This document shows positions 1-64,000 of a DNA stretch of 64,000 nucleotides, piece by piece. The stretch covers positions 2,995,549-3,059,548 of the forward strand of contig JAXHLS010000002.1 of assembly GCA_034522055.1 (NCBI GenBank). The letters are read 5' to 3'. The notes beneath the pieces were generated by a model. That model was not told where the DNA came from, did no database searches, and worked only from the letters and a program-made list of their open reading frames with translations. The position numbers were made by a program, and so were the translations under genes. This DNA comes from Gammaproteobacteria bacterium (lineage in GTDB: Bacteria; Pseudomonadota; Gammaproteobacteria; JAABTG01). Positions within the stretch are counted from its first letter, which is position 1. Each line of letters starts with the position of its first letter.

Positions 1-2
1 GC

Positions 3-59
3 CTGGTGGGCGTGGATCCGAGGGACAGGCGATCCTCGGGCGGGCCGCCGCCCGCCTGA
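3..59 (+). CDS. possible C-terminal tail of a truncated upstream gene
   Basis: One frame is open from the window edge to a TGA at 57-59 and gives a short, basic and proline-rich tail. Only 18 residues are visible, too few to assign a family. It could be chance. It would explain why no start codon or promoter is visible here. The inverted repeat at 93-112 follows it closely. Confidence 0.2.
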   Translation: MVGVDPRDRRSSGGPPPA

Positions 60-83
60 GCCCCACGAATTCTGCTGACGAGC

Positions 84-112
84 AAAAAAAAAGACCCCGC
101 GGGCGCGGGGTC
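84..112 (-). terminator. Rho-independent terminator, minus-strand polarity
   Basis: The arms GACCCCGC (93-100) and GCGGGGTC (105-112) form a perfect 8-bp GC stem with a 4-nt loop. A run of A at 84-92 becomes a T tract on the minus strand. It lies 17 bases after the stop of the 32-residue minus-strand reading frame at 129-227. Confidence 0.7.
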
Positions 113-128
113 ATTCTTAGGAGGATAC

Positions 129-227
129 TTATTGCACGTTGGAAGCGCCTGCATCATCTCCCAACGGCCGCAAGAGTAAAATGACCCAGGTCAAAAACCA
201 TCCGCCGCCAGAGGTCTTTCCCACCAT
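129..227 (-). CDS. possible 32-residue membrane peptide
   Basis: An ATG at 227 opens a 32-codon frame ending in TAA at 129. It has an aromatic/aliphatic stretch (WFLTWVILLL) and then an acidic tail. Codon use, with some AT-rich codons, is less GC-biased than in the neighbouring genes. A strong minus-strand terminator follows at once, which suggests a real minus-strand transcript. I see no convincing ribosome binding site and recognise no family. It is divergent from the ABC transporter operon that starts at 249. Existence is plausible but unproven, and its function is unknown. Confidence 0.3.
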   Translation of the reverse strand: MVGKTSGGGWFLTWVILLLRPLGDDAGASNVQ

Positions 228-248
228 CGTGGCAAGCACCGTGGCCCC

Positions 249-1004
249 GTGATGCTGGAACTCCGCGCCCTGTCCAAGAGCTATGACGGTACCGTGGCGG
301 TGGCGCCCCTGGATCTCGCCTGCCTGCCGGGGGAGACCACGGTGCTCATCGGCCCCAGCGGCTGCGGCAAGTCCACCTTGCTGCGCCTCATCACCGGGCT
401 GGTGGCGCCGGATGCGGGCCAGGTGGTGGTGGCGGGGCAGGTGCTCGGCCCCGACAACGTGCGGGCGCTGCGCCATCGCATGGGCTACGTGATCCAGGAG
501 GGCGGGTTGTTCCCCCACCTCACGGCCGGCGCCAACGTCGGCCTGCTGGTGCGTCACCTGGGCTGGCCGGAGACACGCATCGCCGGGCGTCTGGCAGAAC
601 TCGCCCGGCTGGTGCATGTGGCTCCAGAGTTGCTCATGCGCTATCCGGCGGAGCTATCCGGCGGCCAGCGCCAGCGGGTGGGTCTGATGCGCGCCCTCAT
701 GCCCGATCCGGAGCTGCTGCTGCTGGACGAGCCCCTGGGGGCCCTGGACCCCATGATCCGCAGCCGCCTCCAGGAGGATCTGCGGCACATCTTCCGGCGC
801 CTCGGCAAGACCGTGGTGCTGGTGACCCACGACATCGCCGAGGCCGCCTTCTTCGCCTCTTCCATCATCCTCATGCGTGCCGGCCACGTGGTGCAGCGGG
901 GCACCCTCGAGGACCTGGTGCGGCGCCCCGCCGAGGCCTTCGTCACCGAGTTCATCACCGCCCAGCGCCGGCCCCTGGAGGCCCTCATGGCGGCCACCCC
1001 GTGA
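249..1004 (+). CDS. ABC transporter ATP-binding subunit, QAT (OpuC/OsmV-like) family
   Basis: This is the energising ATPase of an osmoprotectant-type importer on the cytoplasmic face of the membrane. Counting from the ATG at 252, Walker A (GPSGCGKST) is near residues 35-43, the signature LSGGQ near 135-139, Walker B (LLLLDEP) near 155-161 and the switch His in VTHD near 193. The length of about 250 residues is short for ProV/OpuCA because the C-terminal CBS pair is missing. Start is GTG 249 or ATG 252; neither has a clear ribosome binding site. The stop overlaps the start of the next gene (GTGA at 1001-1004), so the two subunits are translationally coupled. The substrate (betaine, choline or ergothioneine) cannot be told from sequence alone. 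Confidence 0.85.
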   Translation: MMLELRALSKSYDGTVAVAPLDLACLPGETTVLIGPSGCGKSTLLRLITGLVAPDAGQVVVAGQVLGPDNVRALRHRMGYVIQEGGLFPHLTAGANVGLLVRHLGWPETRIAGRLAELARLVHVAPELLMRYPAELSGGQRQRVGLMRALMPDPELLLLDEPLGALDPMIRSRLQEDLRHIFRRLGKTVVLVTHDIAEAAFFASSIILMRAGHVVQRGTLEDLVRRPAEAFVTEFITAQRRPLEALMAATP

Positions 1005-2515
1005 GGGCCCCCGCGGGGCCGCTGCTGGCCCTGAGCCTGGCCCTCGGCTGGGTCACAGGCTGGGCTGCCCCGGCACCGGCCCACGAGCTGGTGGTGGGTT
1101 CCAAGAAGTTCACGGAATCGGTGATCCTGGGTGAGATCCTGCGGCTTGCCATAGAGGCCGCAGGCTGGCCGGCCCGCCATCGCGCCGAGTTGGGGGGTAG
1201 CCCGGTGTTGTGGAGTGCCCTGGTGACGGGGGATATCCATCTCTATCCGGAATATACCGGCACCCTGATGGAGGAGCTGCTGGCGCGGGAGAACGTGATG
1301 GAGGGGCCGACTTTGGAACGGGCCCTGGCGGCCCGTGGCCTCGCCATGCTCGCACCCCTCGGTTTCAACAACACCTATGCCGTCGGCGTCACCGCGGTAC
1401 GGGCCCGGGAACTCGGCCTGGGGACGGTGTCGGACCTCCTCCGTCATCCCGGCCTGCGTCTCGGTTTCTCCCACGAGTTCATGGACCGCGAGGACGGCTG
1501 GCCGGGCCTCAAGGCCCGCTATGGCCTGCCCCAGGAGCGGGTCACGGGGCTGGACCACGACCTCGCCTACCGTGCCCTGGCCGCCGGGCGCATCGATGTC
1601 ACGGATCTCTACACCACCGACGCGGAGATCGACGACTACGATCTGCGCCCCCTCGAGGACGACCGGGGCTATTTCCGCGACTACCGGGCGGTCGTGCTCT
1701 ACCGCCGGGAACTGGCCCACCAAGCACCGGAGGTATTGGCCATCCTCGGCCGCCTGGCGGGCACTATCGACGAGGCGACCATGATCGCCATGAACGCCGC
1801 GGTGAAGCTGGAGGGCCGCAGCGAAGGCGCGGTGGCCCAGGAATTCATGGCCCGGACCCTGGGGGTGGGCGGGCGCCACGAGGCGCCTTCCGTGGCGGCG
1901 GAAGTGGGACGGCGCACCCTGGAGCATCTGTACCTGGTGGCCCTGTCCCTGTCGGCGGCCATCGCCGTGGGGCTGCCGCTGGGCATCGCCGCCGCCTACC
2001 GGCCCCGCCTCGGCTACGCCATCCTCGCCGTCGTGGGGGTGGTGCAGACCATCCCCTCCCTGGCCCTGTTCGTGTTCATGATCCCGCTGCTCGGCATCGG
2101 CGCGGCACCGGCGGTGGTGGCCCTGTTCCTCTACAGCCTGCTGCCCATCGTGCGCAACACCCATGCCGGCCTCATGGGGATCCCGGCGGCCCTGCGGGAG
2201 TCGGCCCTGGCACTGGGCCTCGCCGGTCCGGTGCGATTGTTCAGGATCGAGCTGCCCCTGGCCTCTCGCGCCATCCTCGCCGGCATCAAGACCGCGGCCG
2301 TCATCAACGTGGGCACCGCCACCCTGGCGGCCCTCATCGGCGCCGGGGGCTACGGCCAGCCTATTCTCACGGGGATCCGGCTGGACGACACCGCCGTCAT
2401 ACTCCAGGGGGCGGTGCCGGCGGCCCTGCTGGCGCTGGCGGTGCAGGGCCTGTTCGGCCTGCTGGAGCGCCGGCTGGTTCCCCGGGGTATGCGCCTGGCC
2501 GGGGGAGGCCTGTAG
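1001..2515 (+). CDS. fused substrate-binding protein and permease of a QAT-family ABC importer
   Basis: This 504-residue protein pairs with the ATPase upstream, whose stop it overlaps. It starts with a signal peptide (residues 1 to about 28). An OpuAC-type binding domain follows (about 29-290), with the family's VGSKKFTES start and the YPEYTG motif. The second half is a permease of several helices (about 305-490), with the cytoplasmic EAA-like loop near the segment ESALALGL. In many fused members of this family (for example EgtU) the permease comes first and the binding domain last, so the order is reversed here. By family the substrate should be a quaternary amine or betaine, possibly ergothioneine; that part is inference. 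Confidence 0.85.
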   Translation: MRAPAGPLLALSLALGWVTGWAAPAPAHELVVGSKKFTESVILGEILRLAIEAAGWPARHRAELGGSPVLWSALVTGDIHLYPEYTGTLMEELLARENVMEGPTLERALAARGLAMLAPLGFNNTYAVGVTAVRARELGLGTVSDLLRHPGLRLGFSHEFMDREDGWPGLKARYGLPQERVTGLDHDLAYRALAAGRIDVTDLYTTDAEIDDYDLRPLEDDRGYFRDYRAVVLYRRELAHQAPEVLAILGRLAGTIDEATMIAMNAAVKLEGRSEGAVAQEFMARTLGVGGRHEAPSVAAEVGRRTLEHLYLVALSLSAAIAVGLPLGIAAAYRPRLGYAILAVVGVVQTIPSLALFVFMIPLLGIGAAPAVVALFLYSLLPIVRNTHAGLMGIPAALRESALALGLAGPVRLFRIELPLASRAILAGIKTAAVINVGTATLAALIGAGGYGQPILTGIRLDDTAVILQGAVPAALLALAVQGLFGLLERRLVPRGMRLAGGGL

Positions 2516-2862
2516 GTCGGTTGCTCTTGGCAACTCACAACCCGGGGCCGGGACGGAGCGAAAACGTCGGCTGCCGGGAGCAGCCGACCTACAAAAAGCG
2601 TAACCGCGAAAGACGCGAAATGACGCGAAAAGGGAGAAGGTCAGGGAGGAGTGGCAGTTCGAAAGGCGCAGCGGATTCAGCGTTTCGGCGTCAGCAGAGC
2701 GGACGCACGGGCGGTAATCTTTTCCCCTTTCCCATTTCCCCTTTCCCATTTCCTCTGGGGAGAAGGGCAGAGGCGTAGGTCGGCTGCTCTTGGCAGCCGA
2801 CGGAAACTCGGCGCTTTGCGGGCGCGCATGTCGGTTGCCGAAAGCAACCGACCTACAGACTG
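2512..2862 (-). repeat. composite dispersed repeat, copy A (reverse orientation)
   Basis: This gene-free stretch holds several repeat modules. Palindromes of the GTAGGTCGG / CCGACCTAC type occur near 2511-2536, 2566-2594, 2777-2802 and 2828-2860. A module reading ACCGCGAAAGACGCGAAA lies near 2602-2619, an A-T/G block of GGGAAAT type (as TTTCCC) near 2720-2757, and a conserved linker between them. The same modules in the same relative order occur, reversed, at 13609-14135 and 29817-31316. Base 2606/2607 is the uninterrupted version of the group II intron insertion point described at 30296. Confidence 0.8.
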
Positions 2863-2882
2863 CTTGACAGGAAACGGAGTAT

Positions 2883-3161
2883 CTACGAGCGGTCGTGGCG
2901 CCGCCGCTTGGGGTGTCGCGGTGCGCCGAAGACCCACACGGTGACGAGGATCATGGGCAGGATCCCCACGGGCCACAGGCCCTGGGACAGGAAGGCTAAG
3001 GGGACGCCCCACAGGGCCAGCAGCCAGTAACGCATGGGCCCATGATGAACCGCCATCCGGCCGCCGGGAAGGGGGGCGATGATGTGGCACGGATACCCGC
3101 GGCCCTCAAGCCCGCCCCGTTCCCGGCCGAATACGTAAAAGGCATGTGAGGAGTGGTTCAT
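2883..3161 (-). CDS. small hypothetical membrane protein
   Basis: This 92-codon frame ends in TAG at 2883 and may start at an internal ATG near 3055 (MAVHHGPMRYW). The distal part has two hydrophobic segments and a strongly basic tail (HPKRRRHDRS), typical of a small inner-membrane protein with its C terminus in the cytoplasm. It is divergent from the GGDEF-EAL gene, whose start it touches if the long form is used. I recognise no family. Confidence 0.4.
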   Translation of the reverse strand: MNHSSHAFYVFGRERGGLEGRGYPCHIIAPLPGGRMAVHHGPMRYWLLALWGVPLAFLSQGLWPVGILPMILVTVWVFGAPRHPKRRRHDRS

Positions 3162-4656
3162 GGAGCAGACAATCCAGGAGGAAACCCGTTTCCACGTCGC
3201 GCCGCCCCGGCGCCGGGGCCTCCAGGTGCGACGTATCTATCTGGCGACGGTGTTCCTGATGACCGGGGCCTTCCTGCTGTTCGCCATCAGTTCCTGGATC
3301 GAGACCCGGCGCACTGCCTCCAACGAGCTCGAGCACGCGAGCCGCATGCTGCATGATGCCACCACCGTGGTGCTGGCCCACCAGGAGTCCATGCTGCGGG
3401 TGCTGGGCCGGCGCCTGGAGGACCGGCTGCGCCAGGAGATCGCCCGCGTGGGCCGTTCGGGGCGTAGCCTGGCGGTGATGTACGTGGATCTGGACCAGTT
3501 CAAGCGCGTCAACGACAGCTTCGGCCACACCGTGGGGGACGGCTTGTTGCTGGCCGCGGCCCACCGCCTCAATGCCTGTCTGCGGGAGGGGGACACGGTG
3601 GGGCGGCTGGGGGGTGACGAGTTCCTGCTGCTGTTTCCCGATCTCCACTCGGCGGCGGATGCCCAGCCCCTGGCGGACCGGGTCCTGGAGGCCTTCGATG
3701 GCCGTTTCCTCGTGGAGGGCCGGGAACTCTTCTCCACCGCCAGCATCGGCGTGGCCCTGTGTCCCGATGATGGCACGGACAGTGGGACCCTGCTGCAGAA
3801 CGCCGACACGGCGCTGTATCGGGCGAAGGACGCCGGGCGCCACGGCGTGTGTTTCTTCAGGCAGGAATACAGCCGCGCCGCCACCCGCCGGGTGGTGGTG
3901 GAGAACGCCCTGCACCTGGCTCTGGAGCGGGATGAGCTGCGGGTGGTTTATCAGCCCAAATGCGATGCCCGCAGCCGGCGCTGGATGGGGGCCGAGGCCC
4001 TGCTGCGCTGGCACAGCGCCACCCTCGGCGAGGTGTCCCCCGGCGAGTTCATCCCAGTGGCCGAGGACACCGGACTCATCGCGGCCCTGGGCCAGTTCGT
4101 GCTCGTGCGGGCCGTGGAGGATCTGGTGCGCATCCAGGCCGTCGCACCGGACTTCACCATGGCCGTCAATGTCTCCGTGCGCCAGTTCGACAGCCCCAAC
4201 CTGGTGACCGGGGTGGTCGATCTGCTGGAGCAATTCGGCATAGCGCCGGCCATGCTGGAACTGGAGGTCACGGAGAGCATCATGGCCGCCACCATTCCAC
4301 AACTGGATCTGCTGCGGGAGGCCGGGCTGCGGCTGGCCATCGACGATTTCGGCACCGGCTTCTCCAGCCTGAGCTATCTCAAGCGCCTGCCGGTGACCAC
4401 CCTCAAGCTGGACCGGGAGTTCGTGCGCGACCTGGAGACGGATCCGGCGGACAAGGCGCTGTTGAAGGCCATGATCAAACTGGCCCAGGAACTGGACCTG
4501 GAGACCGTTGCGGAGGGCGTGGAGACGGAAGGCCAGGCGGCGTTCCTGCAGCAGCAGCGGGTATCCCAGTTGCAGGGCTACCTGCTGGCCCGGCCCATGC
4601 CCGTGGACGAGCTGCTGGTGCGCCTTCAGGAACCGGGCCGGCGCAGCAGCCGGTAG
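3160..4656 (+). CDS. GGDEF-EAL cyclic-di-GMP protein with missing sensor region
   Basis: This 498-residue protein would make and/or break down cyclic di-GMP. GGDEF is intact at residues 151-155 and an inhibitory RxxD site (REGD) stands five residues before it at 142-145. The EAL motif is at 279-281. Downstream catalytic landmarks of the EAL domain (NVSVRQF, EVTES, IDDFGTG, LKLD, AEGVE and QGYLLARP) are all present, so phosphodiesterase activity looks intact. There is one membrane helix (about 27-45) preceded by a basic stretch. The start of the GGDEF domain, where the T-G-L-P-N-R element normally sits, is absent, and the short periplasmic part runs straight into the middle of the domain. An in-frame deletion that removed the sensor, the second helix and the start of GGDEF is the simplest reading. 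Confidence 0.9.
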   Translation: MEQTIQEETRFHVAPPRRRGLQVRRIYLATVFLMTGAFLLFAISSWIETRRTASNELEHASRMLHDATTVVLAHQESMLRVLGRRLEDRLRQEIARVGRSGRSLAVMYVDLDQFKRVNDSFGHTVGDGLLLAAAHRLNACLREGDTVGRLGGDEFLLLFPDLHSAADAQPLADRVLEAFDGRFLVEGRELFSTASIGVALCPDDGTDSGTLLQNADTALYRAKDAGRHGVCFFRQEYSRAATRRVVVENALHLALERDELRVVYQPKCDARSRRWMGAEALLRWHSATLGEVSPGEFIPVAEDTGLIAALGQFVLVRAVEDLVRIQAVAPDFTMAVNVSVRQFDSPNLVTGVVDLLEQFGIAPAMLELEVTESIMAATIPQLDLLREAGLRLAIDDFGTGFSSLSYLKRLPVTTLKLDREFVRDLETDPADKALLKAMIKLAQELDLETVAEGVETEGQAAFLQQQRVSQLQGYLLARPMPVDELLVRLQEPGRRSSR

Positions 4657-4838
4657 CTGCCGGTGAGCCGGGCGGGGCCCGTCTGCGGCCCTGGTCGTAA
4701 AAGGACCCCGATGCGGTGGGATAAGGAGGAAACACTTGGCCGCACCGGGGCCAAACAGGTGTCCCCGCAATGGACCCTGCGCGCACGGTTTTGCTTTCCC
4801 ATGCCGTACAATGCGCCGCTCCGATGAAGGTCCCCGAC

Positions 4839-5720
4839 ATGCCGCTGCTGTTGACCGCCCGCAACCTGGTGAAGGTGTTTCCCGGCACCCGGGCGGTGGA
4901 CGACGTGAGCTTCGAGGTGGAGCAGGGTACCTGTTTCGGGCTCCTCGGTCCCAACGGCGCCGGCAAGACCACCACCCTGGAGATGCTGGAGGCCATTCAG
5001 GTCTGCACGGCGGGGGAGATACGTTATAAGGGGCGGCCCCTGGATGCCCGCTATCGTGAGGAGGTGGGGATCCAGTTCCAGGCCACGGCCCTGCAGGACT
5101 TCCAGAGCGTGAGCGAGTCCCTGACCCTGTTCTCGCGGCTCTATGCCCGCCGCGCCGATCGGGATGAACTGGTGCGGATGTGCAATCTCGGGGATATTCT
5201 CCATCAGGACACCCGCACCCTGTCCGGCGGCCAGCGCCAGCGCCTGCTTCTGGCCATCGCCCTGGTGAACGATCCGGAGTTGGTGTTCCTGGACGAGCCC
5301 ACCACCGGTCTGGACCCTCAATCGCGGCGCAACTTCTGGGGTCTCATCGAGTCGGTGCTGGCTCGCGGCAAGACCGTGGTGCTCACCACCCACTACATGG
5401 AGGAGGCCGAGCGTCTGTGCGACGTGGTGGCCATCATCGACCACGGCCGGGTCATCGCCCACGGGCGCCCGCGGGAACTCATCCGCGAGCACTTCCCCGA
5501 CGTGGTGGTGCGCCTGCCCGCCGCCCACTGGCCGGCGGAGCAGCCCCTGCCGCCAGGCGGCGCGGTCCACGACGGCGAGGTGGAGCTGTTCACCGACGAC
5601 GTGGCGCCCCTGCTGGACCTGCTGCGGCGCGCCGGGGCGGACCTCACGGAGATGCGGGTGGAGACGCCCAACCTCGAGGACCTGTTCCTCAAGCTCACCG
5701 GCCATGCCCTGAGGGCCTAG
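4839..5720 (+). CDS. ABC-2 type exporter, ATP-binding subunit
   Basis: The ATPase of a two-component ABC-2 exporter. Walker A is GPNGAGKTT, the signature is LSGGQRQR, Walker B is LVFLDEPTTGLDP and the switch His lies in TTHYMEEAE. A C-terminal extension of about 80 residues is typical of DrrA/NodI-like ATPases. I prefer the ATG at 4839 because AAGGT lies upstream and the ABC fold begins soon after it; an in-frame ATG at 4770 would add 23 residues without homology. The permease gene follows after four bases. The substrate is unknown: drugs, lipids and polysaccharides are all exported by relatives. Confidence 0.88.
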   Translation: MPLLLTARNLVKVFPGTRAVDDVSFEVEQGTCFGLLGPNGAGKTTTLEMLEAIQVCTAGEIRYKGRPLDARYREEVGIQFQATALQDFQSVSESLTLFSRLYARRADRDELVRMCNLGDILHQDTRTLSGGQRQRLLLAIALVNDPELVFLDEPTTGLDPQSRRNFWGLIESVLARGKTVVLTTHYMEEAERLCDVVAIIDHGRVIAHGRPRELIREHFPDVVVRLPAAHWPAEQPLPPGGAVHDGEVELFTDDVAPLLDLLRRAGADLTEMRVETPNLEDLFLKLTGHALRA

Positions 5721-5724
5721 CTTC

Positions 5725-6744
5725 ATGTGGCAACGAATCGCCGCCATCCTGGTGGCCCGTAACCGCGAGTTCTACCGCGACCGCGCCGGGTTGGCCTGGA
5801 ACGTGTTGATGCCCCTGCTCATCCTGGTGGCCTTCGCCTTCCTGTTCCAGGGCGAGCCCGAGGACGTGCTGGAGGTGGGGGTGGTGACGGGCGATGAGGC
5901 CATGGAGGCCGTGGACTCGCCCTTCCTGGAGCTGGAGCACATCGCCTTTACGCCCTTCGCGGACGTGGCGGTGGGCATGGTGAAGGTGGAACGCCACCAG
6001 ATTGACCTGTTGGTGGACCTGCGGGGTGCGCCCGTCTACTGGATCAACGCCAACGCCCCCCGTGGCCACGTGGCCGAGCGCCTGCTGCTGGGGGCCTACG
6101 GTACGCCGGGCACGGAACCCCGCCGCGAGACGGTGACGGGGCGGGCCCTGCGCTACGTGGACTGGGTGCTGCCGGGGATCCTGGGGGTCAACATCATGTT
6201 CAGCAGCCTGTGGGGGGTGGGCTGGGTCATCGTGCGCTACCGCAAGAACGGCGTGCTGCGGCGCCTCAAGGCCACACCCCTCACCGCCTTCGAGTTCCTC
6301 GCCGCCCAGGTGCTGTCTCGCCTCGGCGTGGTGATGGTGGCCACGGTGGTGGTATATGCCGGGGCCCACCTGCTGCTGGACTTCGTCATGCGCGGGGCCT
6401 TCCTCACCTTGCTGCTGGTGTATGCCGCCGGCGCCCTGTCCCTCATCAGCCTGGGGTTGGTGGTGGCCGCGCGGCTGCGTTCCGAGGAGCTGGCGGACGG
6501 GGTGCTGAACCTCCTCTCCTGGCCCATGATGCTGATGTCCGGGGTGTGGTTCTCCATGGAGAGTGCCAGCGCCCCCGCCCGCTTGTTGGCGGAACTCCTG
6601 CCCCTCACCCACGTGGTCAACGCCACCCGCGGCGTGATGGTGGAGGGCCACGGCCTGGCGGAGGTGGCGCCGGGCATCGCCGTCCTGCTGGCCATGTCCA
6701 CCGTGTTTATGATCGTGGCTGCCCGCGCGTTCTGCTGGGAATAG
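5725..6744 (+). CDS. ABC-2 type exporter, permease subunit
   Basis: This 339-residue membrane protein has one N-terminal helix, a soluble domain of about 120 residues and then five to six helices, the ABC2_membrane_3 layout. The terminal ABC-2 signature region is recognisable in ELLPLTHVVNATRGV. It starts four bases after the ATPase stop, so the two form one operon and very likely one exporter. Nothing nearby identifies the substrate. Confidence 0.87.
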   Translation: MWQRIAAILVARNREFYRDRAGLAWNVLMPLLILVAFAFLFQGEPEDVLEVGVVTGDEAMEAVDSPFLELEHIAFTPFADVAVGMVKVERHQIDLLVDLRGAPVYWINANAPRGHVAERLLLGAYGTPGTEPRRETVTGRALRYVDWVLPGILGVNIMFSSLWGVGWVIVRYRKNGVLRRLKATPLTAFEFLAAQVLSRLGVVMVATVVVYAGAHLLLDFVMRGAFLTLLLVYAAGALSLISLGLVVAARLRSEELADGVLNLLSWPMMLMSGVWFSMESASAPARLLAELLPLTHVVNATRGVMVEGHGLAEVAPGIAVLLAMSTVFMIVAARAFCWE

Positions 6745-6833
6745 CCGTTCCGCCATGCCCTGGCTCAAGGTGTCGGAGCCTGGCCCGCGCTATCCTGTCC
6801 CCCGTGATCACCGAGCATTCAAGGAGGCGAACC

Positions 6834-7499
6834 ATGCATGATGTAAACGGAGAAAAGACCACCTCAGCCGTGGCGAAGCTGAATCAGCAACTGCCCCTCA
6901 CGGCGCGCCAGCGGCGACTCCCAGAGCCCCTGGCAGCGGCCCACCGCGCCATGCTGAGGTCGCTGGCGGAGCGGGGACGGCCCCTCGATGCTGAGGAACT
7001 GGCCGCCCTGGTGGGTACGCGGGACACCGCCGGCGCCCTGGAACGCCTGGGCAAAGACGACCTCGTGGTGTTGAACAGTGACGGTACGGCCGTGGGCGCT
7101 TACCCCATGACCATAGAGGACACCCCCCACCGCCTGCGAGTGAACGGCCGGCCGGTGCATGCCATGTGCGCCCTGGACGCGGTGTCCGTGGGCCCTATGT
7201 TCGATGCGGAGGTGGCCATCGAATCGCGCTGCGCGGTGACGGGGGAGCCCATCCGCATCCGCCAGCGAGGTGCGCAGATCCTGGCCGCCGAGCCCTCCGA
7301 CGACGTGCGAGTGGGGGTGCGCTGGCAGCAGCCGGAGGGCCATGCCGCCCACAGCATGTGCATGGAGATGGTGTTCCTGAAGGACGGCGAGACCGCCCGC
7401 CGCTGGCTGGCGACGGGCGAGGGTGAAGACAAGAGCCAGTACACCCTCGACGACGCCGTGGCCTTCGGTGCCGGCTTCTTCCTGCCCCTGGTGGAGTAG
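6834..7499 (+). CDS. merB: organomercurial lyase (alkylmercury lyase) MerB
   Basis: MerB protonolyses the carbon-mercury bond of organomercurials in the cytoplasm and releases Hg(II). The 221-residue length is normal. The catalytic set is complete: Cys112 and Asp115 (in HAMCALDA), Cys133 and Cys176 (in SMCMEMVF). Their spacings match Cys96, Asp99, Cys117 and Cys159 of the plasmid R831b enzyme. The motif GAYPMT before the active site is also present. An ideal ribosome binding site, AAGGAGG, lies 7 bases before the ATG. No merR, merT, merP or merA is nearby, so Hg(II) would have to be dealt with elsewhere. The flanking genes (ABC exporter, coiled-coil proteins) do not form an obvious mercury operon. 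Confidence 0.88.
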   Translation: MHDVNGEKTTSAVAKLNQQLPLTARQRRLPEPLAAAHRAMLRSLAERGRPLDAEELAALVGTRDTAGALERLGKDDLVVLNSDGTAVGAYPMTIEDTPHRLRVNGRPVHAMCALDAVSVGPMFDAEVAIESRCAVTGEPIRIRQRGAQILAAEPSDDVRVGVRWQQPEGHAAHSMCMEMVFLKDGETARRWLATGEGEDKSQYTLDDAVAFGAGFFLPLVE

Positions 7500-7628
7500 C
7501 ATTGCGCAACCGGAAGGGGGGCATTCCGCGCGCATTAACAAAGGATGATCGGCAACAGAGGGCAACTGGCTATGATATGCGCAGTGTGGCCGATCGCCGC
7601 CGCACCCAACTCACCAGGAGATCATCGA

Positions 7629-7916
7629 ATGTCTGAAAGGGAAGAGTATATCGCGAAGGCACGGGCCCGTCTCGACCAGTGGAACGCCGAGATCGACAAG
7701 CTAAAGGCCAAGGCCGACGAGGCCGAGGCCGAGGCCAGGATCCAGTACCAAAAGCAGATTGAGGAATTGCGTACGCAGCGCGACGAGGCCGAGCGGAGGA
7801 TGAAAGAAATGCAGGAGGCCGGCGACGCGGCATGGGACGACATGAAGTCCGGCTTCGATCAGGCCTGGGACAGCATGTCGAAGGCCTTCGACGATGCCAT
7901 GAACCGGTTCAAGTGA
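7629..7916 (+). CDS. small cytoplasmic coiled-coil protein
   Basis: This 95-residue protein is almost entirely charged amphipathic helix, rich in E, K, A and R, with no signal peptide. AGGAG precedes the ATG at 7629. The last third carries the motif AWDDMKSGFDQAWDSMSKAF. The next gene carries a clearly related motif, so the two are tandem paralogs, one cytoplasmic and one exported. Proteins of this kind are often annotated only as coiled-coil or apolipoprotein-like. I can assign no function. Confidence 0.75.
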   Translation: MSEREEYIAKARARLDQWNAEIDKLKAKADEAEAEARIQYQKQIEELRTQRDEAERRMKEMQEAGDAAWDDMKSGFDQAWDSMSKAFDDAMNRFK

Positions 7917-7927
7917 TGGGGGTGCAT

Positions 7928-8404
7928 ATGATGGCTTACCGAAAATCCATACAGGCGTGCCTGCTTGCTGCTGTCCTGTCCCTTGTCGCGATGCCGTCTG
8001 TCGCCCAGGACGGCGCCCAGGACAACGAGGCGCTGACCACCACGGACGATTTACGCGCGGAGGTATCCGAGGCGATGGAGGCGATCGCAGAATATTCGGC
8101 GCAGGAACGGGATCAGGCGCTGACAAAGGCCCGCGAGACCCTGAAGCAGTTGGATGCCGAGATCGAGCGCCGGGAACACGCGCTGCGCGAGAACTGGGCC
8201 GATATGTCCAAGGCCGCGAAACACACCGCCCGCGAGCGGCTGCGGGATCTGCGCCGGGCGCGCAATGCCCTGGGGGAGCGCTACGGTGCGCTCCAGGCGG
8301 GTACCAGCAGCGCGTGGGATGAGCTCAAGTCCGGCTTCTACAACGCCTGGGACGCATTTTCCGAGGCCTGGAGCGCCGCCGACGAGGCGCCTAAGAACAA
8401 CTGA
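7928..8404 (+). CDS. exported coiled-coil protein, paralog of the preceding gene
   Basis: Starting at ATG 7928 or 7931, the protein has a signal peptide ending near AQDGAQ and then a long charged amphipathic helix of about 110 residues. Its C-terminal motif (AWDELKSGFYNAWDAFSEAW) repeats the pattern of the upstream protein. The genes are separated by 11 bases, so they are co-transcribed. Location in the periplasm is inferred from the signal peptide. Function is unknown. A hairpin follows the stop codon. Confidence 0.75.
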   Translation: MMAYRKSIQACLLAAVLSLVAMPSVAQDGAQDNEALTTTDDLRAEVSEAMEAIAEYSAQERDQALTKARETLKQLDAEIERREHALRENWADMSKAAKHTARERLRDLRRARNALGERYGALQAGTSSAWDELKSGFYNAWDAFSEAWSAADEAPKNN

Positions 8405-8412
8405 TAGCTGCA

Positions 8413-8438
8413 CCAGCGGTGGCGCCAGCCACCGCTGG
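8413..8438. terminator. hairpin between convergent genes
   Basis: The arms CCAGCGGTGGC (8413-8423) and GCCACCGCTGG (8428-8438) form a perfect 11-bp stem with a 4-nt loop. It sits between the coiled-coil operon and the convergent molybdenum hydroxylase operon. No T tract follows on either strand, so it may be a transcript-end stabiliser or a weak bidirectional terminator. Confidence 0.5.
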
Positions 8439-8527
8439 CACACGCCCCGCCCCGGGGAATCACAGGGTCCTTGCGGGCTTCAGTCCCTGCCCCGGGGCTT
8501 GCGGGCCGTTGCCAGTGGCCCCGGGGA

Positions 8528-10741
8528 CTATCCCGTGGCAGCCAGTTGCTGTTTGATCGGCAGGTTGCGCAGGCGTTGACCGGTGGCCGCGAAGATCGCG
8601 TTGAGCACCGCCGGCGCGGCGACGGCGATGGTGGGTTCGCCGATGCCACCCCAGAACCCGCCCGAAGGCATGACGATGGTCTCCACCGCGGGCATCTCGT
8701 CCATCAGAAGTGACGGGAAATCATGAAAGTTGCTCTGGGCCACGGCGCCGCCTGCGATGGTGCACTCGCCGTAGAGCAGGGCCGACAGCCCGTAGACGAA
8801 CGAGCCTTCGACCTGGGCCTCGATCTGTTGCGGGTTGACCGCGTGACCGGGATCGGTGGCGGCGACGATGCGATGGATTCTGAGTCCGCCCCCGTCATCC
8901 ACCGACACCTCCGCGCAGGCGGCGACGTAACTGCCGAAGGTCTTGACCACCGCCAGCCCGCGATGCATGCCCTCGGGCGCGCTCTGGCCCCATCCGGCCT
9001 TGTCCGCCACGGCGTCGAGTACCGCCAGGCCCTTGGGGTTGCCCGCCATCAGGCCGCGCCGGAAGTCGAGGGGGTCCCGGCCGGCGGCATGGGCCAGTTC
9101 ATCCATGAAGCATTCCATATATATGGCGTTCTGGTTGATGTTCACCCCGCGCCAGAACCCCGGTGGCACCGGCGGGTTGCGCATGGCGTGTTCCACCAGC
9201 AGGTTGGGCACGGTATAGCTGATGGCATGATCGCCCTCGGCATGAAAGCCCTGGAAGGTGACCGCATCGGCGCCGTCCTGTAAGGCCGCGGGACGCACCG
9301 TGGCGAGGATGGACTGGCCGGAGATGCGCACGTGCAGCCCGGTCAGGTTGCCGTCCTCATCGAGGCCGCCCGTGAGCCTGCACTGGGTGATGGGGTGATA
9401 GTGGCCGTGGGCCATGTCTTCCTCGCGGCTCCACAACAACTTGACCGGGGTGCCCGGCAGTTGTCTGGCGATGGTCACCGCCTGCGTGACGAAATCATGA
9501 AACGCGCCGCGCCGGCCAAATCCGCCGCCCAGGTGGATCTTGTAGACGTCGCATCTGTCGGCCGGCAGCCCCGACGCCTCGATCGCCGCCGCCAGCGCCG
9601 CCTCGCCGTTTTGCGTGGGGCACCAGACCTCGCACTTGTCTTCGGTCCACACCGCGGTGGCGTTCATCGGCTCCATGGTGGCGTGGTTCTGATAGGGATA
9701 GCGATAGGTGGCCTCGATGGTCCTCGTCGCGCCGTCCAGCGCCTCCCTGACATCACCGGCCTGGTTGCCGACAAATACATCCCCGTCGGAGGTCAGTCCC
9801 TCCTCGAGCATCCTGTCGATGGCGGCGCTGTCCAGTTCCGCGTTCGGGCCCTTGTCCCAGGTGATGGGCAAGGCCTCGAGGGCCTTGTGGGCCTGCCACC
9901 AGGTGTCGGCGACCACGGCCACGGCCTCCTCGCCGACCCGCACCACCTTGCGTACGCCGGGCATGCCGCGCACCTTTTCCCCGTCGAAGGATTCCAGCCT
10001 GCCACCGAACACCGGGCAGGCCTTGATGGCCGCGTTGAGCATCCCCGGCAGTTGTAAATCGGCGCCGAAGATCTGCCGGCCGTTGAGCTTGTCGTCGGTA
10101 TCCAGGCGCGGGACGGGCTTGCCGATGAGACGCCACTCGCCGGGATCCTTCAGTTCCACGTGCTGGGGCGGGAACAGCTCGGCGGCCGCCGCGGCGACCT
10201 GACCGTAGGTGACGGTGCGCCCGCTGGGCCCGTGGGTGATGACGCTGTTGGCGGCACGGCAGTCAGCCGTGGATACGTCCCAGCGCTCGGCCGCCGCCTG
10301 GATCAGCATCTGCCGCGCCACGGCCCCGCCCTTACGCACGTAGCGGTGGCTGTCGCGGATCCCCCGGCTGCCGCCGGTGGAGAAGCTGCCCCATACCCGA
10401 TTGCGGGCACGGTTCTCGCCGGGGGTGGGATACTCGGTGATGACCCTGTCCCAGTCGCATTCCAACTCCTCGGCCACCAGTTGCGCCAGCCCCGTCAGGG
10501 TGCCCTGACCCATCTCGGAACGGGCGATACGGATGATCACGGTGTCATCGGGCTGGATCACCACCCAGGCCCCGATCTCGGGTGTGCCCTCGGACGGCAA
10601 TTCGTCCCACTCACCCGCCCGGGCGCCGCCGCCGAGGGGCAGATAGAGCCCGAGGGAGAAGCCGGCCCCCAGGCCGGCCACGCGGGTGCCGGTGATCAGG
10701 AACTCGCGGCGGGATGGATCTAGAGGTTTCTGTTTCATCAC
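8528..10741 (-). CDS. molybdenum hydroxylase large subunit, IorB-like (Tat-exported)
   Basis: This 737-residue protein is the molybdopterin-cytosine-dinucleotide subunit of an isoquinoline 1-oxidoreductase/aldehyde dehydrogenase type enzyme. A twin-arginine leader (SRREFLITG) near the N terminus predicts folded export. Molybdopterin-binding landmarks are visible, including GGGFGRR and the GGSRGIRDS segment. The catalytic Glu of the family is present in [10 protein letters not shown] near the C terminus. The start overlaps the stop of the Fe-S subunit gene by four bases, so the two subunits are coupled. The real substrate may be an aldehyde or an N-heterocycle. No XdhC-like maturation factor or cytochrome subunit is adjacent. 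Confidence 0.88.
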
Positions 10742-11214
10742 GACCTCCCGTCCTTGCCTCGATTCATCCGGGCGGCCGCCAGATGAATGCCCCGCCGCAC
10801 GCGGTTGAAGGTGCCGCAGCGGCAGATGTTGGTCACCTGCCGGTTGATCTCCTCGTCACTGGGTTCCGGATGCCCGTGGAGCAGCGCCGCGGCGGCCATG
10901 ATCATCCCCGGCTGGCAGTATCCGCACTGGGGCACGTCCAGCTCCTTCCAGGCCTGCTGCAGCGGATGACTGTTATCGGCCGACAGTCCCTCGATGGTCA
11001 CGATGGGTCTGGACTCGTCCATGGCCGACACCGGCACCATGCACGAGCGCACCGCCTCGCCGTCCACATGCACCGTGCACGAACCGCACCGGCCGATGCC
11101 GCATGCATACTTGGTCCCGGTCAAGCCGAGCTGTTCGCGCAGCACCCAAAGCAGGGGGGTGTCACCATCCGCCTCCACCTCGAGCCGTTCGCCGTTGATG
11201 TTCAGTGTCGCCAT
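10738..11214 (-). CDS. molybdenum hydroxylase small subunit, 2Fe-2S protein, IorA-like
   Basis: The 158-residue electron-transfer subunit of the enzyme encoded just downstream. The first, plant-type [2Fe-2S] cluster is set by Cys38, Cys43, Cys46 and Cys58. The second uses Cys97, Cys100, Cys131 and Cys133 (CGYC and CRC). Length and spacing are those of CoxS/IorA. There is no own signal peptide, so it is probably carried out with the Tat-tagged large subunit. It is the first gene of the two-gene operon. Confidence 0.9.
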
Positions 11215-11349
11215 GGAAAGGCCTCCGAAAAACCTGCCAAGAGTCTAGACAGGCTGATGGCGCGGGGCAACGAGGGTTCGAGCGACGATGGGCCATCGAG
11301 AGGAACAGGGCGCGTGATCCGGGAGGTTGTGCGAGTACGCCGCCGGGGG

Positions 11350-11775
11350 TCAGGTGAACAGAGCCCGCACCAGGCGTACCCCGCCCAGCAACACCAGGGG
11401 CACGCCGGCAAGGGCGAACAATGTCGGCTTGGCCCACAGGCGCAGGAAGGAATCCACCACCGCTCGCTGTCGATTACGGGGATCGTAACGCACCGTCACC
11501 CGTTCTCCCGCCTCGTAGAGTTTCTTGCCCGCCCCCACTTCGCTGGTGATGCGCTGGGTGTGGCCCTGGTGGTCCTGGAATTCCACTACCGGGTAGTAGA
11601 ACAGGGCGGGATAACGCCGCGAGGCGGTCTCGTAACCGGAGGTGTAGTCCACCACGGTGCCTTCCACGGGTACCGTGTTCGCCACCAGTTGGCGCGAGGT
11701 CTCGTAGGCCTGGAAAGCGAAATACCAAGGTACCAGCCCGACGACCAGCAAGATGAGGGGTGGGAGGATCTTCAA
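11350..11775 (-). CDS. DUF3592 membrane protein
   Basis: This 141-residue protein has an N-terminal membrane helix, a central beta-rich domain and a second helix close to the C terminus, the DUF3592 architecture. The central segment with FYYPVVEFQD and ERVTVRYDPRN is typical of the family. Its role is unknown. It is separated by 135 bases from iorA and by 228 bases from the next gene, so it probably has its own promoter. Confidence 0.75.
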   Translation of the reverse strand: MKILPPLILLVVGLVPWYFAFQAYETSRQLVANTVPVEGTVVDYTSGYETASRRYPALFYYPVVEFQDHQGHTQRITSEVGAGKKLYEAGERVTVRYDPRNRQRAVVDSFLRLWAKPTLFALAGVPLVLLGGVRLVRALFT

Positions 11776-12003
11776 GGGGGTCGTCTCATGGGGTAGCGTT
11801 CATCGACCGTCCAGAGTTCAGTGTCGCGCTTCTCGGCTGGATATCGATTTCGCGGGTGTCCGCCGTGGTAGTCCGCGATGGACGAACCACCTGTCAGAAT
11901 AGGAGTATAAGGAATTTGGCATACCCGTTTCTGCCAGGTCATAGAGGCCCTGACCCGATGATCGCCTTTCCGGTGGTCGATGGTGGCCTCCCCCTTCGAC
12001 GAT

Positions 12004-13503
12004 TCAGGCCTGCGCGAGCAGGGAGCGGGCCGCGGCCACCACCGGGTTATCCGCATCCGCGCTGCCGTTGTAGTACAGCGTGCTGGCGGCGACATAGCGC
12101 CGACGCCACGGTGGGCCGAGGAAGGCGGCATTCTCGAAGGCGGCCTCCACGAACTTGTAATCATGGGTGCCGGTGTTGCGTACCACGGTGTGGTGTCTCG
12201 CCAGTTCCATCAGGGCCGCCTCGCTGCCGCCGCCTTCCAGATAGCCGAGCACGCGGCGCGCCGCGGCCACCCGATCGTGGCTGATCTCCCGGAAGATGGC
12301 GGTCAGGGCGTCGCCGGGTGCGGCGTCGGGCTCGAGGGGCGTCAGTTGGTCCAGCCGCAGAGGACGCTGGTCGTCCCCCAGGCGCTCGCGGAACAGGGGC
12401 ATGAAGGCCCCGGCCTGCAGCAACAGCAGCCGCCGTGTCAGGTCCGACGTGGTATGGCGATAGGCGTAGTGCAGGGCGTTGGCCGTGGTGTTGGCGTGGA
12501 CCGCGATGATGCCGGATCGGCGCAGCATCAGTTCGCCGGCGGCGGCGTGTATCGCCTGCCAGAGGGTGGCGGGGGACAAGCCGCCGGCGAGCCGGGCGGC
12601 GAAGGCCTCGGCGGCCTGCAGGTCGTCGCCTTCCCGCAACAGGGCCATGAGTTCGGGGATGGCCTCGTCGTCGGATTCGCCCGCGCCCCAGCGCCGGGGC
12701 AGTTCCCGCGCGAGCACGAGATTGTGGCGCCAGGGTCGGTCCGGCACCAAGTCGTGGTGGGCGGGGTTGGGCTCGCCCTGGTGATTGACCAGGGCGTAGG
12801 TCAGGGAACGCAGCAGGGGTTCCGCGGCACGCCACCCGAGGACCTCCAGCAGGCGATGGCAATTGGCGGCGGTGATGGCCTTGTGGCCGATATGGCGGAA
12901 ATCCCTCGCACCATAATGGAACAGGAGGTCGAATACCCGCTGCGGCGGGTGCGCACGCGCCAGCCCCACGATGGCGGCATCGGCGCCTTCGACATCCCAT
13001 GCCTCCAGGGCGTCCCTGAGAGCGGCTGCGGACCGCTCCCCGGCGGGAACCCGGGCCTCGATCACCGGCGACATATGCCAGCCGCCTTCCGAAAGGTTTC
13101 GGGCCTGGGCCCCCTTGAAGGTATCCGCGGCCCACAGCACGGGCAGCCAGCGGTCGGCCGCCCGGCCCTTCACCGTACAGAGGTGCACCGCTTGCAGCAC
13201 CATGAGGGCGTGATACTTGTATCCCACCACTGGATAGGGCGCCACCTGCCGGGCGGCGGCCACCGCCGCCGCTTCCAACAGCGGTTGATAGCCAAGGCCG
13301 CCCCGGATCCGCGACACCAGCCTTTCCAGCAGGGCCTCACGGGGCGTTTCCACCAGTACCGCCACCAGGGATTCGAGGTCACGATTCGCCGATCCGGGCC
13401 TGGAATGGGCTCTGGTTATAGTGGTGCGCCCCCCGGTAATGCCGAGGAGCAACACGCCACCGGCGCCCACGCGCAGGAATTTACGTCTTTGTACCATGGC
13501 CAT
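12004..13503 (-). CDS. Tat-exported protein of unknown function
   Basis: This 499-residue protein opens with a twin-arginine leader (QRRKFLRVGAGG). The rest looks all-helical and contains many conserved-looking His residues (YKYHALMVLQ, FRHIGHKAIT, HANTTANALHYAYRHT). Those could bind metal or haem, but that is speculation. The pattern loosely recalls questin-oxidase-like (DUF4243) proteins; I could not confirm this by eye. It lies close to another Tat substrate, the IorB-like subunit, which may or may not be meaningful. Confidence 0.6.
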   Translation of the reverse strand: MAMVQRRKFLRVGAGGVLLLGITGGRTTITRAHSRPGSANRDLESLVAVLVETPREALLERLVSRIRGGLGYQPLLEAAAVAAARQVAPYPVVGYKYHALMVLQAVHLCTVKGRAADRWLPVLWAADTFKGAQARNLSEGGWHMSPVIEARVPAGERSAAALRDALEAWDVEGADAAIVGLARAHPPQRVFDLLFHYGARDFRHIGHKAITAANCHRLLEVLGWRAAEPLLRSLTYALVNHQGEPNPAHHDLVPDRPWRHNLVLARELPRRWGAGESDDEAIPELMALLREGDDLQAAEAFAARLAGGLSPATLWQAIHAAAGELMLRRSGIIAVHANTTANALHYAYRHTTSDLTRRLLLLQAGAFMPLFRERLGDDQRPLRLDQLTPLEPDAAPGDALTAIFREISHDRVAAARRVLGYLEGGGSEAALMELARHHTVVRNTGTHDYKFVEAAFENAAFLGPPWRRRYVAASTLYYNGSADADNPVVAAARSLLAQA

Positions 13504-13608
13504 TCTCCGGCCGCTGTGGGGTCATTCATGTCTGATCCACAAGACTGGCGGCTGCCTTGGTTGATTTCACCGGGGTGGATGTCCACGTAGCCCCCCACGT
13601 AGCCCCCC

Positions 13609-14135
13609 ACGGGCTGTCGGGCTGAAGCCCGACCTACAGCCGGGCCTACGCAACACCCCACCGCCCATTCCTTTGGCACGGATGTAGGTCGGGATTCATC
13701 CCGACATTTCCGCCCCGACCCCCGTCGACTGCCAAGAGCAGCCGACCTACGCCTCTGTCCTTCTCCCCCGGGGAAATAGGAAATGGGAAATAGGAAAAGA
13801 TTACCACCCGTGTGTCCGCTCTGCTGAAGCCGAAACGGTGGATCCGCTGCGCCTTTTCAAACTGCTACTCCTCCCTGCGAAAGACGCGAAAGAACAAAGA
13901 GATGACGGTGGAAGCGCCACTAGGAGCGGCACCCCGCCGCGAAGGGGCCGGAAAATCGCGACGAGGGCGTCGCTCCACAGGGGTCATCGAAGCCCCCAGC
14001 CTTCTTCCCTTTCGCGCCTTTCGCGACTTTCGTAGTTACCGCTTTTTTTTAACAACCCTGACCTTCTCCCTTTTCACGTGATTTCGCGTCTTTCGCGGTT
14101 ACGCTTTTTGTAGGTCGGGATTTATCCCGACATTA
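13609..14135 (+). repeat. composite dispersed repeat, copy B
   Basis: The gap 13504-14273 has no convincing gene and holds repeat modules. Palindromes occur at about 13610-13636, 13682-13709, 13725-13753 and 14110-14135. A GGGGAAATAGGAAATGGG block lies near 13770-13790, then the linker with CCGAAACGGTGGATCCG. A module of TTTCGCGTCTTTCGCGGTTA lies near 14082-14101. It is uninterrupted, and base 14095/14096 corresponds to the point where the group II introns sit further right. A short tandem CCCACGTAGCC repeat lies just before, at about 13582-13612. Confidence 0.8.
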
Positions 14136-14273
14136 AACCCCACCGCACGCACCTCGCGCCGGGTCGGAATCCACCGCGGCCGGTTGCGACAACGTGTCGC
14201 ATTTACCCTCCGCGGATCCGTGGTTAGGGTGCCGTTCGCTTACGCCCCCTATGAATTCGTCCAGGAGTCCTCG

Positions 14274-16358
14274 ATGCAGGTACCCATGTTTCGTTCAGTG
14301 TTCGTCTGGTCCGTGGTGCTCGTGATGACCGCCGGCGCAATGCCCGTGACGGCGGCGGAGCCCCTGAGCCTGCCCCCGGTCACCGTCACCGGCGAGGCGG
14401 AGGACGGCCCGCGCATGACGGTGGTGCCGGCCCGGACCTCGGTCGCCGGGCCCACTACCGCCGGGTTGTTGAAGCGGGTGCCGGGAGGCAATGTCAACCA
14501 CAACGGTCCCCTGAGCGGCATCGTTCAGTACCGGGGCATGTACGGCCCGCGCGTCAACACCCGCGTCGATGGCCTGCCCATGGCCTCGGGCGGGCCCAAC
14601 CTCATGGACCCGCCCCTGCACTATGCCCCCATGCCGCTGCTGGAGGCGGTGGAGGTCCATCGCGGCATCGCGCCGGTGAGCGCCGGCAATGAGTCCATCG
14701 GCGGCCACGTGGCCGCGCGACTCAAGTCCAGCGCCTTCACGGACGGCGCCGACTTGGAATTCCATGGCGATATCAGTGCCAGCGCCCAAACCGGGGATGA
14801 TGGTTACGGCCTGGGGGGGTTGTTGTGGGGCGCCAACCGCAGTCACCGGGTCCACGTGCTGGGGGTCGCGGAGGAGGGCGACGACACCCGCTTTCCCGGT
14901 AGCGACATTCACCCCACGGAATACGAGCGCAGCGCCCATGGCGTCGGCTATGGGTTTCGCAGCGGGGGCCATGAGTTCGCCATCGACGTCCTGCGCAACG
15001 AGACGGACGACGCCGGCACTCCGGCCCTGCCCATGGATATCCGCTTTTTCGACACCGATAAGGTCAGCCTCTCCTATGAGAGGGCCGTCGGCGCTCACCG
15101 GCTCAAGGCGCGGCTGTTTTATACGGACGTGGACCATCTCATGACCAACTTCCACCTGCGCCAGCCGCCGCCTGCCGGGTTCCGCCAGGCCGCGGCCACC
15201 AGCGATGCCCGCGGTTTCGAGGTGGGTGTGCAAAGGGCCGCGGGCGCGGGGGAACTGGCCCTCGGCGTGGACGGCCACTTCGCCGACCACGACACGGACA
15301 TCTTCAATCCCAACAATCCGGCCTTCTTCGTCAATAATTTCAACGGCGTGGAGCGGGACCGCCTGGGCCTGTTCGCCGAGTGGGAAGCCCCCGCGGGCGA
15401 GCGCAGCGGCTATGGGCTGGGCGTGCGTTATACCCGCGTGGACATGGATGCCGATGAGGTGGACGGTACGCCGGCGCGGGTGATGATGGGACCGCGGGTG
15501 CTGCGGGGCCGCTTCAACGCCGCCGATCGGGACCGTACCGACCACAACGTGGACGTGGTGGCCACGTTCTTCCACGACCTGTCGGACGAGTTGCGGCTGG
15601 ATATCGGCCTCGGCCGCAAGACCCGCTCGCCCTCCTACCAGGAGGCCTACCTGTGGCTGCCCCTGGAGGCCACCGCCGGGCTGGCGGACCGTAAGCGCTA
15701 CGTGGGGGACGTGGGTCTGGACCCCGAGGTGGCCTACGAGGTGGACGCCGGGCTGGAATGGCGCCGCGGTGGGGCCTATGCCGCGCCGCGGGTGTTCTAC
15801 AAACGGGTGGACGATTACATCCAGGGCGTGCCCGCCACCGACCCCGTGGTGATCGCCGTGAGTAAGGCCAACGGTGATCCCCGGCCCCTGCAGTTCGCCA
15901 ACGTGGATGCCGAACTCTACGGCTTCGATGCCCGCTTCGGCCTCGCCTTCTCGGAGCGTCTGGCCATGGATGGGGTGGTGAGCTACGTGCGTGGCGAGCG
16001 CCGCGACATCGACGACGACCTCTACCGCATCGCCCCCCTCACGGCCACCCTGGCCCTGACCTACGAGACCGCGGCGTGGTCCGTCACCACCGAGGCGGAG
16101 CTAGTGGCGGAGCAGGACCGGGTATCGGAGACCAACGAGGAGGACCCCACCGGCGGCTACGGGCTGCTCAACGTGTTCGGTCACTATCGCCTGCCCAACG
16201 GTCTGATGTTGGGGGTCGGCATCAACAACCTGTTCGACAAGGACCATGCCGGCCATCTGAACGGCTACAACCGGGTACGGGACAGCGACGTGGCGGTGGG
16301 TGAGCGCCTGCCCGGCGCGGGCCGCAGCCTGTTCGCCCGGATGAATTACAGCTGGTAG
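14274..16358 (+). CDS. TonB-dependent outer-membrane receptor, possibly for copper
   Basis: A 694-residue outer-membrane active transporter. An AGGAG site precedes the ATG at 14274, and a signal peptide of about 28 residues ends at VTAAEP. The plug domain follows (VTVTGEAE, then RVDGLPM and VEVHRGIAPV), then a long beta-barrel that ends in an aromatic residue (SRSLFARMNYSW-like end), as outer-membrane insertion requires. The barrel contains His/Met-rich places such as FYTDVDHLMTNFHLR. Together with the DUF2946-like and NosL/PCu(A)C genes nearby this suggests copper, as in OprC/NosA. The substrate is inference. Confidence 0.82.
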   Translation: MQVPMFRSVFVWSVVLVMTAGAMPVTAAEPLSLPPVTVTGEAEDGPRMTVVPARTSVAGPTTAGLLKRVPGGNVNHNGPLSGIVQYRGMYGPRVNTRVDGLPMASGGPNLMDPPLHYAPMPLLEAVEVHRGIAPVSAGNESIGGHVAARLKSSAFTDGADLEFHGDISASAQTGDDGYGLGGLLWGANRSHRVHVLGVAEEGDDTRFPGSDIHPTEYERSAHGVGYGFRSGGHEFAIDVLRNETDDAGTPALPMDIRFFDTDKVSLSYERAVGAHRLKARLFYTDVDHLMTNFHLRQPPPAGFRQAAATSDARGFEVGVQRAAGAGELALGVDGHFADHDTDIFNPNNPAFFVNNFNGVERDRLGLFAEWEAPAGERSGYGLGVRYTRVDMDADEVDGTPARVMMGPRVLRGRFNAADRDRTDHNVDVVATFFHDLSDELRLDIGLGRKTRSPSYQEAYLWLPLEATAGLADRKRYVGDVGLDPEVAYEVDAGLEWRRGGAYAAPRVFYKRVDDYIQGVPATDPVVIAVSKANGDPRPLQFANVDAELYGFDARFGLAFSERLAMDGVVSYVRGERRDIDDDLYRIAPLTATLALTYETAAWSVTTEAELVAEQDRVSETNEEDPTGGYGLLNVFGHYRLPNGLMLGVGINNLFDKDHAGHLNGYNRVRDSDVAVGERLPGAGRSLFARMNYSW

Positions 16359-16493
16359 TTACAGGCTCTGCAGTCCTCCGTGCCGCCCTGGGGGGCGGTG
16401 GGGCTTGTCAGGTTTCCCTCATATACCGCAGAGTCCATCGTGGTCCCCGGAGGCTCGTAAGTAATAACGGCTCCGGAAGGACGAAGCTGGCGT

Positions 16494-16592
16494 CGTCATG
16501 CCGGGCTTGATCCGGCAACTGCCTTCATCGTCATGCCGGGCTGGACGCGGCATCCGCCCCCATCGTCATGCCGGGCTTGACCCGGCATCCAG
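16494..16592 (+). repeat. three tandem REP-like copies
   Basis: The gap 16359-16669 contains three successive copies of CGTCATGCCGGGCTTGA.CC-GGCAT-type sequence, each an imperfect palindrome (GCCGGGCTTGACCCGGC). They begin near 16495, 16530 and 16564. A fourth, isolated and inverted relative occurs near 21700-21718. Nothing else is seen in this gap. Confidence 0.7.
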
Positions 16593-16669
16593 GGTGGTGT
16601 CTGATGGCGCCGCGGGGTGTCCATGGCCGCCGTGGATCCAAGCGGCCCTCATTCAAGAATCCACTGCCC

Positions 16670-17059
16670 ATGCGGTCATTACGCGTTGCGCCCATGTCAC
16701 GACATCTGGCGGGATTGCTCGCCTTGCTGCTCGTCGTGCAGGGCCTGCTGCCCGTGGCCTCCCACACCACCCTGGCCGTGGACGGCCGTGGCGAGGTGGT
16801 GCAGATCTGCACCCTGGATGGCCTGCAGACACGCGTCGTGGACCAGCAGGGTCGGCTGTCCCCCGAGGCCCCGCCGGGGGACGACATCAACCCGGCCGTC
16901 CAATTCTCCCTGCTCACGGCCGAGGTTCTGGGCAGTCTCCAGATGCCGCTGGCCACGCCCGCCGTATTCGATACCCTCCCGGTGGGGGACATCCGTCGCA
17001 CCGCGCCATCGAGCGCCGTCGCCGGCCTGCGACCCATCCGCGCCCCACCCCTCGCCTGA
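16670..17059 (+). CDS. DUF2946-like small exported protein
   Basis: A protein of about 130 residues with a hydrophobic N-terminal segment (LAGLLALLLVVQGLLPVA) and the motif VQICTLDG shortly after it, the pattern of DUF2946 proteins, which are often found beside TonB copper receptors. Start is ATG 16670 or 16694; neither has a strong ribosome binding site. A clear Rho-independent terminator follows at 17222-17242. A role in copper handling is inferred from context only. Confidence 0.6.
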   Translation: MRSLRVAPMSRHLAGLLALLLVVQGLLPVASHTTLAVDGRGEVVQICTLDGLQTRVVDQQGRLSPEAPPGDDINPAVQFSLLTAEVLGSLQMPLATPAVFDTLPVGDIRRTAPSSAVAGLRPIRAPPLA

Positions 17060-17221
17060 GCCTTTCCGCGTAAGTTTTACTCGCAGGATCCCCTCGGCCT
17101 GATCGCGGCCGGCGAGACGGGTTCGGGGCGTGAGGGAAACGCTGAAGAATTCCGCGACTCCCGAGCGGGGCAGGATCCCCCAGCGTTTTCGATGGCTGCG
17201 CCATTGCAAATGACGGAAGAC

Positions 17222-17242
17222 GAGAACCGCGTTCTCTTTTTT
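17222..17242 (+). terminator. Rho-independent terminator
   Basis: GAGAAC (17222-17227) and GTTCTC (17231-17236) pair around a CGC loop and are followed by six T residues. It closes the TonB-receptor/DUF2946 transcript and separates it from regBA, which therefore needs its own promoter between about 17243 and 17340. Confidence 0.75.
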
Positions 17243-17354
17243 CATGCTGATCGGGCCATCTATGGCCAATAATCAGCGTTTCCTTAAGATAAATGCGGTA
17301 CCCCGTGGCCCTCCGTCCAGGGCCCGCGGGGATACCGTTACCGGAGAGACCATC

Positions 17355-18683
17355 ATGCCCACCATCACCCTGCGCGGGTTCCCCTTCGCCCCCATGGACG
17401 GGACGGTGCCGGCCACGGACCAGGCGGTCAGGAACATGCACGGCATCATCCTGATGCGCACCCTCACCATCATCGGTCAGACCGCCGCCGTGGCGGTGGC
17501 CAGCCTCCACTATGGCTGGGACATGCCCCTCGAGGCCATCGGTCTGGTCATCGGCCTGCTGGTGGCGTGGAACGTCGTCACCCTGGCCCGCAGCCGCGCC
17601 CATGCCCCGGCGGGGGAGACGGAGTTCTTCATCCAGCTGCTGGTGGACGTGCTGCAGCTCACGGCCCTGCTCTATCTGACGGGGGGCGCCGCTAACCCCT
17701 TCACCTGGTTCCTGCTGCTGCCCCTGACCATCACCGCCACCATCCTCGGGGCGGGGGCCACCTGGGTCATGGTGGCGGTGACCGTGGCCTGCTACAGCCT
17801 GCTCATGGGGGTCCAGCCCGCCCTGCCGGAAGGCGGCAGCCATGGCGGCGGCCACGGCGCCCATGACTTCGGCCTGCACGTGTTCGGCATGTGGATCGGC
17901 TTCATGGTGAGCGCGGCCCTCATCGCCGTGTTCGTGGCCGGCATGGCCCGCAACCTGCGCGAGCGCGAGGGTCAGCTTCACCGGGCCCGGGAGCAGGCCC
18001 TGCGGGACGAGAAGGTGGTGGCCCTTGGTGCCCTGGCCGCCGGCACCGCCCACGAGCTGGGTACGCCGCTCGCCACCATTCTCACGGTGGTGGGGGAGGT
18101 GCAGCGGGACTATCCGGCGGCCCGGCATCCGCAGTTGGCCCGGGACATGGCCCTGGTGCGGGAGCAGGTGGAACGCAGCCGCGAGGCCCTGGGGGCCATC
18201 ACCTCCGCCGCCGGCGGCGTGCGGGCGGGGGACGGCCGGGCCATGCCCATCGCCGCCTGGCTGGAGGCCATGGTGGCGGAGTGGCGGCGCCTGCGGCCCC
18301 ACACCCCCATCGACCTGACCCTGGAGGGTGGGGCCGGCGACCGGCCCATTGTCACCGACCGTACCCTGACCCAGGCCCTGCATAACATCATGAACAACGC
18401 CGCGGATGCCTCGCCGTCCCGTATCGGGCTGATGGCGCACTGGGACGGGGAGTCCCTGTGTATCGCCATTGAGGACGATGGCGACGGTTTCCCCGCGGAC
18501 GGCGCCGGCGGGGCCGTGAATTGTCCCCCCAGCACCAAGGATCACGGCCTCGGCCTGGGGTTGTTCCTGTCCCATGCCGTCATCGGGCGCTTCGGTGGCC
18601 GCACCACCATCCATAACCGGCCCCGGGGCGGCGCGGTGGTGAATGTCGTGCTGCCCCTCGGCGCCATGGGCAGCCCCGCATGA
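17355..18683 (+). CDS. regB: redox-responsive sensor histidine kinase RegB/PrrB
   Basis: A 442-residue membrane kinase that relays redox state (quinone pool, oxidase activity) to RegA. The N-terminal half has about six helices and includes GGAANPF (110-116), the quinone-binding motif of RegB proteins. The H-box is AHELGTPLA with the phospho-accepting His at 233. N, G1 (DDGDGFP) and G2 (GLGLGLFLS) boxes of the ATPase domain follow. The extension His/Gly-rich GGSHGGGHGAH near 160-170 is unusual and could bind metal. GGAGAG-type sequence precedes the ATG at 17355. The gene overlaps regA by four bases. Confidence 0.9.
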   Translation: MPTITLRGFPFAPMDGTVPATDQAVRNMHGIILMRTLTIIGQTAAVAVASLHYGWDMPLEAIGLVIGLLVAWNVVTLARSRAHAPAGETEFFIQLLVDVLQLTALLYLTGGAANPFTWFLLLPLTITATILGAGATWVMVAVTVACYSLLMGVQPALPEGGSHGGGHGAHDFGLHVFGMWIGFMVSAALIAVFVAGMARNLREREGQLHRAREQALRDEKVVALGALAAGTAHELGTPLATILTVVGEVQRDYPAARHPQLARDMALVREQVERSREALGAITSAAGGVRAGDGRAMPIAAWLEAMVAEWRRLRPHTPIDLTLEGGAGDRPIVTDRTLTQALHNIMNNAADASPSRIGLMAHWDGESLCIAIEDDGDGFPADGAGGAVNCPPSTKDHGLGLGLFLSHAVIGRFGGRTTIHNRPRGGAVVNVVLPLGAMGSPA

Positions 18684-19240
18684 CGACGCCTGATCCGCCC
18701 GGTCTGGAGCACCTCCCGGGCCTGCTGATGGTCGATGACGATGAGGTGTTCTGTGGGGTGATGAGCCGCGCCCTGTCGCGGCGGGGCTATCGGGTGTGGA
18801 GTGCCCGGGATGTGGCGGGGGCCCTGGCCCTGGCCCTGGAGCGGCGCCCGGAGTACGTGCTGGTGGACCTCCACATCGGCCGCGAGTCCGGCCTCGAGCT
18901 GGTGGCCGGGTTGCGGGCCGAGTTGCCCCTGGCGCGCATCGTGGTGCTCACCGGGTATGCCAGCATCGCCACGGCGGTGGAGGCGGTGAAGCTCGGGGCC
19001 ACCCACTACCTGGCCAAGCCCGCCGATGCCGACAGTGTCATCGCCGCCTTCGACCGCGACGACGGCGACGCGGACCTGGAAGCGCCGGCCGAGCGACCCT
19101 CGGTGCGGCGCCTGGAATGGGAGTACCTGCAGATGGTGCTGGACCAGTGCGGCGGTAACGTCTCCGCCGCCGCGCGCCAGTTGAACATGCATCGCCGCAC
19201 CCTTCAGCGTAAGCTGGCAAAGCGTCCCGTAAGGCGGTAG
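18680..19240 (+). CDS. regA: response regulator RegA/PrrA
   Basis: The 186-residue partner of RegB. The receiver domain has an acidic pocket at residues 19-21, the phospho-accepting Asp63 (LVDLHIG) and the conserved Lys in YLAKPAD. The C terminus is a Fis-type helix-turn-helix (NVSAAARQLNMHRRTLQRKL) as in RegA/ActR. Known targets in other bacteria are oxidases, respiration and photosynthesis genes. Here the copper/oxidase-type genes around it are reasonable targets, which is inference. Confidence 0.9.
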   Translation: MTTPDPPGLEHLPGLLMVDDDEVFCGVMSRALSRRGYRVWSARDVAGALALALERRPEYVLVDLHIGRESGLELVAGLRAELPLARIVVLTGYASIATAVEAVKLGATHYLAKPADADSVIAAFDRDDGDADLEAPAERPSVRRLEWEYLQMVLDQCGGNVSAAARQLNMHRRTLQRKLAKRPVRR

Positions 19241-19629
19241 CGCTATCCGCGGCCGGGGCCACTCCGCCAGCCCGCCCCTGTGGAGCGCGTTTGCGCGCGA
19301 ACCCGGGGCGCGGAGGTGGCTGGACGGGGATGGAAACCCTTCGCGTGATTCCGGAGTTCCCCCACAGGCTGTCATGGTTTTGCAACGCGGTCTCGATTAA
19401 CCTGTGTTTGCGATGAACCGGAGGCGTCACCGCGGTCCCTTTCGATGAGGCCGCCATTGGTGCGGATTGCCCATCGACGCGGAGATGCTTTCTTAGAGTC
19501 GCCGGCTGCTGGAGCGTGGGCGAGGCCGCCGGCGATGTTATTCCGTTTTCAATAGCGAGACGCGTTTTCAATTGCGAGACGTTGTGCAGCTTTGGACAAC
19601 AGGGTCATCTTTGACCCAAGGAAAGTCCT
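19241..19629. other. gap without recognised gene
   Basis: No reading frame with coding character is seen over these 389 bases. The last 130 bases are less GC-rich than the rest and probably hold the promoter and leader of the small membrane protein at 19630. An AAGGAAAG ribosome binding site ends the gap. Confidence 0.5.
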
Positions 19630-19728
19630 ATGACCGACAAGCAGTTCTTTATCCTCAAGTGTTCCCTGTGCGCCCTCGCGGTGATATTTGCCACGGTTCT
19701 GGTGACCATGCTGGAGGTGGCGCGCTGA
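19630..19728 (+). CDS. 32-residue single-helix membrane protein
   Basis: A small open frame too short for ordinary gene callers. AAGGAAAG lies 6 bases before the ATG, the product is MTDKQFFILK... followed by one hydrophobic helix with two Cys residues (CSLCALAVIF), and a strong hairpin follows 22 bases after the TGA. All three signals together make it convincing. Size and topology resemble accessory subunits such as CydX or CcoQ-like peptides, but I see no sequence match to them. It stands between regBA and the DCC/NosL genes. Confidence 0.6.
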   Translation: MTDKQFFILKCSLCALAVIFATVLVTMLEVAR

Positions 19729-19750
19729 CTCGAATCCGCTAATTTAGGCG

Positions 19751-19783
19751 ACCTTCGGGGGCCGGTACGCGGCCCCCGAAGGT
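19751..19783. terminator. strong bidirectional hairpin
   Basis: ACCTTCGGGGGCC (19751-19763) pairs perfectly with GGCCCCCGAAGGT (19771-19783). It separates the convergent small membrane protein gene and the DCC-family gene. There is no long T tract. Confidence 0.65.
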
Positions 19784-19791
19784 ATGGTTGC

Positions 19792-20205
19792 TCAGGTACC
19801 CGCGTCCCGGTCCACCGGGCAGGAGCGGTCACGCCTGCCGAGCCGCCAGCGGGCGAAGGGGCCGTAGATCCGATCCAGGGGCCCCGTCAGGCGCAGGGCC
19901 TGCGTCACGGAGGCGAGGGCCTTGTAATAGGGCAGGTGCCGCCACAACTCCACGAAGCCCCACACCCCCCGGTGCATGTGGCCGACACCGTCTTTGACGT
20001 GGAACACCGCCATGGCGGAGGCGTAATCCAGCCCATGACGTTCCAGCAGGTGGGGTTCCCGGACTATGTCCACCCATTGCACGCGTCCCGCCCTGTCGAG
20101 TCGGCGGTAGTGAGCGATCTCGCGGCTGCACAGGCTACAGCCCCCGTCGAAAAAGACCATGGGGCGGGCGTCCGCAGGCGGGGTGCTCAAGGTGTCGGGG
20201 GGCAT
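19792..20205 (-). CDS. DCC-family (DUF393) thiol-disulfide oxidoreductase-like protein
   Basis: A protein of about 137 residues with the defining motif FFDGGCSLCSREI near the N terminus, which resembles a thioredoxin CxxC site, and the closing pattern WRLGRRDRSCPV. Start is the ATG at 20205; the open frame upstream is a dispersed repeat and not coding. DCC proteins are proposed thiol oxidoreductases with no firmly known role. It lies downstream of the NosL-PCu(A)C gene on the same strand. Confidence 0.82.
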   Translation of the reverse strand: MPPDTLSTPPADARPMVFFDGGCSLCSREIAHYRRLDRAGRVQWVDIVREPHLLERHGLDYASAMAVFHVKDGVGHMHRGVWGFVELWRHLPYYKALASVTQALRLTGPLDRIYGPFARWRLGRRDRSCPVDRDAGT

Positions 20206-20427
20206 CGGGGCCTCGCAGGTTTCACACGCCACGGCGTGGCGTACCCTGAGGACTACGCAGGTTGCGGTGGCGCGGTTCAGATGTCGGCCCCGGCGGCCGG
20301 CCGGTCCGCTGTGCTTGACCTGTCCTACGAAGGCCGGGGAGGAGCGCAGGGTGAAACAAGTGCAGCGGTTCCACCGTTGCGGCGCAGGGGCGGTGCCCCG
20401 GCACCCGGTCGGCAAGGACGGTGCCGT

Positions 20428-21378
20428 CTAGTGGTCATGGTGGTGGTGGCCGGCACTGCCCGCGTCGCGCTTGCGCACGGTGGCCACCACATCCGTGGTG
20501 CTGCCGTCATCGAACCGGAGTTCGATTTCCACCTCGTCTCCGGCCGTCAGCCCGCGGGTCAGGCCGAACAACATCATGTGCAGGCCGCCCGGCTGCAGCC
20601 GCGTGGTGCCGCCGGCCGGTACGTCGATGCGGTCCACCTGGCGCATGCGCATCACGCCGTCGTCGTTGATATGGGTGTGGAGTTCCGCCTTACGCGCCAC
20701 CGGCGTGCGCGCACCCACCAGGGCGCGGTCGTTAGCGCCCGGGTTCACCAGGGTGAAATAGGCGGCACTGTTCTTCTGCACCGGCGGCAACTCGAAGATG
20801 TAGGCCTCCGTGACCTCGATGCCTGGGGCAGCGGTATCAACCGGCGCCGTGCCCTCTTCAGCGGCTGCAACGAAGGCCTCGAGCTCACCCCGTTCCATGT
20901 GAGCCACCCGGCGGCGGTCGAATGCCTCCAGGGCGAGGACGGCCACACCGCCGTGCTTGGCCATGAACAGCCGCGCGGCGTTCTCCGTGGCGACCGCCAC
21001 GGCCTCGTGGCCCATGGGCCCCATGAGGTCCGAACCCACCACGAACCAGGCCTCGCGGGCATCGATCAGGCGCCCGCCGAAGTGCTCGGTGACAGCCACC
21101 ACATCCACATCCTCCCGGACCCTGTCGGTGGCGTAGCGGGGGACGTCATTCAGGAATTTGAACAGATCCCGGGGGCCGTCGAAATAATGGACTTGGTCAT
21201 CCTCGAAACGCACCGCGGCCACCCAGTCGGGGAAGCGGGCGGGGTACATGCCGCACACCGGACAGCGGGCCTCGGGCCCGGGTGGTGGGATATCCACGGT
21301 CGCCGCCGCGGCGCCCGGCGTGACGCAGGCGAGCACCATGAGCAGGAGCAGATGCTTGAGGCTGGGTGTGGGGTTCAT
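20428..21378 (-). CDS. NosL domain fused to PCu(A)C copper chaperone domain
   Basis: This 316-residue exported protein joins two copper-handling modules. After a signal peptide (about 1-26) comes a NosL domain with the metal site CPVCGM (39-44) and FPDWVAAV. From about residue 188 a PCu(A)C domain follows with its His/Met ligands spread over HTHINDD, VMRMRQ and GLHMMLF. The C terminus is a His-rich tail (HHHHDH). NosL carries Cu(I) to N2O reductase and PCu(A)C delivers copper to the CuA site of oxidases, so the fusion likely serves a CuA-type enzyme. No nosZ or oxidase gene is in the window. Confidence 0.88.
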   Translation of the reverse strand: MNPTPSLKHLLLLMVLACVTPGAAAATVDIPPPGPEARCPVCGMYPARFPDWVAAVRFEDDQVHYFDGPRDLFKFLNDVPRYATDRVREDVDVVAVTEHFGGRLIDAREAWFVVGSDLMGPMGHEAVAVATENAARLFMAKHGGVAVLALEAFDRRRVAHMERGELEAFVAAAEEGTAPVDTAAPGIEVTEAYIFELPPVQKNSAAYFTLVNPGANDRALVGARTPVARKAELHTHINDDGVMRMRQVDRIDVPAGGTTRLQPGGLHMMLFGLTRGLTAGDEVEIELRFDDGSTTDVVATVRKRDAGSAGHHHHDH

Positions 21379-21951
21379 GGGCTATACCTCATCAGGAAGG
21401 GGGCGCCGATGCCACGGCCGGCGACGATGGCCGGTGGAGGGGCGTAAAGCACAGGCAAAGGACGTTAGCGAGTTTGCGCCGGGCCGTCAAAGCGTGCCAT
21501 GGGGGATATCGGGCCGTAGAGGCTGCGAGGCCTTATATACCGAGGTGTGACCGGGGATGCGACAAATGGTCGCAGGGCGTGAGGTGCCTGAGGGCACCCG
21601 GATAGGACCGGGAGTGTCTACCCACCCACGCCGTCACCCAGGGCCAATGGCGGCCGCGGCGGGTGTAATGCCCATGCGCTGGTTGGTGTCACTGCCCCGG
21701 ACGGGTCAAGCCCGGCATTACGGAATAACTCGTAGGTTGGGGTGAGGAACGAAGCCCAACATGACCAGGCCCGTAGGGTGGGTCAAGCGCAGCGGACCCG
21801 CCGGCTGCCCCTCTCGGCAACCGACATCCCCGCCCAGGCCCCGTCGGCTGCCAAGAGCACCCGACCTACGCCGTTTCAGTGTGTAGGGCGGAACAAGCGC
21901 AGCGGTTCCGCCGTTGGGGTGGTGGAGATATTGCCCCGGCATCCGGCCGGC
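21379..21951. repeat. gene-free stretch with dispersed repeats
   Basis: No gene is seen. Near 21700-21718 there is an inverted relative of the 16.5-kb REP sequence. At 21773-21805 and 21884-21918 there are two versions of a second repeat family (GTAGGGYGG...CAAGCGCAGCGG). Further copies lie near 20349-20385 and, inverted, at 27146-27189. A GTCGGCTGCCAAGAGC palindrome lies near 21840-21868. Confidence 0.65.
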
Positions 21952-24900
21952 TCATTGGGTAGCCCGGTAGGAGGGTATGAGAAAGGTGCCGTACTCGAAG
22001 GCCCCCATGGTATGGGCGGCCGCGGGCCAGGGGCAGCGGGCCGCGCGGGTATCGCGGTGCAGGGGATCGGCCCCGAGGCCGCCCAGGAGGGTGGTGGGGT
22101 AGTCGGGAGCGGAGAGGCGGGCCACCCGGGCCTCGGCGCGGGCGATGCGTTCTTCGAGATCCACGGCGCCGTTGATGTGCTCGCCATGCCGCAGCCGCGT
22201 GCGCAGCAGCAGGGCCAGCTGGCGGCGGGCCATGTCCAGCTCGCGGTCCCGCTGGATGGCCAGCCGTTCCGCGTACCAGTCGCTGTGGAGCACGTAGTCG
22301 CGGGTGAACAGGCGGCGGATCTCCGGATGGTCGAGGCCGCGGCCGCGATGGCTGCCGGTGGCCATGATGTGGAGCAGGGCCTCCAGGGGCGGGCAGGCGT
22401 CGGCCACCGTGCCGTCGTCCAGGTAGGCCCGGGCCGCCCGTTCCTGGGCCTCGGTGATGTTGCGGATGCCGTCGGCGTAAGCGTCGGGGTCCTGGGTCTC
22501 GGGCCGCAGCATGGCCTCGTCGAACACCGCCGTGGGGTTGTCGAAGATGCGCCCGAAGTAGGCGTGGACGAAGCGCTCGGTGATGCGGTAGCCGAGGCGG
22601 CTGGCCTCTATCCGCTCGCCGTCGTGATGGAAATCCTCCAGCTTCTCCAGATAGCCCCGGGCGATCATGAAATCGGCATCGCGCTCCTCGCGGGGGATGC
22701 GGCACCAGATCTCCGGCACCAGCAGGCTGATGTCGTGGTCCACGCGCCGGGTCTCGCCCACGTGGCCCGCCGCCGAGCTGAAGCCCTGGTGGCCGCAGAG
22801 GATGAAGGACAGCAGGGCGGCATTGAGGTCCGCCGTGGCCGCGAGGCAGTTGAAGGGGCCCTTGGTGAGGGCGCCCTCGGAGCCGGCGCCGGTGGTGGAG
22901 GGGGACTTGCCGGTGAGGCTGGCGATGAAGTCCATGAACAGCTCCGGCAGCTCCTGGTAGTGGATGGGGTTGTAGACCGCCAGGGGACGGATGTCGCGGG
23001 CCGGTTCCCCTGGGTTGTTGCGCCGGCCGGCGAGCACGGCGTCGACGGGGAAGAGCACCGGCCGGCCCACGGGAATACGGCGGTAGAGGCGCATCCCCAC
23101 CTCGGCCAGGTGACGGTCCCGGGGGCGGGCGTGGTCGGGGCGCCTCTGCAGATAGCGCACGTTGGGGCTGGGGCGGCCGTTCACCAGCCGCGGATGGGCC
23201 GAGGACACCAGGTATTTCCACTGGTCGCCGGCCACCACCCGGCGGACGAAGGCCTGCATGGGGGGCGAGAACTGGTCGAGGCCCACGGCGTCCCTTACCA
23301 GGCGTTCCATGTGGGTGCGGTCCAGGGGCTCGAAGTTGGAGATGAAGTTATCGCCACCAGCCAGGTCCAGCTCGGTCTGCTTGTCGGCACCCCGCACCAC
23401 CGCCTCGTCGGGGCGCTGGAACAGGAAGGACTCGCAGTTCTCCACCAGCTTCAGGGACGGGCCGTCGCCGCCGCCGAGGGCCGCGGCCGGGAGGGTGAGG
23501 GAGACGGATATGTCGTCCTCCATCTGCACCTTGTCGGCGGGGATGTAGTCCTGGCGGGTCTTGAACAGGCGCCAGGCCTCGTCGTCGTCCAGGCCCACCC
23601 GCAGGTAGTCCCCCACCAGCTTGCGGCCCATGAAGCGCAGATGGTTGCCGGGGTAGCCGTTCACCTGGTCCACGGAGAAGTGGCGGCGCCAGTCGTCTCC
23701 CCAGGCCGGTGAATAGAAACGCTTGATGATGAACACGAGGGCGCGGATGTGCTGGGGGATGCTCGCCACCCAGGCGTTGTAGGCATCGGAGTACTCGGCC
23801 TCCGAGGGCGTCAACAGGCGGATGACGGAGCCGAGGGAGCGCTCCGGCGACAGCAGACCGCGGTCGTCCCGGCGGTTGGGGTCCCGGAAGCGGTCGGAGT
23901 AGTCGTGGCGGAAGATGCGGTCCACGGTGTCCAGGTCGGTGTGGTAGTCCGCCACGTACAGGGGCCCGGTGAGCAGCGCGCCGGCGATGGACTTGGATAT
24001 CTCGGACTTGCCGCCGCCGGAGACGGTGCAGGGCTTGTGGCAGAAGGTGCCCTCGGCGTCGGTGCCCACCAGCCGCCACGTGGGGGCGTTGGGGTTCTTC
24101 TCCAGCCGGATCTTGTAGCCGCAGGGATGGACGTAGACATGCTCCGCCAGCAGCTCCAGGGACTCCTCGCGCTTCTTGCCCTGCCAGCTCAGGCGCTGGC
24201 GCTGCAGGTCGATATGCACGTCATCGGGCACATAGATGATCTCCGGGAAGGCGCGGTCGATGCCGTAGCCCTCGGGACGTACCTCTATGGCGTCGCCGAG
24301 GGTCGCCACGGTGTCGGCGAAGCGGTGGTCGTCGCTGCGTATACGCTCGTCGAGGCGGAAGGTGTCGCCGAGGTTGTAGCTGGGAAAGGCCAGGGCGCCG
24401 CCGGCGTGCTCCTCCTCCACGCCGCCCATGAGGTTGGCGGAGTAGCTGATCTGGGACTTGATCTCCTTCTTGGAGTACCCGAAGTAGTTGTCGGCGATGA
24501 TGGTGAAGACGACGCCGCGCTCGTCCCGGCACACCAGCTTGAAGGGCTGGCCGTCATTGTAGAGTTCGTCGGGCATGCGCCAGCACATGCCGTCGCGGCG
24601 TGCCCGGGCATCGGCCTCGGCGTGGGGGGGCAGCCCGAGGTCCTGTTTGCGCAGGGTGGTGAGATGGGGGGCGAGGATGACGCAGCCGGTGGTACCGGTC
24701 CAGCCGTCCACGTCCAGGCCGGCGTCGAACTCGGGCAGGAAGGGGTCGCCGGCGTTGCCGAAGATGCGCTCCACGAAGTCCAGGTTGGCCACCAGGCCGC
24801 CGGGGACGAAGAAGCGGGTCTCCATGCGGCGGCCGGGTCCCACGCCGGCTACCTCGGGCACCACCCGCGGGCGCAGGTAGAGGGACACCCAGGTGGCGGC

Positions 24901-25479
24901 CCGCTCCTCCTGATCGGCGGTGAAGGGCAGCTCCAGCATGTCCGCCGGCGGGTTCAGGGCGTGTTCCAGCAGGCGCGCGAAGGCGACCACGGGGACGGCC
25001 TTCTTGTCCCCCGGAATGGGCAGCCCGCCGGCCACGACGTGGAACACACCGCTGGTGGTGCGGCGATCGCTGCGGGGATTGTGCAGCACTCCCTGGGCCA
25101 CCCGGTAGGAATCGATGCGGGTGCTGCTGAAGTGGTGGCCGTTGGCGGGCAGAGACAGTTCCCGGGCCAGCCCGGGGCGGTCGAGGATGAAGGAGTCCCG
25201 GGGCAGCACGGCGTTCACATGCAGGCCATGCTCCGCCAGGTAGCGGGTAATGAAGTCGCCGATGCGCTCGTCCACGGGGCACTGATATTCCGCCAGCAGA
25301 TGCCGCTGCTGGCGGAACACCCGCAACAGGTCCTGGGCGGCGATCTGGGTCTCGGTGTCGTCACACACTTGGTGGATGGGCTGCCCCAGGGTGGCGAGCT
25401 TGAGATTGATCTGGCGGATCAGGCGCAGGCGCTCCCGCCGGCAGCCGTCCTCCGCGCGTTTGGTCTGGTTGAGGTTCAT
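21952..25479 (-). CDS. probable PPi-type phosphoenolpyruvate carboxykinase
   Basis: A 1175-residue soluble protein with an intact frame and no signal peptide. A P-loop-like motif GGGKSEISKS stands at about 488-497, and a second conserved-looking stretch, SPSTTGAGSEGALTKG, near 870. The N-terminal part has RIDSYRVAQGVLHNP near 121. Size (about 130 kDa) and these motifs fit the PPi-dependent PEP carboxykinases known from Propionibacterium and Entamoeba, which make PEP and pyrophosphate from oxaloacetate and phosphate, or the reverse. ATP- and GTP-type enzymes are only about 550-620 residues. The identification is from memory of the family and should be checked. The adjacent VOC-like gene is on the same strand and may be co-expressed. 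Confidence 0.65.
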   Translation of the reverse strand: MNLNQTKRAEDGCRRERLRLIRQINLKLATLGQPIHQVCDDTETQIAAQDLLRVFRQQRHLLAEYQCPVDERIGDFITRYLAEHGLHVNAVLPRDSFILDRPGLARELSLPANGHHFSSTRIDSYRVAQGVLHNPRSDRRTTSGVFHVVAGGLPIPGDKKAVPVVAFARLLEHALNPPADMLELPFTADQEERAATWVSLYLRPRVVPEVAGVGPGRRMETRFFVPGGLVANLDFVERIFGNAGDPFLPEFDAGLDVDGWTGTTGCVILAPHLTTLRKQDLGLPPHAEADARARRDGMCWRMPDELYNDGQPFKLVCRDERGVVFTIIADNYFGYSKKEIKSQISYSANLMGGVEEEHAGGALAFPSYNLGDTFRLDERIRSDDHRFADTVATLGDAIEVRPEGYGIDRAFPEIIYVPDDVHIDLQRQRLSWQGKKREESLELLAEHVYVHPCGYKIRLEKNPNAPTWRLVGTDAEGTFCHKPCTVSGGGKSEISKSIAGALLTGPLYVADYHTDLDTVDRIFRHDYSDRFRDPNRRDDRGLLSPERSLGSVIRLLTPSEAEYSDAYNAWVASIPQHIRALVFIIKRFYSPAWGDDWRRHFSVDQVNGYPGNHLRFMGRKLVGDYLRVGLDDDEAWRLFKTRQDYIPADKVQMEDDISVSLTLPAAALGGGDGPSLKLVENCESFLFQRPDEAVVRGADKQTELDLAGGDNFISNFEPLDRTHMERLVRDAVGLDQFSPPMQAFVRRVVAGDQWKYLVSSAHPRLVNGRPSPNVRYLQRRPDHARPRDRHLAEVGMRLYRRIPVGRPVLFPVDAVLAGRRNNPGEPARDIRPLAVYNPIHYQELPELFMDFIASLTGKSPSTTGAGSEGALTKGPFNCLAATADLNAALLSFILCGHQGFSSAAGHVGETRRVDHDISLLVPEIWCRIPREERDADFMIARGYLEKLEDFHHDGERIEASRLGYRITERFVHAYFGRIFDNPTAVFDEAMLRPETQDPDAYADGIRNITEAQERAARAYLDDGTVADACPPLEALLHIMATGSHRGRGLDHPEIRRLFTRDYVLHSDWYAERLAIQRDRELDMARRQLALLLRTRLRHGEHINGAVDLEERIARAEARVARLSAPDYPTTLLGGLGADPLHRDTRAARCPWPAAAHTMGAFEYGTFLIPSYRATQ

Positions 25480-25648
25480 GGCGATTCTCCTCCTGGGCCC
25501 GGGTCAATGACGGACGGATGGCGGTGTGGCAGTGGAGCCTGTCTCGCGAGACCGGCGGGAGCGGGCTTCGCCCACCGCCGCGCCCGAGTGGCCCGCGCCG
25601 TGGGCCGGGCAACGCCTGGTGCGATGGTGATGGCGGGGGCGCGCCATA

Positions 25649-26911
25649 TCAGTGCAGGCCGCCGGCCGGCGGTGCCGTGGTCTGGGCGGCGGCCTGCATA
25701 TCCAGCAACTCCTCGTCGGCGCCGGCGGCCTGGGTGAGTTCCGCCACGTTGTCGCGGGCGAAGAAGCCATCGAAGTCGCCGAAGCGCTGCACGTACTCGA
25801 TGATGAGGGACGAGTGTTCCGAGGCGCTGGAGAAGATTTGCTTCAGGCCCTGCTCCTTGGAGCCGATGACGTCCAGCAGGAAACGGGTGCCCTGCTCCTC
25901 GATGTGGCGTACCACGTATTCGATGTTCTCCACCCCGCCCTGATCGCCGTCGCGCACCCCCACGGCGATGTGGTGCAGCCGCGGGCCGTAGTTGCGCACG
26001 AAGTTCTCCGTGGGGGAGGGCAGGCCGTCCAGATGATTGACGAAGTAGGGTGTGTTGTTGGCCGTGAACACCTTGGCGGGGCTGCGGGCCTCCTGGTGGA
26101 AATGGACGCTCTTGGTGACGTTGGTGGAGGAGTTCTGGTCGCGGATGTCGTAGGAGCCCCAGTAGTAGTAGCTGGACAGGGACAGCCACTCCAGGATGGC
26201 CACCTCGCGATTCTGGCTGTAGACCCGGGTCGCCAGGTGGTCCACCGGCAGGATGAGGCCGTCCAGGCCGAGGCGGCCCTGGAGGGCCTTGGCCTCTTCG
26301 TAGACGGCCTGGATGTCGTCGCGGATGCTGCTGATACCGAGGGCGTAGATGCGCCGCTGTTCCCCGGGGCGTTCCATGTAGGCCACGATGTTGTGGGTGT
26401 AGGGGGAGGGTTTGCTGACTGCCAGATTCCCCGGCAGTTCCAGGCGCCGCACCTCGTCGGCGGAGAAGAAGCGGAAGCCGCGCCCGGATTGGGCGGCCGC
26501 CACCTCGTGGAGGTTGGTGACCCGCAGGATCTCCCCCATGTAGCGGCTGTTGGGTTTGCGCGCGCCGATGGGATAGACCTCGTTGAGGCTGCGGAAGATG
26601 CCGCGGATGTTGGGGTCCTTCACCTCCCGCACCAGCAGGTCGGGGGAGTCCATGTCGATGCGCAGGACGTGGGTGAAGTGGGTCTCGCTCTCCAGGGTGA
26701 CCAGGTAATGGTAGGGCGTCATCAGGCACAGCTCGCCGATGTACTTGGCCGAGCGGCCCGGGTCCACGGTGAGCATCACCGCCTCCACCTCCCGGATGAG
26801 GTCGGTGAGGCCGCTGGCGTCGCGCTCGGCGAGGAGGCGCCCGAGGTAGTCCTCGAAAAAGGCGGAGTTCTCTTTGTCTCCGTTGCGGGGGAAGGTGCGG
26901 GAGTCGATCAC
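25649..26911 (-). CDS. VOC-superfamily (4-hydroxyphenylpyruvate dioxygenase-like) protein
   Basis: About 420 residues. The C-terminal half has the glyoxalase/HPPD pattern: a His in PRLHHIAVGV, then VRHIEEQGTRFL and, near the end, KQIFSSASEHSS and LIIEYVQRFGDFDGF with the usual metal Glu. The N-terminal half is unfamiliar. I prefer the GTG at 26911, with AAGGA upstream, over the longer ATG form at 27016, whose extra residues look non-coding. It precedes the large PEPCK-like gene by 169 bases on the same strand. True HPPD activity is doubtful because the tyrosine-pathway context is missing. Confidence 0.65.
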   Translation of the reverse strand: MIDSRTFPRNGDKENSAFFEDYLGRLLAERDASGLTDLIREVEAVMLTVDPGRSAKYIGELCLMTPYHYLVTLESETHFTHVLRIDMDSPDLLVREVKDPNIRGIFRSLNEVYPIGARKPNSRYMGEILRVTNLHEVAAAQSGRGFRFFSADEVRRLELPGNLAVSKPSPYTHNIVAYMERPGEQRRIYALGISSIRDDIQAVYEEAKALQGRLGLDGLILPVDHLATRVYSQNREVAILEWLSLSSYYYWGSYDIRDQNSSTNVTKSVHFHQEARSPAKVFTANNTPYFVNHLDGLPSPTENFVRNYGPRLHHIAVGVRDGDQGGVENIEYVVRHIEEQGTRFLLDVIGSKEQGLKQIFSSASEHSSLIIEYVQRFGDFDGFFARDNVAELTQAAGADEELLDMQAAAQTTAPPAGGLH

Positions 26912-27292
26912 GGGTCTGCGTCCTTGGCGTTGGGGTACCCGCAGGGGAAAGCAATCAGCCCCGCCAGCCGCCGGGACTCGCGGCGCGACGGCGGCCAGCT
27001 CGCTAGTTCCTTCCATTCGGTTCCCGAAGGTAAGCCGATGTCGCCGTTCCCTTGCATCCTCCCGGGGCAGAGGTCGGGGAAGATGCCCTATTCCCGGCGC
27101 ATGCCAGGCGGGGTCGGAAATCGGCGGGATTGGGGTGCTGCATCCACCGCCCCCGCAACGGCGGAACCGCTCTGCTTGTTCCGCCCTACAGCACCTGCCA
27201 GCATAGAGCGTAGCTGGCCGACCCCCGACCCCCGACCCCCGACCCTGACCCCCGATCCTGACCCCGATCCCCGATCCCGATTCCCGCCCCCC
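26912..27292. repeat. gene-free gap with a dispersed repeat and a simple tandem repeat
   Basis: At 27146-27189 lies an inverted copy of the GGCGGAACAAGCGCAGCGG family. From about 27220 to 27287 there is a degenerate 6-7-bp tandem array based on GACCCCC/GATCCCC. The array ends where the frame-broken part of the window begins (nadC stop codon at 27293). No gene is seen. Confidence 0.65.
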
Positions 27293-28162
27293 TCAGACGA
27301 AGCGCATGGACAGGTCCACGGCGTGAATGTGCTTGGTGATGCCCCCCACGGAGATGAAGTCCACGCCGCTGGCGGCGACGTCGGCGACGGTCTTGAAGGT
27401 TGACGTTTGCCCGAGGCCGCCGAGGGGGACGCGGCCGCCGGCTGACGGCCACCGGCGCGGGCCAGGTCCTCCACGGCGAAGGTCGTCGAACAGGACTCGG
27501 GGCCGGTCGACGTCGCTGGCCAGGGCCTCCCGCAACTGGGCCAGGTCCTCCACCTCCACCTCCACGGTGGTCTGGGTCGCTCGAGCTTGCGCCGGGCGTC
27601 AGCGAGCTCGCGGGGCCGATGGAGCCGGCGGTGGCGATGCGGTTCCTCGACGAGCACGGCGTCGTAGAGACCCATGCGGTGGCTGGGTGCCGCCGCCGCA
27701 GGCCACGGCGATTTCCCGGGCGGTGCGCAGGCCCGGCACCGGTGCTCTGCGGGTATCGAGGATGGGCACCGCCGCTGTCCCCGGCACCCCGCTTGACGTA
27801 GTGGCGGGCGACGGTGGCGGTGCCCGACAGGACGTTCGGAGGAAGGCGTTCCAGGCGCGGCGACGCTCGGCCGTGAGCAGGCGGCGGGCGCGGCCGATCC
27901 ACTGGTGCACAGCATCCGGTCGGGCCTGCACCACGTCGCCGTCCCGGGCCGTCCAGTTCACCTGGGCGGCGCCGTCGAGAGACCTGCAGGTAGCACCTTG
28001 TCGAACCACGGTCCGCCCGCCAGCACCGCGTGCTCGCGGCTGGTCACCACGGCCGAGGCGTCGTCATCCTCCGGCACCAGGGCGGCGGTGACGCTCGCTG
28101 CGCCCGATGTCCTCGGCCAGGGCGCGGGCGACGGTGTTACGGAGATTCGCGCGGGCGGGCAT
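27293..28162 (-). pseudogene. nadC: nicotinate-nucleotide pyrophosphorylase (frame-broken)
   Basis: NadC makes nicotinate mononucleotide from quinolinate and PRPP in NAD synthesis. Start ATG 28162 (MPARANLRNTVARAL) and stop 27293 are clear. In between the protein signal jumps frame many times: TWFDKV-like start, LDTRRAPVPGLR, HRMGLYDAVLVEE, VEVEVEDLAQL, VDFISVGGITKHI and DLSMRFV are all readable in different frames. The order and spacing are those of a full-length enzyme of about 285 residues. So many small indels in a conserved gene look like sequence error more than decay. Confidence 0.8.
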
Positions 28163-28228
28163 GGGGCTTCCTCGATGGGCGGGTCCGAATATCCCGTTCG
28201 GTCTTCGTGGCGTCACGGTCCCCGACAT

Positions 28229-29619
28229 CTACGGGCGTGTCTCATCCGAGCGCGCGGCGCGGTACTGGCGGGTGAGGCTGAATACCACCGGCGACAGCAG
28301 GGCCAGGGCGATGAGATTGGGTACGGCCATGAGGCCGTTCATGGCGTCCGCCAGCAGCCACAGCAGGTTCACCCCCTCGTTCTCACCGGCGGCCAGGGCC
28401 CCCAGGGGATGGCGACGATCCACAGCAGCCGGTAGGGCAGGATGACCCGCACGCCGAAGATGAACTCGGCGCAACGCTCGCCGCAGTAGCTCCAGCCGAG
28501 GATGGTGGTGAAGGCGAAGATGATGAGGCCGATGCTCACCACGTAGCGCCCCTCGGGGTAGCCCGGCGTCGAAGCGCCGCCGCAGACAGTGGGCCTCCGG
28601 CTCCACCGGTGATCCAGGCGCCGGAGATGACGATCACCAGGGCCGTCATGGTGCAGACGATGATGGTGTCGATGAAGGCGCCCAGCAGCCCGATGGCGCC
28701 CGTGCGCACCGGGTTCCCGGGCGCGCCGCGGCACGGCGATGGGGGCGCTCGCCGAGGCCGCGCCTCGTTGGAGAACACCCCGCGGGCGACGCCGACCGAC
28801 GGCCATCCAGACGCTGGCGCTGCGGAAGGCCGCTGCGCCGCCGCGGTGCCGGGCGAAGGCATCGCCTACGATCGGTCGGCGAGGGCGGCGGGTACCTGGT
28901 CCACCTGGAGCCCATGATGATCAGGCGCACAGGAAATAGGCGATGGCCATGAAGGGCGCACGGCCGCGCCGCCACCTCGGCGATGCGGGCGAACGCCGCC
29001 CAGGATCACCGCGCCCCGCGAGGACGGCCAGGAGGAGCCCGGTGACCCAGGTGGAGACATGGAAGTTGGCGGCCACGGCGCTCGGCCACCGAGTTGGACT
29101 GGATGGTGTTGCCGATGCCGAAGGCCGCCACCATGCCGAACACGGCGAACAGCAGGCCCAGCCACTGCCAGCGGTGCCGAAGGCCGTTCCTGACGTAGCA
29201 ACATGGGGCCGCCGCACATGCATGCCGGCGCCTCGTCGGTCTTCCCGGCAGCGGACCGCCAGCACCGGCCTCGGCGTACTCGGCGGCCACGCCGAGCAGG
29301 GCCGATGAGCCCACATCCAGAACACCGCCCCGGGGCCGCCGATGGCCGGATGGCCGCGGCGCACGCCGGCGATGTTGCCGGTGCCGATGGCGGCGGCCAG
29401 GGCGGTCATGAGGGCCTTGGAAGGGAGTGATGTCGCCCTCCTCGGCGGAGTGCCGGACTCCGCCACAGGCCGCGGCGATCCGCGCCGATGCCCGGCCGAC
29501 GGTCATGAAACGCAGGCCCACCGTCAGGTAGATGCCCACGCCGAGCAGCAGGGCCAGCATCGCGCGGCCCCCAGACGAAGCCCGACAGGATTCGAGCAGC
29601 GGGTTCGACGGTCTCCCAT
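28229..29619 (-). pseudogene. sodium:alanine (AGCS) symporter (frame-broken)
   Basis: The protein signal of a full-length symporter of about 460 residues is spread over all three frames. Seen are GVGIYLTVGLRFM (N-terminal helix), [11 protein letters not shown] (a family hallmark), [35 protein letters not shown] and, at the end, LTRQYRAARSDETRP before a TAG at 28229. The family imports alanine or glycine with sodium. Start is taken at ATG 29619. It lies directly upstream of nadC on the same strand. The number of indels is much higher than expected for a single inactivation event. Confidence 0.8.
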
Positions 29620-29816
29620 TGGCGGGTTCTCCCTTACCTCACGGACTGGATCGCTCACGCGTCGTCATCGCCCGGGCTCCGAGGCGCCCGGCGGCACCGT
29701 GGTCAACGACGACGCGCTCCGAAGGCACATCGCTGCCGCGCCGCGGCTCGAGGTCGGGTTCGATCCCGACCTTCGACTCCGCCGCCACGCACCTGGCGCC
29801 GGGCCAGCCACCCGCG

Positions 29817-30295
29817 GGCCGCTCGGGCTGAAGCCCGACCTGGAGGATCAGCGGCGGCCACCGCCTGTTCCTGTGGCACGGGCTGTAGGTCGGGTATCCA
29901 TCCCGACATTCAATCCGACCCGCACGCACCCCGTGCCGGGCCGAACCACCGCGCGGGCTGTCGGGCTGAAGCCCGACCTACAGAACATTTGCCACCGCCC
30001 TGTTCGGTGCACGGCACGTCGGTTGCTCTCGGCAACCGACATCCGTGCCGGCAAACCGCCAAGACTCCCGTCGGCTGCCGAGAGCCGACTGACAGCTTCT
30101 GCCCCCATATCCCCGCCCAACATGCCTTCACCCTGTCCTCTCTCCCCAGGGGAAATGGGAAGGGGTAAATGGGAAAAGATTACCATTCGTGCGTCGGCTC
30201 CGCTGACGCCGAAACGGGTGGATCCGGTGCGCCTTTTCAAACCGGCCCCTCATCCCCGATTCTTCTCCCTTTTCGCGTTGTTCTCGCGTCTTTCG
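29817..30295 (+). repeat. composite dispersed repeat, copy C (5' part)
   Basis: The gap after the symporter start holds palindromes at about 29826-29850, 29884-29912, 29959-29983, 30017-30040 and 30071-30095. The GGGGAAATGGGAAG block lies near 30150-30175, followed by the conserved CGCTGACGCCGAAACGGGTGG linker region and the TTTTCGCG...GTCTTTCG module. The module stops at 30295, where a group II intron begins. The rest of the same repeat (CGGTTACGCTTTT and a GTCGGG palindrome) resumes at 31138. Confidence 0.85.
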
Positions 30296-31137
30296 GTGGC
30301 GCCAGGCAAAGCCTGGGAAAGGAGGAAAGAGAGTATCTGAGGAATGAAACGGCTTGAAACGGTTCCACCGTGCACCGTCGGTGTAAGTCCTGAAACCGGT
30401 AAGGCAGACCCGCCACCGGAAACTCTGAGCGTCGCGCGGGCTGGGGGCGACCCGTTCGCCGCGAAGCGTACACAGGGGGTGTGCAGGCCGCGTGATAGAG
30501 CCTCGAAAGGCGCAGCGTGGGGCCGACGCTTTCGAAGGGGCGGGAGGCAACAGGGTGCGGACTGAGTGGGTCGGGTCGTGCTCCCCGCCGGGGTCGGAGA
30601 GCAGGGCATGTACACAAGGGTCACCCAGGAACCTGGGAGGGCTCATGCGCTCCTTGCGGATAGTGCGATGCGGGCGTCGCCTAAGAAAAGGCCCCGGAAC
30701 GACCACCCGAGGGGTGCCGGGCGGGTGGACGCGAAGACGGCACGACGCAAGGTACCGCCAAGCGAAGGCAACGAAGTGCGGCGGGATGGCGGATGAGCAA
30801 TCGGAGTCGGCGGATAGGACCCGATGAGCGTGGGGGAAACTCACCCGAGAGGACCCACGGGAGGGAAGCGGCCGACCGGCGCAGACAGCTTCTCGGAGGG
30901 ACAGATGACGCGGACATCGAGCCGCGAGATCATCCCAACGCGACAACGGAAGCGCGCGGAACTGGCGAGCGCAGCCCGGGGCAGGTGGGCCATGCCCATC
31001 CGAGGGTCTGTCTCTGACGAGCGGGGTACGTGGTGTACGCCACGTAGCGTTTGCTACATCGAGGAGCCGGATGCCTTAATTGGGCACGTCCGGATTCGCG
31101 GGAGCTGCGGGTGAGCAATCACCCGTGGCCACCCGAC
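30296..31137 (+). ncRNA. ORF-less group II intron, copy 1
   Basis: An 842-base self-splicing-type element with no reverse transcriptase gene. The 5' end is GTGGCGCC (copy 2 has the canonical GTGCG). Domain V is 31064-31097: GAGCCGG opens it with the AGC catalytic triad, and GCACGTCCGG carries the usual two-base bulge. A domain VI hairpin follows, and the element ends in CCCGAC. Removing it joins TTTCG to CGGTTACG, exactly the uninterrupted repeat at 14091-14103 and 2599-2611. The last six 5'-exon bases CTTTCG (30290-30295) are complementary to CGAAAG at 30504-30509, a good EBS1 candidate. Splicing and mobility would need a maturase encoded elsewhere. Open frames within it are not conserved between the two copies. 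Confidence 0.88.
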
Positions 31138-31316
31138 CGGTTACGCTTTTAGTGGGTGTCGGGTGAAGCCCGACCTACAAGGATCAGCCGCCGCCTGTTC
31201 CTGTGGCACGGCTGTAGTGTCGGGATTCATCCCGACATTCAATCCCACCCCACGCACCCCGTGCCGGGCCACTCCTTCCTGACCTTTTCCCTTTTCGTGT
31301 TGTTTCGCGTCTTTCG
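31138..31316 (+). repeat. dispersed repeat between the two group II introns
   Basis: It starts as the 3' exon of intron 1 (CGGTTACGCTTTT), goes through GTCGGG palindromes at about 31157-31183 and 31211-31238, and ends with another CCTTTTCCCTTTTCG ... GTCTTTCG module at 31316. That module is the 5' exon of intron 2. Two adjacent repeat copies therefore each received an intron at the same position. Confidence 0.8.
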
Positions 31317-32955
31317 GTGCGCCAGGCAAAGCCTGGGAAAGGAGGAAAGAAGTATCGAGGAATGAAACGACTTGAAACCTTTCACCTTACATTTCGCGCC
31401 CCGCGACGAAGTTTTTCCGAATTACTTGGTTGGCGCGAAGGCGTATGAATGTAGGGTGGATGGTGCATGGATTTGTGTGGCAACTCAATGGCTTGTCGAT
31501 CAACTCGTTATGGCCCGATCAAAATTTTAGTAGGCAAGGGCGCGGGGAAGCGGCACGCTATGGGCTCAAACCAACGCCTGTGCCCATAGCCGATGAACGA
31601 TCTCGATACCCGGACCCAACAAGTCGATGCGATGCCGCTGCTCAAGCACGCCATGCAGGAACTCCAGCTCTATGCGCTGTTCGACAAGTACGTCCCCAAT
31701 GACACGAATGCCGAAATCGAACCGGCGCAGGTGCTGTGCATGGTGCTCACGAACATCCTGCACGCCCCGACGCCGCTGTACCACATCCCACAGTGGCTGG
31801 AGCCCTTTACGGATGGATTGGGCGAGCCGGGAACGCAGGCGCAGAAGTACAACGACGACCGCAGCGCGCGGGTGCTCGACAAGCTATTCGATGCCGATCG
31901 GCTCCTGCTCACGGAGCTGAGCGCACGGGTCATTAAGGTCCACCAACTCGAAAACCGAGCGCTGGCACAACGACACCACCAGCGTGACCCTCACGGGCGC
32001 CTACGAGACCCCAATCCCGATGCGCTCATCCCCCGCCACGGCTACAACAAAGACCACCGGCCAGACTGCAAGCAGATCGCCTTCGGCCTGAACGTCACCG
32101 CCGACGGCCATGTGCCGCCACTGCACTGGGAAGACGGCAACCGCAGCGACGCCACCACCCATCAGACCAACTGGCAGGCGCTACGCCAGCTGCTCGGCCG
32201 CAGCGACTTCATCGACGTCGCCGACAGAAAGCTCTGCGCCCAGGACAACCTCGACCGCATCGCCCAACACGGCGGGCAGTTCATCACCGTCATGCCCCGG
32301 AACTTCAAGCCCGTCACCGCCTTCCTCGAGCAGATCCGGCGAGGAACCCACATCCCCTGGCAACAGCAGCTGAGCCGCCCCAATCCGCGCAAGAAAGGCG
32401 ACGAACAACACGATCGCCGGTTCCAGGCCCCACAGCTGGCAGGGCCATCGCATCGTGTGGGTCCACACCGAGAGCAAAGCCGCCTGGAACGAGGCAATCG
32501 TGATCGGACCCTCGACAAGGCCGAACAGGCGCCAACCGAACTGGCCGGCAAGCTCGGCCGGCATCGACTCAAGTCCCGGCAGGCCATCGAAAAGGCCGGC
32601 GACAAGGCGCTCGGCAGCGCCCATCCCGACATCGACGCGCAGCTGAGCGAGCACCACCGCTCCGAAAAGGGTGAAAGTCGGCCCGGACGCCCCGGCCCCA
32701 ACAGCCGGCACGAAACCCGCGAGCACGTCACCTTCGAGCTGCACTGGCAGCGCAACGACCGCGCCATCGCCGCCGCCCGGCGCACCGACGGACTGTTCCC
32801 GCTGCTGCACAATACCGACCTATCTCCCGAGGAGGTCTTCCTCGCCTACAAGGACCAACCCCATCTGGAGAAGCGCTTCAGCGCCGGAAGACCGTCTTGC
32901 AGGTCGCCCGGTATTCAAAAATAACCCGCGCATCGAGGCCATGCTCCTGATATGG

Positions 32956-34471
32956 ATTGACCTGTCAACTACTGGCACTGGTTCTTCATCTTTGTGTTTC
33001 CCGTCAATGGTTTCAGTTCAGGACACGGAAGGCGTTTAGCGACGGTGGATCACTCTGATATGCGTGGGTTGGTTACCGACCGGACTTCACTGCGTCGCGG
33101 AGCTGCCCTTCTCTACGGTCGAGGGTCTGCCCTCCCGCAAGAGGACGCCACATAGGAGCGCCAGGGGTTCTCCTCACCGGCCTCCCATACCCTGAACCCA
33201 AACCACTGACGGGCACGACATCAGGCCAGCTGCCTCGACTGGCGTGCGGCCTGCCCATGACCTCGCAGGCGATCGCCCAGATAAAGCCGGCCAGTTCCCG
33301 TGCCACGGCGCTGGTCACCCGGTTCTTCTCCTTGCCGGCCCGCATCAGGGCCTGGTAGCGCCCGCACAGGCGTTTCTGCGCCGCCCAGGCAATGGCCTGC
33401 ACCGCCGGCGAGGTTTGCTCGGCCCGTCGCTCGATGCACCGCGTCTGTGCGCGCCGGGAAGCGAGTAGTTCCAAGCGGCCTCCGTCAGCACCCGGCGCAC
33501 ATGGCCGTTGCCGGTGCGGGTGATGCTGCCCTGGCGCCGCGACCCGCCGCTGGAGTGCTCGCTCGGCACCAGTCCCAGATAGGCCATCAGCTGGCGTGGG
33601 CGAGTCGAAGCGGGTGATGTCACCCAACTCCGCCAGCGTCGTCATGGCCGTGATGAGACTGACCCCGCGCAAGCGCCATCAGGGCCTCTACCACCGGCGC
33701 GCAGAGACCAGCTCTTCAGCGCCCGGCGCATCTGCGCCTCCAGTGTCGTGCCACCCGCCGCTGGGCGACCTTGACAGCCTCGATGTACTCCTGCAGCACG
33801 ATCTGCTGCACGGGCGTATCGGATTTCGACCGCGCTCCAGCCAGCGCAAATGCGCCTGGGTCCAGCGGCTCGTCCCTTCGCGATACACCTGCCCGTGGCG
33901 CAGCAGGAAAGCGCCCAGCCGCTGGCGGGCCTTGCAGCTCCGAGCGACTTCATGTCGTCACGGGCCCGGGTCAGATCGCGCATGGCTTCCTGCTCCAGTG
34001 TCCGGCACCCACACCGCCGTCAGCTCGCCCGGCCGGTGCAGCCGCGCCAGGCATCAGCGCATCGCGCCGGTCCGTCTTCAGCCGCTCCCCGCCTTGCGCG
34101 GAATCAACGACGGGGCCACCACCGTCGCACTCGTGACCCAACGGCCGTCAGAGTCACGGTACAGCCCGTAACCGCAGGGCCCCGCCTCATAACAGAAGCT
34201 CAGCACCTCACCATCCGGACTCAGCCTGCTTCACCAGCTTTGTCACCGCCGCCGCCGTAGGCCCAATCGTCCCCACGGTACACCGGCTCGCCCCGTCCCC
34301 AACCCGCCACCGCGACCGCAATGCTGTCCCTTGTGTACATCTAATCCCACGTAATCACTGGTAAACTCGTTCACGACCTGCCCCTCGATTATGGCTCTGT
34401 GCTAAATGTTCCCAACCCCAAACATAACCCACGTATTCGAGGTTGCGACCAATCCACAAGGTTCGCCGTGG
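32956..34471 (-). mobile_element. IS110-family insertion sequence nested in the IS1634 transposase gene
   Basis: The segment of about 1.5 kb interrupts the IS1634 transposase gene between TGG (32953-32955) and TTC (34472). A TGG also stands at 34469-34471, so a 3-base duplication is possible. No long terminal inverted repeats are seen, as is usual for IS110 members. The transposase gene fills most of it on the minus strand. Confidence 0.78.
33073..34374 (-). pseudogene. IS110-family DEDD transposase (frame-broken)
   Basis: From a GTG at 34374 the N terminus reads VNEFTSDYVGLDVHKG, the RuvC-like start of IS110 transposases. The C-terminal Transposase_20 (helix-hairpin-helix) region is clear in LMAYLGLVPSEHSSGG, GSITRTGNGHVRR and AWNY, with the catalytic-Ser context of the family. 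Frames change several times between, so the gene is not translatable as written. The terminal stop is uncertain; 33073 is the end of the last in-frame stretch. Confidence 0.78.
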
Positions 34472-35714
34472 TTCGTCGCCTCGATGCTGCTGAGCCTCAT
34501 CGAACGCAAAATCCGGGCCCAGATGCATGAGCACAATATCAGCGCCACCCATCCGCTTCTTCACGGCTGAAGACCAAGGCGCCGACCTGGCGGGTGATCC
34601 GTCGTTTCTTCGAGGGCATCAACCTCAGCACCATCCTTCAAGACGGCAGCCCCATCCGCTCCACCCTCAAGGGGCTCACACCCTTGCACGAGCAGGTCTT
34701 GAGAAGACGTCGTTGATTTCCTGATAACGTCTATCGACAACTCCGCGACGGATGGTGGAACTTCGCTCCCTCATAACTCCCGGTACAGCGATTACGCCAA
34801 CGCTTCTTTAAAAATCCGTCCGAAATCCGAAATCCGCAAACTCCTGAAATAACTCGCGCGAAATGTAACGACTTGCAACCTTCGTTGTGACCCCGTCGGC
34901 GCGCAAGTCCCGAACCGGTAAGGCCGGATCCCGCGACCGGAACCGAGTGTTGCGTGGATTGGGGGCGCCCCCGTTCGGCGAAGCGTACACCAGGGGGTGT
35001 GCAGGCCGTGTGATAGAGCCTCGAAAGGCGCAAATGTGGGGCCGACGCTTCTCGAAGTGACGGAAGGCAACAGGGTGCGGACCGAGTGGGTCGGGTCCGC
35101 GCTCCCCACCGGGGTCGGAGGGGCAGGGCGTGTACACGAGGGGTCACCCAGGAACCTGGAGAGGGCTCCATGCGCTCCTTGCGCGTAGTGCGATGCGGGC
35201 GTCGCATGAGATAGTGCCCCAGGAACGACCACCGAGGGGTGCCGGGCGTGGTGGACGCGAAGACGCTGCACGACGCAAGGTACCGCCAAGCGAAGGCAAC
35301 GAAGTGCGGCGGGATGGCGGATGAGCATTCGGAGTCGGCGGATAGTACCGATGAGCGTGGGGAACTCACACCGAGAGGACCCCACGGGAGGAAGCGGCCG
35401 GCCGGTGCAGACAGCTTCGGGAGGGACAGATGACGCAGACATCGAGCCGCGAGGAATCATCCCGAACGCGACAACGGGAAGTGCGTGGCACCGGCGAGCG
35501 CAGCCCGGGCAGGTGGGCCATGCCCATCCGAGGGCCTGTCTTGACCAGCGGGTACGTGGCGGTACGCCACGTAGCGTTTGCTACATCGAGGAGCCGGATG
35601 CCTTAATTGGGCACGTCCGGATTCTGTGGGAGCCGCGGGCGAAGCAATCACCCGTGGCCACCCGACCGGTTACGCTTTTAGCAGGTCCGGATCATTCCTA
35701 CAGGAGCAATCGTT

Positions 35715-36242
35715 TTAGTCCCCGGGGGCGCGCAGGGTCAGGGTGTCGCCGCGCTGGGCTATTTCCAGGCGCTTCAGGAAGCTCACGCCCAGCAGCACCT
35801 TGTCCAGGTCCACGCCGGGGTTGATGGTGGCCCACACGTCCCGCTCGGTGATGCCCCCCAGTTGCACGCTGTCGAGGCGGGTGGCGTAGCTCGTCACCTG
35901 ACCCGCGGCGGTGTTGGCGCGCATGGGGTGGCCCGCGCAGGCCCGGTGCAGTTCGCGGGCCAGGCGGCCGGGATGGATACTGTGGTGGCCCCCGTATCCA
36001 GCAGGAACTCCACAACGGGTTCCGCTTGTTCATGTGCCCGGCGACGTAATGGCCCATGCGGTTGCGTTTGAGCACGACCTCGTCCCCACCATCGATACTG
36101 ACGGCGAGGTCCTGGTTGGGCTTGTCCCGCTGGGTGAGCGCACCTGGAACAGCAGGGTCACCAGGCCGAGACCGACGATCCAGGCGCCGATGGTCATGGC
36201 GATGCCGATGCTGCGGGTGCTTTGGGGATTGGGGCGGTTCAT
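35715..36242 (-). pseudogene. retropepsin-like aspartic protease, TIGR02281 type (frame-broken)
   Basis: A membrane-anchored single-domain aspartic protease. Start ATG 36242 gives MNRPNPQST and one helix (IGAWIVGLGLVTLL). The protease part in other frames reads NRMGHYVAGHMN, then an LLDTGAT-like region, RANTAAGQVTSYATRLDSV, INPGVDLDKVLLG and SFLKRLEIAQRGDTLTL. That is the complete order of the family. At least two frame changes (near 36140 and 35940) interrupt it. Natural substrates of this family are unknown. Confidence 0.75.
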
Positions 36243-36349
36243 GGCGTGGCGTCCAATGGCCGTAAATCGTAACATGAGGGCGTATTGCTCTCTTCAAGCC
36301 TATGCCAGGCTCAGGAACGATTAACCCACCGAAAGCTACGGCATAATCC

Positions 36350-37079
36350 ATGACACAGGGGCTCCTGCGCTTCCTGCAGGCCATGACAAGCAGCGCGCGG
36401 GACCTGGCGCCCATTCTGCTGGTGATTGCCGGCTTCCAGCTATTGGTGCTGCATAAACTCCACGATCCCCGAAGTCCGGCCGCATCCTGGTGGGGACCCT
36501 GTCGGTGGTGGCTGGGCTCACCCTGTTCATCCGCGCCGGAGATGGCCCTGTTCCCTCTGGGGGAGACAATGGCCCATGCCTTCGCCCGCAAGGGCAGCCT
36601 GCCGTGGCTGCTGCTCTTCGCCTTCGCCCTGGGCTTCGGCACCACGGTGGCGGAACCCGCCCTCATCGCGCGAGCCGCAAGGCCGCCGAGGTGGCGGCGG
36701 CGGGCCGGGTCATCGCGGCCACGGATGAGGCCCGCGATGCCGATGCCGCCGGGCTGCGTTACACCGTGGCCCTGGCGGTGGGGGTAGCCATCGTCATGGG
36801 TGTGCTGCGCATCATCCGGGCTGGCCCATCCAGTGCCTGATCATCGGCGCATCCGGTGGTGGTGATGACCGGTTTCGCCCCAAAGGAGATCACCGGCGTC
36901 GCCTATGACTCCGGCGGCGTCACCACCTCCACCATCACCGTGCCCCTGGTGACGGCCCTCGGTGTCGGTCTGGCCTCCAGCATCGAGGGCCGTAACCCCA
37001 TGGTGACGGTTTCGGTCTCATCGCCTTCGCCTCCCTCACACCGATGATCTTCGTCATGGGTTACGGCATGGCGTACTGA
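36350..37079 (+). pseudogene. DUF1538 membrane protein 1 (frame-broken)
   Basis: Start ATG 36350. Family landmarks appear in order in changing frames: DLAPILLVIAGFQLLVL, an EMALFPLGE segment, [40 protein letters not shown] and GMAY at the end. DUF1538 proteins are multi-helix membrane proteins thought to be transporters, usually occurring as a pair or tandem fusion. The TGA at 37077-37079 is followed at once by the ATG of the second DUF1538 gene. PII and CBS genes downstream suggest nitrogen or nucleotide-dependent control. Confidence 0.75.
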
Positions 37080-37815
37080 ATGGAGACCCTGCGCACCCTC
37101 GATGGACACCGGCCTGTCCACCATCTGGGATGTGCTGCCCATCGTGGTCATCATCTTCGTCTTCCAGTTCCTGGACTGCGTGCGGCCCATCGCGAACCCG
37201 GTGCAGGTGCTGGTCGGCTTCATCTACGTGCTGGTGGGGCTGACCGCTTTCTGGTGGGGCTGCAGGAGGCCCTGTTTCCCCTCGGGGAGATTCATGGCCC
37301 GCCAGCTCACGGGGGCATCCGGCATCCAGCCATGGTGCCGGTGTGCCGTTTCCCAAGGCGGCGGCGGTGGCACGATCATCATCGGGTCGATCTCTTCGCC
37401 CTGGCCATCGGTTTCGCTGTCGCCATCGCCGAACCGGCCCTCATCGCCGTGGCCATGAAGGCCCAGGAGGTGTCCGGCGGCGCCATCCGGGCATGGGGGC
37501 TGCGGCTGCCGGCCGCCTGTTCGCCATCGCCTCCTCGGCACCTACCGCATCGTCACGGGCACGCCCCTGCACTGGGCATGGCCGCCTACGTGGTGGTGAT
37601 GGTGCAGACCCTCTTCCGCGCCGCGGCTGATCATCGCCTTGGCCTACGACTTCGTGGGCGACCACATCAACGGTCAGCATGCCGGTGATGGCCTGGGCTG
37701 GGCCCCGCCGCGAGGATGCGCCGTGGAAGGAAATACCTGCCTGTACCGTTCGGCCGATCGCCTTCCGCCTATGTTCCCCATCATGACCGGTATGGGCTAT
37801 GCCCAGATCAACTGA
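37080..37815 (+). pseudogene. DUF1538 membrane protein 2 (frame-broken)
   Basis: The second half of the DUF1538 pair, starting at the ATG at 37080. It opens with a leader and IWDVLPIVVIIFVFQF, then VQVLVGFIYVLVGLTAFWWG, FALAIGFAVAIAEPALIAVA, a YRIVTGTPL-like stretch and MTGMGYAQIN before the TGA at 37813-37815. Frame changes occur near 37260, 37400 and 37520. With its partner it probably forms one membrane complex; the substrate is unknown. Confidence 0.75.
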
Positions 37816-37992
37816 ATGGCGGGCGCGGTCCCGAGATGTCGCTGAATGATGCCCCGGGATGAACGATGCGAAGATTGGGAGGCGGCGGTTGATTGTCATT
37901 GACGGGGTGCTCCCACGGGCGCCGAAGCCCGGAAAGGGTGGGGGCATGGAAAGCTGGTATTCGGCGTGTCCACGCCGGTGGAGGTTGTCGAC

Positions 37993-38342
37993 ATGCATTT
38001 CAAGCTGATTATCGCCCTGGTGGATGGACGAGACCGAACGCGGCGCTCAAGGCGGCGCGGGACGCCGGCGCCACGGGTGCCACCGTCATCAACAGCGCCC
38101 GGGGAGGGCATCGAGAAGGAGAAGACCTTCTTCGGCTCAATTGCACCACCGAGCGCGGCAACGTGCTGCTGTTCCTGGTGGAGGAGCACCTGAGCGGGCG
38201 CATCCTCGAGACCATCATGGACATCGGCGAGTTCACCGCCAGGAAGGGCACGGGCATCGCTTTCCAGGTCGATGCGGAGACGCCGGTGGGCGCTGCCGAT
38301 CAGGCCGAGCTTCTGAGAGCAACGGTGGAGGGCGAGCTATGA
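37993..38342 (+). pseudogene. PII-like signalling protein (frame-broken)
   Basis: A GGAGG site precedes the ATG at 37993. The product reads MHFKLIIALV, then KAARDAGATGATVINSARG, EKEKTFFGL, TTERGNVLLFLVEEH and ILETIMDIGEFTARKGTGIA, the GlnB-fold pattern seen in PII-like proteins encoded beside DUF1538 pairs. The T-loop Tyr of classical GlnB is not evident. Two small frame shifts lie near 38030 and 38118. It overlaps the CBS gene by ATGA. A role in gating the DUF1538 proteins is inferred from gene order. Confidence 0.75.
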
Positions 38343-38743
38343 TTGAGAAGAGTCGGATCATGAAGGTGTCGGAGGTGATGAAGACCTCCTTCGACCGTGG
38401 ATGGCATGGCCACGGTGGCCGAGGCCCTGGCGCAGACGAAGCACGTGGAGACCAAGCGCCATATCGGTGCAGAAGCGGGACGAGCACGACGAGGTGGACG
38501 CTGTCGATCTCGGACATCGCGCGCAAGGTGCTGGCGAAGGATTTCGCGCCCCCACCGCATCAACGACGAGATCCATCTGCAAGCCCGCGCCAATGTGCAC
38601 CGGACATGGCCGACATCCGCTACTGTGCCGTCGCCGTTCACCCGCTTCGAGCTGTCCCGTGCTCCGGTGGTCAGGGACCGTGAGTGGCCGGCATCGTCAG
38701 CCTCACGGATTTGGTGCTGAAGGGCATGAGCGCGAGGCCATGA
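38339..38743 (+). pseudogene. CBS-domain protein (frame-broken)
   Basis: Starting at ATG 38339 (MIEKSRIMKVSEVM), a tandem CBS pair of about 135 residues is readable across frames: GMATVAEAL, KRDEHDEV, LSISDIARKVLAKD, DIRYCAVAV, FTRFELSRAPVV and VSLTDLVLKGM. CBS pairs bind adenine nucleotides. It closes the DUF1538/PII transcription unit and overlaps the next start by ATGA. Confidence 0.72.
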
Positions 38744-39330
38744 TGGTACGAAGCTGCCGGCTGCTCCTTCCCTCGCCGCTCTCCGCCGCGCCGCCGTCGC
38801 CCAGCCCGACCTCGAGACCCGGCGCCGACGGCCTCCGCCCGGGACGGCCGCACCGAGGAGGTGAAGGACCTGGTGATGCGCGGCAGTGGCGAACGGGAGC
38901 CCGATGCCGCGGGCCGCACGGCTCTCCTGCTGCGGCCGCCTATTACGGCAACGCCACGGCGGCGGGGATCCCTCTTACCGAAGGGGCGGACCCCAACCTT
39001 GCGGACCAGCGGGGCCAGACCGCCATCATGGAGGCGGCCGGCGACGGCCAGGCCGAGGCGTTCGGCGCCTGCCGCTGGCCCAGGGCGGCGACCCCGATGC
39101 CCAGAACGCCCGCGGCCGCACGGCGTTAATGGCGGCCGCCGCCAACGGCCACGCCGCCACCGCCACCCTGCTGGTGGAACGGGGGGCCGACGTCGAACTC
39201 GCGGACCAGGGCGGCGACACCGCCACGACCCTGGCGAGAGCGCGCCGGTCACGACGAAGTGGCCCGGGCTCTCGCCGGGGCCGTTCCCGAGCGGGGATGT
39301 CGGTTGCGGGGTAACCGACCTCTAGTTTGT
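38740..39330 (+). pseudogene. exported ankyrin-repeat protein (frame-broken)
   Basis: ATG 38740 starts a basic, hydrophobic leader (MMVRSCRLLLPS). About four ankyrin repeats follow in alternating frames: KDLVMRG, GRTALLL, GQTAIMEAAGDGQAEA, ARGRTALMAAAANGHA and LVERGADVELADQGG. Ankyrin repeats mediate protein contacts; the partner is unknown. The end falls inside a GTCGGTTGC palindromic repeat near 39300-39322, so the exact stop is uncertain. Confidence 0.65.
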
Positions 39331-39902
39331 TTAACCACGAAAATCCGCGAAAGGCGCGGGAAGGTCGGAGAAGGGCGGTTGGCCTTTTCCCGGTGCCAGC
39401 GCGAGGGATTCCGGCAGTTGGCGGTCGTTTTTCGTGGCCGAAAGACTCAGCGGCAACTGTCCAATCGGCCAGGGGGCTGGCCTCCTACATCGTAAATCGC
39501 CTCCCGGTAGGAGCCGAGCCCCCTCGGCGATTCGCCCCGGAGGATGCGAGCCCCTCGGCGATTAACCCTGGGCCGTGGCGCTCCCAGCGCCCAATCGGCG
39601 GCAGGGCGTGGCCTCCTACATCGTAAATCGCCCTCGATCCCCACGGAGGGGTGGGCGCCGGGATACGCGCGGGACATCCCCGGCGCTCTGGCCCCCGGAG
39701 AACATGGCGCCGGCCTGAAGCGATCGCCTGACCATCCCATCGCGTCCATCGGCTGGCATCTGGTGGTGGAGGCGGCTGTCATGCCGGGAACCACCGCCCT
39801 GCCGGCCGCCCGTGCGGGCGGAAGGTACCCGCCGCCGGGCGGTTTTCGTCTCTCCGGTCCCACGCCGATCCGCGGCGGATGGTCGTTGGAGGATCCATTC
39901 CC
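39331..39902. repeat. gene-free gap with dispersed repeats
   Basis: At 39331-39400 lies a decayed copy of the CGCGAAAGGCGCG module. From about 39455 to 39640 several copies of another family occur (GGCCTCCTACATCGTAAATCG at 39480 and 39608, with CCTCGGCGATT palindromic parts between). A hairpin CCGCCCGTGCGGGCGG lies near 39807-39822. A GGAGGA ribosome binding site for egtD ends the gap. No gene is convincing. Confidence 0.6.
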
Positions 39903-40969
39903 ATGACTACATCGACGGACGGCCCGCAGGCGGTCGACCGGCTCGAGCGCCGCCGCCGTTCCCCCGGCCCGTCCGGCGTCCAGCCTGGAGGCGGACGCCC
40001 TCGCCAGGGGCTGGTGCACAGCCGGCCCCGCTCCCCTGCCGCCCAAGTATATTCTCACCGACGCCCAGGGGTTCCCGACCTCTTCGACCGCATCTGACGA
40101 CCCCCCGAGCACGACCCCACCCGGGTGGAGGACGCCCTGCTGCGGCGCCATGCGGCGCACATCGTGGATACGGTCCATCCCTTCCATATCGTGGAGCTGG
40201 GCGGCACCTCGCGCAAGACCCGCCGCCTGTTCGATGCCTGCGCGGCGGCCGGCTGCCCGCAGCGTCTACGCGCCCTTCAGGCGTGCCGGGAGCCACGCTG
40301 GAGCGCGGCCAGGGCCTGGTGGCGGACTATGACTGGCTGACGGTGAATGCCCCTGGTGGGGGATTACCATGCCGGCCTCGACCACCTGCCGGCCTTCGCC
40401 GAGACCACCCTCTACGTGTTCCTGGGGGGGACCATCGGCAACTTCAGCCACGACGAGGCGGTGGCCTTCCTCACGGAGCTGGCGGCCCGCATGAAGCCCG
40501 CCGACCGGCTGTTGCTGGGGGCCGACCGCTTCAAGGATCCGGCCCGGCTCCATGCCGCCTACAACGACGCCGCCGGCGTCACCGCCGCCTTCAACCTCGA
40601 CCTGCTCGAGGTTCTCAACCGCGAGCTGGAGGCCGATTTCGACCCCACGGCCTTCGCCCACCACGCCTGCTTCAATCCCTCCAAGCGCCGCATCGAGATG
40701 TACCTGGCCTCCCTGCGCCCCCAACGGGTGCGGCTGGGACGCCTGGATCATGTCATCGAGTTCGACGAGGGCGAGGCCATTCTCACGGAGATCAGCGGCA
40801 AGTCCGCCTATCCGGCCCTGGCGGCCCTGCTGGAAGAATCGGGGCCTCGAGGTGCTCGCCCCCTACGAGGCCGACGGCGGCGACTATCCTCCTCATCCTC
40901 GCCGGGCGTGGCCGATCGCGAGGACGCGGCAGCCGCGCGGCGCCGGCGAGGGTGCGCGACACCCTGTAA
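39903..40969 (+). pseudogene. egtD: L-histidine N-alpha-methyltransferase EgtD (frame-broken)
   Basis: EgtD methylates histidine three times with SAM to give hercynine, the first step of ergothioneine synthesis. GGAGGA precedes the ATG at 39903. The order KYILTDAQG-like, RRHAAHIVDTVHPFHIVELG, LVADYDWLTVNA, YVFLGGTIGNFSHDEA, YNDAAGVTAAFNLDLL, FNPSKRRIEMYLAS and LTEISGKSAYP matches a full-length family member of about 320 residues. The middle and C-terminal half is one intact frame; the N-terminal third has several frame shifts. No egtB lies beside it in this window. Confidence 0.82.
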
Positions 40970-40987
40970 CCAAAGGCCCGCGGAAAC

Positions 40988-41605
40988 ATGGTAAAAAGCC
41001 CCGAGGAGGGCAGCGCCATCGCCCTCGACGGGACCACGGGCTGGCTGGCGGAGGGCGCCGCCCGGGGTGGTGTCCCCGAACTGCGACCAACGGAGCCCTG
41101 TGCGGGCTGCGATGTGGAACTGGTGGTGGTGCATGGCATCTCCCTGCCGCCCCGGCCAATATGGCGGCGGCCAGGGTCAGGTGGATGCCCTGTTCACCAA
41201 CACCCTGGACCCGCGCCGGCAAGACCGTCTTCCTCCAGGAAGATAGAGGGTCTCAGAGTGTCCGCCCATTTGCTCATCGACCGCCGCGGGCGGCCTCACC
41301 GAGTACGTGCCCCTGCACGGCCGGGCGCGGCATGCCGGGCCCTCGGGCTTCCGCGGCCGCGGCGCCTGCAACGATTTCTCCATCGGCATCGAGCTGGAAG
41401 GCACCGATGACGACCCCTATGAGGACATCCAATACACCCGCCTGGCGGCGGCTGATCCGGAGAATCCGGCGCCACCGGCCCCGCCATCGGTCGACGACAT
41501 GGTGGGCGGCAGTTGGCGACATCGCCCTTGTACGCAAGACCGATCCCGGGGCCGCGCTTCGCCTGGCCGCGGCTGCACCGGCTGCTCGCAGGGAAGGGCC
41601 CATGA
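40988..41605 (+). pseudogene. ampD: 1,6-anhydro-N-acetylmuramyl-L-alanine amidase AmpD (frame-broken)
   Basis: A cytoplasmic zinc amidase of peptidoglycan recycling. Signals in order: CDVELVVVHGISLPP with the first zinc His, VDALFTNTLDP, EGLRVSAHLLIDRRG, LTEYVPLHGRARHAG, DFSIGIELEGTDD and DIAxVRKTDPG-like with the zinc His/Asp region. Length fits about 190 residues. Frame changes occur near 41150, 41230, 41290 and 41510. The TGA overlaps the ATG of the next gene (41602). Confidence 0.8.
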
Positions 41606-42235
41606 CCCGGGGTTTCGTGGACCTCATCCGCCACGGTGAGCCGGTGGGCGGGCGTCGCTATCGTGGCCAGCGGGACGAATCCCCTCGAGCGAACGGGGCT
41701 GGCAACAGATGTGGCATGCGGTGGGTGAGGACCGACCCTGGCAGCGGGTCATCACCTCGCCGCTCATCCGCTGCCGGGCCTTCGCCGAGGCCCTAACCCA
41801 GACCGACGGCGTCCCTCTGCACGTGGAGCCCCGCTTCATGGAGGTGGGCTTCGGTGTGTGGGAAGGCCGCAGTCGCGACGAGCTGCAGGCCGAATTGGGG
41901 GCGGAGCCTCGGGCGCTTCGATGCCGCGCCCATGGCCAACCGCCCTAGGCGAGGTGCCGAGCCGCTGGCCAGATATCGCCAGCCGCGTGACGGCCGGTTG
42001 GCATGCAGTGGACCACGGGCCACACCAGGGCGAGCGGTCGCCGGCGGGTCAAGACCATGCCGGGGCGATCCGCGCCATCCTCGGCGGGGTCCTCGATCAC
42101 CTTCCCTCACGAGAACTTCTACCGGCTGAACGTGGATAATGCCGGGCTCGCTGGCGATCCAGTTCTGCGACGAATCGGCCGCCCGTGGTCATGTTCCACG
42201 GTGGCAGCCGTGGCGGTCATGCGGTGGAGGACTAG
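41602..42235 (+). pseudogene. histidine phosphatase (phosphoglycerate-mutase-like) family protein (frame-broken)
   Basis: Starting at ATG 41602, the catalytic LIRHGEP motif lies near residue 8, then RGWQQMWHAV, VITSPLIRCRAFAEAL and FMEVGFGVWEGRS, typical of alpha-ribazole/phosphoglycerate-mutase-like phosphatases. The second catalytic His region near VDHGH-like sequence is disturbed by frame changes after 41910. The TAG at 42233-42235 overlaps the convergent P-type ATPase stop. The substrate is not determined. Confidence 0.75.
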
Positions 42236-44951
42236 TCCTCCTCATCTTTCCGTCGGCGGCGTGGTCAGCCGCAGGCGCATCTGTTTCTCGATCTCGATGA
42301 TGGTGAACAGGGCCATGCCGATGAGGATGATGAGCACCCCGTCGAGAAGGGGATGGCCGCGGTGGCGAAGATCGCCTGCAGGGGGGCAGGTCGGTGATGG
42401 CTGAACTGGCCGACGGTGACCGACGATGACCACCAGCCAGACCACGCCGGGTGCCGCGTACCGCCTTCCAGGTGAGGGAGGTGCCATACATGTTGCGGAT
42501 AAAGAACAGGTGGAACATCTCCATCACCACCAGGGTGTTCATGGCCAGGCTGCGTGCCAGATCCAGGCTGTAGCCTTTGTCGATGGCATAGGCGTACGAT
42601 GCCGAACACGCCGGCCAGGAACAGGGAGGCCACCAGCACGATATGCCACACCAGGCTGCCTGAGAGCAGGGGCTCGTTGCGGGGTCGCGGTGGGCGCCGC
42701 ATGGTGTTCGCCTCGGTGGGCTCGAAGGCCAGGGCCATGCCGAGGCTCACGGCGGTGATCATGTTCACCCACAGGATCTGCATCGGGGTGATGGGCAGGG
42801 TCATGCCGAGGAGCAGGGCGAGGATGATGGTGGAGGCCTCGCCGGCCGTTGGTGGGCAGGGTCCAGCTGATCGACCTTCTTGATGTTGTCGTAGACGGTG
42901 CGTCCCTCCCGCACGGCGGCGGCGATGGAGGCGAAGTTGTCGTCCGCCAGCACCAGCTCCGAGGCCTCCTTGGCCGCCTCGCTGCCACCCAGGCCCATGG
43001 CGATGCCGGCATCGGCCCGCTTGAGGGCCGGGGCGTCGTTGACGCCGTCCCCGGTCATGGCCACCGACAGGCCGTGGGCCTGCAGCGCCATCACCAGCCG
43101 CAGCTTGTGCTCGGGGCTGGTGCGGGCGAACACGTCGGTTTCCAACACCGCCGTGGCGAGGGCGGCGTCATCGAGTCGGTCGATGTCCGCGACCCGTGAG
43201 GACGGTGTCGGGATGGCGCAGCCCCACCTGGCGCCCGATGGCGGCCGCGGTGATGGCGTGGTCCCCGGTGATCATCTTCACTCCGATGCCGGCGGCATGG
43301 CATTCCCGCACCGCCGCGATGGCGTCCTCCCGCGGCGGATCGATGAGGCCCACCAGGCCGAGGAGGGTGAGGGTCCCTTCCACGTCCGCGTTCTCCACCA
43401 CGGTATGCTCCGGCGGTACCTCCCGGATGGCCAGGGCCAGCACCCGCTGGCCCTGCTGTGCGATCTCCTCCGCCCGCTGTCGCCACAAGCCCACATCCAG
43501 GGGCGCCGTGGCGCCCGGGTCGCTGCGCTGGTCGCGGCACATGGCGAGGATGCGCTCCGGGGCACCCTTGACGAAGATGGCGGCATGGCCTTCGTGGTCA
43601 TGGTTGAGGGTGGCCATGAACTGGTACTTGGAATCGAAGGGGATGACATCGGTGCGTTGCCACTGCTGCCGGGTCTCGGCCACCAACCGCCCGGTCTTCC
43701 CGGCGAAGGCGAGCAGGGCGCCTTCCATCGGGGTCGCCTTCCACCAGCCATGAGCCTTCCTGGTTCTTCAGCTCGGCGTCGTTGCAGAGCACCGCGGCGA
43801 GGCCCGCCGCATCCAGGGCCGGATGGTCCTCCGGCGCGACCGTCCGGTCGTCGAGGCAAATGGTGCCGGCCGGCTTGTAGCCGCCGGCGTCCACTTGAAA
43901 GGTGTGCGCCGCCGTGGCCAGGGTGGCGACGCTCATCTCGTTGCGGGTTAGGGTGCCCGTCTTGTCGGAGCAGATGACGGATACCGAGCCCAGGGTCTCG
44001 ATGGCGGGCAGCCGACGCACGATGGCGTTGCGCCTGGCCATGGCCTGGACTCCTACCGCCAGGGTGATGGTGAGCACCGCCGGCAGGCCCTCGGGAATGG
44101 CGGCCACGGACAGGCCCACCACCGCCATGAACAGTTCGTCGAACTCGCGGTGCAGCACGAAGTAGCCGAAGGCCAGGATGAGCCCGGCGATGGCGAGGAT
44201 GAACAGGGTGAGCCACTTGGCGAATATCGCCATCTGCTCCACCAGGGGGGTGGTGAGGGTCTCCACGGTCGACAGCAGGCCGCTGATGCGCCCGATTCTC
44301 GGTATGCACCGCCGGTGGCCGACGCACCCCCATGCCCTGGCCGCTGGTGACGGTGGTACCGCTGAAGGCCATGCAGAAGCCGATCCCCCAGGGGAGCCTC
44401 CGCGGCCACCGGGGCGATATCCTTCTCCACGGCCACGGACTCGCCGGTGAGGATGGCCTCCTGGATCTGCAGGCCATGGGCCTTCGAGCAGGCGCAGGTC
44501 GGCGGGGACCTTGTCCCCCGCCTCCATCAGCACGATATCGCCGGGCACGAGCCGTTCTCCGTCCACCGTGTGGCGGGCATCGCCGCCCGCAGCACCGAGG
44601 CCCGCGGCGCCAGCATCTGCCGTATGGCGTCCATGGCCTTCTCGGCCTTGCCCTCCTGGAGGAAGCCAATGAGGGCGTTGATCAGCACCACGGCGATGAT
44701 GACCGCCGTGTCCACCAAGTGGTCCAGCAGGGCGGTGATCGGCCGGCCAGCAGGACGTCAATCAGAATGTTGTGGAACTGCAGCATGAAGCGCGTCAGGG
44801 CACTGCGCCGCGGCGGCTCCGGCAGCTTATTGGGTCCGTGGCTGGCCAGGCGCTCCCGGGCCGCTTCGTCGGAGAGGCCGGAGGGAGTGGAGTCGACCTT
44901 GGAGAGGACGTCGTCCCCGGGCAGATGGTGCCAGCCGCGTGAGTCATTCAT
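42232..44951 (-). pseudogene. P-type cation-transporting ATPase, Ca2+/P2-like (frame-broken)
   Basis: The ORF signal runs from MNDSRGWHHL at 44951 to RKDEED at 42232. The N-terminal cation-ATPase domain reads GLSDEAARERLASHGPNKLP. The phosphorylation motif DKTGTLTRNEM (near 43950), KGAPERIL and the hinge [21 protein letters not shown] are complete, and C-terminal helices follow. That layout fits P2A-type or related bacterial ATPases of about 890 residues. At least ten frame changes interrupt it. It lies immediately downstream of the antiporter operon on the same strand, which suggests a shared role in ion balance. Confidence 0.82.
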
Positions 44952-44998
44952 GCTCGCCATTGTCCCCGTTTTCCATGTTGATTTCAGTGCGCTGCCGG

Positions 44999-46634
44999 TC
45001 ATGCCCCCGGCCCTGCCAGCAACAGCCCCAACAGCAGGCCGGCCATGACCGCCACGGGCCAGCGCCCGAGGAACGCCTCGATCCGTGCAGCCAGTCTTTG
45101 CGGGGCGGAGCCGGATCCAGGCGCCCGGCCAGGGTCGGGCCGCCATCGCCTGGCCGCGGCCGGCCGTGGCTGGTGGCCCGCAGCCCATGGCGCCGGAGTG
45201 CCAGCAGGAGATGGCGTAGCGGCACCACGAGGTCGCCGGGTGGCAGGGCAGGCAGGCGGGGTGTGAGAAAACGCCGGGCCAGCAAGGCCGCCGCCAGGCG
45301 GCCGGTACCACCACGAGGGCCGCCGGAGCCAGCACCGGCCACCCCGCCACCGGCCGGTAGGCTGCGGCCGCCAGGGCCAGCAGCACCATGAGGGCGGCGG
45401 GTACTGTGGAGCCTCCGTTGCCGGCATGGGCCGGTGGCCCGCGCCGGATGGGGGAATGCCGCAACAAGGCGGAGGCGGCGAGGAAGCCGAGGACACCCAT
45501 GGCCGAGACCACCGGCAACCATGGGCCGGGGGCCATGGCCGCCAACGCGCCGGGCGCCGCGGCCAGCAGCACCACGGCCGACCAGCCCACTATGCCCTTC
45601 ACGGCGGTGCCCGGCATGAGCAGCAACGCCGCCAGCGCGAAGGTGGCCTGGATGAGTACCGTGGCCAGGGGGCCGGCCACCCCCTGCCACACGCCGGGGC
45701 TCTGCAACTGCTGGCTCAGCACCGCGAGCCACAGGCCGCCGAGGGCGATGGCCGCGTAGGCCAGTACCCCACGGCGGTGGGTCTGCAGCAAACCCGCTCG
45801 CCAGGGCATAGGCCAGAGTGACCCAGGCCATCCATCGCAGCACCTCGGCGGCCACCGGGGCCGTCAGATCCCCCAGCGGCAACAGCCGCAGGCCGCCCAG
45901 CAGGCCGGCGCCGAGGGTGAAGGCCAGCACGGCGGGGGCGAGGGCGCGCCCGCCGCTCACCATGACCGGAGGGAGCCAGAAGTGCAGCCCCAGGAGCCCG
46001 AGCTTGGCGCCGAAACCGGCCATCAGCAGGGTCAGGATGAGGCCGGGGTGAGCGGTGTGCAACAGGGCCTGGCGCAGGGTCCCGGAAGTCCGCCGCCGTG
46101 GCGTCTAGGGCGAGGGTCATCAGGACCTCGAACACCATCAGGTCGCCGGCGATGAGGAATATCACCAGCACCCGGGCGGCCCGGCAGCCGCCGGTGTCTG
46201 CGGTGATGGCCAGCACCCCGTAGAGGGCGTAGCCGGCGATGGCGGCGGCGGTGTAGAACAGCAGGCCATCGCCGGCCACGGCCATGGCGAAGGTCCCGGC
46301 CATGGCCAGCAACATCAGGATGGCGAGGTCGCCGGCGTCCCGGGCCTGCAGGCGCGGGCGCATCAGCAGAGCGGTGGTGAGCCACAGCACCGACATCGGC
46401 AGCAGAAACACCCGGCCCGTGGCATCCAGCGCCAGCATGGCTCCCATGAGGGCGGTATCGAGCCTCAGTTGGGTATCCCCCATCAGCCCGACGGCCAGGG
46501 CCGGCAGGGCCGCCCAGGGCACGAGGGCGCGGGCCAGGGCAAGGCCCCTGCCGGTCGCCAGGGCCGTCATCAGGGCCAACAGCAGGGGCGCCAGGGGTGC
46601 CAGCGCCAGCAGCAGGGGGTTCCCGTCCATCATG
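44999..46634 (-). pseudogene. Mrp/Mbh-type antiporter subunit, third D-like proton-translocating subunit (frame-broken)
   Basis: Start ATG 46634 overlaps the stop of the gene upstream. The first 190 residues are one intact frame with helices (MDGNPLLLALAPLAPLLL, FLLPMSVLWLTTALLM). Then frame shifts near 46080, 45800 and elsewhere break GFGAKLGLLGLHFWLP, which is the conserved proton-channel Lys/His helix, and AYAAIALGGLWLAV. It is distantly related to NuoL/M/N-type subunits and ends LLLGLLLAGPGA at 44999. It is the most divergent of the three D-like subunits here. Confidence 0.75.
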
Positions 46635-48128
46635 GGTGGTAGAACTCCCGCCGGGTGATGAGTTGCGCCCAGTCCAGGGGACTGAAGGGCAGAGATGCCA
46701 ACAGGCCGACCCCCGAAAGCCAGGGCGGCGGTGATCAGGGCGGCACCAGCAAGGCGCGACCGGTCTCCCCGGGACCCGAAGTCCCGCTCCTGGTGCCAAG
46801 TCGCCGGTGGTGTACCGAACCAGGCGCGGTGGAGGATGGGCAGAAATAGGCGGCGTTGAGGGCACTGCTGGCGGCCAGCACCAGGACTACCCAGTCCTGG
46901 CCGGCCTCCAGGGCGCCCAGCCCCAGGTACCACTTGCTGATGAAGCCGGCCATGGGCGGCGCCCCGATCATGCCGAAGGCGCCGATAGTGAAGGCCGCCA
47001 TGGTCCAGGGCATGCGCCGGCCCACGCCGTCCATCTCGCTGATGCGATGGATGCCCAGGGTCTCGGCGAGGTTGCCGGCACAGAAGAACAGGGTGATCTT
47101 CATGAGCCCCTGATGCACCAGGTGTACCACGCCGCCGATGGTGGCGACGGGTCCGGCGATGGCCACGCCGAGGGCGATGTAGGAGACCTGGCTCACGGTG
47201 GAAAAGGCGAGCCGGCGTTTGAGGTCATCCTGGAACAGGGCGCGCAGGGAGCCGTAGATGATGGTGAAAGCCGCCACCCCCAACAACGGCGTCAGCACCC
47301 CGAGGTCCGCCGCAAACTCCACCCCGAAGACCTCGTAGACCACCCGGATGATTCCGAAGGCGCCGGCCTTCACCACCGCCACGGCGTGAAGCAGGGCATC
47401 GACCGGGGCCGGCGCCACCATGGCCTGGGCAGCCAGCCGTGCAGCGGCACCAGGGCCGCCTTGACCCCCAGGCCGGCGATCAACAGGGCGAATATGGCCG
47501 CCAGTGCCGGGCGGTGCTCGGCGCCCAGATCGCTGACGAAGCCCCGGGGTGTGAACTCGAGGCTGCCGGTGAGGGTGTAAAGCCATACGCTACCCAGCAG
47601 CAGCAGGGCGCCGCCCAGCACCGTATAGATGAGATAGGTCTGGCCGGCGCGCCGGGCCTGTTCGCTACCGCGGTGCACCACCAGGGGATAGGTGGACAGG
47701 GTCAGCAGCTCGTAGAAGATGAGGAAGGTGAGCAGGTTGCCCGCCAGAGCGATGCCCACGGTGGCGGTCACGCACAGGCTGAAGAAGCCGAAGAAACGGC
47801 TGCGATGGGGTGCCCCCTCCAGGTAACCGATGGCGTAGACGGTGGTGAGCAGCCACAGCACGCTGGACAGGGTGATGAACAACAGGGCCAGGGGGCCGGC
47901 CCGCAGCACCAGGTCGAGACCCGGCAGCAACGGCAGGCGCAATTCGTAGTGGGCGCCCTGGGAGACGCCCCACAGCATCAGGCCCACCAACAGCAGCTTG
48001 AAGGCGGCGCCGAACAGGTTGAGGGTGGTGCGCAGGCGCACTCGTTGTTCGCCGAGCCCGAAGATGACGAGTCCGGGGATGAGGGAGCTCGCCACCACCA
48101 GCAGCGGGACCCAGTTGTTCATGCTCAT
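46631..48128 (-). pseudogene. mnhD: Mrp/Mbh-type antiporter subunit, second D-like subunit (frame-broken)
   Basis: Starts at ATG 48128 (MSMNNWVPLLVV), overlapping the upstream stop by four bases. The first about 240 residues are intact to KAALVPLHGWLP, the proton-pathway helix. One frame change near 47420 precedes a second intact stretch, PVDALLHAVAVVKAGAFGI to ALNAAYF. Another near 46830 precedes FLPILHRAWFG and TRREFYHP before TGA at 46631. It is a Proton_antipo_M protein of about 495 residues, close to MnhD. Confidence 0.8.
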
Positions 48129-49577
48129 GGTGCCACCCCCGTCCCGAAGGGATCGGCGATGCCGGCCAGGGCCAGGAATCGGGATGCCAGCAGCCCCGTG
48201 AGCAGGGCCCCACAAGCCAGCAGCATGGCTGCCCACTCCATGTGCCGCGGCACGGTCTGGGCGGCGTGGGAGGCGGGGGCCCGGGTGAAGGCGTGGCCCA
48301 GCACCTTGAAGATATATGCCGCCGCCAGGATGCCGCCGGCGATGATAACGGCCACCAGCCCCCAGCGGCCCTGGCCGATGGCGGCCTCCAGCAACAGCCA
48401 TTTGCCGTTGAAACCGCCGCTGGGCGGCAGGCCCATGATGCTCGCGCCGGCCACCGCGAAGGCGGCGGCCGTGAGGGGCAGGCGCTGCACCACGCGGTCG
48501 AGATCGGCCACCCGATCATGGCCGCCGAAACGCATCATGTTACCGGCGGCCAGGAACATGGCTGCCTTGGCCAGGCCGTGGGAAAAGGCGAGGAAGGCCC
48601 ATGCGTTCCATGCCGCCCCACCCGTAGCCGCGGCCAGGGGGAAGACCATGAACAGGTATCCCAACTGGGCCACCGTGGAGTAGGCCACCAGCAGCTTCAC
48701 CCGGGTCTGGCGCAGGGCCTGCAGGGAGCCCCACAGCACCGCCGCCGCGCCCAGCCCGCCGAGGAGTTCGGCGGGGCCCGCGGTGATGGCGGGGAAGACC
48801 TCCAGCCACAGCCGCAGCAGGATATAGAAGGACGCCTTGACCACCAGGGCGGACAGCACTGCGCTCACCGGCGCCGGGGCGCTGGCGTGGGCGGGGGGCA
48901 GCCAGAAGTGCAGGGGAAACAGGGCCGTCTTGAGGGCCAGGCCCGCACTCATCAGGCCGAAGGCCGCCCACGCCACGGGCGACGGTTCCACCCGGGCGCC
49001 GAGCAGGGCGATGTCCAGGGTGCCGTGGGCGTGGTAGAGCAGCGCCACCCCCATAAGATAGGCGAGGGAGCCCAGCAGGGACGTGAGCAGATAGCGCATG
49101 GCCCCGGTGAGGGCGTCGCGGCTGCCCGGCAGGGCCGTTAGGGCCACGGCGGCCAGGCCCATGAGTTCCAGGGTGACGTAGAGATTGAACAGGTCGCGGG
49201 ACAGGAAGAGGGCGTTCAACGCCGCCAGCAGGAACAGCCACAGGGGCCAGAAGCGGATCCCCGCCGCCGGTTCGAAGTAGCCGCCGGCATACAGGCTCAC
49301 CCCCGCCCCCACCAGGGCCGTCATGGCGAGCATGAGCAGGCTCAGACCGTCGGCACCGAGGTCGATGCCGAGGGGTGCGCCCCAGCCACCCACCTCGTGG
49401 ACGGGCAGCGGGCCGCCCAGGGCCTCCAGGATGAGCCCCGCCACGGCCACGGCGCTGGCGACGGCGGCGCGGGTACCGAGGCCCCTGGCCGAGCGCCGGA
49501 AACAGGAAGCAGGCCACGGCGCCCGCCAGCGGCAGCAGGAGCAGCAGGCCCTCCCAGGACAGGGCGATGAGCCGCGG
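48125..49577 (-). CDS. mnhD: Mrp/Mbh-type antiporter subunit D (proton-translocating)
   Basis: A Proton_antipo_M membrane protein of about 480 residues. The frame is intact from about 49490 to the stop and has the key elements LFLSRDLFNLYVTLELMG (channel Glu), KTALFPLHFWLPPAHA (channel Lys/His), ALVVKASFYIL and FSHGLAKAAMFLAAGN. One base problem near 49495 separates the first helix (LIALSWEGLLLLLPLAG), so the true start is upstream, near 49577. It follows the C-type subunit closely. Confidence 0.82.
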
Positions 49578-49586
49578 CCACCTGGC

Positions 49587-49904
49587 TCAGTCCGAGCCGG
49601 CATCCGCGGCAGCCCGGGGCGCCCCGTGGCCTCGTGGACCTTCAGCATCAGGCCGAGGGCCAGGGCGGTGGCCGAGTACGGCCACCACGACGCCGGCGAT
49701 CACCATGGCGTGGGGCACGGGGTCCGGAGGACCGTCGCCGCCGCGTCTGGCCAGGGCCACCAGCACCAGGAACACGCCGCTGCCCATGATGTTGATGGCC
49801 AGAATCTTGCGTAACAGGTGGGCATGGACGATGAGGGCGTGCAGGCCGATGCAGAACAGCCCCACCCCCAGCAGTGCGTACAGGAAGGGCGCGCTCAACG
49901 GTCC
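49587..49904 (-). pseudogene. mnhC: Mrp/Mbh-type antiporter subunit C (NuoK-like), frame-broken
   Basis: A protein of about 105 residues with three helices: LYALLGVGLFCIGLHALIVH, LLRKILAINIMGSGVFLVLV (the NuoK hallmark) and MVIAGVVVAV. A frame change near 49685 separates the tail LMLKVHEATGRPG. The length and the conserved motif fit MnhC/MrpC. It lies between the B- and D-type subunits, its usual position. Confidence 0.8.
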
Positions 49905-50604
49905 TTCCCGTCCGGTGGCGCCGCGCCCAGGAACAGGGCGGCCAGGGTGACGCCGACGGCCGCGGTGGCGGCGGCCTCGATGAAGAAGATGAGGCCGCCG
50001 GCGAGGGCCACGGGAGACTCCAGCAGCCGACCCCCGGCCAGCAGGGTCAGCAGGGCAACGGCCAGGAAAGCCAGCAGGCCCGCCGCCAGGACGAGACGCA
50101 GGGGCCAGCCGAGGAGCACCCGGGGGGCGCGGTAACCCGCGAGTAGCAGCAACACCCCGGCGGCACCGAGGATGGATCCGGCCTGGAAGGCGCCTCCGGG
50201 CGCGTGGGCGCCCACCCAGCAGCAGGTAGGCCGCCACCAGCAGGAATACCGGTACCAGCAGGCGCGTGAGGGCGTCCAGCAACAGCGGGCCGGGGGTCCC
50301 GCTGCGGCCGGTGAGTCGCCCAGGGACCACAGGCCCAGCAGGGCGATGAACAACACCGCCATCTCCAGCAGGGTGTCGTAACCCCGGAAATCGAGCAGCA
50401 CCGCGGTGACCGGATGGGGGCGACGCCGCTGGTATCCAGGTGTGCGTCGGCCAGGGCCCGCAGGCCGACGGGCCTCCTGGGCAGAGTCAGCACCGTATAG
50501 CCGAGGCCGCCGGCGAGGGCTAGCAGCAGGGGGAGCACGACCAGCGCAGCGCCGTCATGTCGGACCGCCGGCGCCGCCGCGGCTCGTGGGCTGTCAGTCA
50601 TCCG
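49895..50604 (-). pseudogene. mnhB: MbhE/MnhB-type antiporter subunit (frame-broken)
   Basis: The first part is MTDSPRAAAAPAVRHDG and a helix with LAGGLGYTVLTLP. The MbhE signature follows as VLLDFRGYDTLLEMAVLFIALLG-like sequence in another frame, then the MnhB domain with PGGAFQAGSILGAAGVLLL and GGLIFFIEAAATAAVG. Total length about 235 residues. It combines the roles of MbhE and MrpB. Frame changes lie near 50425, 50300 and 50215. Confidence 0.75.
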
Positions 50605-50914
50605 GGGTCTCCTCGTCCTGCGCGTTGTCGCCATTCGGTCCCGGTGCGGCCGGCAGGCGCGCCAGGGCCGCCATCAGCAGACGCCCCGGTGAGACGCCGG
50701 CGCCGATGGCGGCCTCCGCCAGGGCCAGGTCGGGCGCTCCCAGCCGCACCGAGGCCAGCGCCATGAGCAGCCCGAAGGCGATGAACAGCACGATGGCCCG
50801 GAGACAGATCCCGGCGGGCAGGCCAGCAGGCGCCACGCCAGGGCCACCAGCCCGAAGGCCGTCAGGGCATCGCATAGTAGCTGCAGGCCGGCTGGGCTGC
50901 AGCGTTTCCACGGT
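50594..50914 (-). pseudogene. DUF4040 (MbhD-like) antiporter subunit (frame-broken)
   Basis: A small membrane protein of about 105 residues with LLCDALTAFGLVALAWRLLA in one frame and LRAIVLFIAFGLLMALASVRLGAPDL-type sequence plus AEAAIGAGVS in another, the DUF4040/MbhD pattern. In classical Mrp systems this domain is the C-terminal end of MrpA; here it stands alone. It overlaps the next start (50604). Confidence 0.72.
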
Positions 50915-51213
50915 CTGACCCCCCGCCGCAGGGCGCCGGTGGCCACCAGTTGGGCCACGCTGGCCCCGGCGATCACCACCAGCCACCACGCTCAACAAGC
51001 AGCCTGGCCGCCACCGACCAGGACTCCGCCTGCGGCAGGGGCCGAGCCCCGCCACCACCACGCCGAGGCCCGCCACGTTGTCGGCCTTGGTGAGGGCGTG
51101 GAGGCGGGTATAGACATCGGGGAAGGCGCAGCAGGGCCACGGCACCGGCGCGAGATAGAACCCGGCGCCGCGGTGAGCAGGAGCACGGCCGACAGGTAAT
51201 CAATCGCCGTCAT
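50905..51213 (-). pseudogene. mnhG: Mrp-type antiporter subunit G (frame-broken)
   Basis: Starts at ATG 51213 inside the end of the F-subunit gene. MTAIDYLSAVLLL, LLRLPDVYTRLHALTKADN and GLGVVVAGL are clear MnhG landmarks. Then WLVVIAGASVAQLVATGALRR closes it in another frame. Length about 100 residues. Confidence 0.78.
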
Positions 51214-51502
51214 GATCATCCTCCGTATCCATCCATGCGCGGCGCACGAAGGCCACCGCCGCCACCGCCGCCAGCAGGGCGAACGCCAGGGCGACGTCCC
51301 GCAGGGCGCCGGCGATCGAGGCCTCGGCGAGGAGCAGCAGCATGGCCACCGCGGTGGTGCCGAACAACTGCGCGGCGGACATGCGGTCGGCGGCGGTGGG
51401 TCCCGCGTACCACCCGCCACATGCCAGCGCCGCAGGTGTGCAGCAGCAGAAACAGCGCCAGGAGCAGGGACAGGTAGTTCGCGATGGCGCCGGGCTCCAG
51501 GT
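51200..51502 (-). CDS. mnhF: Mrp-type antiporter subunit F
   Basis: About 98 residues. The main part, GPTAADRMSAAQLFGTTAV through ASIAGALRDVALAFALLAA to AWMDTEDD, is one frame and matches MnhF/MrpF. The first helix (YLSLLLALFLLLHTCGAG) is displaced by one base near 51430. The stop TGA (51200-51202) overlaps the start of the G subunit. Confidence 0.78.
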   Translation of the reverse strand, partial: TWSPAPSRTTCPCSWRCFCCCTPAALACGGWYAGPTAADRMSAAQLFGTTAVAMLLLLAEASIAGALRDVALAFALLAAVAAVAFVRRAWMDTEDDHDGD

Positions 51503-52028
51503 ATCAGCAGGGGCGTCCCGAAGAGCCGGGCGACGGCCTGCGCCGACGTCCGCGATCTCGCGCATGCTGTTCGGCCCGGGCTCGTCGAGCACATGGAACG
51601 GCTGCCAGCCGGTCGCCGTCCACGCCGGCGCCCAGGGTGCCCGGCAGGAGGGAGATGGTGTTGGCCAGCATCACCCGGGCGAGGCCGGCGGGCAGGCGCA
51701 GGGGAATCGATGACCGCCGGCGCGATGGGCAGACGGGGTCAGGGCGGCGCTGGGCCACGTCGAGGCTGCCCAGCAGCGAGCGCTCGAGGAAGAAGGGCAC
51801 GAACGTCAGCAGCTCGCGCCAGACGAGGGGTACGGGCGGCATGAGGGCCGCGCTGGCCACCGCCGCCAGCAGCACCGCCGGCACCCACCCACCATGATGC
51901 CGGGCGCCTGCGGTCAGGGCCCACCAGATGATGGCGAAGGGCACGCTGCGGGCGGCCACGGTGGACCAGCGGAAGGTGTCAGTCGTGGCGGCGATGGCTG
52001 GGTCAGGGCAGGTCTGTATGAATGGCAT
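51500..52028 (-). pseudogene. mnhE: Mrp-type antiporter subunit E (frame-broken)
   Basis: From ATG 52028 the signals are WWALTAGARHHGGW, ALMPPVPLVWRELLTFVPFFLERSLLGSLDVAQR, LPAGLARVMLANTISLLPGTL and VHVLDEPG-like sequence, the MnhE order over about 165 residues. It is the first Mrp-type gene of the operon. The end is uncertain because of frame changes after 51640. Confidence 0.78.
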
Positions 52029-52093
52029 TGATCGAGGTGGGTGGCGCGGGGCGTATCCCTGAGCGGGCCATGGCCGGGCCGCGAAGCACGGCC

Positions 52094-52870
52094 TCAGGCC
52101 GCCGTCTCGGCCGCGATGCGCCGCAGGGCCGGCACCTCGACGCCCGCCTCGTCGGCTTGGGCGATGGCGCGGGCCAGGCGTGCCGGGGCGGAAACGGCCG
52201 ATGCACTGGGCCTGGTGGGGTCGCCGTCGAAGTGCTGGCGAGCACGGCCTCCATGAGGCGCGCCCGCGGCAGGGAGACCCCCGCGGTAGGTGCTCCTGGA
52301 CGGCGAGCACGTCGGCGGCCACCTCCTTGTGCATGAGGGGGATGGTGTTCCCGCAGCTCGCTGACGGTGCCGCCCACCTTGAGGCCCGCCACGTTGGTGG
52401 TGACGATGTAGAGGTTCTTGCGCACCAGTTCGAACAACAGCTGGTCGCGGTCGGCGAGGATGGTCGTGGGGATGTCCAGGGTATCCAGGGCCCGTGCCAC
52501 CAGGGCGGCGTGGGGGCCGTAGACGGGGGACGGCACCAGCACCTTGTGGTCCTGGCCCTTCTTCTTTTCGAACCACACGGATATCACCGTGGGCTCGAGG
52601 TCGTGGGTCTCCCAGTCGGCGGGCAGCAACTCGTTCTGCAGCAGCATCACCCGGGGGCGCCAGGCGGCGGGCAGTTCCCGGAGGGCGGGCTGGAGATCCT
52701 TCTCCGCCACCGCCACCAGCACCATCAGGGGCTCGGGCAGTTCCGCCGCCACGGCATCGGGATCCATGTGGCGGGTGACGGGATAGACGGGATGGCCGCA
52801 GCGCAGGAAACCGCGGGCGAACACGCGCCGCCATCTCCCCGATGCCGATGATGACGATGGGTGGGTTCAT
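52094..52870 (-). pseudogene. NAD(P)-binding protein, PanE/ApbA-like (frame-broken)
   Basis: Starts at ATG 52870 with a dinucleotide-binding motif (IVIIGIGEMA). The middle, from ARGFLRCGHPVYPVTRHMD through PRVMLLQNELLPADWETHD to VRKNLYIVTTNVAGLKVGGTVSE, is one frame; start and end are shifted. A C-terminal helical part ends VPALRRIAAETAA. It resembles ketopantoate-reductase-like proteins. It lies upstream of the antiporter operon on the same strand, and its role is unknown. Confidence 0.65.
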
Positions 52871-53630
52871 GGTCCGGTTCTTCAATGGTCGCGTCGGCGA
52901 GCAGGGTCGATAGGGTCACCGGGCGGAAGCCGGCCTCTTCCCACAGCAGGCCGGAGCCCGCCTCGTACCAGTCGTCCAGCACGATGCGGGTGGCGGTGCG
53001 CCCATCCACGCGGTGCCGGTGGACGGCGGGCCGGTGGGTGTGGCCGTGGATCACAGACGCCGCGCCGGTGGCGGCGGAAGGCGTCCTCCACCGCCCGCGG
53101 GGTGGCATCCATCGGCATCCGACGACTTGGCCGCCACCGCCGGCCAGGGACGATCGCGGATGTCCGTGGCCAGGCGCCGCCGCTCGCCCAGGGGCCGGGC
53201 GAAGGAGGTCCGCGGCGAACTCCCGGCTGCGCATGCGGGCGCGAAAGGCCTGGTAGTCCACGTCGTCCAGGCACAGGGTGTCGCCGTGCATCAGCAGCAC
53301 CTCGCGGCTGGCCACCGTGGCCACCGTGGGGTCCTCCAGCAGGCGGCAGCCGCTGCGACGGGCGAAACCGTGCCGCCCGCCAGGAAGTTCGTGCGCCGAC
53401 CCCGCATGAAATACACCGCTGTGCCCGCGGCCGCGGCCCGGCCGAGGGCCGCCATCACCTCGTCATGGCCGGGGGCGTCGTCGTCGTCTCCCAGCCACAG
53501 GTCGAAGAGGTCCCCGAGGATGTACACCGCCTCCATGGCCCGGGCCGGGCCCGCCATGAGACCCAGGAATTCCTCCAGGGGGCCGGGGCGGGCGGCGGCG
53601 AGGTGACAGTCGGAGATGAACAGCGCAGCC
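52869..53630 (-). pseudogene. lpxH: UDP-2,3-diacylglucosamine diphosphatase LpxH (frame-broken)
   Basis: LpxH hydrolyses UDP-2,3-diacylglucosamine in lipid A synthesis at the inner membrane. The metallophosphatase motifs appear in order: [23 protein letters not shown], a GNRD/F-like position ([12 protein letters not shown]), [25 protein letters not shown] and VLDDWYEAGSGLLW. Length fits about 240 residues. The start is probably a TTG or GTG near 53630. Frame changes lie near 53380, 53210 and 53075. Confidence 0.8.
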
Positions 53631-53657
53631 AACGGGCCCGGCCCCCGGCCGGTGTTT

Positions 53658-54157
53658 TTAGATTTCTTCCGCCTTTTCGATTCACCACATCCTCCACGGG
53701 CAGGCGCCCGCCGTGGCCCGCGCGGGGTGGTGGTGTCCACCTCTTTGACGTTGTTGACGGTGTCCATGCCCTCCACGACCTTGCCGAACACACAATAGCC
53801 CCAACCCTGGGGCGTGGGGCTCTGGTGGTTGAGGAAGGTATTGTCGTTGACGTTGATGAAGAACTGGCTGGAGGCGGAGTGGGGGTCCTGGGTGCGGGCG
53901 ATGGACAGCATGGCGCCGGTCTGCGTTGGCCAGGCCGTTGTCCGCCTCGTTGTTGGGGGCGTCGGTGGCCTTCTGCTGCATGCCGGGCCGCAGCCGCCAC
54001 CCTGGATCATGAAGCCGTTGATGACACGGTGGAAGAGGGTGTTGTCGAAGAAGCCGTCCGGACATAGGACATGAAGTTGGCGACGGTCTCGGGCGCCTTC
54101 TCCTCGTTCAGTTCGAGGACGATGTTGCCGGTGATCGGTCTGCATGCGTACTTTCAT
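53658..54157 (-). pseudogene. ppiB: cytoplasmic peptidyl-prolyl isomerase PpiB (frame-broken)
   Basis: A single-domain cyclophilin of about 164 residues without signal peptide. Landmarks are [59 protein letters not shown] and [10 protein letters not shown]. The natural stop is the TAA at 53658 (IEKAEEI end in a shifted frame). Start ATG 54157. Frame changes lie near 54090, 54005, 53920 and 53690. Confidence 0.82.
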
Positions 54158-54174
54158 GGGTAACCCCTGTTGGA

Positions 54175-54804
54175 TGATGGTCTTGGTCGTTCGCAGGCCG
54201 GCCGGCCGGGATCGACTCGCCTGCGGCGGAGCCCTCCACCAGGCTGATGCCTTCGATGGCGACGGTCTCCGGGACGACGCCCGCCCATGCCCCGCTGGCG
54301 GCCAGTGGGCACCGCCTCGATGCGCTCCACCACCTCCATGCCCCCCACCACGCGGCCGAACACGGCATAGCCCCAGCCCCGCGGCGTCTTGCCGCTGTGG
54401 TTCAGGAAGTCGTTGTCCGCAACGTTGATGAAGAACTGGGCCGTGGCCGAGTGGGGGTCGGAGGTACGGGCCATGGCGATAGTGCCCTTGTCGTTCTTCA
54501 GGCCGTTGTCGGCCTCGTTTATCACCGGCGCCCGGGTGGGTTTCTTGCGCAGGTCGGCGGTCACGCGCGCCACCCTGGATCATGAAGCCGTCGATGACGC
54601 GGTGGAAGAGGGTGCCGTCATAGAAGCCGTCCTTCACGTAGCTCAAAAAATTCTCCACCGTGGCGGGGGCCGGGCGTCGTGGAGTTCCACGACGATGACC
54701 CCCATGGAGGTCTGGATGTCTGACCCGCGGCCGGCGGCGACCGTCAGGGGCTGGGCGGCCAGACACAGCAGCAGGAAGGCCGGGAGAAGACGCTGGAAAC
54801 TCAT
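54175..54804 (-). pseudogene. ppiA: periplasmic peptidyl-prolyl isomerase PpiA (frame-broken)
   Basis: From ATG 54804 a signal peptide ([20 protein letters not shown]) leads into a cyclophilin domain: [58 protein letters not shown] and [20 protein letters not shown]. The C-terminal extension [15 protein letters not shown] and the end near 54175 are uncertain. It lies 17 bases upstream of ppiB, so both cyclophilins form one operon with lpxH. Confidence 0.82.
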
Positions 54805-54983
54805 GGGTGGGCTCCTGAGGCTTGGGGTGTGGTGAGTGGGGATGGGTACGGATAACGCGGCTGGAATACCGCGCGTACTATAGCAGTGGTCCGGCGTGGA
54901 AAAAACGCGGCCCCCGTCAGGCTGGCAATGGCGGCGCCGGGCGGGAAAATGGCGGCCCCTTCGCCACCCCATGTCGAGCCCCC

Positions 54984-56460
54984 ATGCTGCACATCCACAA
55001 TACCCTCACCCGCCACGAAGAGCCCCTGGAACCCATCGAGCCCGGCCCGGGCGGCCGCAGCTGCACGTCGCTGTGCCGCCGCATGACCGTCGTACGACGT
55101 GACCTGCGCAGCCCGGGCCACGGCCCGGGCGATGCGTGGTGTTCCCAGACGCGGCGGCGCTGGCTCTCCTCGCGCCACGAGGGCTACGAGCGCCACCTCC
55201 GACGCGACGTGACGGACATCGACGACAAGATCATCAAGCGCGCCGCCGAGAACGGGGAGGCCGTCACCGCCCTGACGGAGCGCTTCATCGCCGCGCATGC
55301 GACGAGGACGATGGGCGCGCTCCTGGCCGTGCCGACCGCCGGACCGAAGGTGCCCCGGGCCACCGGCCACCTGGAGGAGCATCGTCGCCATGGTCCGGGC
55401 GCTCGGCCGAGACAGGCGACGCCGACGCGGCTGCCAACGGCGACGTCGTCGACCGGCGTGGAGCCGCTTCGACGGGTACGGCCGGCTCTCGCACCGCAAG
55501 CCCGAGGACCTGGAAGCGGGCCGCGCCAGCCGCGTCGCCGGAGGTGTCGACGAGGGCAGGTGACGACGGCTGGACTTCGCGCTGCTGGAAGGCCGCCAGA
55601 GGCCGGCAGAGCCCGCCTGGCCTTCGCCCCTGGGGCGAGGGGCGTCCCGGCGGGCGCATCGAGCGCTCGGCGATGTCGACCCGGCCGCCTCGGCGACGCA
55701 CTTCGACATCCACGGCGGCGGGCATGCGATCTGCACGTGCTGCCCGCATCAGCTGAGAACGTATCGCCCAGTCCGAGGGCGCCACCGGCGAGCCCTTCGT
55801 CAACCTGTGGATCACAACGGCTTCGTGCGCGTGGCGGACGAGAAGATGTCCAAGTCCCTCGGCAACTTCTTCACCGTGCGGGGACTGCCGACTATCCCGG
55901 CGAGGGCGATCCGCTACTTCATCCTCACCAGCCACTACCGCAGCCCCCTGAACTACGGCGAGACTCACCTGGACAACGCCCGGGCGGCCCTGGAACGCCT
56001 CTACACCGCCCTGGGATGTCCCCGACGACGGCGCCGACGGCCCCCTGGACCCCGACCTCGCGGCCCGCTTCAGCGCCGCCATGGAGGACGACTTCAGCAC
56101 CGAGGCCCTGGCGGGGCGCTCTTCGACCTGCCCAGGGCCGTGAACCGTGCCCAGCAGGCCGGCAGCGACCGCCTCGCCCGCCCGTACCTGCGCCGCCGCG
56201 GCCGTCTTCGGCCGCTCCAGCGTTACCCCAGGCATTTCTCGAAGGGTGCCGCCGGGCCGGCAACTCGGGTTGAGCGACGAGGAGTGGACCGCCTGCTGCG
56301 GAACGCATGGAGGCCTGCCATCGCCGACTTCGCCGAGGCCGACCGCATCCGCGACCTGCTGGTGGACGAAGGCATCGCCCTGGAGGACTCCCCCGACGGC
56401 ACGCCGCCGCGCCGCGGGCACGAGGCCGCGCCGAGCGCATGTGCTCAGGGACAGGGCTTT
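54984..56460 (+). pseudogene. cysS: cysteinyl-tRNA synthetase (frame-broken)
   Basis: A class I synthetase that charges tRNA-Cys. ATG 54984 gives MLHIHNTLTRHEEPLEPIEP. Then, spread over frames: a MTVVRRD-like zinc/HIGH region, VTDIDDKIIKRAAENGEAVT, ARFDGYGRLSHRKPEDLEAG-like, VADEKMSKSLGNFFTVR (the KMSKS loop), IRYFILTSHYRSPLNYGE, and DFAEADRIRDLLVDEGIAL. All parts of a 460-residue enzyme are there in order. The gene is essential and single-copy in bacteria, so the 15 or more frame breaks strongly suggest sequence error. Confidence 0.85.
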
Positions 56461-56476
56461 CCAGGCTCAAACGTCG

Positions 56477-56571
56477 AACAAGGGAAAAGGGAAAAGGGAA
56501 AGGAAAAAGTTAAGAAAAAAAACAAACAAAGACAAAGACAAAAGCAAAGACAAAAGCAAAAACAAAAAAAC
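56477..56571 (+). repeat. A-rich low-complexity tract
   Basis: A purine tract built of GGGAAAA and then ACAAAG/ACAAAA units. It directly follows the cysS end and precedes the ATTTCCC array. The GGGAAA units echo the same block in the dispersed repeats near 2720, 13770 and 30150. It is not coding. Confidence 0.75.
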
Positions 56572-56609
56572 GTTGCTAGCAGACGCGCCAGGTCAAGCTA
56601 CACTCTTGC

Positions 56610-56714
56610 ATTTCCCATTTCCCATTTCCCATTTCCCATTTCCCATTTCCCATTTCCCATTTCCCATTTCCCATTTCCCATTTCCCATTTCCCATTTCCC
56701 ATTTCCCATTTCCC
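56610..56714 (+). repeat. tandem array of 15 perfect ATTTCCC units
   Basis: The 7-base unit ATTTCCC is repeated 15 times without a single mismatch over 105 bases. Degenerate short versions of the same unit occur inside each composite dispersed repeat. There are no spacers, so it is not CRISPR. It lies in the gap between cysS and the convergent hypothetical gene. Confidence 0.95.
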
Positions 56715-56783
56715 AATCGCCAACCATCTCTCCCTGCCTCTCCAGCTCCTCAAGACCCCAAGCTACGCGCTCGACACGGCCTG

Positions 56784-57142
56784 TCAGCCGCCGAAGAGTT
56801 TGCTCATCAGGCGGGCGAACCAGCCCTGGGGCTCGTTGGTGGTGGCCCGCGGCTCGCTGGTGGCGGATGGCGCTGCTGCCCTGGCTCTGTGCTGCCGGGG
56901 GTTCCGGTGCCTTTTGCCGGGGGCGGTGCCGCCGCAGGCGCGGGTGAGGGGCGCTTCGGCGGGGGGCGCCTTGGCGGCGGACGCCGGGGCGGGGGCAGGT
57001 GACGGACCGCCGCGTTCAAGGCCTGCGGATAATGGCGCCGCAGTACGGAGTCCTCGGGGTGGTGGCGGAAAACCACGGGCGGCCGCGTGCTGTTCGAAAT
57101 GCCGGCGCAGGACCGAATCGGTCGGTATGGTAAGGCCACTCA
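56784..57142 (-). pseudogene. small hypothetical protein with repeated DSVLRRH motif
   Basis: From ATG 57142 the product reads MSGLTIPTDSVLRRHFEQ, then in another frame EDSVLRRHYPQALNAAV, then a long Pro/Ala-rich linker and a basic tail ending GWFARLMSKLFGG. Two copies of DSVLRRH about 20 residues apart suggest a duplicated short helix. At least one frame change is present. No family is recognised; it lies just downstream of folD on the same strand. Confidence 0.5.
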
Positions 57143-57237
57143 TGGGATCTGCCCTTCTTGGAGATAACGGCAATCGGAAATCAGCAGCAGCGTCGTGATC
57201 CGCGGGCCGGCAATGGGGGTTATTACAGGGCCTCGCT

Positions 57238-58107
57238 TCAGCCAGCCACGGCCTCCGCGGCCCCCGCCAGCTCGGCGGCGTAGAGGGTGTTCTCCAGCAG
57301 CATGGCCATGGTCATGGGGCCCACGCCGCCGGGCACCGGGGTGATCCAGGAGGCCCGTTCCCGGGCGGCGTCGAAATCCACGTCGCCCACCAGGCGGCCG
57401 TCGTCGAGGCGGTTGATGCCCACGTCGATGACCACCGCGCCCGGCTTGATCCACGTGCCCTCGATGAGGCCCCGCTTGCCGGTGGCCGACACCAGGATGT
57501 CCGCCTGGCCCACCAGGTCTGCCAGGTTATCGGTGAAGCGGTGGCATACGGTGACGGTGGCTCCCGCCAGCAGCAGTTCCAGGGCCATGGGGCGGCCGAC
57601 GATATTGGAAGCGCCCACCACCACCGCGTGCTGGCCCTTGAAGGGCTGGTTGGCGTAGCGCAGCAGGGTCATGATTCCGTGGGGGGTGCAGGGCCGCAGG
57701 CGGGGCAGGCGCAGGGCCAGGCGGCCGACGTTGTAGGGGTGGAAACCGTCCACGTCCTTGTCGGGATGGATGCGCTCGATGACGGTTTCCGGATCGATAT
57801 GGCCAGGCAGGGGCAGTTGCACCAGGATGCCGTTGATGGCGCCGTCGGCGTTGAGGTCGTCGATGAGGGCGAGGAGTTCGTCTTCCGGCGTATCCGCCGC
57901 CAGGTCGTAGGACTTGGAGAACACCCCACCCTTCACAGGCCCGGCGCTTGTTGCGCACGTAGATCTCGGAGGCGGCGTCGGTGCCCACCAGCACCACCGC
58001 CAGGCCGGGGGCGGACGGCCTCCGGCGGTGCGCTGCTCGATGCGGTCCCGGATCTCCCGCCGGATGTTTCCCGCAACTTGCTTGCCGTCGATTATCATGG
58101 CTTTCAT
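57238..58107 (-). pseudogene. folD: methylenetetrahydrofolate dehydrogenase/cyclohydrolase FolD (frame-broken)
   Basis: FolD interconverts 5,10-methylene- and 10-formyl-tetrahydrofolate. Start ATG 58107 ([15 protein letters not shown]) and stop 57238. The PGLAVVLVG and [10 protein letters not shown] stretch (with the catalytic Lys of the family) sits in another frame between about 58020 and 57940, so there is an out-and-back frame shift. After that [42 protein letters not shown] and [14 protein letters not shown] are intact. Length about 288 residues. The compensating pair of shifts looks like sequence error. Confidence 0.87.
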
Positions 58108-58270
58108 GGGCGGCAAATTCTCGCATGACCCGGTCCGTTCCACCAGCGGCACGGGGTATCGTCGCGGCCGGTGGCGCCGTTGCGGTAGCGGCGCCGGGCA
58201 AGGCCGCGGCTTGATTGACGGCCGAAACCCGCGGGGCTGATCATTGCGCGCTTGCTTGAAACGGTTCCCC

Positions 58271-58347
<77 letters not shown>

Positions 58348-58466
58348 TCAGGCCCGTCGGCCGGGCCTGGCCCGAAGCCGAGTCGCCCACCGCGGCGCGA
58401 TGCCGGCCCCGGGATGGCCCATGGGGCGCCGGGTGCCTCGTGAAGGTGCCGGACGCCCCGGATTTT

Positions 58467-58793
58467 GCGCCCGTAGCTCAGTCGGATAGAGCAACGGCCT
58501 TTTGTGGCGTGCGCGACAGCGCACAAACGAGGAGCCTCTGCGGGGAACAGGAACCCGCAGAGTGGACCGCACCGTATCGGGGAAACCTTAACGGGTCGTG
58601 CCGATGGCAATCCCGAGGAAACCCCTGGCGGCATAGGGGGGATCCGTAGAGACTATACGTGCGGCGCCTGAGAGGGCGAAGAGATAGTCCAGACCACAAA
58701 CCCCCTGGGACCACAAAGCCCCTGGGGGGCGTCGAAAGGCGTAGTGGTAAGCTAAGCCGTGGGTCGCAGGTTCGAATCCTGCCGGGCGCGCCA
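58467..58793 (+). tRNA. argU: tRNA-Arg(UCU) interrupted by a group I intron
   Basis: Exon 1 is 58467-58501 (acceptor GCGCCCG, D arm, ACGGC and CTT of the anticodon loop). Exon 2 is 58752-58793 (CTAA, GCCGT, T arm GCAGGTTCGAATCCTGC, acceptor CGGGCGC and GCCA). Joined they give 77 bases with loop CTTCTAA, anticodon TCT, near-identical to E. coli argU in layout. The intron lies after U34, inside the anticodon. Other splice choices (for example a Lys UUU tRNA) would leave the intron without a terminal G and break the Arg identity elements. Confidence 0.92.
58502..58751 (+). ncRNA. group I intron in the tRNA-Arg anticodon
   Basis: A 250-base ORF-less group I intron. The P7/P3 core is recognisable in GTAGAGACTATACG (near 58645-58660) and AGATAGTCC (near 58680-58690), the conserved R and S elements. 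The upstream half has AACCTTAACGGG and GATGGCAATCC segments like P4-P6 of the Azoarcus tRNA-Ile intron. It follows a U and ends with G (58751), as group I splicing requires. A local hairpin GTGCGCGACAGCGCAC lies near its 5' end. It is very likely self-splicing; without splicing tRNA-Arg(UCU) cannot function. Confidence 0.9.
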
Positions 58794-58826
58794 TTATCAT
58801 GGCGCCAGTATTGTCACAGGTTCGAT

Positions 58827-58903
58827 GGTGGGCGTAGCTCAGTTGGTAGAGCCCTGGATTGTGGCTCCAGTGGTCGGGGGTTCGAATCCCCTCGCTCACC
58901 CCA
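58827..58903 (+). tRNA. tRNA-His(GUG)
   Basis: The 77-base tRNA includes the extra G at position -1 (58827) typical of tRNA-His and encoded CCA. Acceptor GTGGGCG/CGCTCAC, anticodon loop TTGTGGC in stem CTGGA/TCCAG, T arm GGGGGTTCGAATCCCC. It is the last tRNA of the Pro-Arg-His cluster and the AT-richer island begins right after it. Confidence 0.95.
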
Positions 58904-58980
58904 TAAAAGCAGTAAGTTGCGGTGATTTCCCGATTCGCGCCGAACGCCAAATAAGCGCCTAGTAAGCAGTCGCTGGGCAC

Positions 58981-59005
58981 AAAAAAGCCCGGCACGGGGC
59001 CGGGC
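58981..59005 (-). terminator. Rho-independent terminator, minus-strand polarity
   Basis: GCCCGGC (58987-58993) pairs with GCCGGGC (58999-59005). Six A residues at 58981-58986 form a T tract on the minus strand. No minus-strand gene ends here in the present arrangement, so it may be a leftover of the original chromosome order before the island was inserted. Confidence 0.65.
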
Positions 59006-59096
59006 CTCAGGGTGAAGGGAAACCAAGTGCGGATCGGAATCGGCGCACCCCTGGAGGTGAGCGTGGCCATGACGTCCTTGCTATAGCGTATAAACA

Positions 59097-59744
59097 ATGG
59101 ACACGACGCTGACCCTCAATGACGTTCTTGTTATTGCCGCTATAGTCATCGGCCCCATACTGGCCGTTCAGGTGGAGAAGTTTCTTGAACTAAGGCGTGA
59201 TGACAACAGGCGGAAAGTTCAAATCTACAAGACGCTTATGGCCACCAGAGCAGCCGGTGTGTCAGCTGAGCATGTTCAAGCCTTAAACCTGATTGACTTG
59301 GAGTTCAGGGAAAAGGAATTTAAGAGAACAAGACAAGCTTGGCGCGCGTATCTTGATCATCTCGGAACCTTTCCCGAGAACGGCAACGAGACGGAACAGA
59401 CTGTCTGGTCAAACAAAACGAATGACCTATTAGCCACCTTGCTTGTGGAGATGGGGCAGGGGCTAAATTATGACTTCGACTTAGTGGATATCAAGAAAGG
59501 GATCTACTCTCCGAGAGCGCACTCAACGCAAGAAACGGAGAACCAACTGCTTCGCAGAGGACTACTGCAACTCCTATATGGAAATTCGGCCTTGAAAATG
59601 GATGTTGAGAGATTTCCCTATGACGAAGAGGCGACGGAAGAACAGAGAAAACTCAACCGTCTTATGGCGGAGGTAATAGACGGTCAACGGAAGTTCTCGG
59701 TAGACGTTTCGGATGCCCTCTTGTCCCAGGAAGACGGGGACTAG
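59097..59744 (+). CDS. DUF6680-like membrane-anchored protein
   Basis: An intact 215-residue frame with one N-terminal helix (LIAAIVIGPILAVQV-type) followed by a charged helical domain: RRKVQIYKTLMATRA, EHVQALNLIDLEF and RQAWRAYLDHLG. This order fits DUF6680 proteins, which are often found on mobile islands. Base composition is clearly lower in GC than upstream genes. Function unknown. Confidence 0.65.
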   Translation: MDTTLTLNDVLVIAAIVIGPILAVQVEKFLELRRDDNRRKVQIYKTLMATRAAGVSAEHVQALNLIDLEFREKEFKRTRQAWRAYLDHLGTFPENGNETEQTVWSNKTNDLLATLLVEMGQGLNYDFDLVDIKKGIYSPRAHSTQETENQLLRRGLLQLLYGNSALKMDVERFPYDEEATEEQRKLNRLMAEVIDGQRKFSVDVSDALLSQEDGD

Positions 59745-59853
59745 ATGATGCACGTATTACGCCGACATCGAGGCGGGAAACAACTCAAAACGAATGAATA
59801 AAATACTAGGCCAACTATTACATCCCCGACGCTAGTTGCGTTTTGGCCAGAAA

Positions 59854-60111
59854 TTAGTCCGTTTCGTTAAATTGTTTTTGCTCACGAAGCTTTTGATCAT
59901 ACGCTTCGGCTGACAACGAACAAGAAAGCAGATCGTCAAACTCTTTGGCAGTTAAACAGAGTTGATTGGCCATACTTTTGTAAAGGCCGATACCTATTCT
60001 TTTTCGACCCTTAGGTACGGTAAGTCTGGGCGGCTCTAAGCTCGCCAATATAATACCAGCCATTATATTCCTTCTTTGCTTCAAAATTGTATCGACAGCT
60101 TGTTCGAACAT
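59854..60111 (-). CDS. hypothetical protein in AT-richer island
   Basis: An 85-residue frame with AT-rich codon use, no signal peptide and a basic central part (PPRLTVPKGRKRIGIGLYKS). I recognise no family. It follows the 67-residue gene on the same strand by 33 bases and probably belongs to the same transcript. Confidence 0.5.
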   Translation of the reverse strand: MFEQAVDTILKQRRNIMAGIILASLEPPRLTVPKGRKRIGIGLYKSMANQLCLTAKEFDDLLSCSLSAEAYDQKLREQKQFNETD

Positions 60112-60144
60112 TTATCTTTTATTTGTTTAGCATTATATTGCGCA

Positions 60145-60348
60145 TTATTCATCTACAACTATTCCCTTTAAATATTCCTTTACAACCAACCAGTCGTTGG
60201 TAAAGAGATCATCCTCCATTAAATCTTCGTATACAGATTCTATTTGATCTTTCAGCGCCTCGACCGCCTCATTATGGTTTTCGCCGTACCCATATATCTT
60301 TCCAGTCCGTGGCGAGAAGCGATAGTAGTCGCCGTCCTCAACTTTCAC
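60145..60348 (-). CDS. hypothetical acidic protein
   Basis: A 67-residue acidic protein starting at GTG 60348 with VKVEDGDYYRFSPRTGKIYG. The start overlaps the TGA of the upstream frame (GTGA), so translation is coupled. Net charge is strongly negative (SVYEDLMEDDLFTND). It could be an antitoxin or antidote by size and charge only; no toxin is recognised. Confidence 0.5.
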   Translation of the reverse strand: MKVEDGDYYRFSPRTGKIYGYGENHNEAVEALKDQIESVYEDLMEDDLFTNDWLVVKEYLKGIVVDE

Positions 60349-61000
60349 GAATACTTGCAGCTTTCTTCGAGTGGGCGAGTAACGAGGTGGTTAATGTATG
60401 CTTCAGAGCTCATGCGAGGCGCGCGCGATGGCGTGGTATTAAAATAGCCTACTAGCACGCTTCCATGGCTACTTATAGAGATATCTTCAGTCTCTCTGGT
60501 CACCGCTCCATCTGCACTGTAGGCGCTCGGATAGTAATGGCCACCCGAGCGTGTGGTATTTGCTCTCCTAATCGCGTGAAGCATCCGTCTTCTCCAGGCT
60601 CTCTAAAGTTTGCCATATGGCTTCCCAGCCACGTGTGTATAAGCTTGGCTGCGTTGAGACTCAGAATCACGCCAGTTGGAACATATCGAACCATTAAAAG
60701 ATTGTCAGCCGCTGGTGCGCGTTCTACCTCTTTTCCCAACGTGCCATCCTTTTCAATTTCTTGGGTCAAAGAGTAAGGAATCCCGTGCCGTTCCATAAAG
60801 AAATTAACCACTATTTCTCCCTTTTGGGAAATACCGCCATGCGCTCCATTTACATATAGAGGCTGATAGTCCTCAGCAATATATACTTGAATTGGATCCG
60901 TGATTTCTGTGTGCGCTTGGAAGGTTCCTTCGTCGAGGACTTCTTTGGCGCAGCTCGCTTCGGTCGGGAAATCTCAGCCATCGACATCTTCCTTGTAGCT
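60345..61000 (-). pseudogene. DUF3467-like protein gene, frame-broken, with a second frame downstream
   Basis: Near 61000-60910 a basic N terminus (MAEISRPKRAAPKKSS) is readable. After a frame change, PIQVYIAEDYQPLYVNGAHG, KGEIVVNFFMERHGIP and VILSLNAAKLIHTWLG follow. That order, a YxNG turn and a closing A-K-x-L helix, is like DUF3467. From about 60580 to 60345 another frame (TRETEDISISSHGSVLVG) continues to a TGA that overlaps the next start. Whether this is one broken gene or two cannot be decided here. Confidence 0.5.
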
Positions 61001-61389
61001 TTCTTGGGGGTATGTTGGAGCTTAGAAGTCTAGCATGAATATTTGCATTCTCCAGAAGTCCGAGAGGACATGCCTACGGCCCTATGGCGTTTACTCCGAC
61101 GATCTCCCCATGCAGTTCATTCAAGCACCTCACAGCGCGTTGCAGGACGTGGGCAGGGGTCAGGCGTTGATAGCCCAACAGGGCGGTAGCTGGAAGTCCT
61201 CGTGACTGCGGAGGGCGCCTCCGCGGCGGCCAGCGGCGGCGGTGGCCTGTGCGGATAGGCGGTCGGGGTGCGTGCACGGCTGCTGCGCACGCTCCCGGAC
61301 TTCGGCGGCCATGCGCCGTGCAGCCTCGGCCGGTCGGGCGCCTATAGGCCGGTGGCGATATCAGTGCGCCAGACAGGGTGAACAGCGGC
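61001..61389. other. gap without recognised gene
   Basis: AT-richer sequence up to about 61060, then GC-rich again, so this is the right border of the AT-rich island. Short frames on both strands have no coding character that I can support. A GC-rich run GCGCCTCCGCGGCGGCC lies near 61212. Confidence 0.4.
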
Positions 61390-61669
61390 TAGGCAAGCCG
61401 AACAGCGGCGCTTCCAGGCCGAAGCGAACGCGGCAAGGGCCGAGAAGGCGAAAGCGCAGCACGAGACAAGCAACCCGCGAAAAGGTGAGCGGGCTTCTCG
61501 GCGCTACCACTACTCCGCGGTAGCACCAAACAGAACGCCTACGCCGGAAGCACCGCCAAAGCCAAGGCCAGCAAGACCAACCGCGGGCACGGTCGAGCGC
61601 ATGGACCAGCTCGACCGGGAACGGCCGGATCTGGCGGCAAAGGTGGCGTCCGGCGGATATCAAGAATAA
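61390..61669 (+). pseudogene. C-terminal fragment of a phage/mobile-element protein
   Basis: One frame without start codon is open to the TAA at 61667-61669. It encodes an Ala/Lys/Glu-rich helix (EANAARAEKAKAQHE), a Pro-rich linker (TPTPEAPPKPRPARP) and the end MDQLDRERPDLAAKVASGG. That ending resembles a motif found in phage- and plasmid-borne ParB/KilA-associated proteins. The N-terminal part is missing or too damaged to read. Confidence 0.4.
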
Positions 61670-61679
61670 TTGACGAGTG

Positions 61680-61961
61680 AAGGGAAGGCGCGAGGCATAA
61701 CTTCTCGGGAATCGTCATACCGGGCGGTTTACCGCAGCGGCCGGGTGCCCGTGGGGGTGACACTCGTCGCAGTGCCTCGGCCTTGGTCAGGCGGTGGGCG
61801 TCTTTGCTGTGGCCTTGGGCCTCGGTGCGGGTCAGCCTTGGGCGTTGCGGAATGTAGACGTGGGAGCCGGCCAGCCGGCTTGTGACAGCTTCAATAAAGC
61901 GGTCGGCCAGGTCCGGTTGCAGCTCCCGGACAATGGCCACAAGCTCGTCAAATGGCTTCAT
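61680..61961 (-). pseudogene. Mor-like phage regulator remnant
   Basis: From ATG 61961 the product starts MKPFDELVAIVRELQPDLAD, then RFIEAVTSRLAGSHVYIPQ and LTKAEALRR. Size and the later helix-turn-helix-like part (disturbed by frame changes after 61790) suggest a Mor/C-type activator of Mu-like phages. It lies next to a decayed capsid gene with the same orientation. The assignment is tentative. Confidence 0.45.
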
Positions 61962-62053
61962 GTTAGGTGGCCCGTTTGCGCACACGGTGGGCCAGACCGT
62001 TCCCGAGGAGGCGCGGGCTTGTGGCCCGCCTTTCGGCGTGCGCGCCGATTTCT

Positions 62054-62800
62054 TTAGGCGCCTGCGTTCTTGTAAATCCCGGTGCGCCCGACCGCCGCAA
62101 AGCCGACGCTGTGGCCCACGATCGAAACTCACCCGGGAAATTCAAAGCGCTTGCCGCTGGCGTCCGCGAATGCGGCCGGGCCAAGGCCAGACAAAGACGT
62201 TGCCGAGAAGTCGGAATTTTCCAGCCGGGTCCGTGCAATAACCGGGTGCTGGCCCGGTGCCGCCAGCAAATACCAGGCCGCAGGGTCGGTGAGGTAGCTC
62301 GTCGCGATAACCTGCAATCGATGCTCATCCGGCAGCTCGTCCATAACCTGGTAGAAGGTGCTCTCAAGCTCGGCAGGCACCAGCAGGGTTGCCGCCTTGG
62401 CGTCGGACTTCTCTCCACCCACAGTCAGCGCGTGGCGTAAAGCACTGCGGGCAGCGTTAAGTGTGATCCGGCTCGGGGCCCGCCGGGGTCCGCCAGGTTG
62501 CCGTCAGTGGCGTTGAACAAGGTACGGCCGTCCGAAAGGACAGGGTTGGATTCCAGCAGGCTACAGAGTATCTGCATCCTGCTTCCTCAGGGACGACGAC
62601 ACCCACCGAGGCCAGCGCCGCCGAAACATAACCCCGGTCATCGTTGACGATGGCCTGTTCACTCCACAGGATCCGACCGAAAACGGAATGCGCCTGCACT
62701 CCAGGCGAATTTGTCCTCCCAAGTTTCTTGGGTGAAGCCAATAACTTAGCCTCTACCGCTGGACAAGACCGAAAAAGCCCGGTATAACGGGCGCATGAAC
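62054..62800 (-). pseudogene. Mu-like prophage major capsid protein remnant
   Basis: Readable in changing frames: ILWSEQAIVNDDRG, LLESNPVLSDGRTLFNATD, GEKSDAKAATLLVPAELES, YLLAAPGQHPVIARTRLEN, and VDRTGIYKNAGA before a TAA at 62054. That order is the C-terminal half of the large prohead protease/capsid proteins of Mu-like and related phages. The N-terminal half is missing or replaced by the neighbouring transposon at about 62790. Confidence 0.6.
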
Positions 62801-64000
62801 TCATCAACGATTTTCCAAGGCCAATGCCTGTCCGAACTGATCCTTCGCCCGGTCACGCGCAGCGAACAGGCGCGCTATCAAGCGCAGATGGCCCGGCACC
62901 GCTACCTGGGCGATCTGCCGAGATCGGCGAGACGCTGTGGTACGTGGCAACCTGGCGCGAGCAATGGGTCGCGCTGCTCAGCGTCTCAGCGGCGGCGCTC
63001 AAATGTGGCGTGCGGGATCGCTGGATCGGCTGGGACTTCCGGCTTCAGTACGACCGGCTCAAGCTGGTCGCTGAACGATAGCCGCTTTCTGATCCTGCCT
63101 GAAGGCCGCTGGCCGAATGTGGGCTCGAAGGTGCTGTCGCTGCTGGAGCGGCGCATCGGTGCCGATTGGCAGTGCCAGTTCGGGCATCCGCTGCTGTTGC
63201 TCGAAACATTTGTCGATCCGCGCCGCTTCCATGGCGGTGTCTACCGCGCCGCGAACTGGCTTGAACTCGGGCTGACGCGCGGCTTCCGACGTACGCGCGA
63301 GGGCTACTCGACCGAGGCCTGTGCCCCAAACGGGTATTCGTGCGGCCGCTGTGCCGCAATGTCCCGGCTCGCCTGAACCATCCCGATCGTGCCCACCTGG
63401 GCCTTGCTGGAGTCCCCAAGATGCAACTCAATGCCGAACAAATGTACTCGCTGCCTCGCTGTTTTGCCTCGAATCCCCGATCCACGCCGTGCCCACGGGC
63501 GCCGTCATCGCCTGCCAGTGGTGTTGGCGCTCGCGGCCGGCGCAAGCCTGTGTGGCATGCGCGGCTACAAGGCCATGGCCGATTGGGCCAAAGGGCTTGG
63601 CCAGGGCGCACGATCCCGCTTCGGCTGCCGCCGCACCCGCGTCAACGGCAAGGTCCATTCCGAGGTGCCCAGCGAGTACGTGATCCGTGACTGTCTGGTG
63701 CGCATCGAACCGGGCGCGCTCGAATGGGCGCTCGATGCCTGGAACCAGGCCTGGGCGGCCAAGGAGGAGGCGCTGGCCATCGATGGCAAGACGATGAAGA
63801 ACGCCATCAATGAAGTCGGAGAACAAACGCATATCATGAGCGTCGTTGGCCATGAGTCCGGACACTGCTACACCCAAAAAAGTCGGCTCGCTGCCGGTAA
63901 CGGGAAGCGACGCGCTCAAACGGACCAATGAAATCGGCATGGCGATCCCGCTGCTCGCGCAATGCGAGATTGCGGGCCGCGACATCACCGCCGATGCGCT
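62795..64000 (+). pseudogene. DUF4338-ISAs1 type transposase (frame-broken, runs off the window)
   Basis: ATG 62795 starts MNSSTIFQGQCLSELILRPV. A DUF4338 domain follows in several frames: QMARHRYLGDLP, ETLWYVATWREQWVALL, SRFLILPEGRWPNVGSKVLS, PLLLLETFVDPRRFHGGVY and ANWLELGLTRGF. From about 63465 the ISAs1 DDE domain reads IPDPRRAHGRRHRLPVVL, MRGYKAMADWAKGLG, EALAIDGKTMKNA and MSVVGHESGH. DUF4338 is the domain of DruA of the Druantia defence system and is also known as an accessory of transposons. At least five frame changes are present. Confidence 0.75.

Follow-up and report, generated by a model that had tools for sequence, protein, structure and literature searches.

Bacterial ORF-less group II introns are rare, and nearly always occur alongside related intron-encoded proteins (IEPs) (PMC4424553). 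Those of Thermosynechococcus elongatus (TeI3 families) are present in several copies mobilised by IEPs in trans, and display, in greater detail, a history like the one proposed here (PMC2882425). Group II introns have also been recorded within dispersed extragenic repeats, as in Pseudomonas putida KT2440, where 2 of the 9 introns tabulated in the published report lie in REP elements (PMC1525189). In this work, we characterized an ORF-less intron contained in a 64,000-nucleotide stretch of a gammaproteobacterial genome (hereafter the window), together with its target repeat, its homologous copies and the reverse transcriptases of the genome. With the integration of these analyses, it appears very probable that the intron descends by ORF deletion from a mobile group II intron and spread by retrohoming with an IEP supplied in trans, the likeliest supplier being an ORF-containing sibling that has been lost.

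The intron (copy 1) occupies 842 nt at window positions 30296-31137 (+), with ends set from the empty repeat and the homologous copies. Its domain I (30384-30603, +) scored 99.7 bits against the Rfam model RF02005 (group-II-D1D4-6; E 5.8e-27), above the gathering score of 49, as anticipated by the original prediction, which had also correctly given the intron its ends, its domains V and VI and the 3' terminal CCCGAC. Domain V (31064-31097, +) folds with an AGC triad and a two-nucleotide bulge (fold of 31063-31098), and the Rfam domain V models gave a sub-threshold match only (17.4 bits); domain VI (31098-31137, +), recognized from its fold, carries a bulged A31131 at position -7 relative to the 3' splice site. 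At the junctions, TCTTTCG precedes the intron start GTGGCGCC, and the intron end CACCCGAC is followed by CGGTTACG. With respect to the 5' GUGYG and 3' AY termini, the copies starting at 31317 and at C2:2180658 begin with GTGCG and finish with AC, and copy 1 begins with GTGGCG; its 5' end therefore differs from the GTGCGCC of the other copies by one extra G, which may be either a real insertion or a sequencing error. At the sequence level, 30296-31137 is confirmed as a group II intron, a self-splicing type of RNA, situated in an intergenic repeat.

The uninterrupted repeat reads CTCCCTTTTCGCGTCATTTCGCGTCTTTCG^CGGTTACGCTTTT, with the caret marking the insertion point (TTTCG^CGGTTACG), and the consensus of 15 aligned empty sites is CTCCCTTTTCGCGTCATTTCGCGTCTTTCG^CGGTTACGCTTTTTG, usually followed by GTAGGTCGGGATTCATCCCGACA, a stretch that looks REP-like. 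Allowing up to 3 mismatches, the core pattern was found at 176 sites genome-wide, versus 1 for a reversed-pattern control; with up to 2 mismatches, 105 sites were counted in this genome, 16 in the congeneric sister genome G001 and 0 in 18 other relatives. Empty copies are present in the window itself, at 14082-14103 (+; G000:C2:3009630-3009651) and 2599-2620 (-; G000:C2:2998147-2998168). The window also holds a tandem array with a 7-base step at 56609-56715, which matches a segment (L087 1546-1593) of the sister genome's intergenic repeat module.

A genome-wide search for further copies, expected at this fixed point of the repeat, returned two more complete ORF-less copies, both inserted exactly there. 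The clean copy, at C2:2180658-2181529 (RF02005, 141.4 bits), lies at the identical point of a variant repeat (GTGTCTTTCG^GTGCGCC...CCCGAC^TAGTTACGCTTTT). A different group II intron, which encodes an IEP itself (a 361-aa open frame), stops about 60 bp upstream of it (L051 about 8561-8690, corresponding to C2:2180560-2180690), and a second member of that family, at C6:8092-8673, is near the target repeat copy C6:9310. Copy 2 is in the next repeat of the window and is divided into a 5' part at 31317-31386 (+), delimited by alignment of the copies and junction positions, and a 3' part at 34869-35666 (+; RF02005, 110.7 bits at 34904-35124), with CGGTTACGCTTTT as 3' exon; like copy 1, it is flanked by TCTTTCG, its IBS1, here at 31310-31316 (+), and CGGTTACG. 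The two parts are separated by an IS1634-family element of 3,482 bp (31387-34868, unassigned strand), with 13/13 terminal inverted repeats (TTACATTTCGCGC/GCGCGAAATGTAA) and imperfect direct repeats of about 19 bp, and since such repeats indicate one split intron, the reading of both parts as separate fragments was rejected. The NCBIfam model transpos_IS1634 scored 128.5 bits, over its cut-off, and IS110 30.4 bits, under its cut-off; the element contains an IS110-type remnant, and its transposase is apparently frameshifted. In total, 3 complete insertions stand against about 176 repeat sites, and heavy use of the large target supply envisaged for this intron was unsupported or overstated.

Pairing between the exon and the intron supports target choice by EBS-IBS recognition, as had been proposed, at a position other than the one first designated. 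The covariation set comprised the six related introns whose 5' junction could be read (the C2:2180658 copy, the G001 intron, a Halomonas plasmid intron, L071, L074 and L078). With ID3 loop limits placed by eye on the RF02005 alignments and the best register chosen within the loop, its pairing with the final seven bases of the exon keeps a constant register in 6/6 introns, and only 1 of 720 permuted assignments, the true one, reaches the observed EBS1-IBS1 score; the covarying pairs include CGAAAGG/TCTTTCG, CGAAATA/TATTTCG and ATCCCAT/ATGGGAT. By register and covariation, EBS1 of copy 1 is CGAAGGG (30533-30539, +), which forms 7/7 pairs, two of them G-U, with IBS1 TCTTTCG, the terminal bases of the repeat's 5' half (30289-30295, +), and EBS1 of copy 2 is CGAAGTG (35053-35059, +; 6/7 pairs). 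The original prediction had assigned EBS1 to CGAAAG at 30504-30509 (+), a motif able to pair with CTTTCG; it lies in an internal loop of domain I conserved across the family, including introns whose IBS1 sequences are unrelated, and its observed pairing is equalled by 148 of 720 permutations; that assignment was therefore rejected. CGAAAG possibly belongs to EBS2, since a matching CTTTCG occupies -15 to -10 in the C2:2180658 copy and lies close to these positions in G001; in the Halomonas relative, however, it is GUUGAUC, right after the conserved CGAAA, that pairs with GGTCAAC (read by eye), and for this reason we make no claim for EBS2.

The sister genome G001 (C224) carries an ORF-containing form of the intron (L084 2312-4323; RF02005, 144.8 bits), whose IEP is a 476-aa reverse transcriptase/maturase (TIGR04416, 345.5 bits) with Pfam RVT_1 at residues 130-358 and GIIM reaching residue 452 of 476 (22.4 bits; cut-off 23), and for which the Pfam/NCBIfam profile search reported no endonuclease (En) domain. 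This intron follows CGCTATATTTCG, outside the repeat, about 80 bp downstream of an ORF that we take to be ychF; the contig stops exactly at the intron 3' end, leaving the 5' exon as the only readable one. Relative to it, 3/3 ORF-less copies have lost two internal segments of domain IV (deletions of roughly 440 and 740 nt) with identical breakpoints, and all three retain N-terminal ORF remnants. In copy 1, an N-terminal remnant at 30793-30984 (+) matches IEP codons 1-35 and 10-63, its frame broken by indels, and a short remnant between the two deletions (30985-31032, +), common to 3/3 copies, was recognized by alignment with L084; in the clean copy, the N-terminal 60 codons are 90% identical to the G001 IEP. 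The view of the intron as a primary ORF-less specialist of the repeat is, on these data, unsupported or overstated: it arose through deletion of the ORF, and the relative that still contains the ORF occupies another site.

At 31 sites, the three ORF-less copies are set apart from G001, versus only 3-4 sites shared by each pair of copies, so their divergence is, by sequence comparison, star-like. These counts, together with the shared breakpoints, indicate that the deletion occurred once, before the copies separated; the same counts led us to reject a recent tandem duplication as the origin of copies 1 and 2. The locus orthologous to the window in G001 contains no introns, repeat or IS, with 511 bp between matches versus about 6.1 kb in the window. 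Upstream of copy 1, a nadC-like and a symporter-like ORF (27224-29633) are broken over several frames and are intact in the sister genome, and copies 1 and 2 have many single-base indels that are absent from the C2:2180658 copy. Frame breaks and indels around the window copies may reflect either local sequencing error or decay, and their base-level detail is uncertain.

Altogether, these observations are consistent with the following history. The sequences show that the ancestral intron, whose ORF specified a reverse transcriptase/maturase lacking an endonuclease domain, lost most of this ORF through the two domain IV deletions, and that the shortened ribozyme retained domains I-III, V and VI, with an EBS1 (CGAAAGG) that pairs with TCTTTCG, the final unit of the dispersed intergenic repeat. 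With the IEP acting in trans, the lariat would have reverse-spliced after TTTCG in at least 3 repeat copies and then been copied into DNA; the copies would have decayed since insertion, one of them through insertion of the IS1634 element. Several points weigh against this account, namely the absence of an intact close IEP, the 3 complete copies for about 176 sites, and the many indels and altered 5' end of the window copies. Furthermore, other repeat modules are common to the flanks of copy 1 and copy 2, and some part of the spread may possibly have occurred through DNA recombination.

Regarding the source of the protein, the genome is unusually intron-rich, with 41 RVT_1 matches and several multi-copy families with open frames of 330-581 aa. 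No intact close IEP was found in this genome, where the parental IEP is represented by terminal remnants only, and the nearest intact ones, of 581 aa at C6:214007 and C4:35391, are 44% identical; since genome completeness is 98.16%, a copy of the IEP may have been missed. A domain V pattern search over 84,980 genomes returned nine introns, whose IEPs, where present, are only about 38-41% identical, a relationship of type and no closer; the highest IEP identity among 274 genomes of the class is 46%. The proposal of a maturase elsewhere was upheld as to spread that needs a protein in trans, and was not supported as to a maturase within the genome. Present mobilisation by other IEPs of the genome with relaxed specificity, such as the 581-aa IEP of C6:214007/C4:35391, is favored by the 41 RVT_1 matches, by the intron at C6:214007 being of the same Rfam type (114.9 bits) and by the relaxed driver IEPs known in T. 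elongatus (PMC2882425); however, the identity of just 44% to the cognate IEP and the decay of the window copies make this explanation unlikely. Within the retrohoming account, the most likely source is instead the ORF-containing sibling, since lost from this genome.

We also consider it unlikely that a single ORF-less intron landed once and was then multiplied, with no retrohoming, by DNA recombination between repeats or by segmental duplication. The setting would be favorable, as about 180 bp separate copy 1 from copy 2 in a region rich in repeats, a similar sequence of ~100 bp is present upstream of both, and the repeat supplies homology for gene conversion. Nevertheless, copies 1 and 2 are no nearer to each other than to the C2:2180658 copy, about 845 kb off; moreover, the 5' repeat halves differ, as does the 3' exon (CGG vs TAG), and the shared flank module is 350 bp from copy 1 versus 46 bp from copy 2.

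A further variant, which we regard as improbable, would be an orphan ORF-less lineage specialised on the periodic intergenic repeat and still driven by the ~44%-identical IEP of another intron family; if true, the repeat family would represent a renewable homing ground. Finally, dead intron fragments falling into repeats by chance, a notion to which the many indels of the window copies and the 3' fragment with an ORF remnant beside a non-repeat flank at C2:1486786 might lend some credence, can hardly be reconciled with exact ends at both junctions, a single insertion point used three times and the EBS1-IBS1 pairing. The flank of that fragment differs from those of the complete copies, and it retains 31 codons from the IEP C-terminus, with 84% identity to the G001 protein; an RF02005 match of 51.4 bits, barely above the gathering score, overlaps it on the opposite strand (L052 6701-6832, +).

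The proposed retrohoming of an ORF-deleted derivative places this intron close to several known systems. The resemblance to the T. elongatus introns includes one ORF deletion with common breakpoints, N- and C-terminal ORF remnants, good EBS-IBS matches, and one family with a constant position in an IS200-type element; in contrast, many intact related IEPs remain in that organism, whose introns target IS, intron ORFs and intergenic sites instead of a short non-coding repeat (PMC2882425), so that of the features of that system, copies with a common ORF deletion and remnants are found here, and a close intact IEP in the genome is not. RmInt1 of Sinorhizobium meliloti (IIB3/class D) likewise has an IEP without an endonuclease domain and homes to one defined position in the multicopy element ISRm2011-2, although RmInt1 contains its ORF and its target is an IS, and the likeness concerns IEP domain content rather than class placement (PMC5894124). 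C.te.I1 of Clostridium tetani is also ORF-less, and its host genome has no related IEP gene, but it occupies a single locus in a surface-layer gene and is associated with alternative splicing (PMC4424553). The P. putida introns share the location within an abundant extragenic repeat, which is there the palindromic REP, and, as tabulated in that report, this holds for only 2 of 9 copies (PMC1525189). Precedents exist for ORF-less introns as well as for IS and REP targets, and what is unusual in this case is the target together with the absent driver. The loss of the ORF and the multiplication in a new target can be read here from the sister-species ORF form, the common deletion and the repeat-matching EBS1, and the homing target is not an IS but a short repeat that is non-coding.

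Follow-up and report, generated by a model that had tools for sequence, protein, structure and literature searches.

Among the bacterial tRNA introns described so far, those closest in description to the locus analysed here are the interrupted tRNA-Arg-TCT genes, each with a putative group I intron, of Candidatus Maribeggiatoa (BOGUAY) and Candidatus Thiomargarita nelsonii Bud S10 (PMC4853749). With that report, both the kind of element and tRNA-Arg(UCU) as its host gene were already known. The host tRNA and the gammaproteobacterial setting are the same, and the Bud S10 gene is 324 bases long compared with 327 here; PMC4853749 gives no structure, subgroup or splice site. Alphaproteobacterial tRNA-Arg(CCU) introns (Agrobacterium, Bartonella BbgpI) likewise occupy a tRNA-Arg anticodon loop, and BbgpI self-splices (PMC7717549). 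The pre-tRNA introns of Azoarcus and Synechococcus are labelled IC3 in a reference title in PMC3984707, the Synechocystis tRNA-fMet intron has 655 bases and a PD-(D/E)XK endonuclease, I-Ssp6803I (PMC1995217), and group I introns are noted in tRNA-fMet and tRNA-Ile2 in PMC8450103, where the authors of tRNAscan-SE state that detecting such introns was not a design aim of their program. In an overview (PMC4033280), the only bacteria listed with tRNA group I introns are cyanobacteria, alphaproteobacteria and betaproteobacteria. No survey of gammaproteobacterial tRNA-Arg(UCU) introns or of their endonuclease came up in the open-licence literature, subscription papers lying mostly outside this scope.

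The window analysed here is a 64,000-nucleotide stretch of a gammaproteobacterial contig. With introns allowed, ARAGORN reported a 77-base tRNA-Arg(UCU) interrupted by 250 bases, the junction reading gcctt-intron-ctaag, i.e., after U34 (U34 being the 35th tRNA position in the program's count). Given the spliced exon sequence on its own, the program again called tRNA-Arg(tct); the 5' exon ends in U34, and the last intron base is G58751. A preliminary description made from the sequence alone had given the same coordinates, length, junction and anticodon, and had predicted a 77-base spliced product, a terminal G and a P3/P7 group I core; sequence reading and ARAGORN agree on all points outside the core, and both core helices covary across 17 distinct sets (see below). 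Without the intron option, ARAGORN reported only tRNA-Pro(UGG) and tRNA-His(GUG) in the window. The features of the locus are as follows.

58271 to 58347, forward strand: tRNA-Pro(UGG), neighbour gene (ARAGORN without introns)
58467 to 58501, forward strand: 5' exon of tRNA-Arg(UCU), ending at U34 (ARAGORN with introns; joined to the 3' exon sequence in sister genomes)
58496 to 58501, forward strand: P1 exon side GGCCUU (sequence; four contiguous pairs with 58529 to 58532, U34.G at the splice site; alternative registers)
58502 to 58751, forward strand: predicted group I intron, 250 nt, without a homing endonuclease gene (ARAGORN, RF00028, covariation, tblastn)
58509 to 58524, forward strand: P1 extension hairpin GUGCGC/GCGCAC (minimum-energy fold)
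58529 to 58536, forward strand: internal guide sequence GAGGAGCC (pairing with the exon; GGRGCC kept in U34-site relatives)
58536 to 58562, forward strand: P2 hairpin CUCUGCGGG/CCCGCAGAG (minimum-energy fold)
58567 to 58572, forward strand: P3 5' strand CCGCAC (covariation)
58577 to 58581, forward strand: P4 5' strand UCGGG (covariation, 85/85 cells)
58612 to 58616, forward strand: P4 3' strand CCCGA (covariation)
58622 to 58639, forward strand: P6 hairpin CCCCU/AGGGG (by eye; region of the endonuclease gene in relatives)
58651 to 58655, forward strand: P7 5' strand GACUA, part of the guanosine-binding site (covariation, partly fixed by the search pattern)
58659 to 58664, forward strand: P3 3' strand GUGCGG (covariation)
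58665 to 58678, forward strand: P8 hairpin CGCC/GGCG (covariation, 68/68 cells)
58685 to 58689, forward strand: P7 3' strand UAGUC (covariation)
58693 to 58748, forward strand: P9 region ACCAC/GUGGU (by eye)
58730 to 58741, forward strand: P9b hairpin with GAAA loop, within the P9 region (covariation, 68/68 cells)
58752 to 58793, forward strand: 3' exon of tRNA-Arg(UCU), from C35 to the encoded CCA (ARAGORN with introns)
58828 to 58903, forward strand: tRNA-His(GUG), neighbour gene (ARAGORN without introns)

At the gathering score, a search of the window against Rfam returned no group I intron match. The preliminary description had looked to a group I covariance model as a check, and a match does exist, though a weak one: RF00028 aligned to the stretch spanning P1 through P7 (58491 to 58700) at 21.2 bits (E 0.0034) against a curated cut-off of 50. 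Over 18 related loci the model reached at least 50 bits in none and E ≤ 0.01 in three, and over the window's own genome it gave no match at E ≤ 10. RF00028 is thus a weak model for this intron's lineage, and its threshold belongs to the tool and does not define the group I family. Because the relatives fail as well and the window's own intron was missed, the genome-wide null result is uninformative. Given the weakness of the model here, the core helices were tested directly. Elsewhere in the window, Rfam matched two group II introns (RF02005) on the forward strand at 30384 to 30603 (99.7 bits) and 34904 to 35124 (110.7 bits). A YrlA match at 58758 to 58859 (27.9 bits, cut-off 69) spans two tRNA genes and was taken as chance.

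Covariation analysis began from 32 loci (the window, 18 class-search loci, 12 named records and genome G702) and used 29, all of them tRNA-Arg(UCU) introns, in 17 distinct helix sets. G050 and G702 (other tRNA or site, incompletely parsed) and G361 (broken) were left out, and G036, with its U36 site, was kept. In these sequences, which are kin, and with P7, parts of P3 and P4 and the P9b loop constrained beforehand by the search and parsing patterns, helices P3, P4, P7, P8 and P9b were paired in 408 of 408 cells, with compensatory changes. By helix, the paired cells were 102/102 for P3, 85/85 for P4, 85/85 for P7, 68/68 for P8 and 68/68 for P9b; partner shuffles equalled this in 2 of 1,000 trials for P7 and in 0 of 1,000 for each of the other four. 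For example, P3 reads CCGCAC/GTGCGG in the window, GGATAC/GTGTCC in G061 and TGGTGC/GCACCA in G036, and P9b occurs as CGTC/GGCG, CAGT/ACTG and TAGC/GCTA, with the GAAA loop present in all 17 sets. The window intron has the conserved P3/P4/P7/P8 core, and it shares with the other U34 introns examined a U before the 5' junction and a G at the 3' end. The CCUU preceding the junction can pair with GAGG at 58529 to 58532, which would place at the splice site the U.G pair expected of a group I intron; another register in this stretch scores equally, so that this P1 is plausible only. In the 7 U34 introns checked, 3 to 5 contiguous pairs are possible at the corresponding place. The whole unit folds at a minimum energy of −145.7 kcal/mol (z −2.60), matched by none of 100 shuffles, and among 95 nearby genomes searched a genus mate (G001) carries the intron at 97% identity. 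The fold score, the genus-mate identity and the covarying core together indicate a real intron, beyond chance.

By kinship, the intron would belong to subgroup IC3 of bacterial tRNA introns. Its P7-P8 pattern is common to tRNA-Leu(UAA) and tRNA-Ile(CAU) introns, and across 217 query bases, some of them exonic, it has 69% identity to the intron of G050, which lies in a tRNA read by eye as tRNA-Ile(CAU), the host of the Azoarcus-type IC3 intron; the subgroup label is taken from the literature. The G050 intron differs in its tRNA, its insertion point and its longer P8 loop. The tRNA-Arg(CCU) introns of three phylum genomes (L147 to L149) have the same core pattern as the window intron but interrupt a CCU anticodon after position 36 (ARAGORN i(38)), whereas the window intron follows U34.

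The genome that contains the window, G000, comprises 5,139,057 bases in 7 contigs at 98.16% completeness. A second, uninterrupted tRNA-Arg(UCU), which the preliminary description had proposed to look for, was absent from the 47 tRNA matches in this 98.16% complete assembly, all typed by ARAGORN; the tRNA-Arg types among them were ACG, CCG and CCU. When G000 was searched with the joined exons, only the window and contig C1 matched at full identity, each as separate halves, and both copies are split. The C1 copy is identical to the window gene over all 327 bases, with flanks 89.8 and 95.2% identical. This 33,403-base contig nearly duplicates window positions 51663 to 58904 at 90 to 95% identity over its positions 4738 to 12000, and diverges beyond tRNA-His; it could represent a near-duplicate or come from a second strain. 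Within the same part of the window, from about 51500 to 56500 on both strands, ORFs resembling by eye LpxH, peptidyl-prolyl isomerases and a cysteinyl-tRNA synthetase span several frames, possibly through sequencing indels or decay. At approximately 56560 to 56700, ORF translations contain the short repeated motif FPISHFPFPISH, from a tandem DNA repeat. RpoB of the same genome is open, unlike these frame-split ORFs, and its 1,139-codon stretch contains no AGA, while a FolD ORF has one AGA among 22 Arg codons. A CCU anticodon reads only AGG. Among the tRNA genes found in G000, only the split tRNA-Arg(UCU) would read AGA, so that this tRNA appears little used yet not unused; strong selection for splicing is an assumption.

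The distribution of the intron did not bear out the earlier impression that it is uncommon in gammaproteobacterial tRNA-Arg(UCU), a setting already reported for giant sulfur bacteria. The exact core pattern, whose count is a lower bound, occurred in 19 of the 369 class genomes, and a reversed control matched in none. Seventeen of the 369 carry a tRNA-Arg(UCU) intron, 16 after U34 and one (G036) after U36. The remaining two of the 19 are G050, where tRNA-Ile(CAU) is interrupted, most likely following U33 (exons read by eye), and G361 (L099), an intron remnant that has lost both exon edges and keeps a full endonuclease frame. Missing from the remnant are the flanking tRNA-Pro end, the tRNA-Arg 5' exon and the 3' splice site, and no uncut tRNA-Arg(UCU) was seen in G361 among the matches listed. 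Introns at the U36 site of tRNA-Arg(UCU), L084 (G036) and L164 (G702), lie in different families. Across the phylum, 23 of 398 genomes had the same pattern, one being G000; the other 22 comprised 16 introns in tRNA-Leu(UAA) (7 by ARAGORN, 9 by eye), 4 in tRNA-Arg(CCU), 1 in tRNA-Ile(CAU) (by eye) and 1 in tRNA-Arg(UCU) after U36. Beyond the class, then, many genomes of the phylum have tRNA-Leu(UAA) introns that match the core pattern (L143 to L161). ARAGORN miscalled some interrupted genes, as tRNA-Ser in G114 and G230, as tRNA-Leu in G050, and as tRNA-Phe or tRNA-Ser (several) or tRNA-Met (one) in the phylum set, and the exons of these were read by eye. A scan of named genomes with one 3'-junction variant yielded 12 records, all metagenome assemblies, titled Gammaproteobacteria, Arenicellales, Chromatiales or Thiotrichales.

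Taken from sequence comparison, our main reading, to which we assign a probability of about 0.93, is that a group I intron, most likely working and predicted to be self-splicing, interrupts the anticodon of tRNA-Arg(UCU), and that the gene is not a pseudogene. In the path we envisage, the pre-tRNA would fold with U34 held in P1 as a U.G pair, and an exogenous guanosine bound at P7 would attack after U34. The freed 3'-OH of U34 would then attack after the terminal G58751, joining the exons into a mature tRNA-Arg(UCU) that reads AGA. A dead insertion, leaving a tRNA pseudogene with AGA read by another tRNA-Arg(UCU) or left unread, would suit the rarity of AGA in the RpoB and FolD genes counted, and the G361 remnant shows that such decay happens. 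That explanation is very unlikely given that the window shows no damage to exons or core, that C1 has the identical sequence despite flanks at 90 to 95% identity, and that no other tRNA-Arg(UCU) was found in the genome; its variant with an intact copy elsewhere was rejected by the ARAGORN typing and the joined-exon search of the 98.16% complete assembly.

Removal by enzymes, as for archaeal or eukaryotic tRNA introns, has only the anticodon-loop position in its favour and is hardly credible for an insert with a covarying group I core, a length of 250 nt and a position after U34; bacterial tRNA introns are described as self-splicing group I elements and protein-spliced ones as archaeal or eukaryotic in PMC4033280. 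Somewhat less remote, although still improbable, is that the group I intron has lost the ability to splice alone and requires a host protein. Introns of this kind are presumed to need protein cofactors in vivo to some extent, according to PMC7717549, but the same source has a tRNA-Arg(CCU) intron splicing in vitro, and every core helix examined in the window intron is intact. The self-splicing group I intron remains our preferred reading.

The intron is scattered among related hosts. Among 19 sister genomes lacking the pattern, 16 have an uncut tRNA-Arg(UCU), mostly adjoining tRNA-Pro(UGG) and tRNA-His(GUG), and in the other three (G242, G247 and G241) the gene was not found. Two genomes, G222 and G321, are uncut though in the same genus as the intron bearer G106. 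RpoB was sought in 31 genomes and gave 28 rows, with no match in G342, G362 and G236. On the resulting tree, with G242 scored as empty (it lacks the pattern, its uncut tRNA not being found) and G361 as intron-bearing though a remnant, intron presence needs 12 changes, a number that is no unbiased rate, most sister genomes having been picked for absence of the pattern. The RpoB tree unites the host families f124, f111 and f58 with support (100/99), a grouping that the intron core rejects (AU p 0.008). Conversely, the intron grouping of G000, G001, G135, G238, G127, G267 and G143 is rejected by RpoB (AU p 9.8e-37). The intron data, 170 columns tested for clades named after the trees were seen, also reject f1+f124+f111+f58 (p 0.014) and do not reject f1+f111+f58 (p 0.17). 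Together these comparisons give moderate evidence for horizontal spread of the intron.

A candidate vehicle for such spread lies within some of the related introns. A full 136-residue reading frame occupies the P6 region in G238, G106 and G361 (3 of the 19 pattern-bearing class genomes), is broken in G337 (1 of 19) and likewise in L105, and persists as remnants in G127 and L102. The endonuclease-bearing introns are 658 to 690 bases long, and their product belongs to Pfam PDDEXK_5 (137.3 and 136.6 bits), with no family matched in ncbifam. By phmmer, the G238 protein matches PDB 2OST at 2e-05, and the G106 protein matched nothing in PDB at 0.01. We take 2OST to be I-Ssp6803I, which the Synechocystis tRNA-fMet intron encodes. 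The relatives' introns resemble that intron in length and in carrying a PDDEXK_5 protein; the window intron, unlike it, has no endonuclease gene inside, and a tblastn search of the insert with the relatives' endonuclease gave no match. Copies of the tRNA-His and tRNA-Arg 3' ends, sought in the window as attachment-site repeats, amounted only to short matches.

These patterns suggest that the PD-(D/E)XK homing endonuclease of the relatives could have spread the intron, and that the small form without the gene would derive from mobile ancestors like the endonuclease-bearing relatives. The window intron is probably a post-mobile descendant that retains splicing only, and it would be kept because its loss must be precise. 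A broader proposal, which we advance tentatively and rate at a little under even odds, is that a mobile IC3 lineage with a PD-(D/E)XK endonuclease has repeatedly invaded the tRNA-Arg(UCU) anticodon across gammaproteobacterial families, re-targeting by a few bases (U34, U36) or to another tRNA through its guide sequence, and that the window holds a stripped survivor in the sole source of the AGA-reading tRNA.

To the earlier reports of this element, the present analysis adds its wide, scattered spread, its endonuclease-bearing relatives and its shifted insertion points (U36 and tRNA-Ile(CAU)). Standard annotation (ARAGORN without introns, Rfam at its cut-off) passes over the intron, and genomes of this kind therefore seem to be without tRNA-Arg(UCU). 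Endonuclease-bearing, decaying and endonuclease-free forms, at U34 and U36 sites, all occur in this lineage and make up a natural series in which to follow the spread of group I introns and their establishment in tRNA genes that are essential but seldom called upon.
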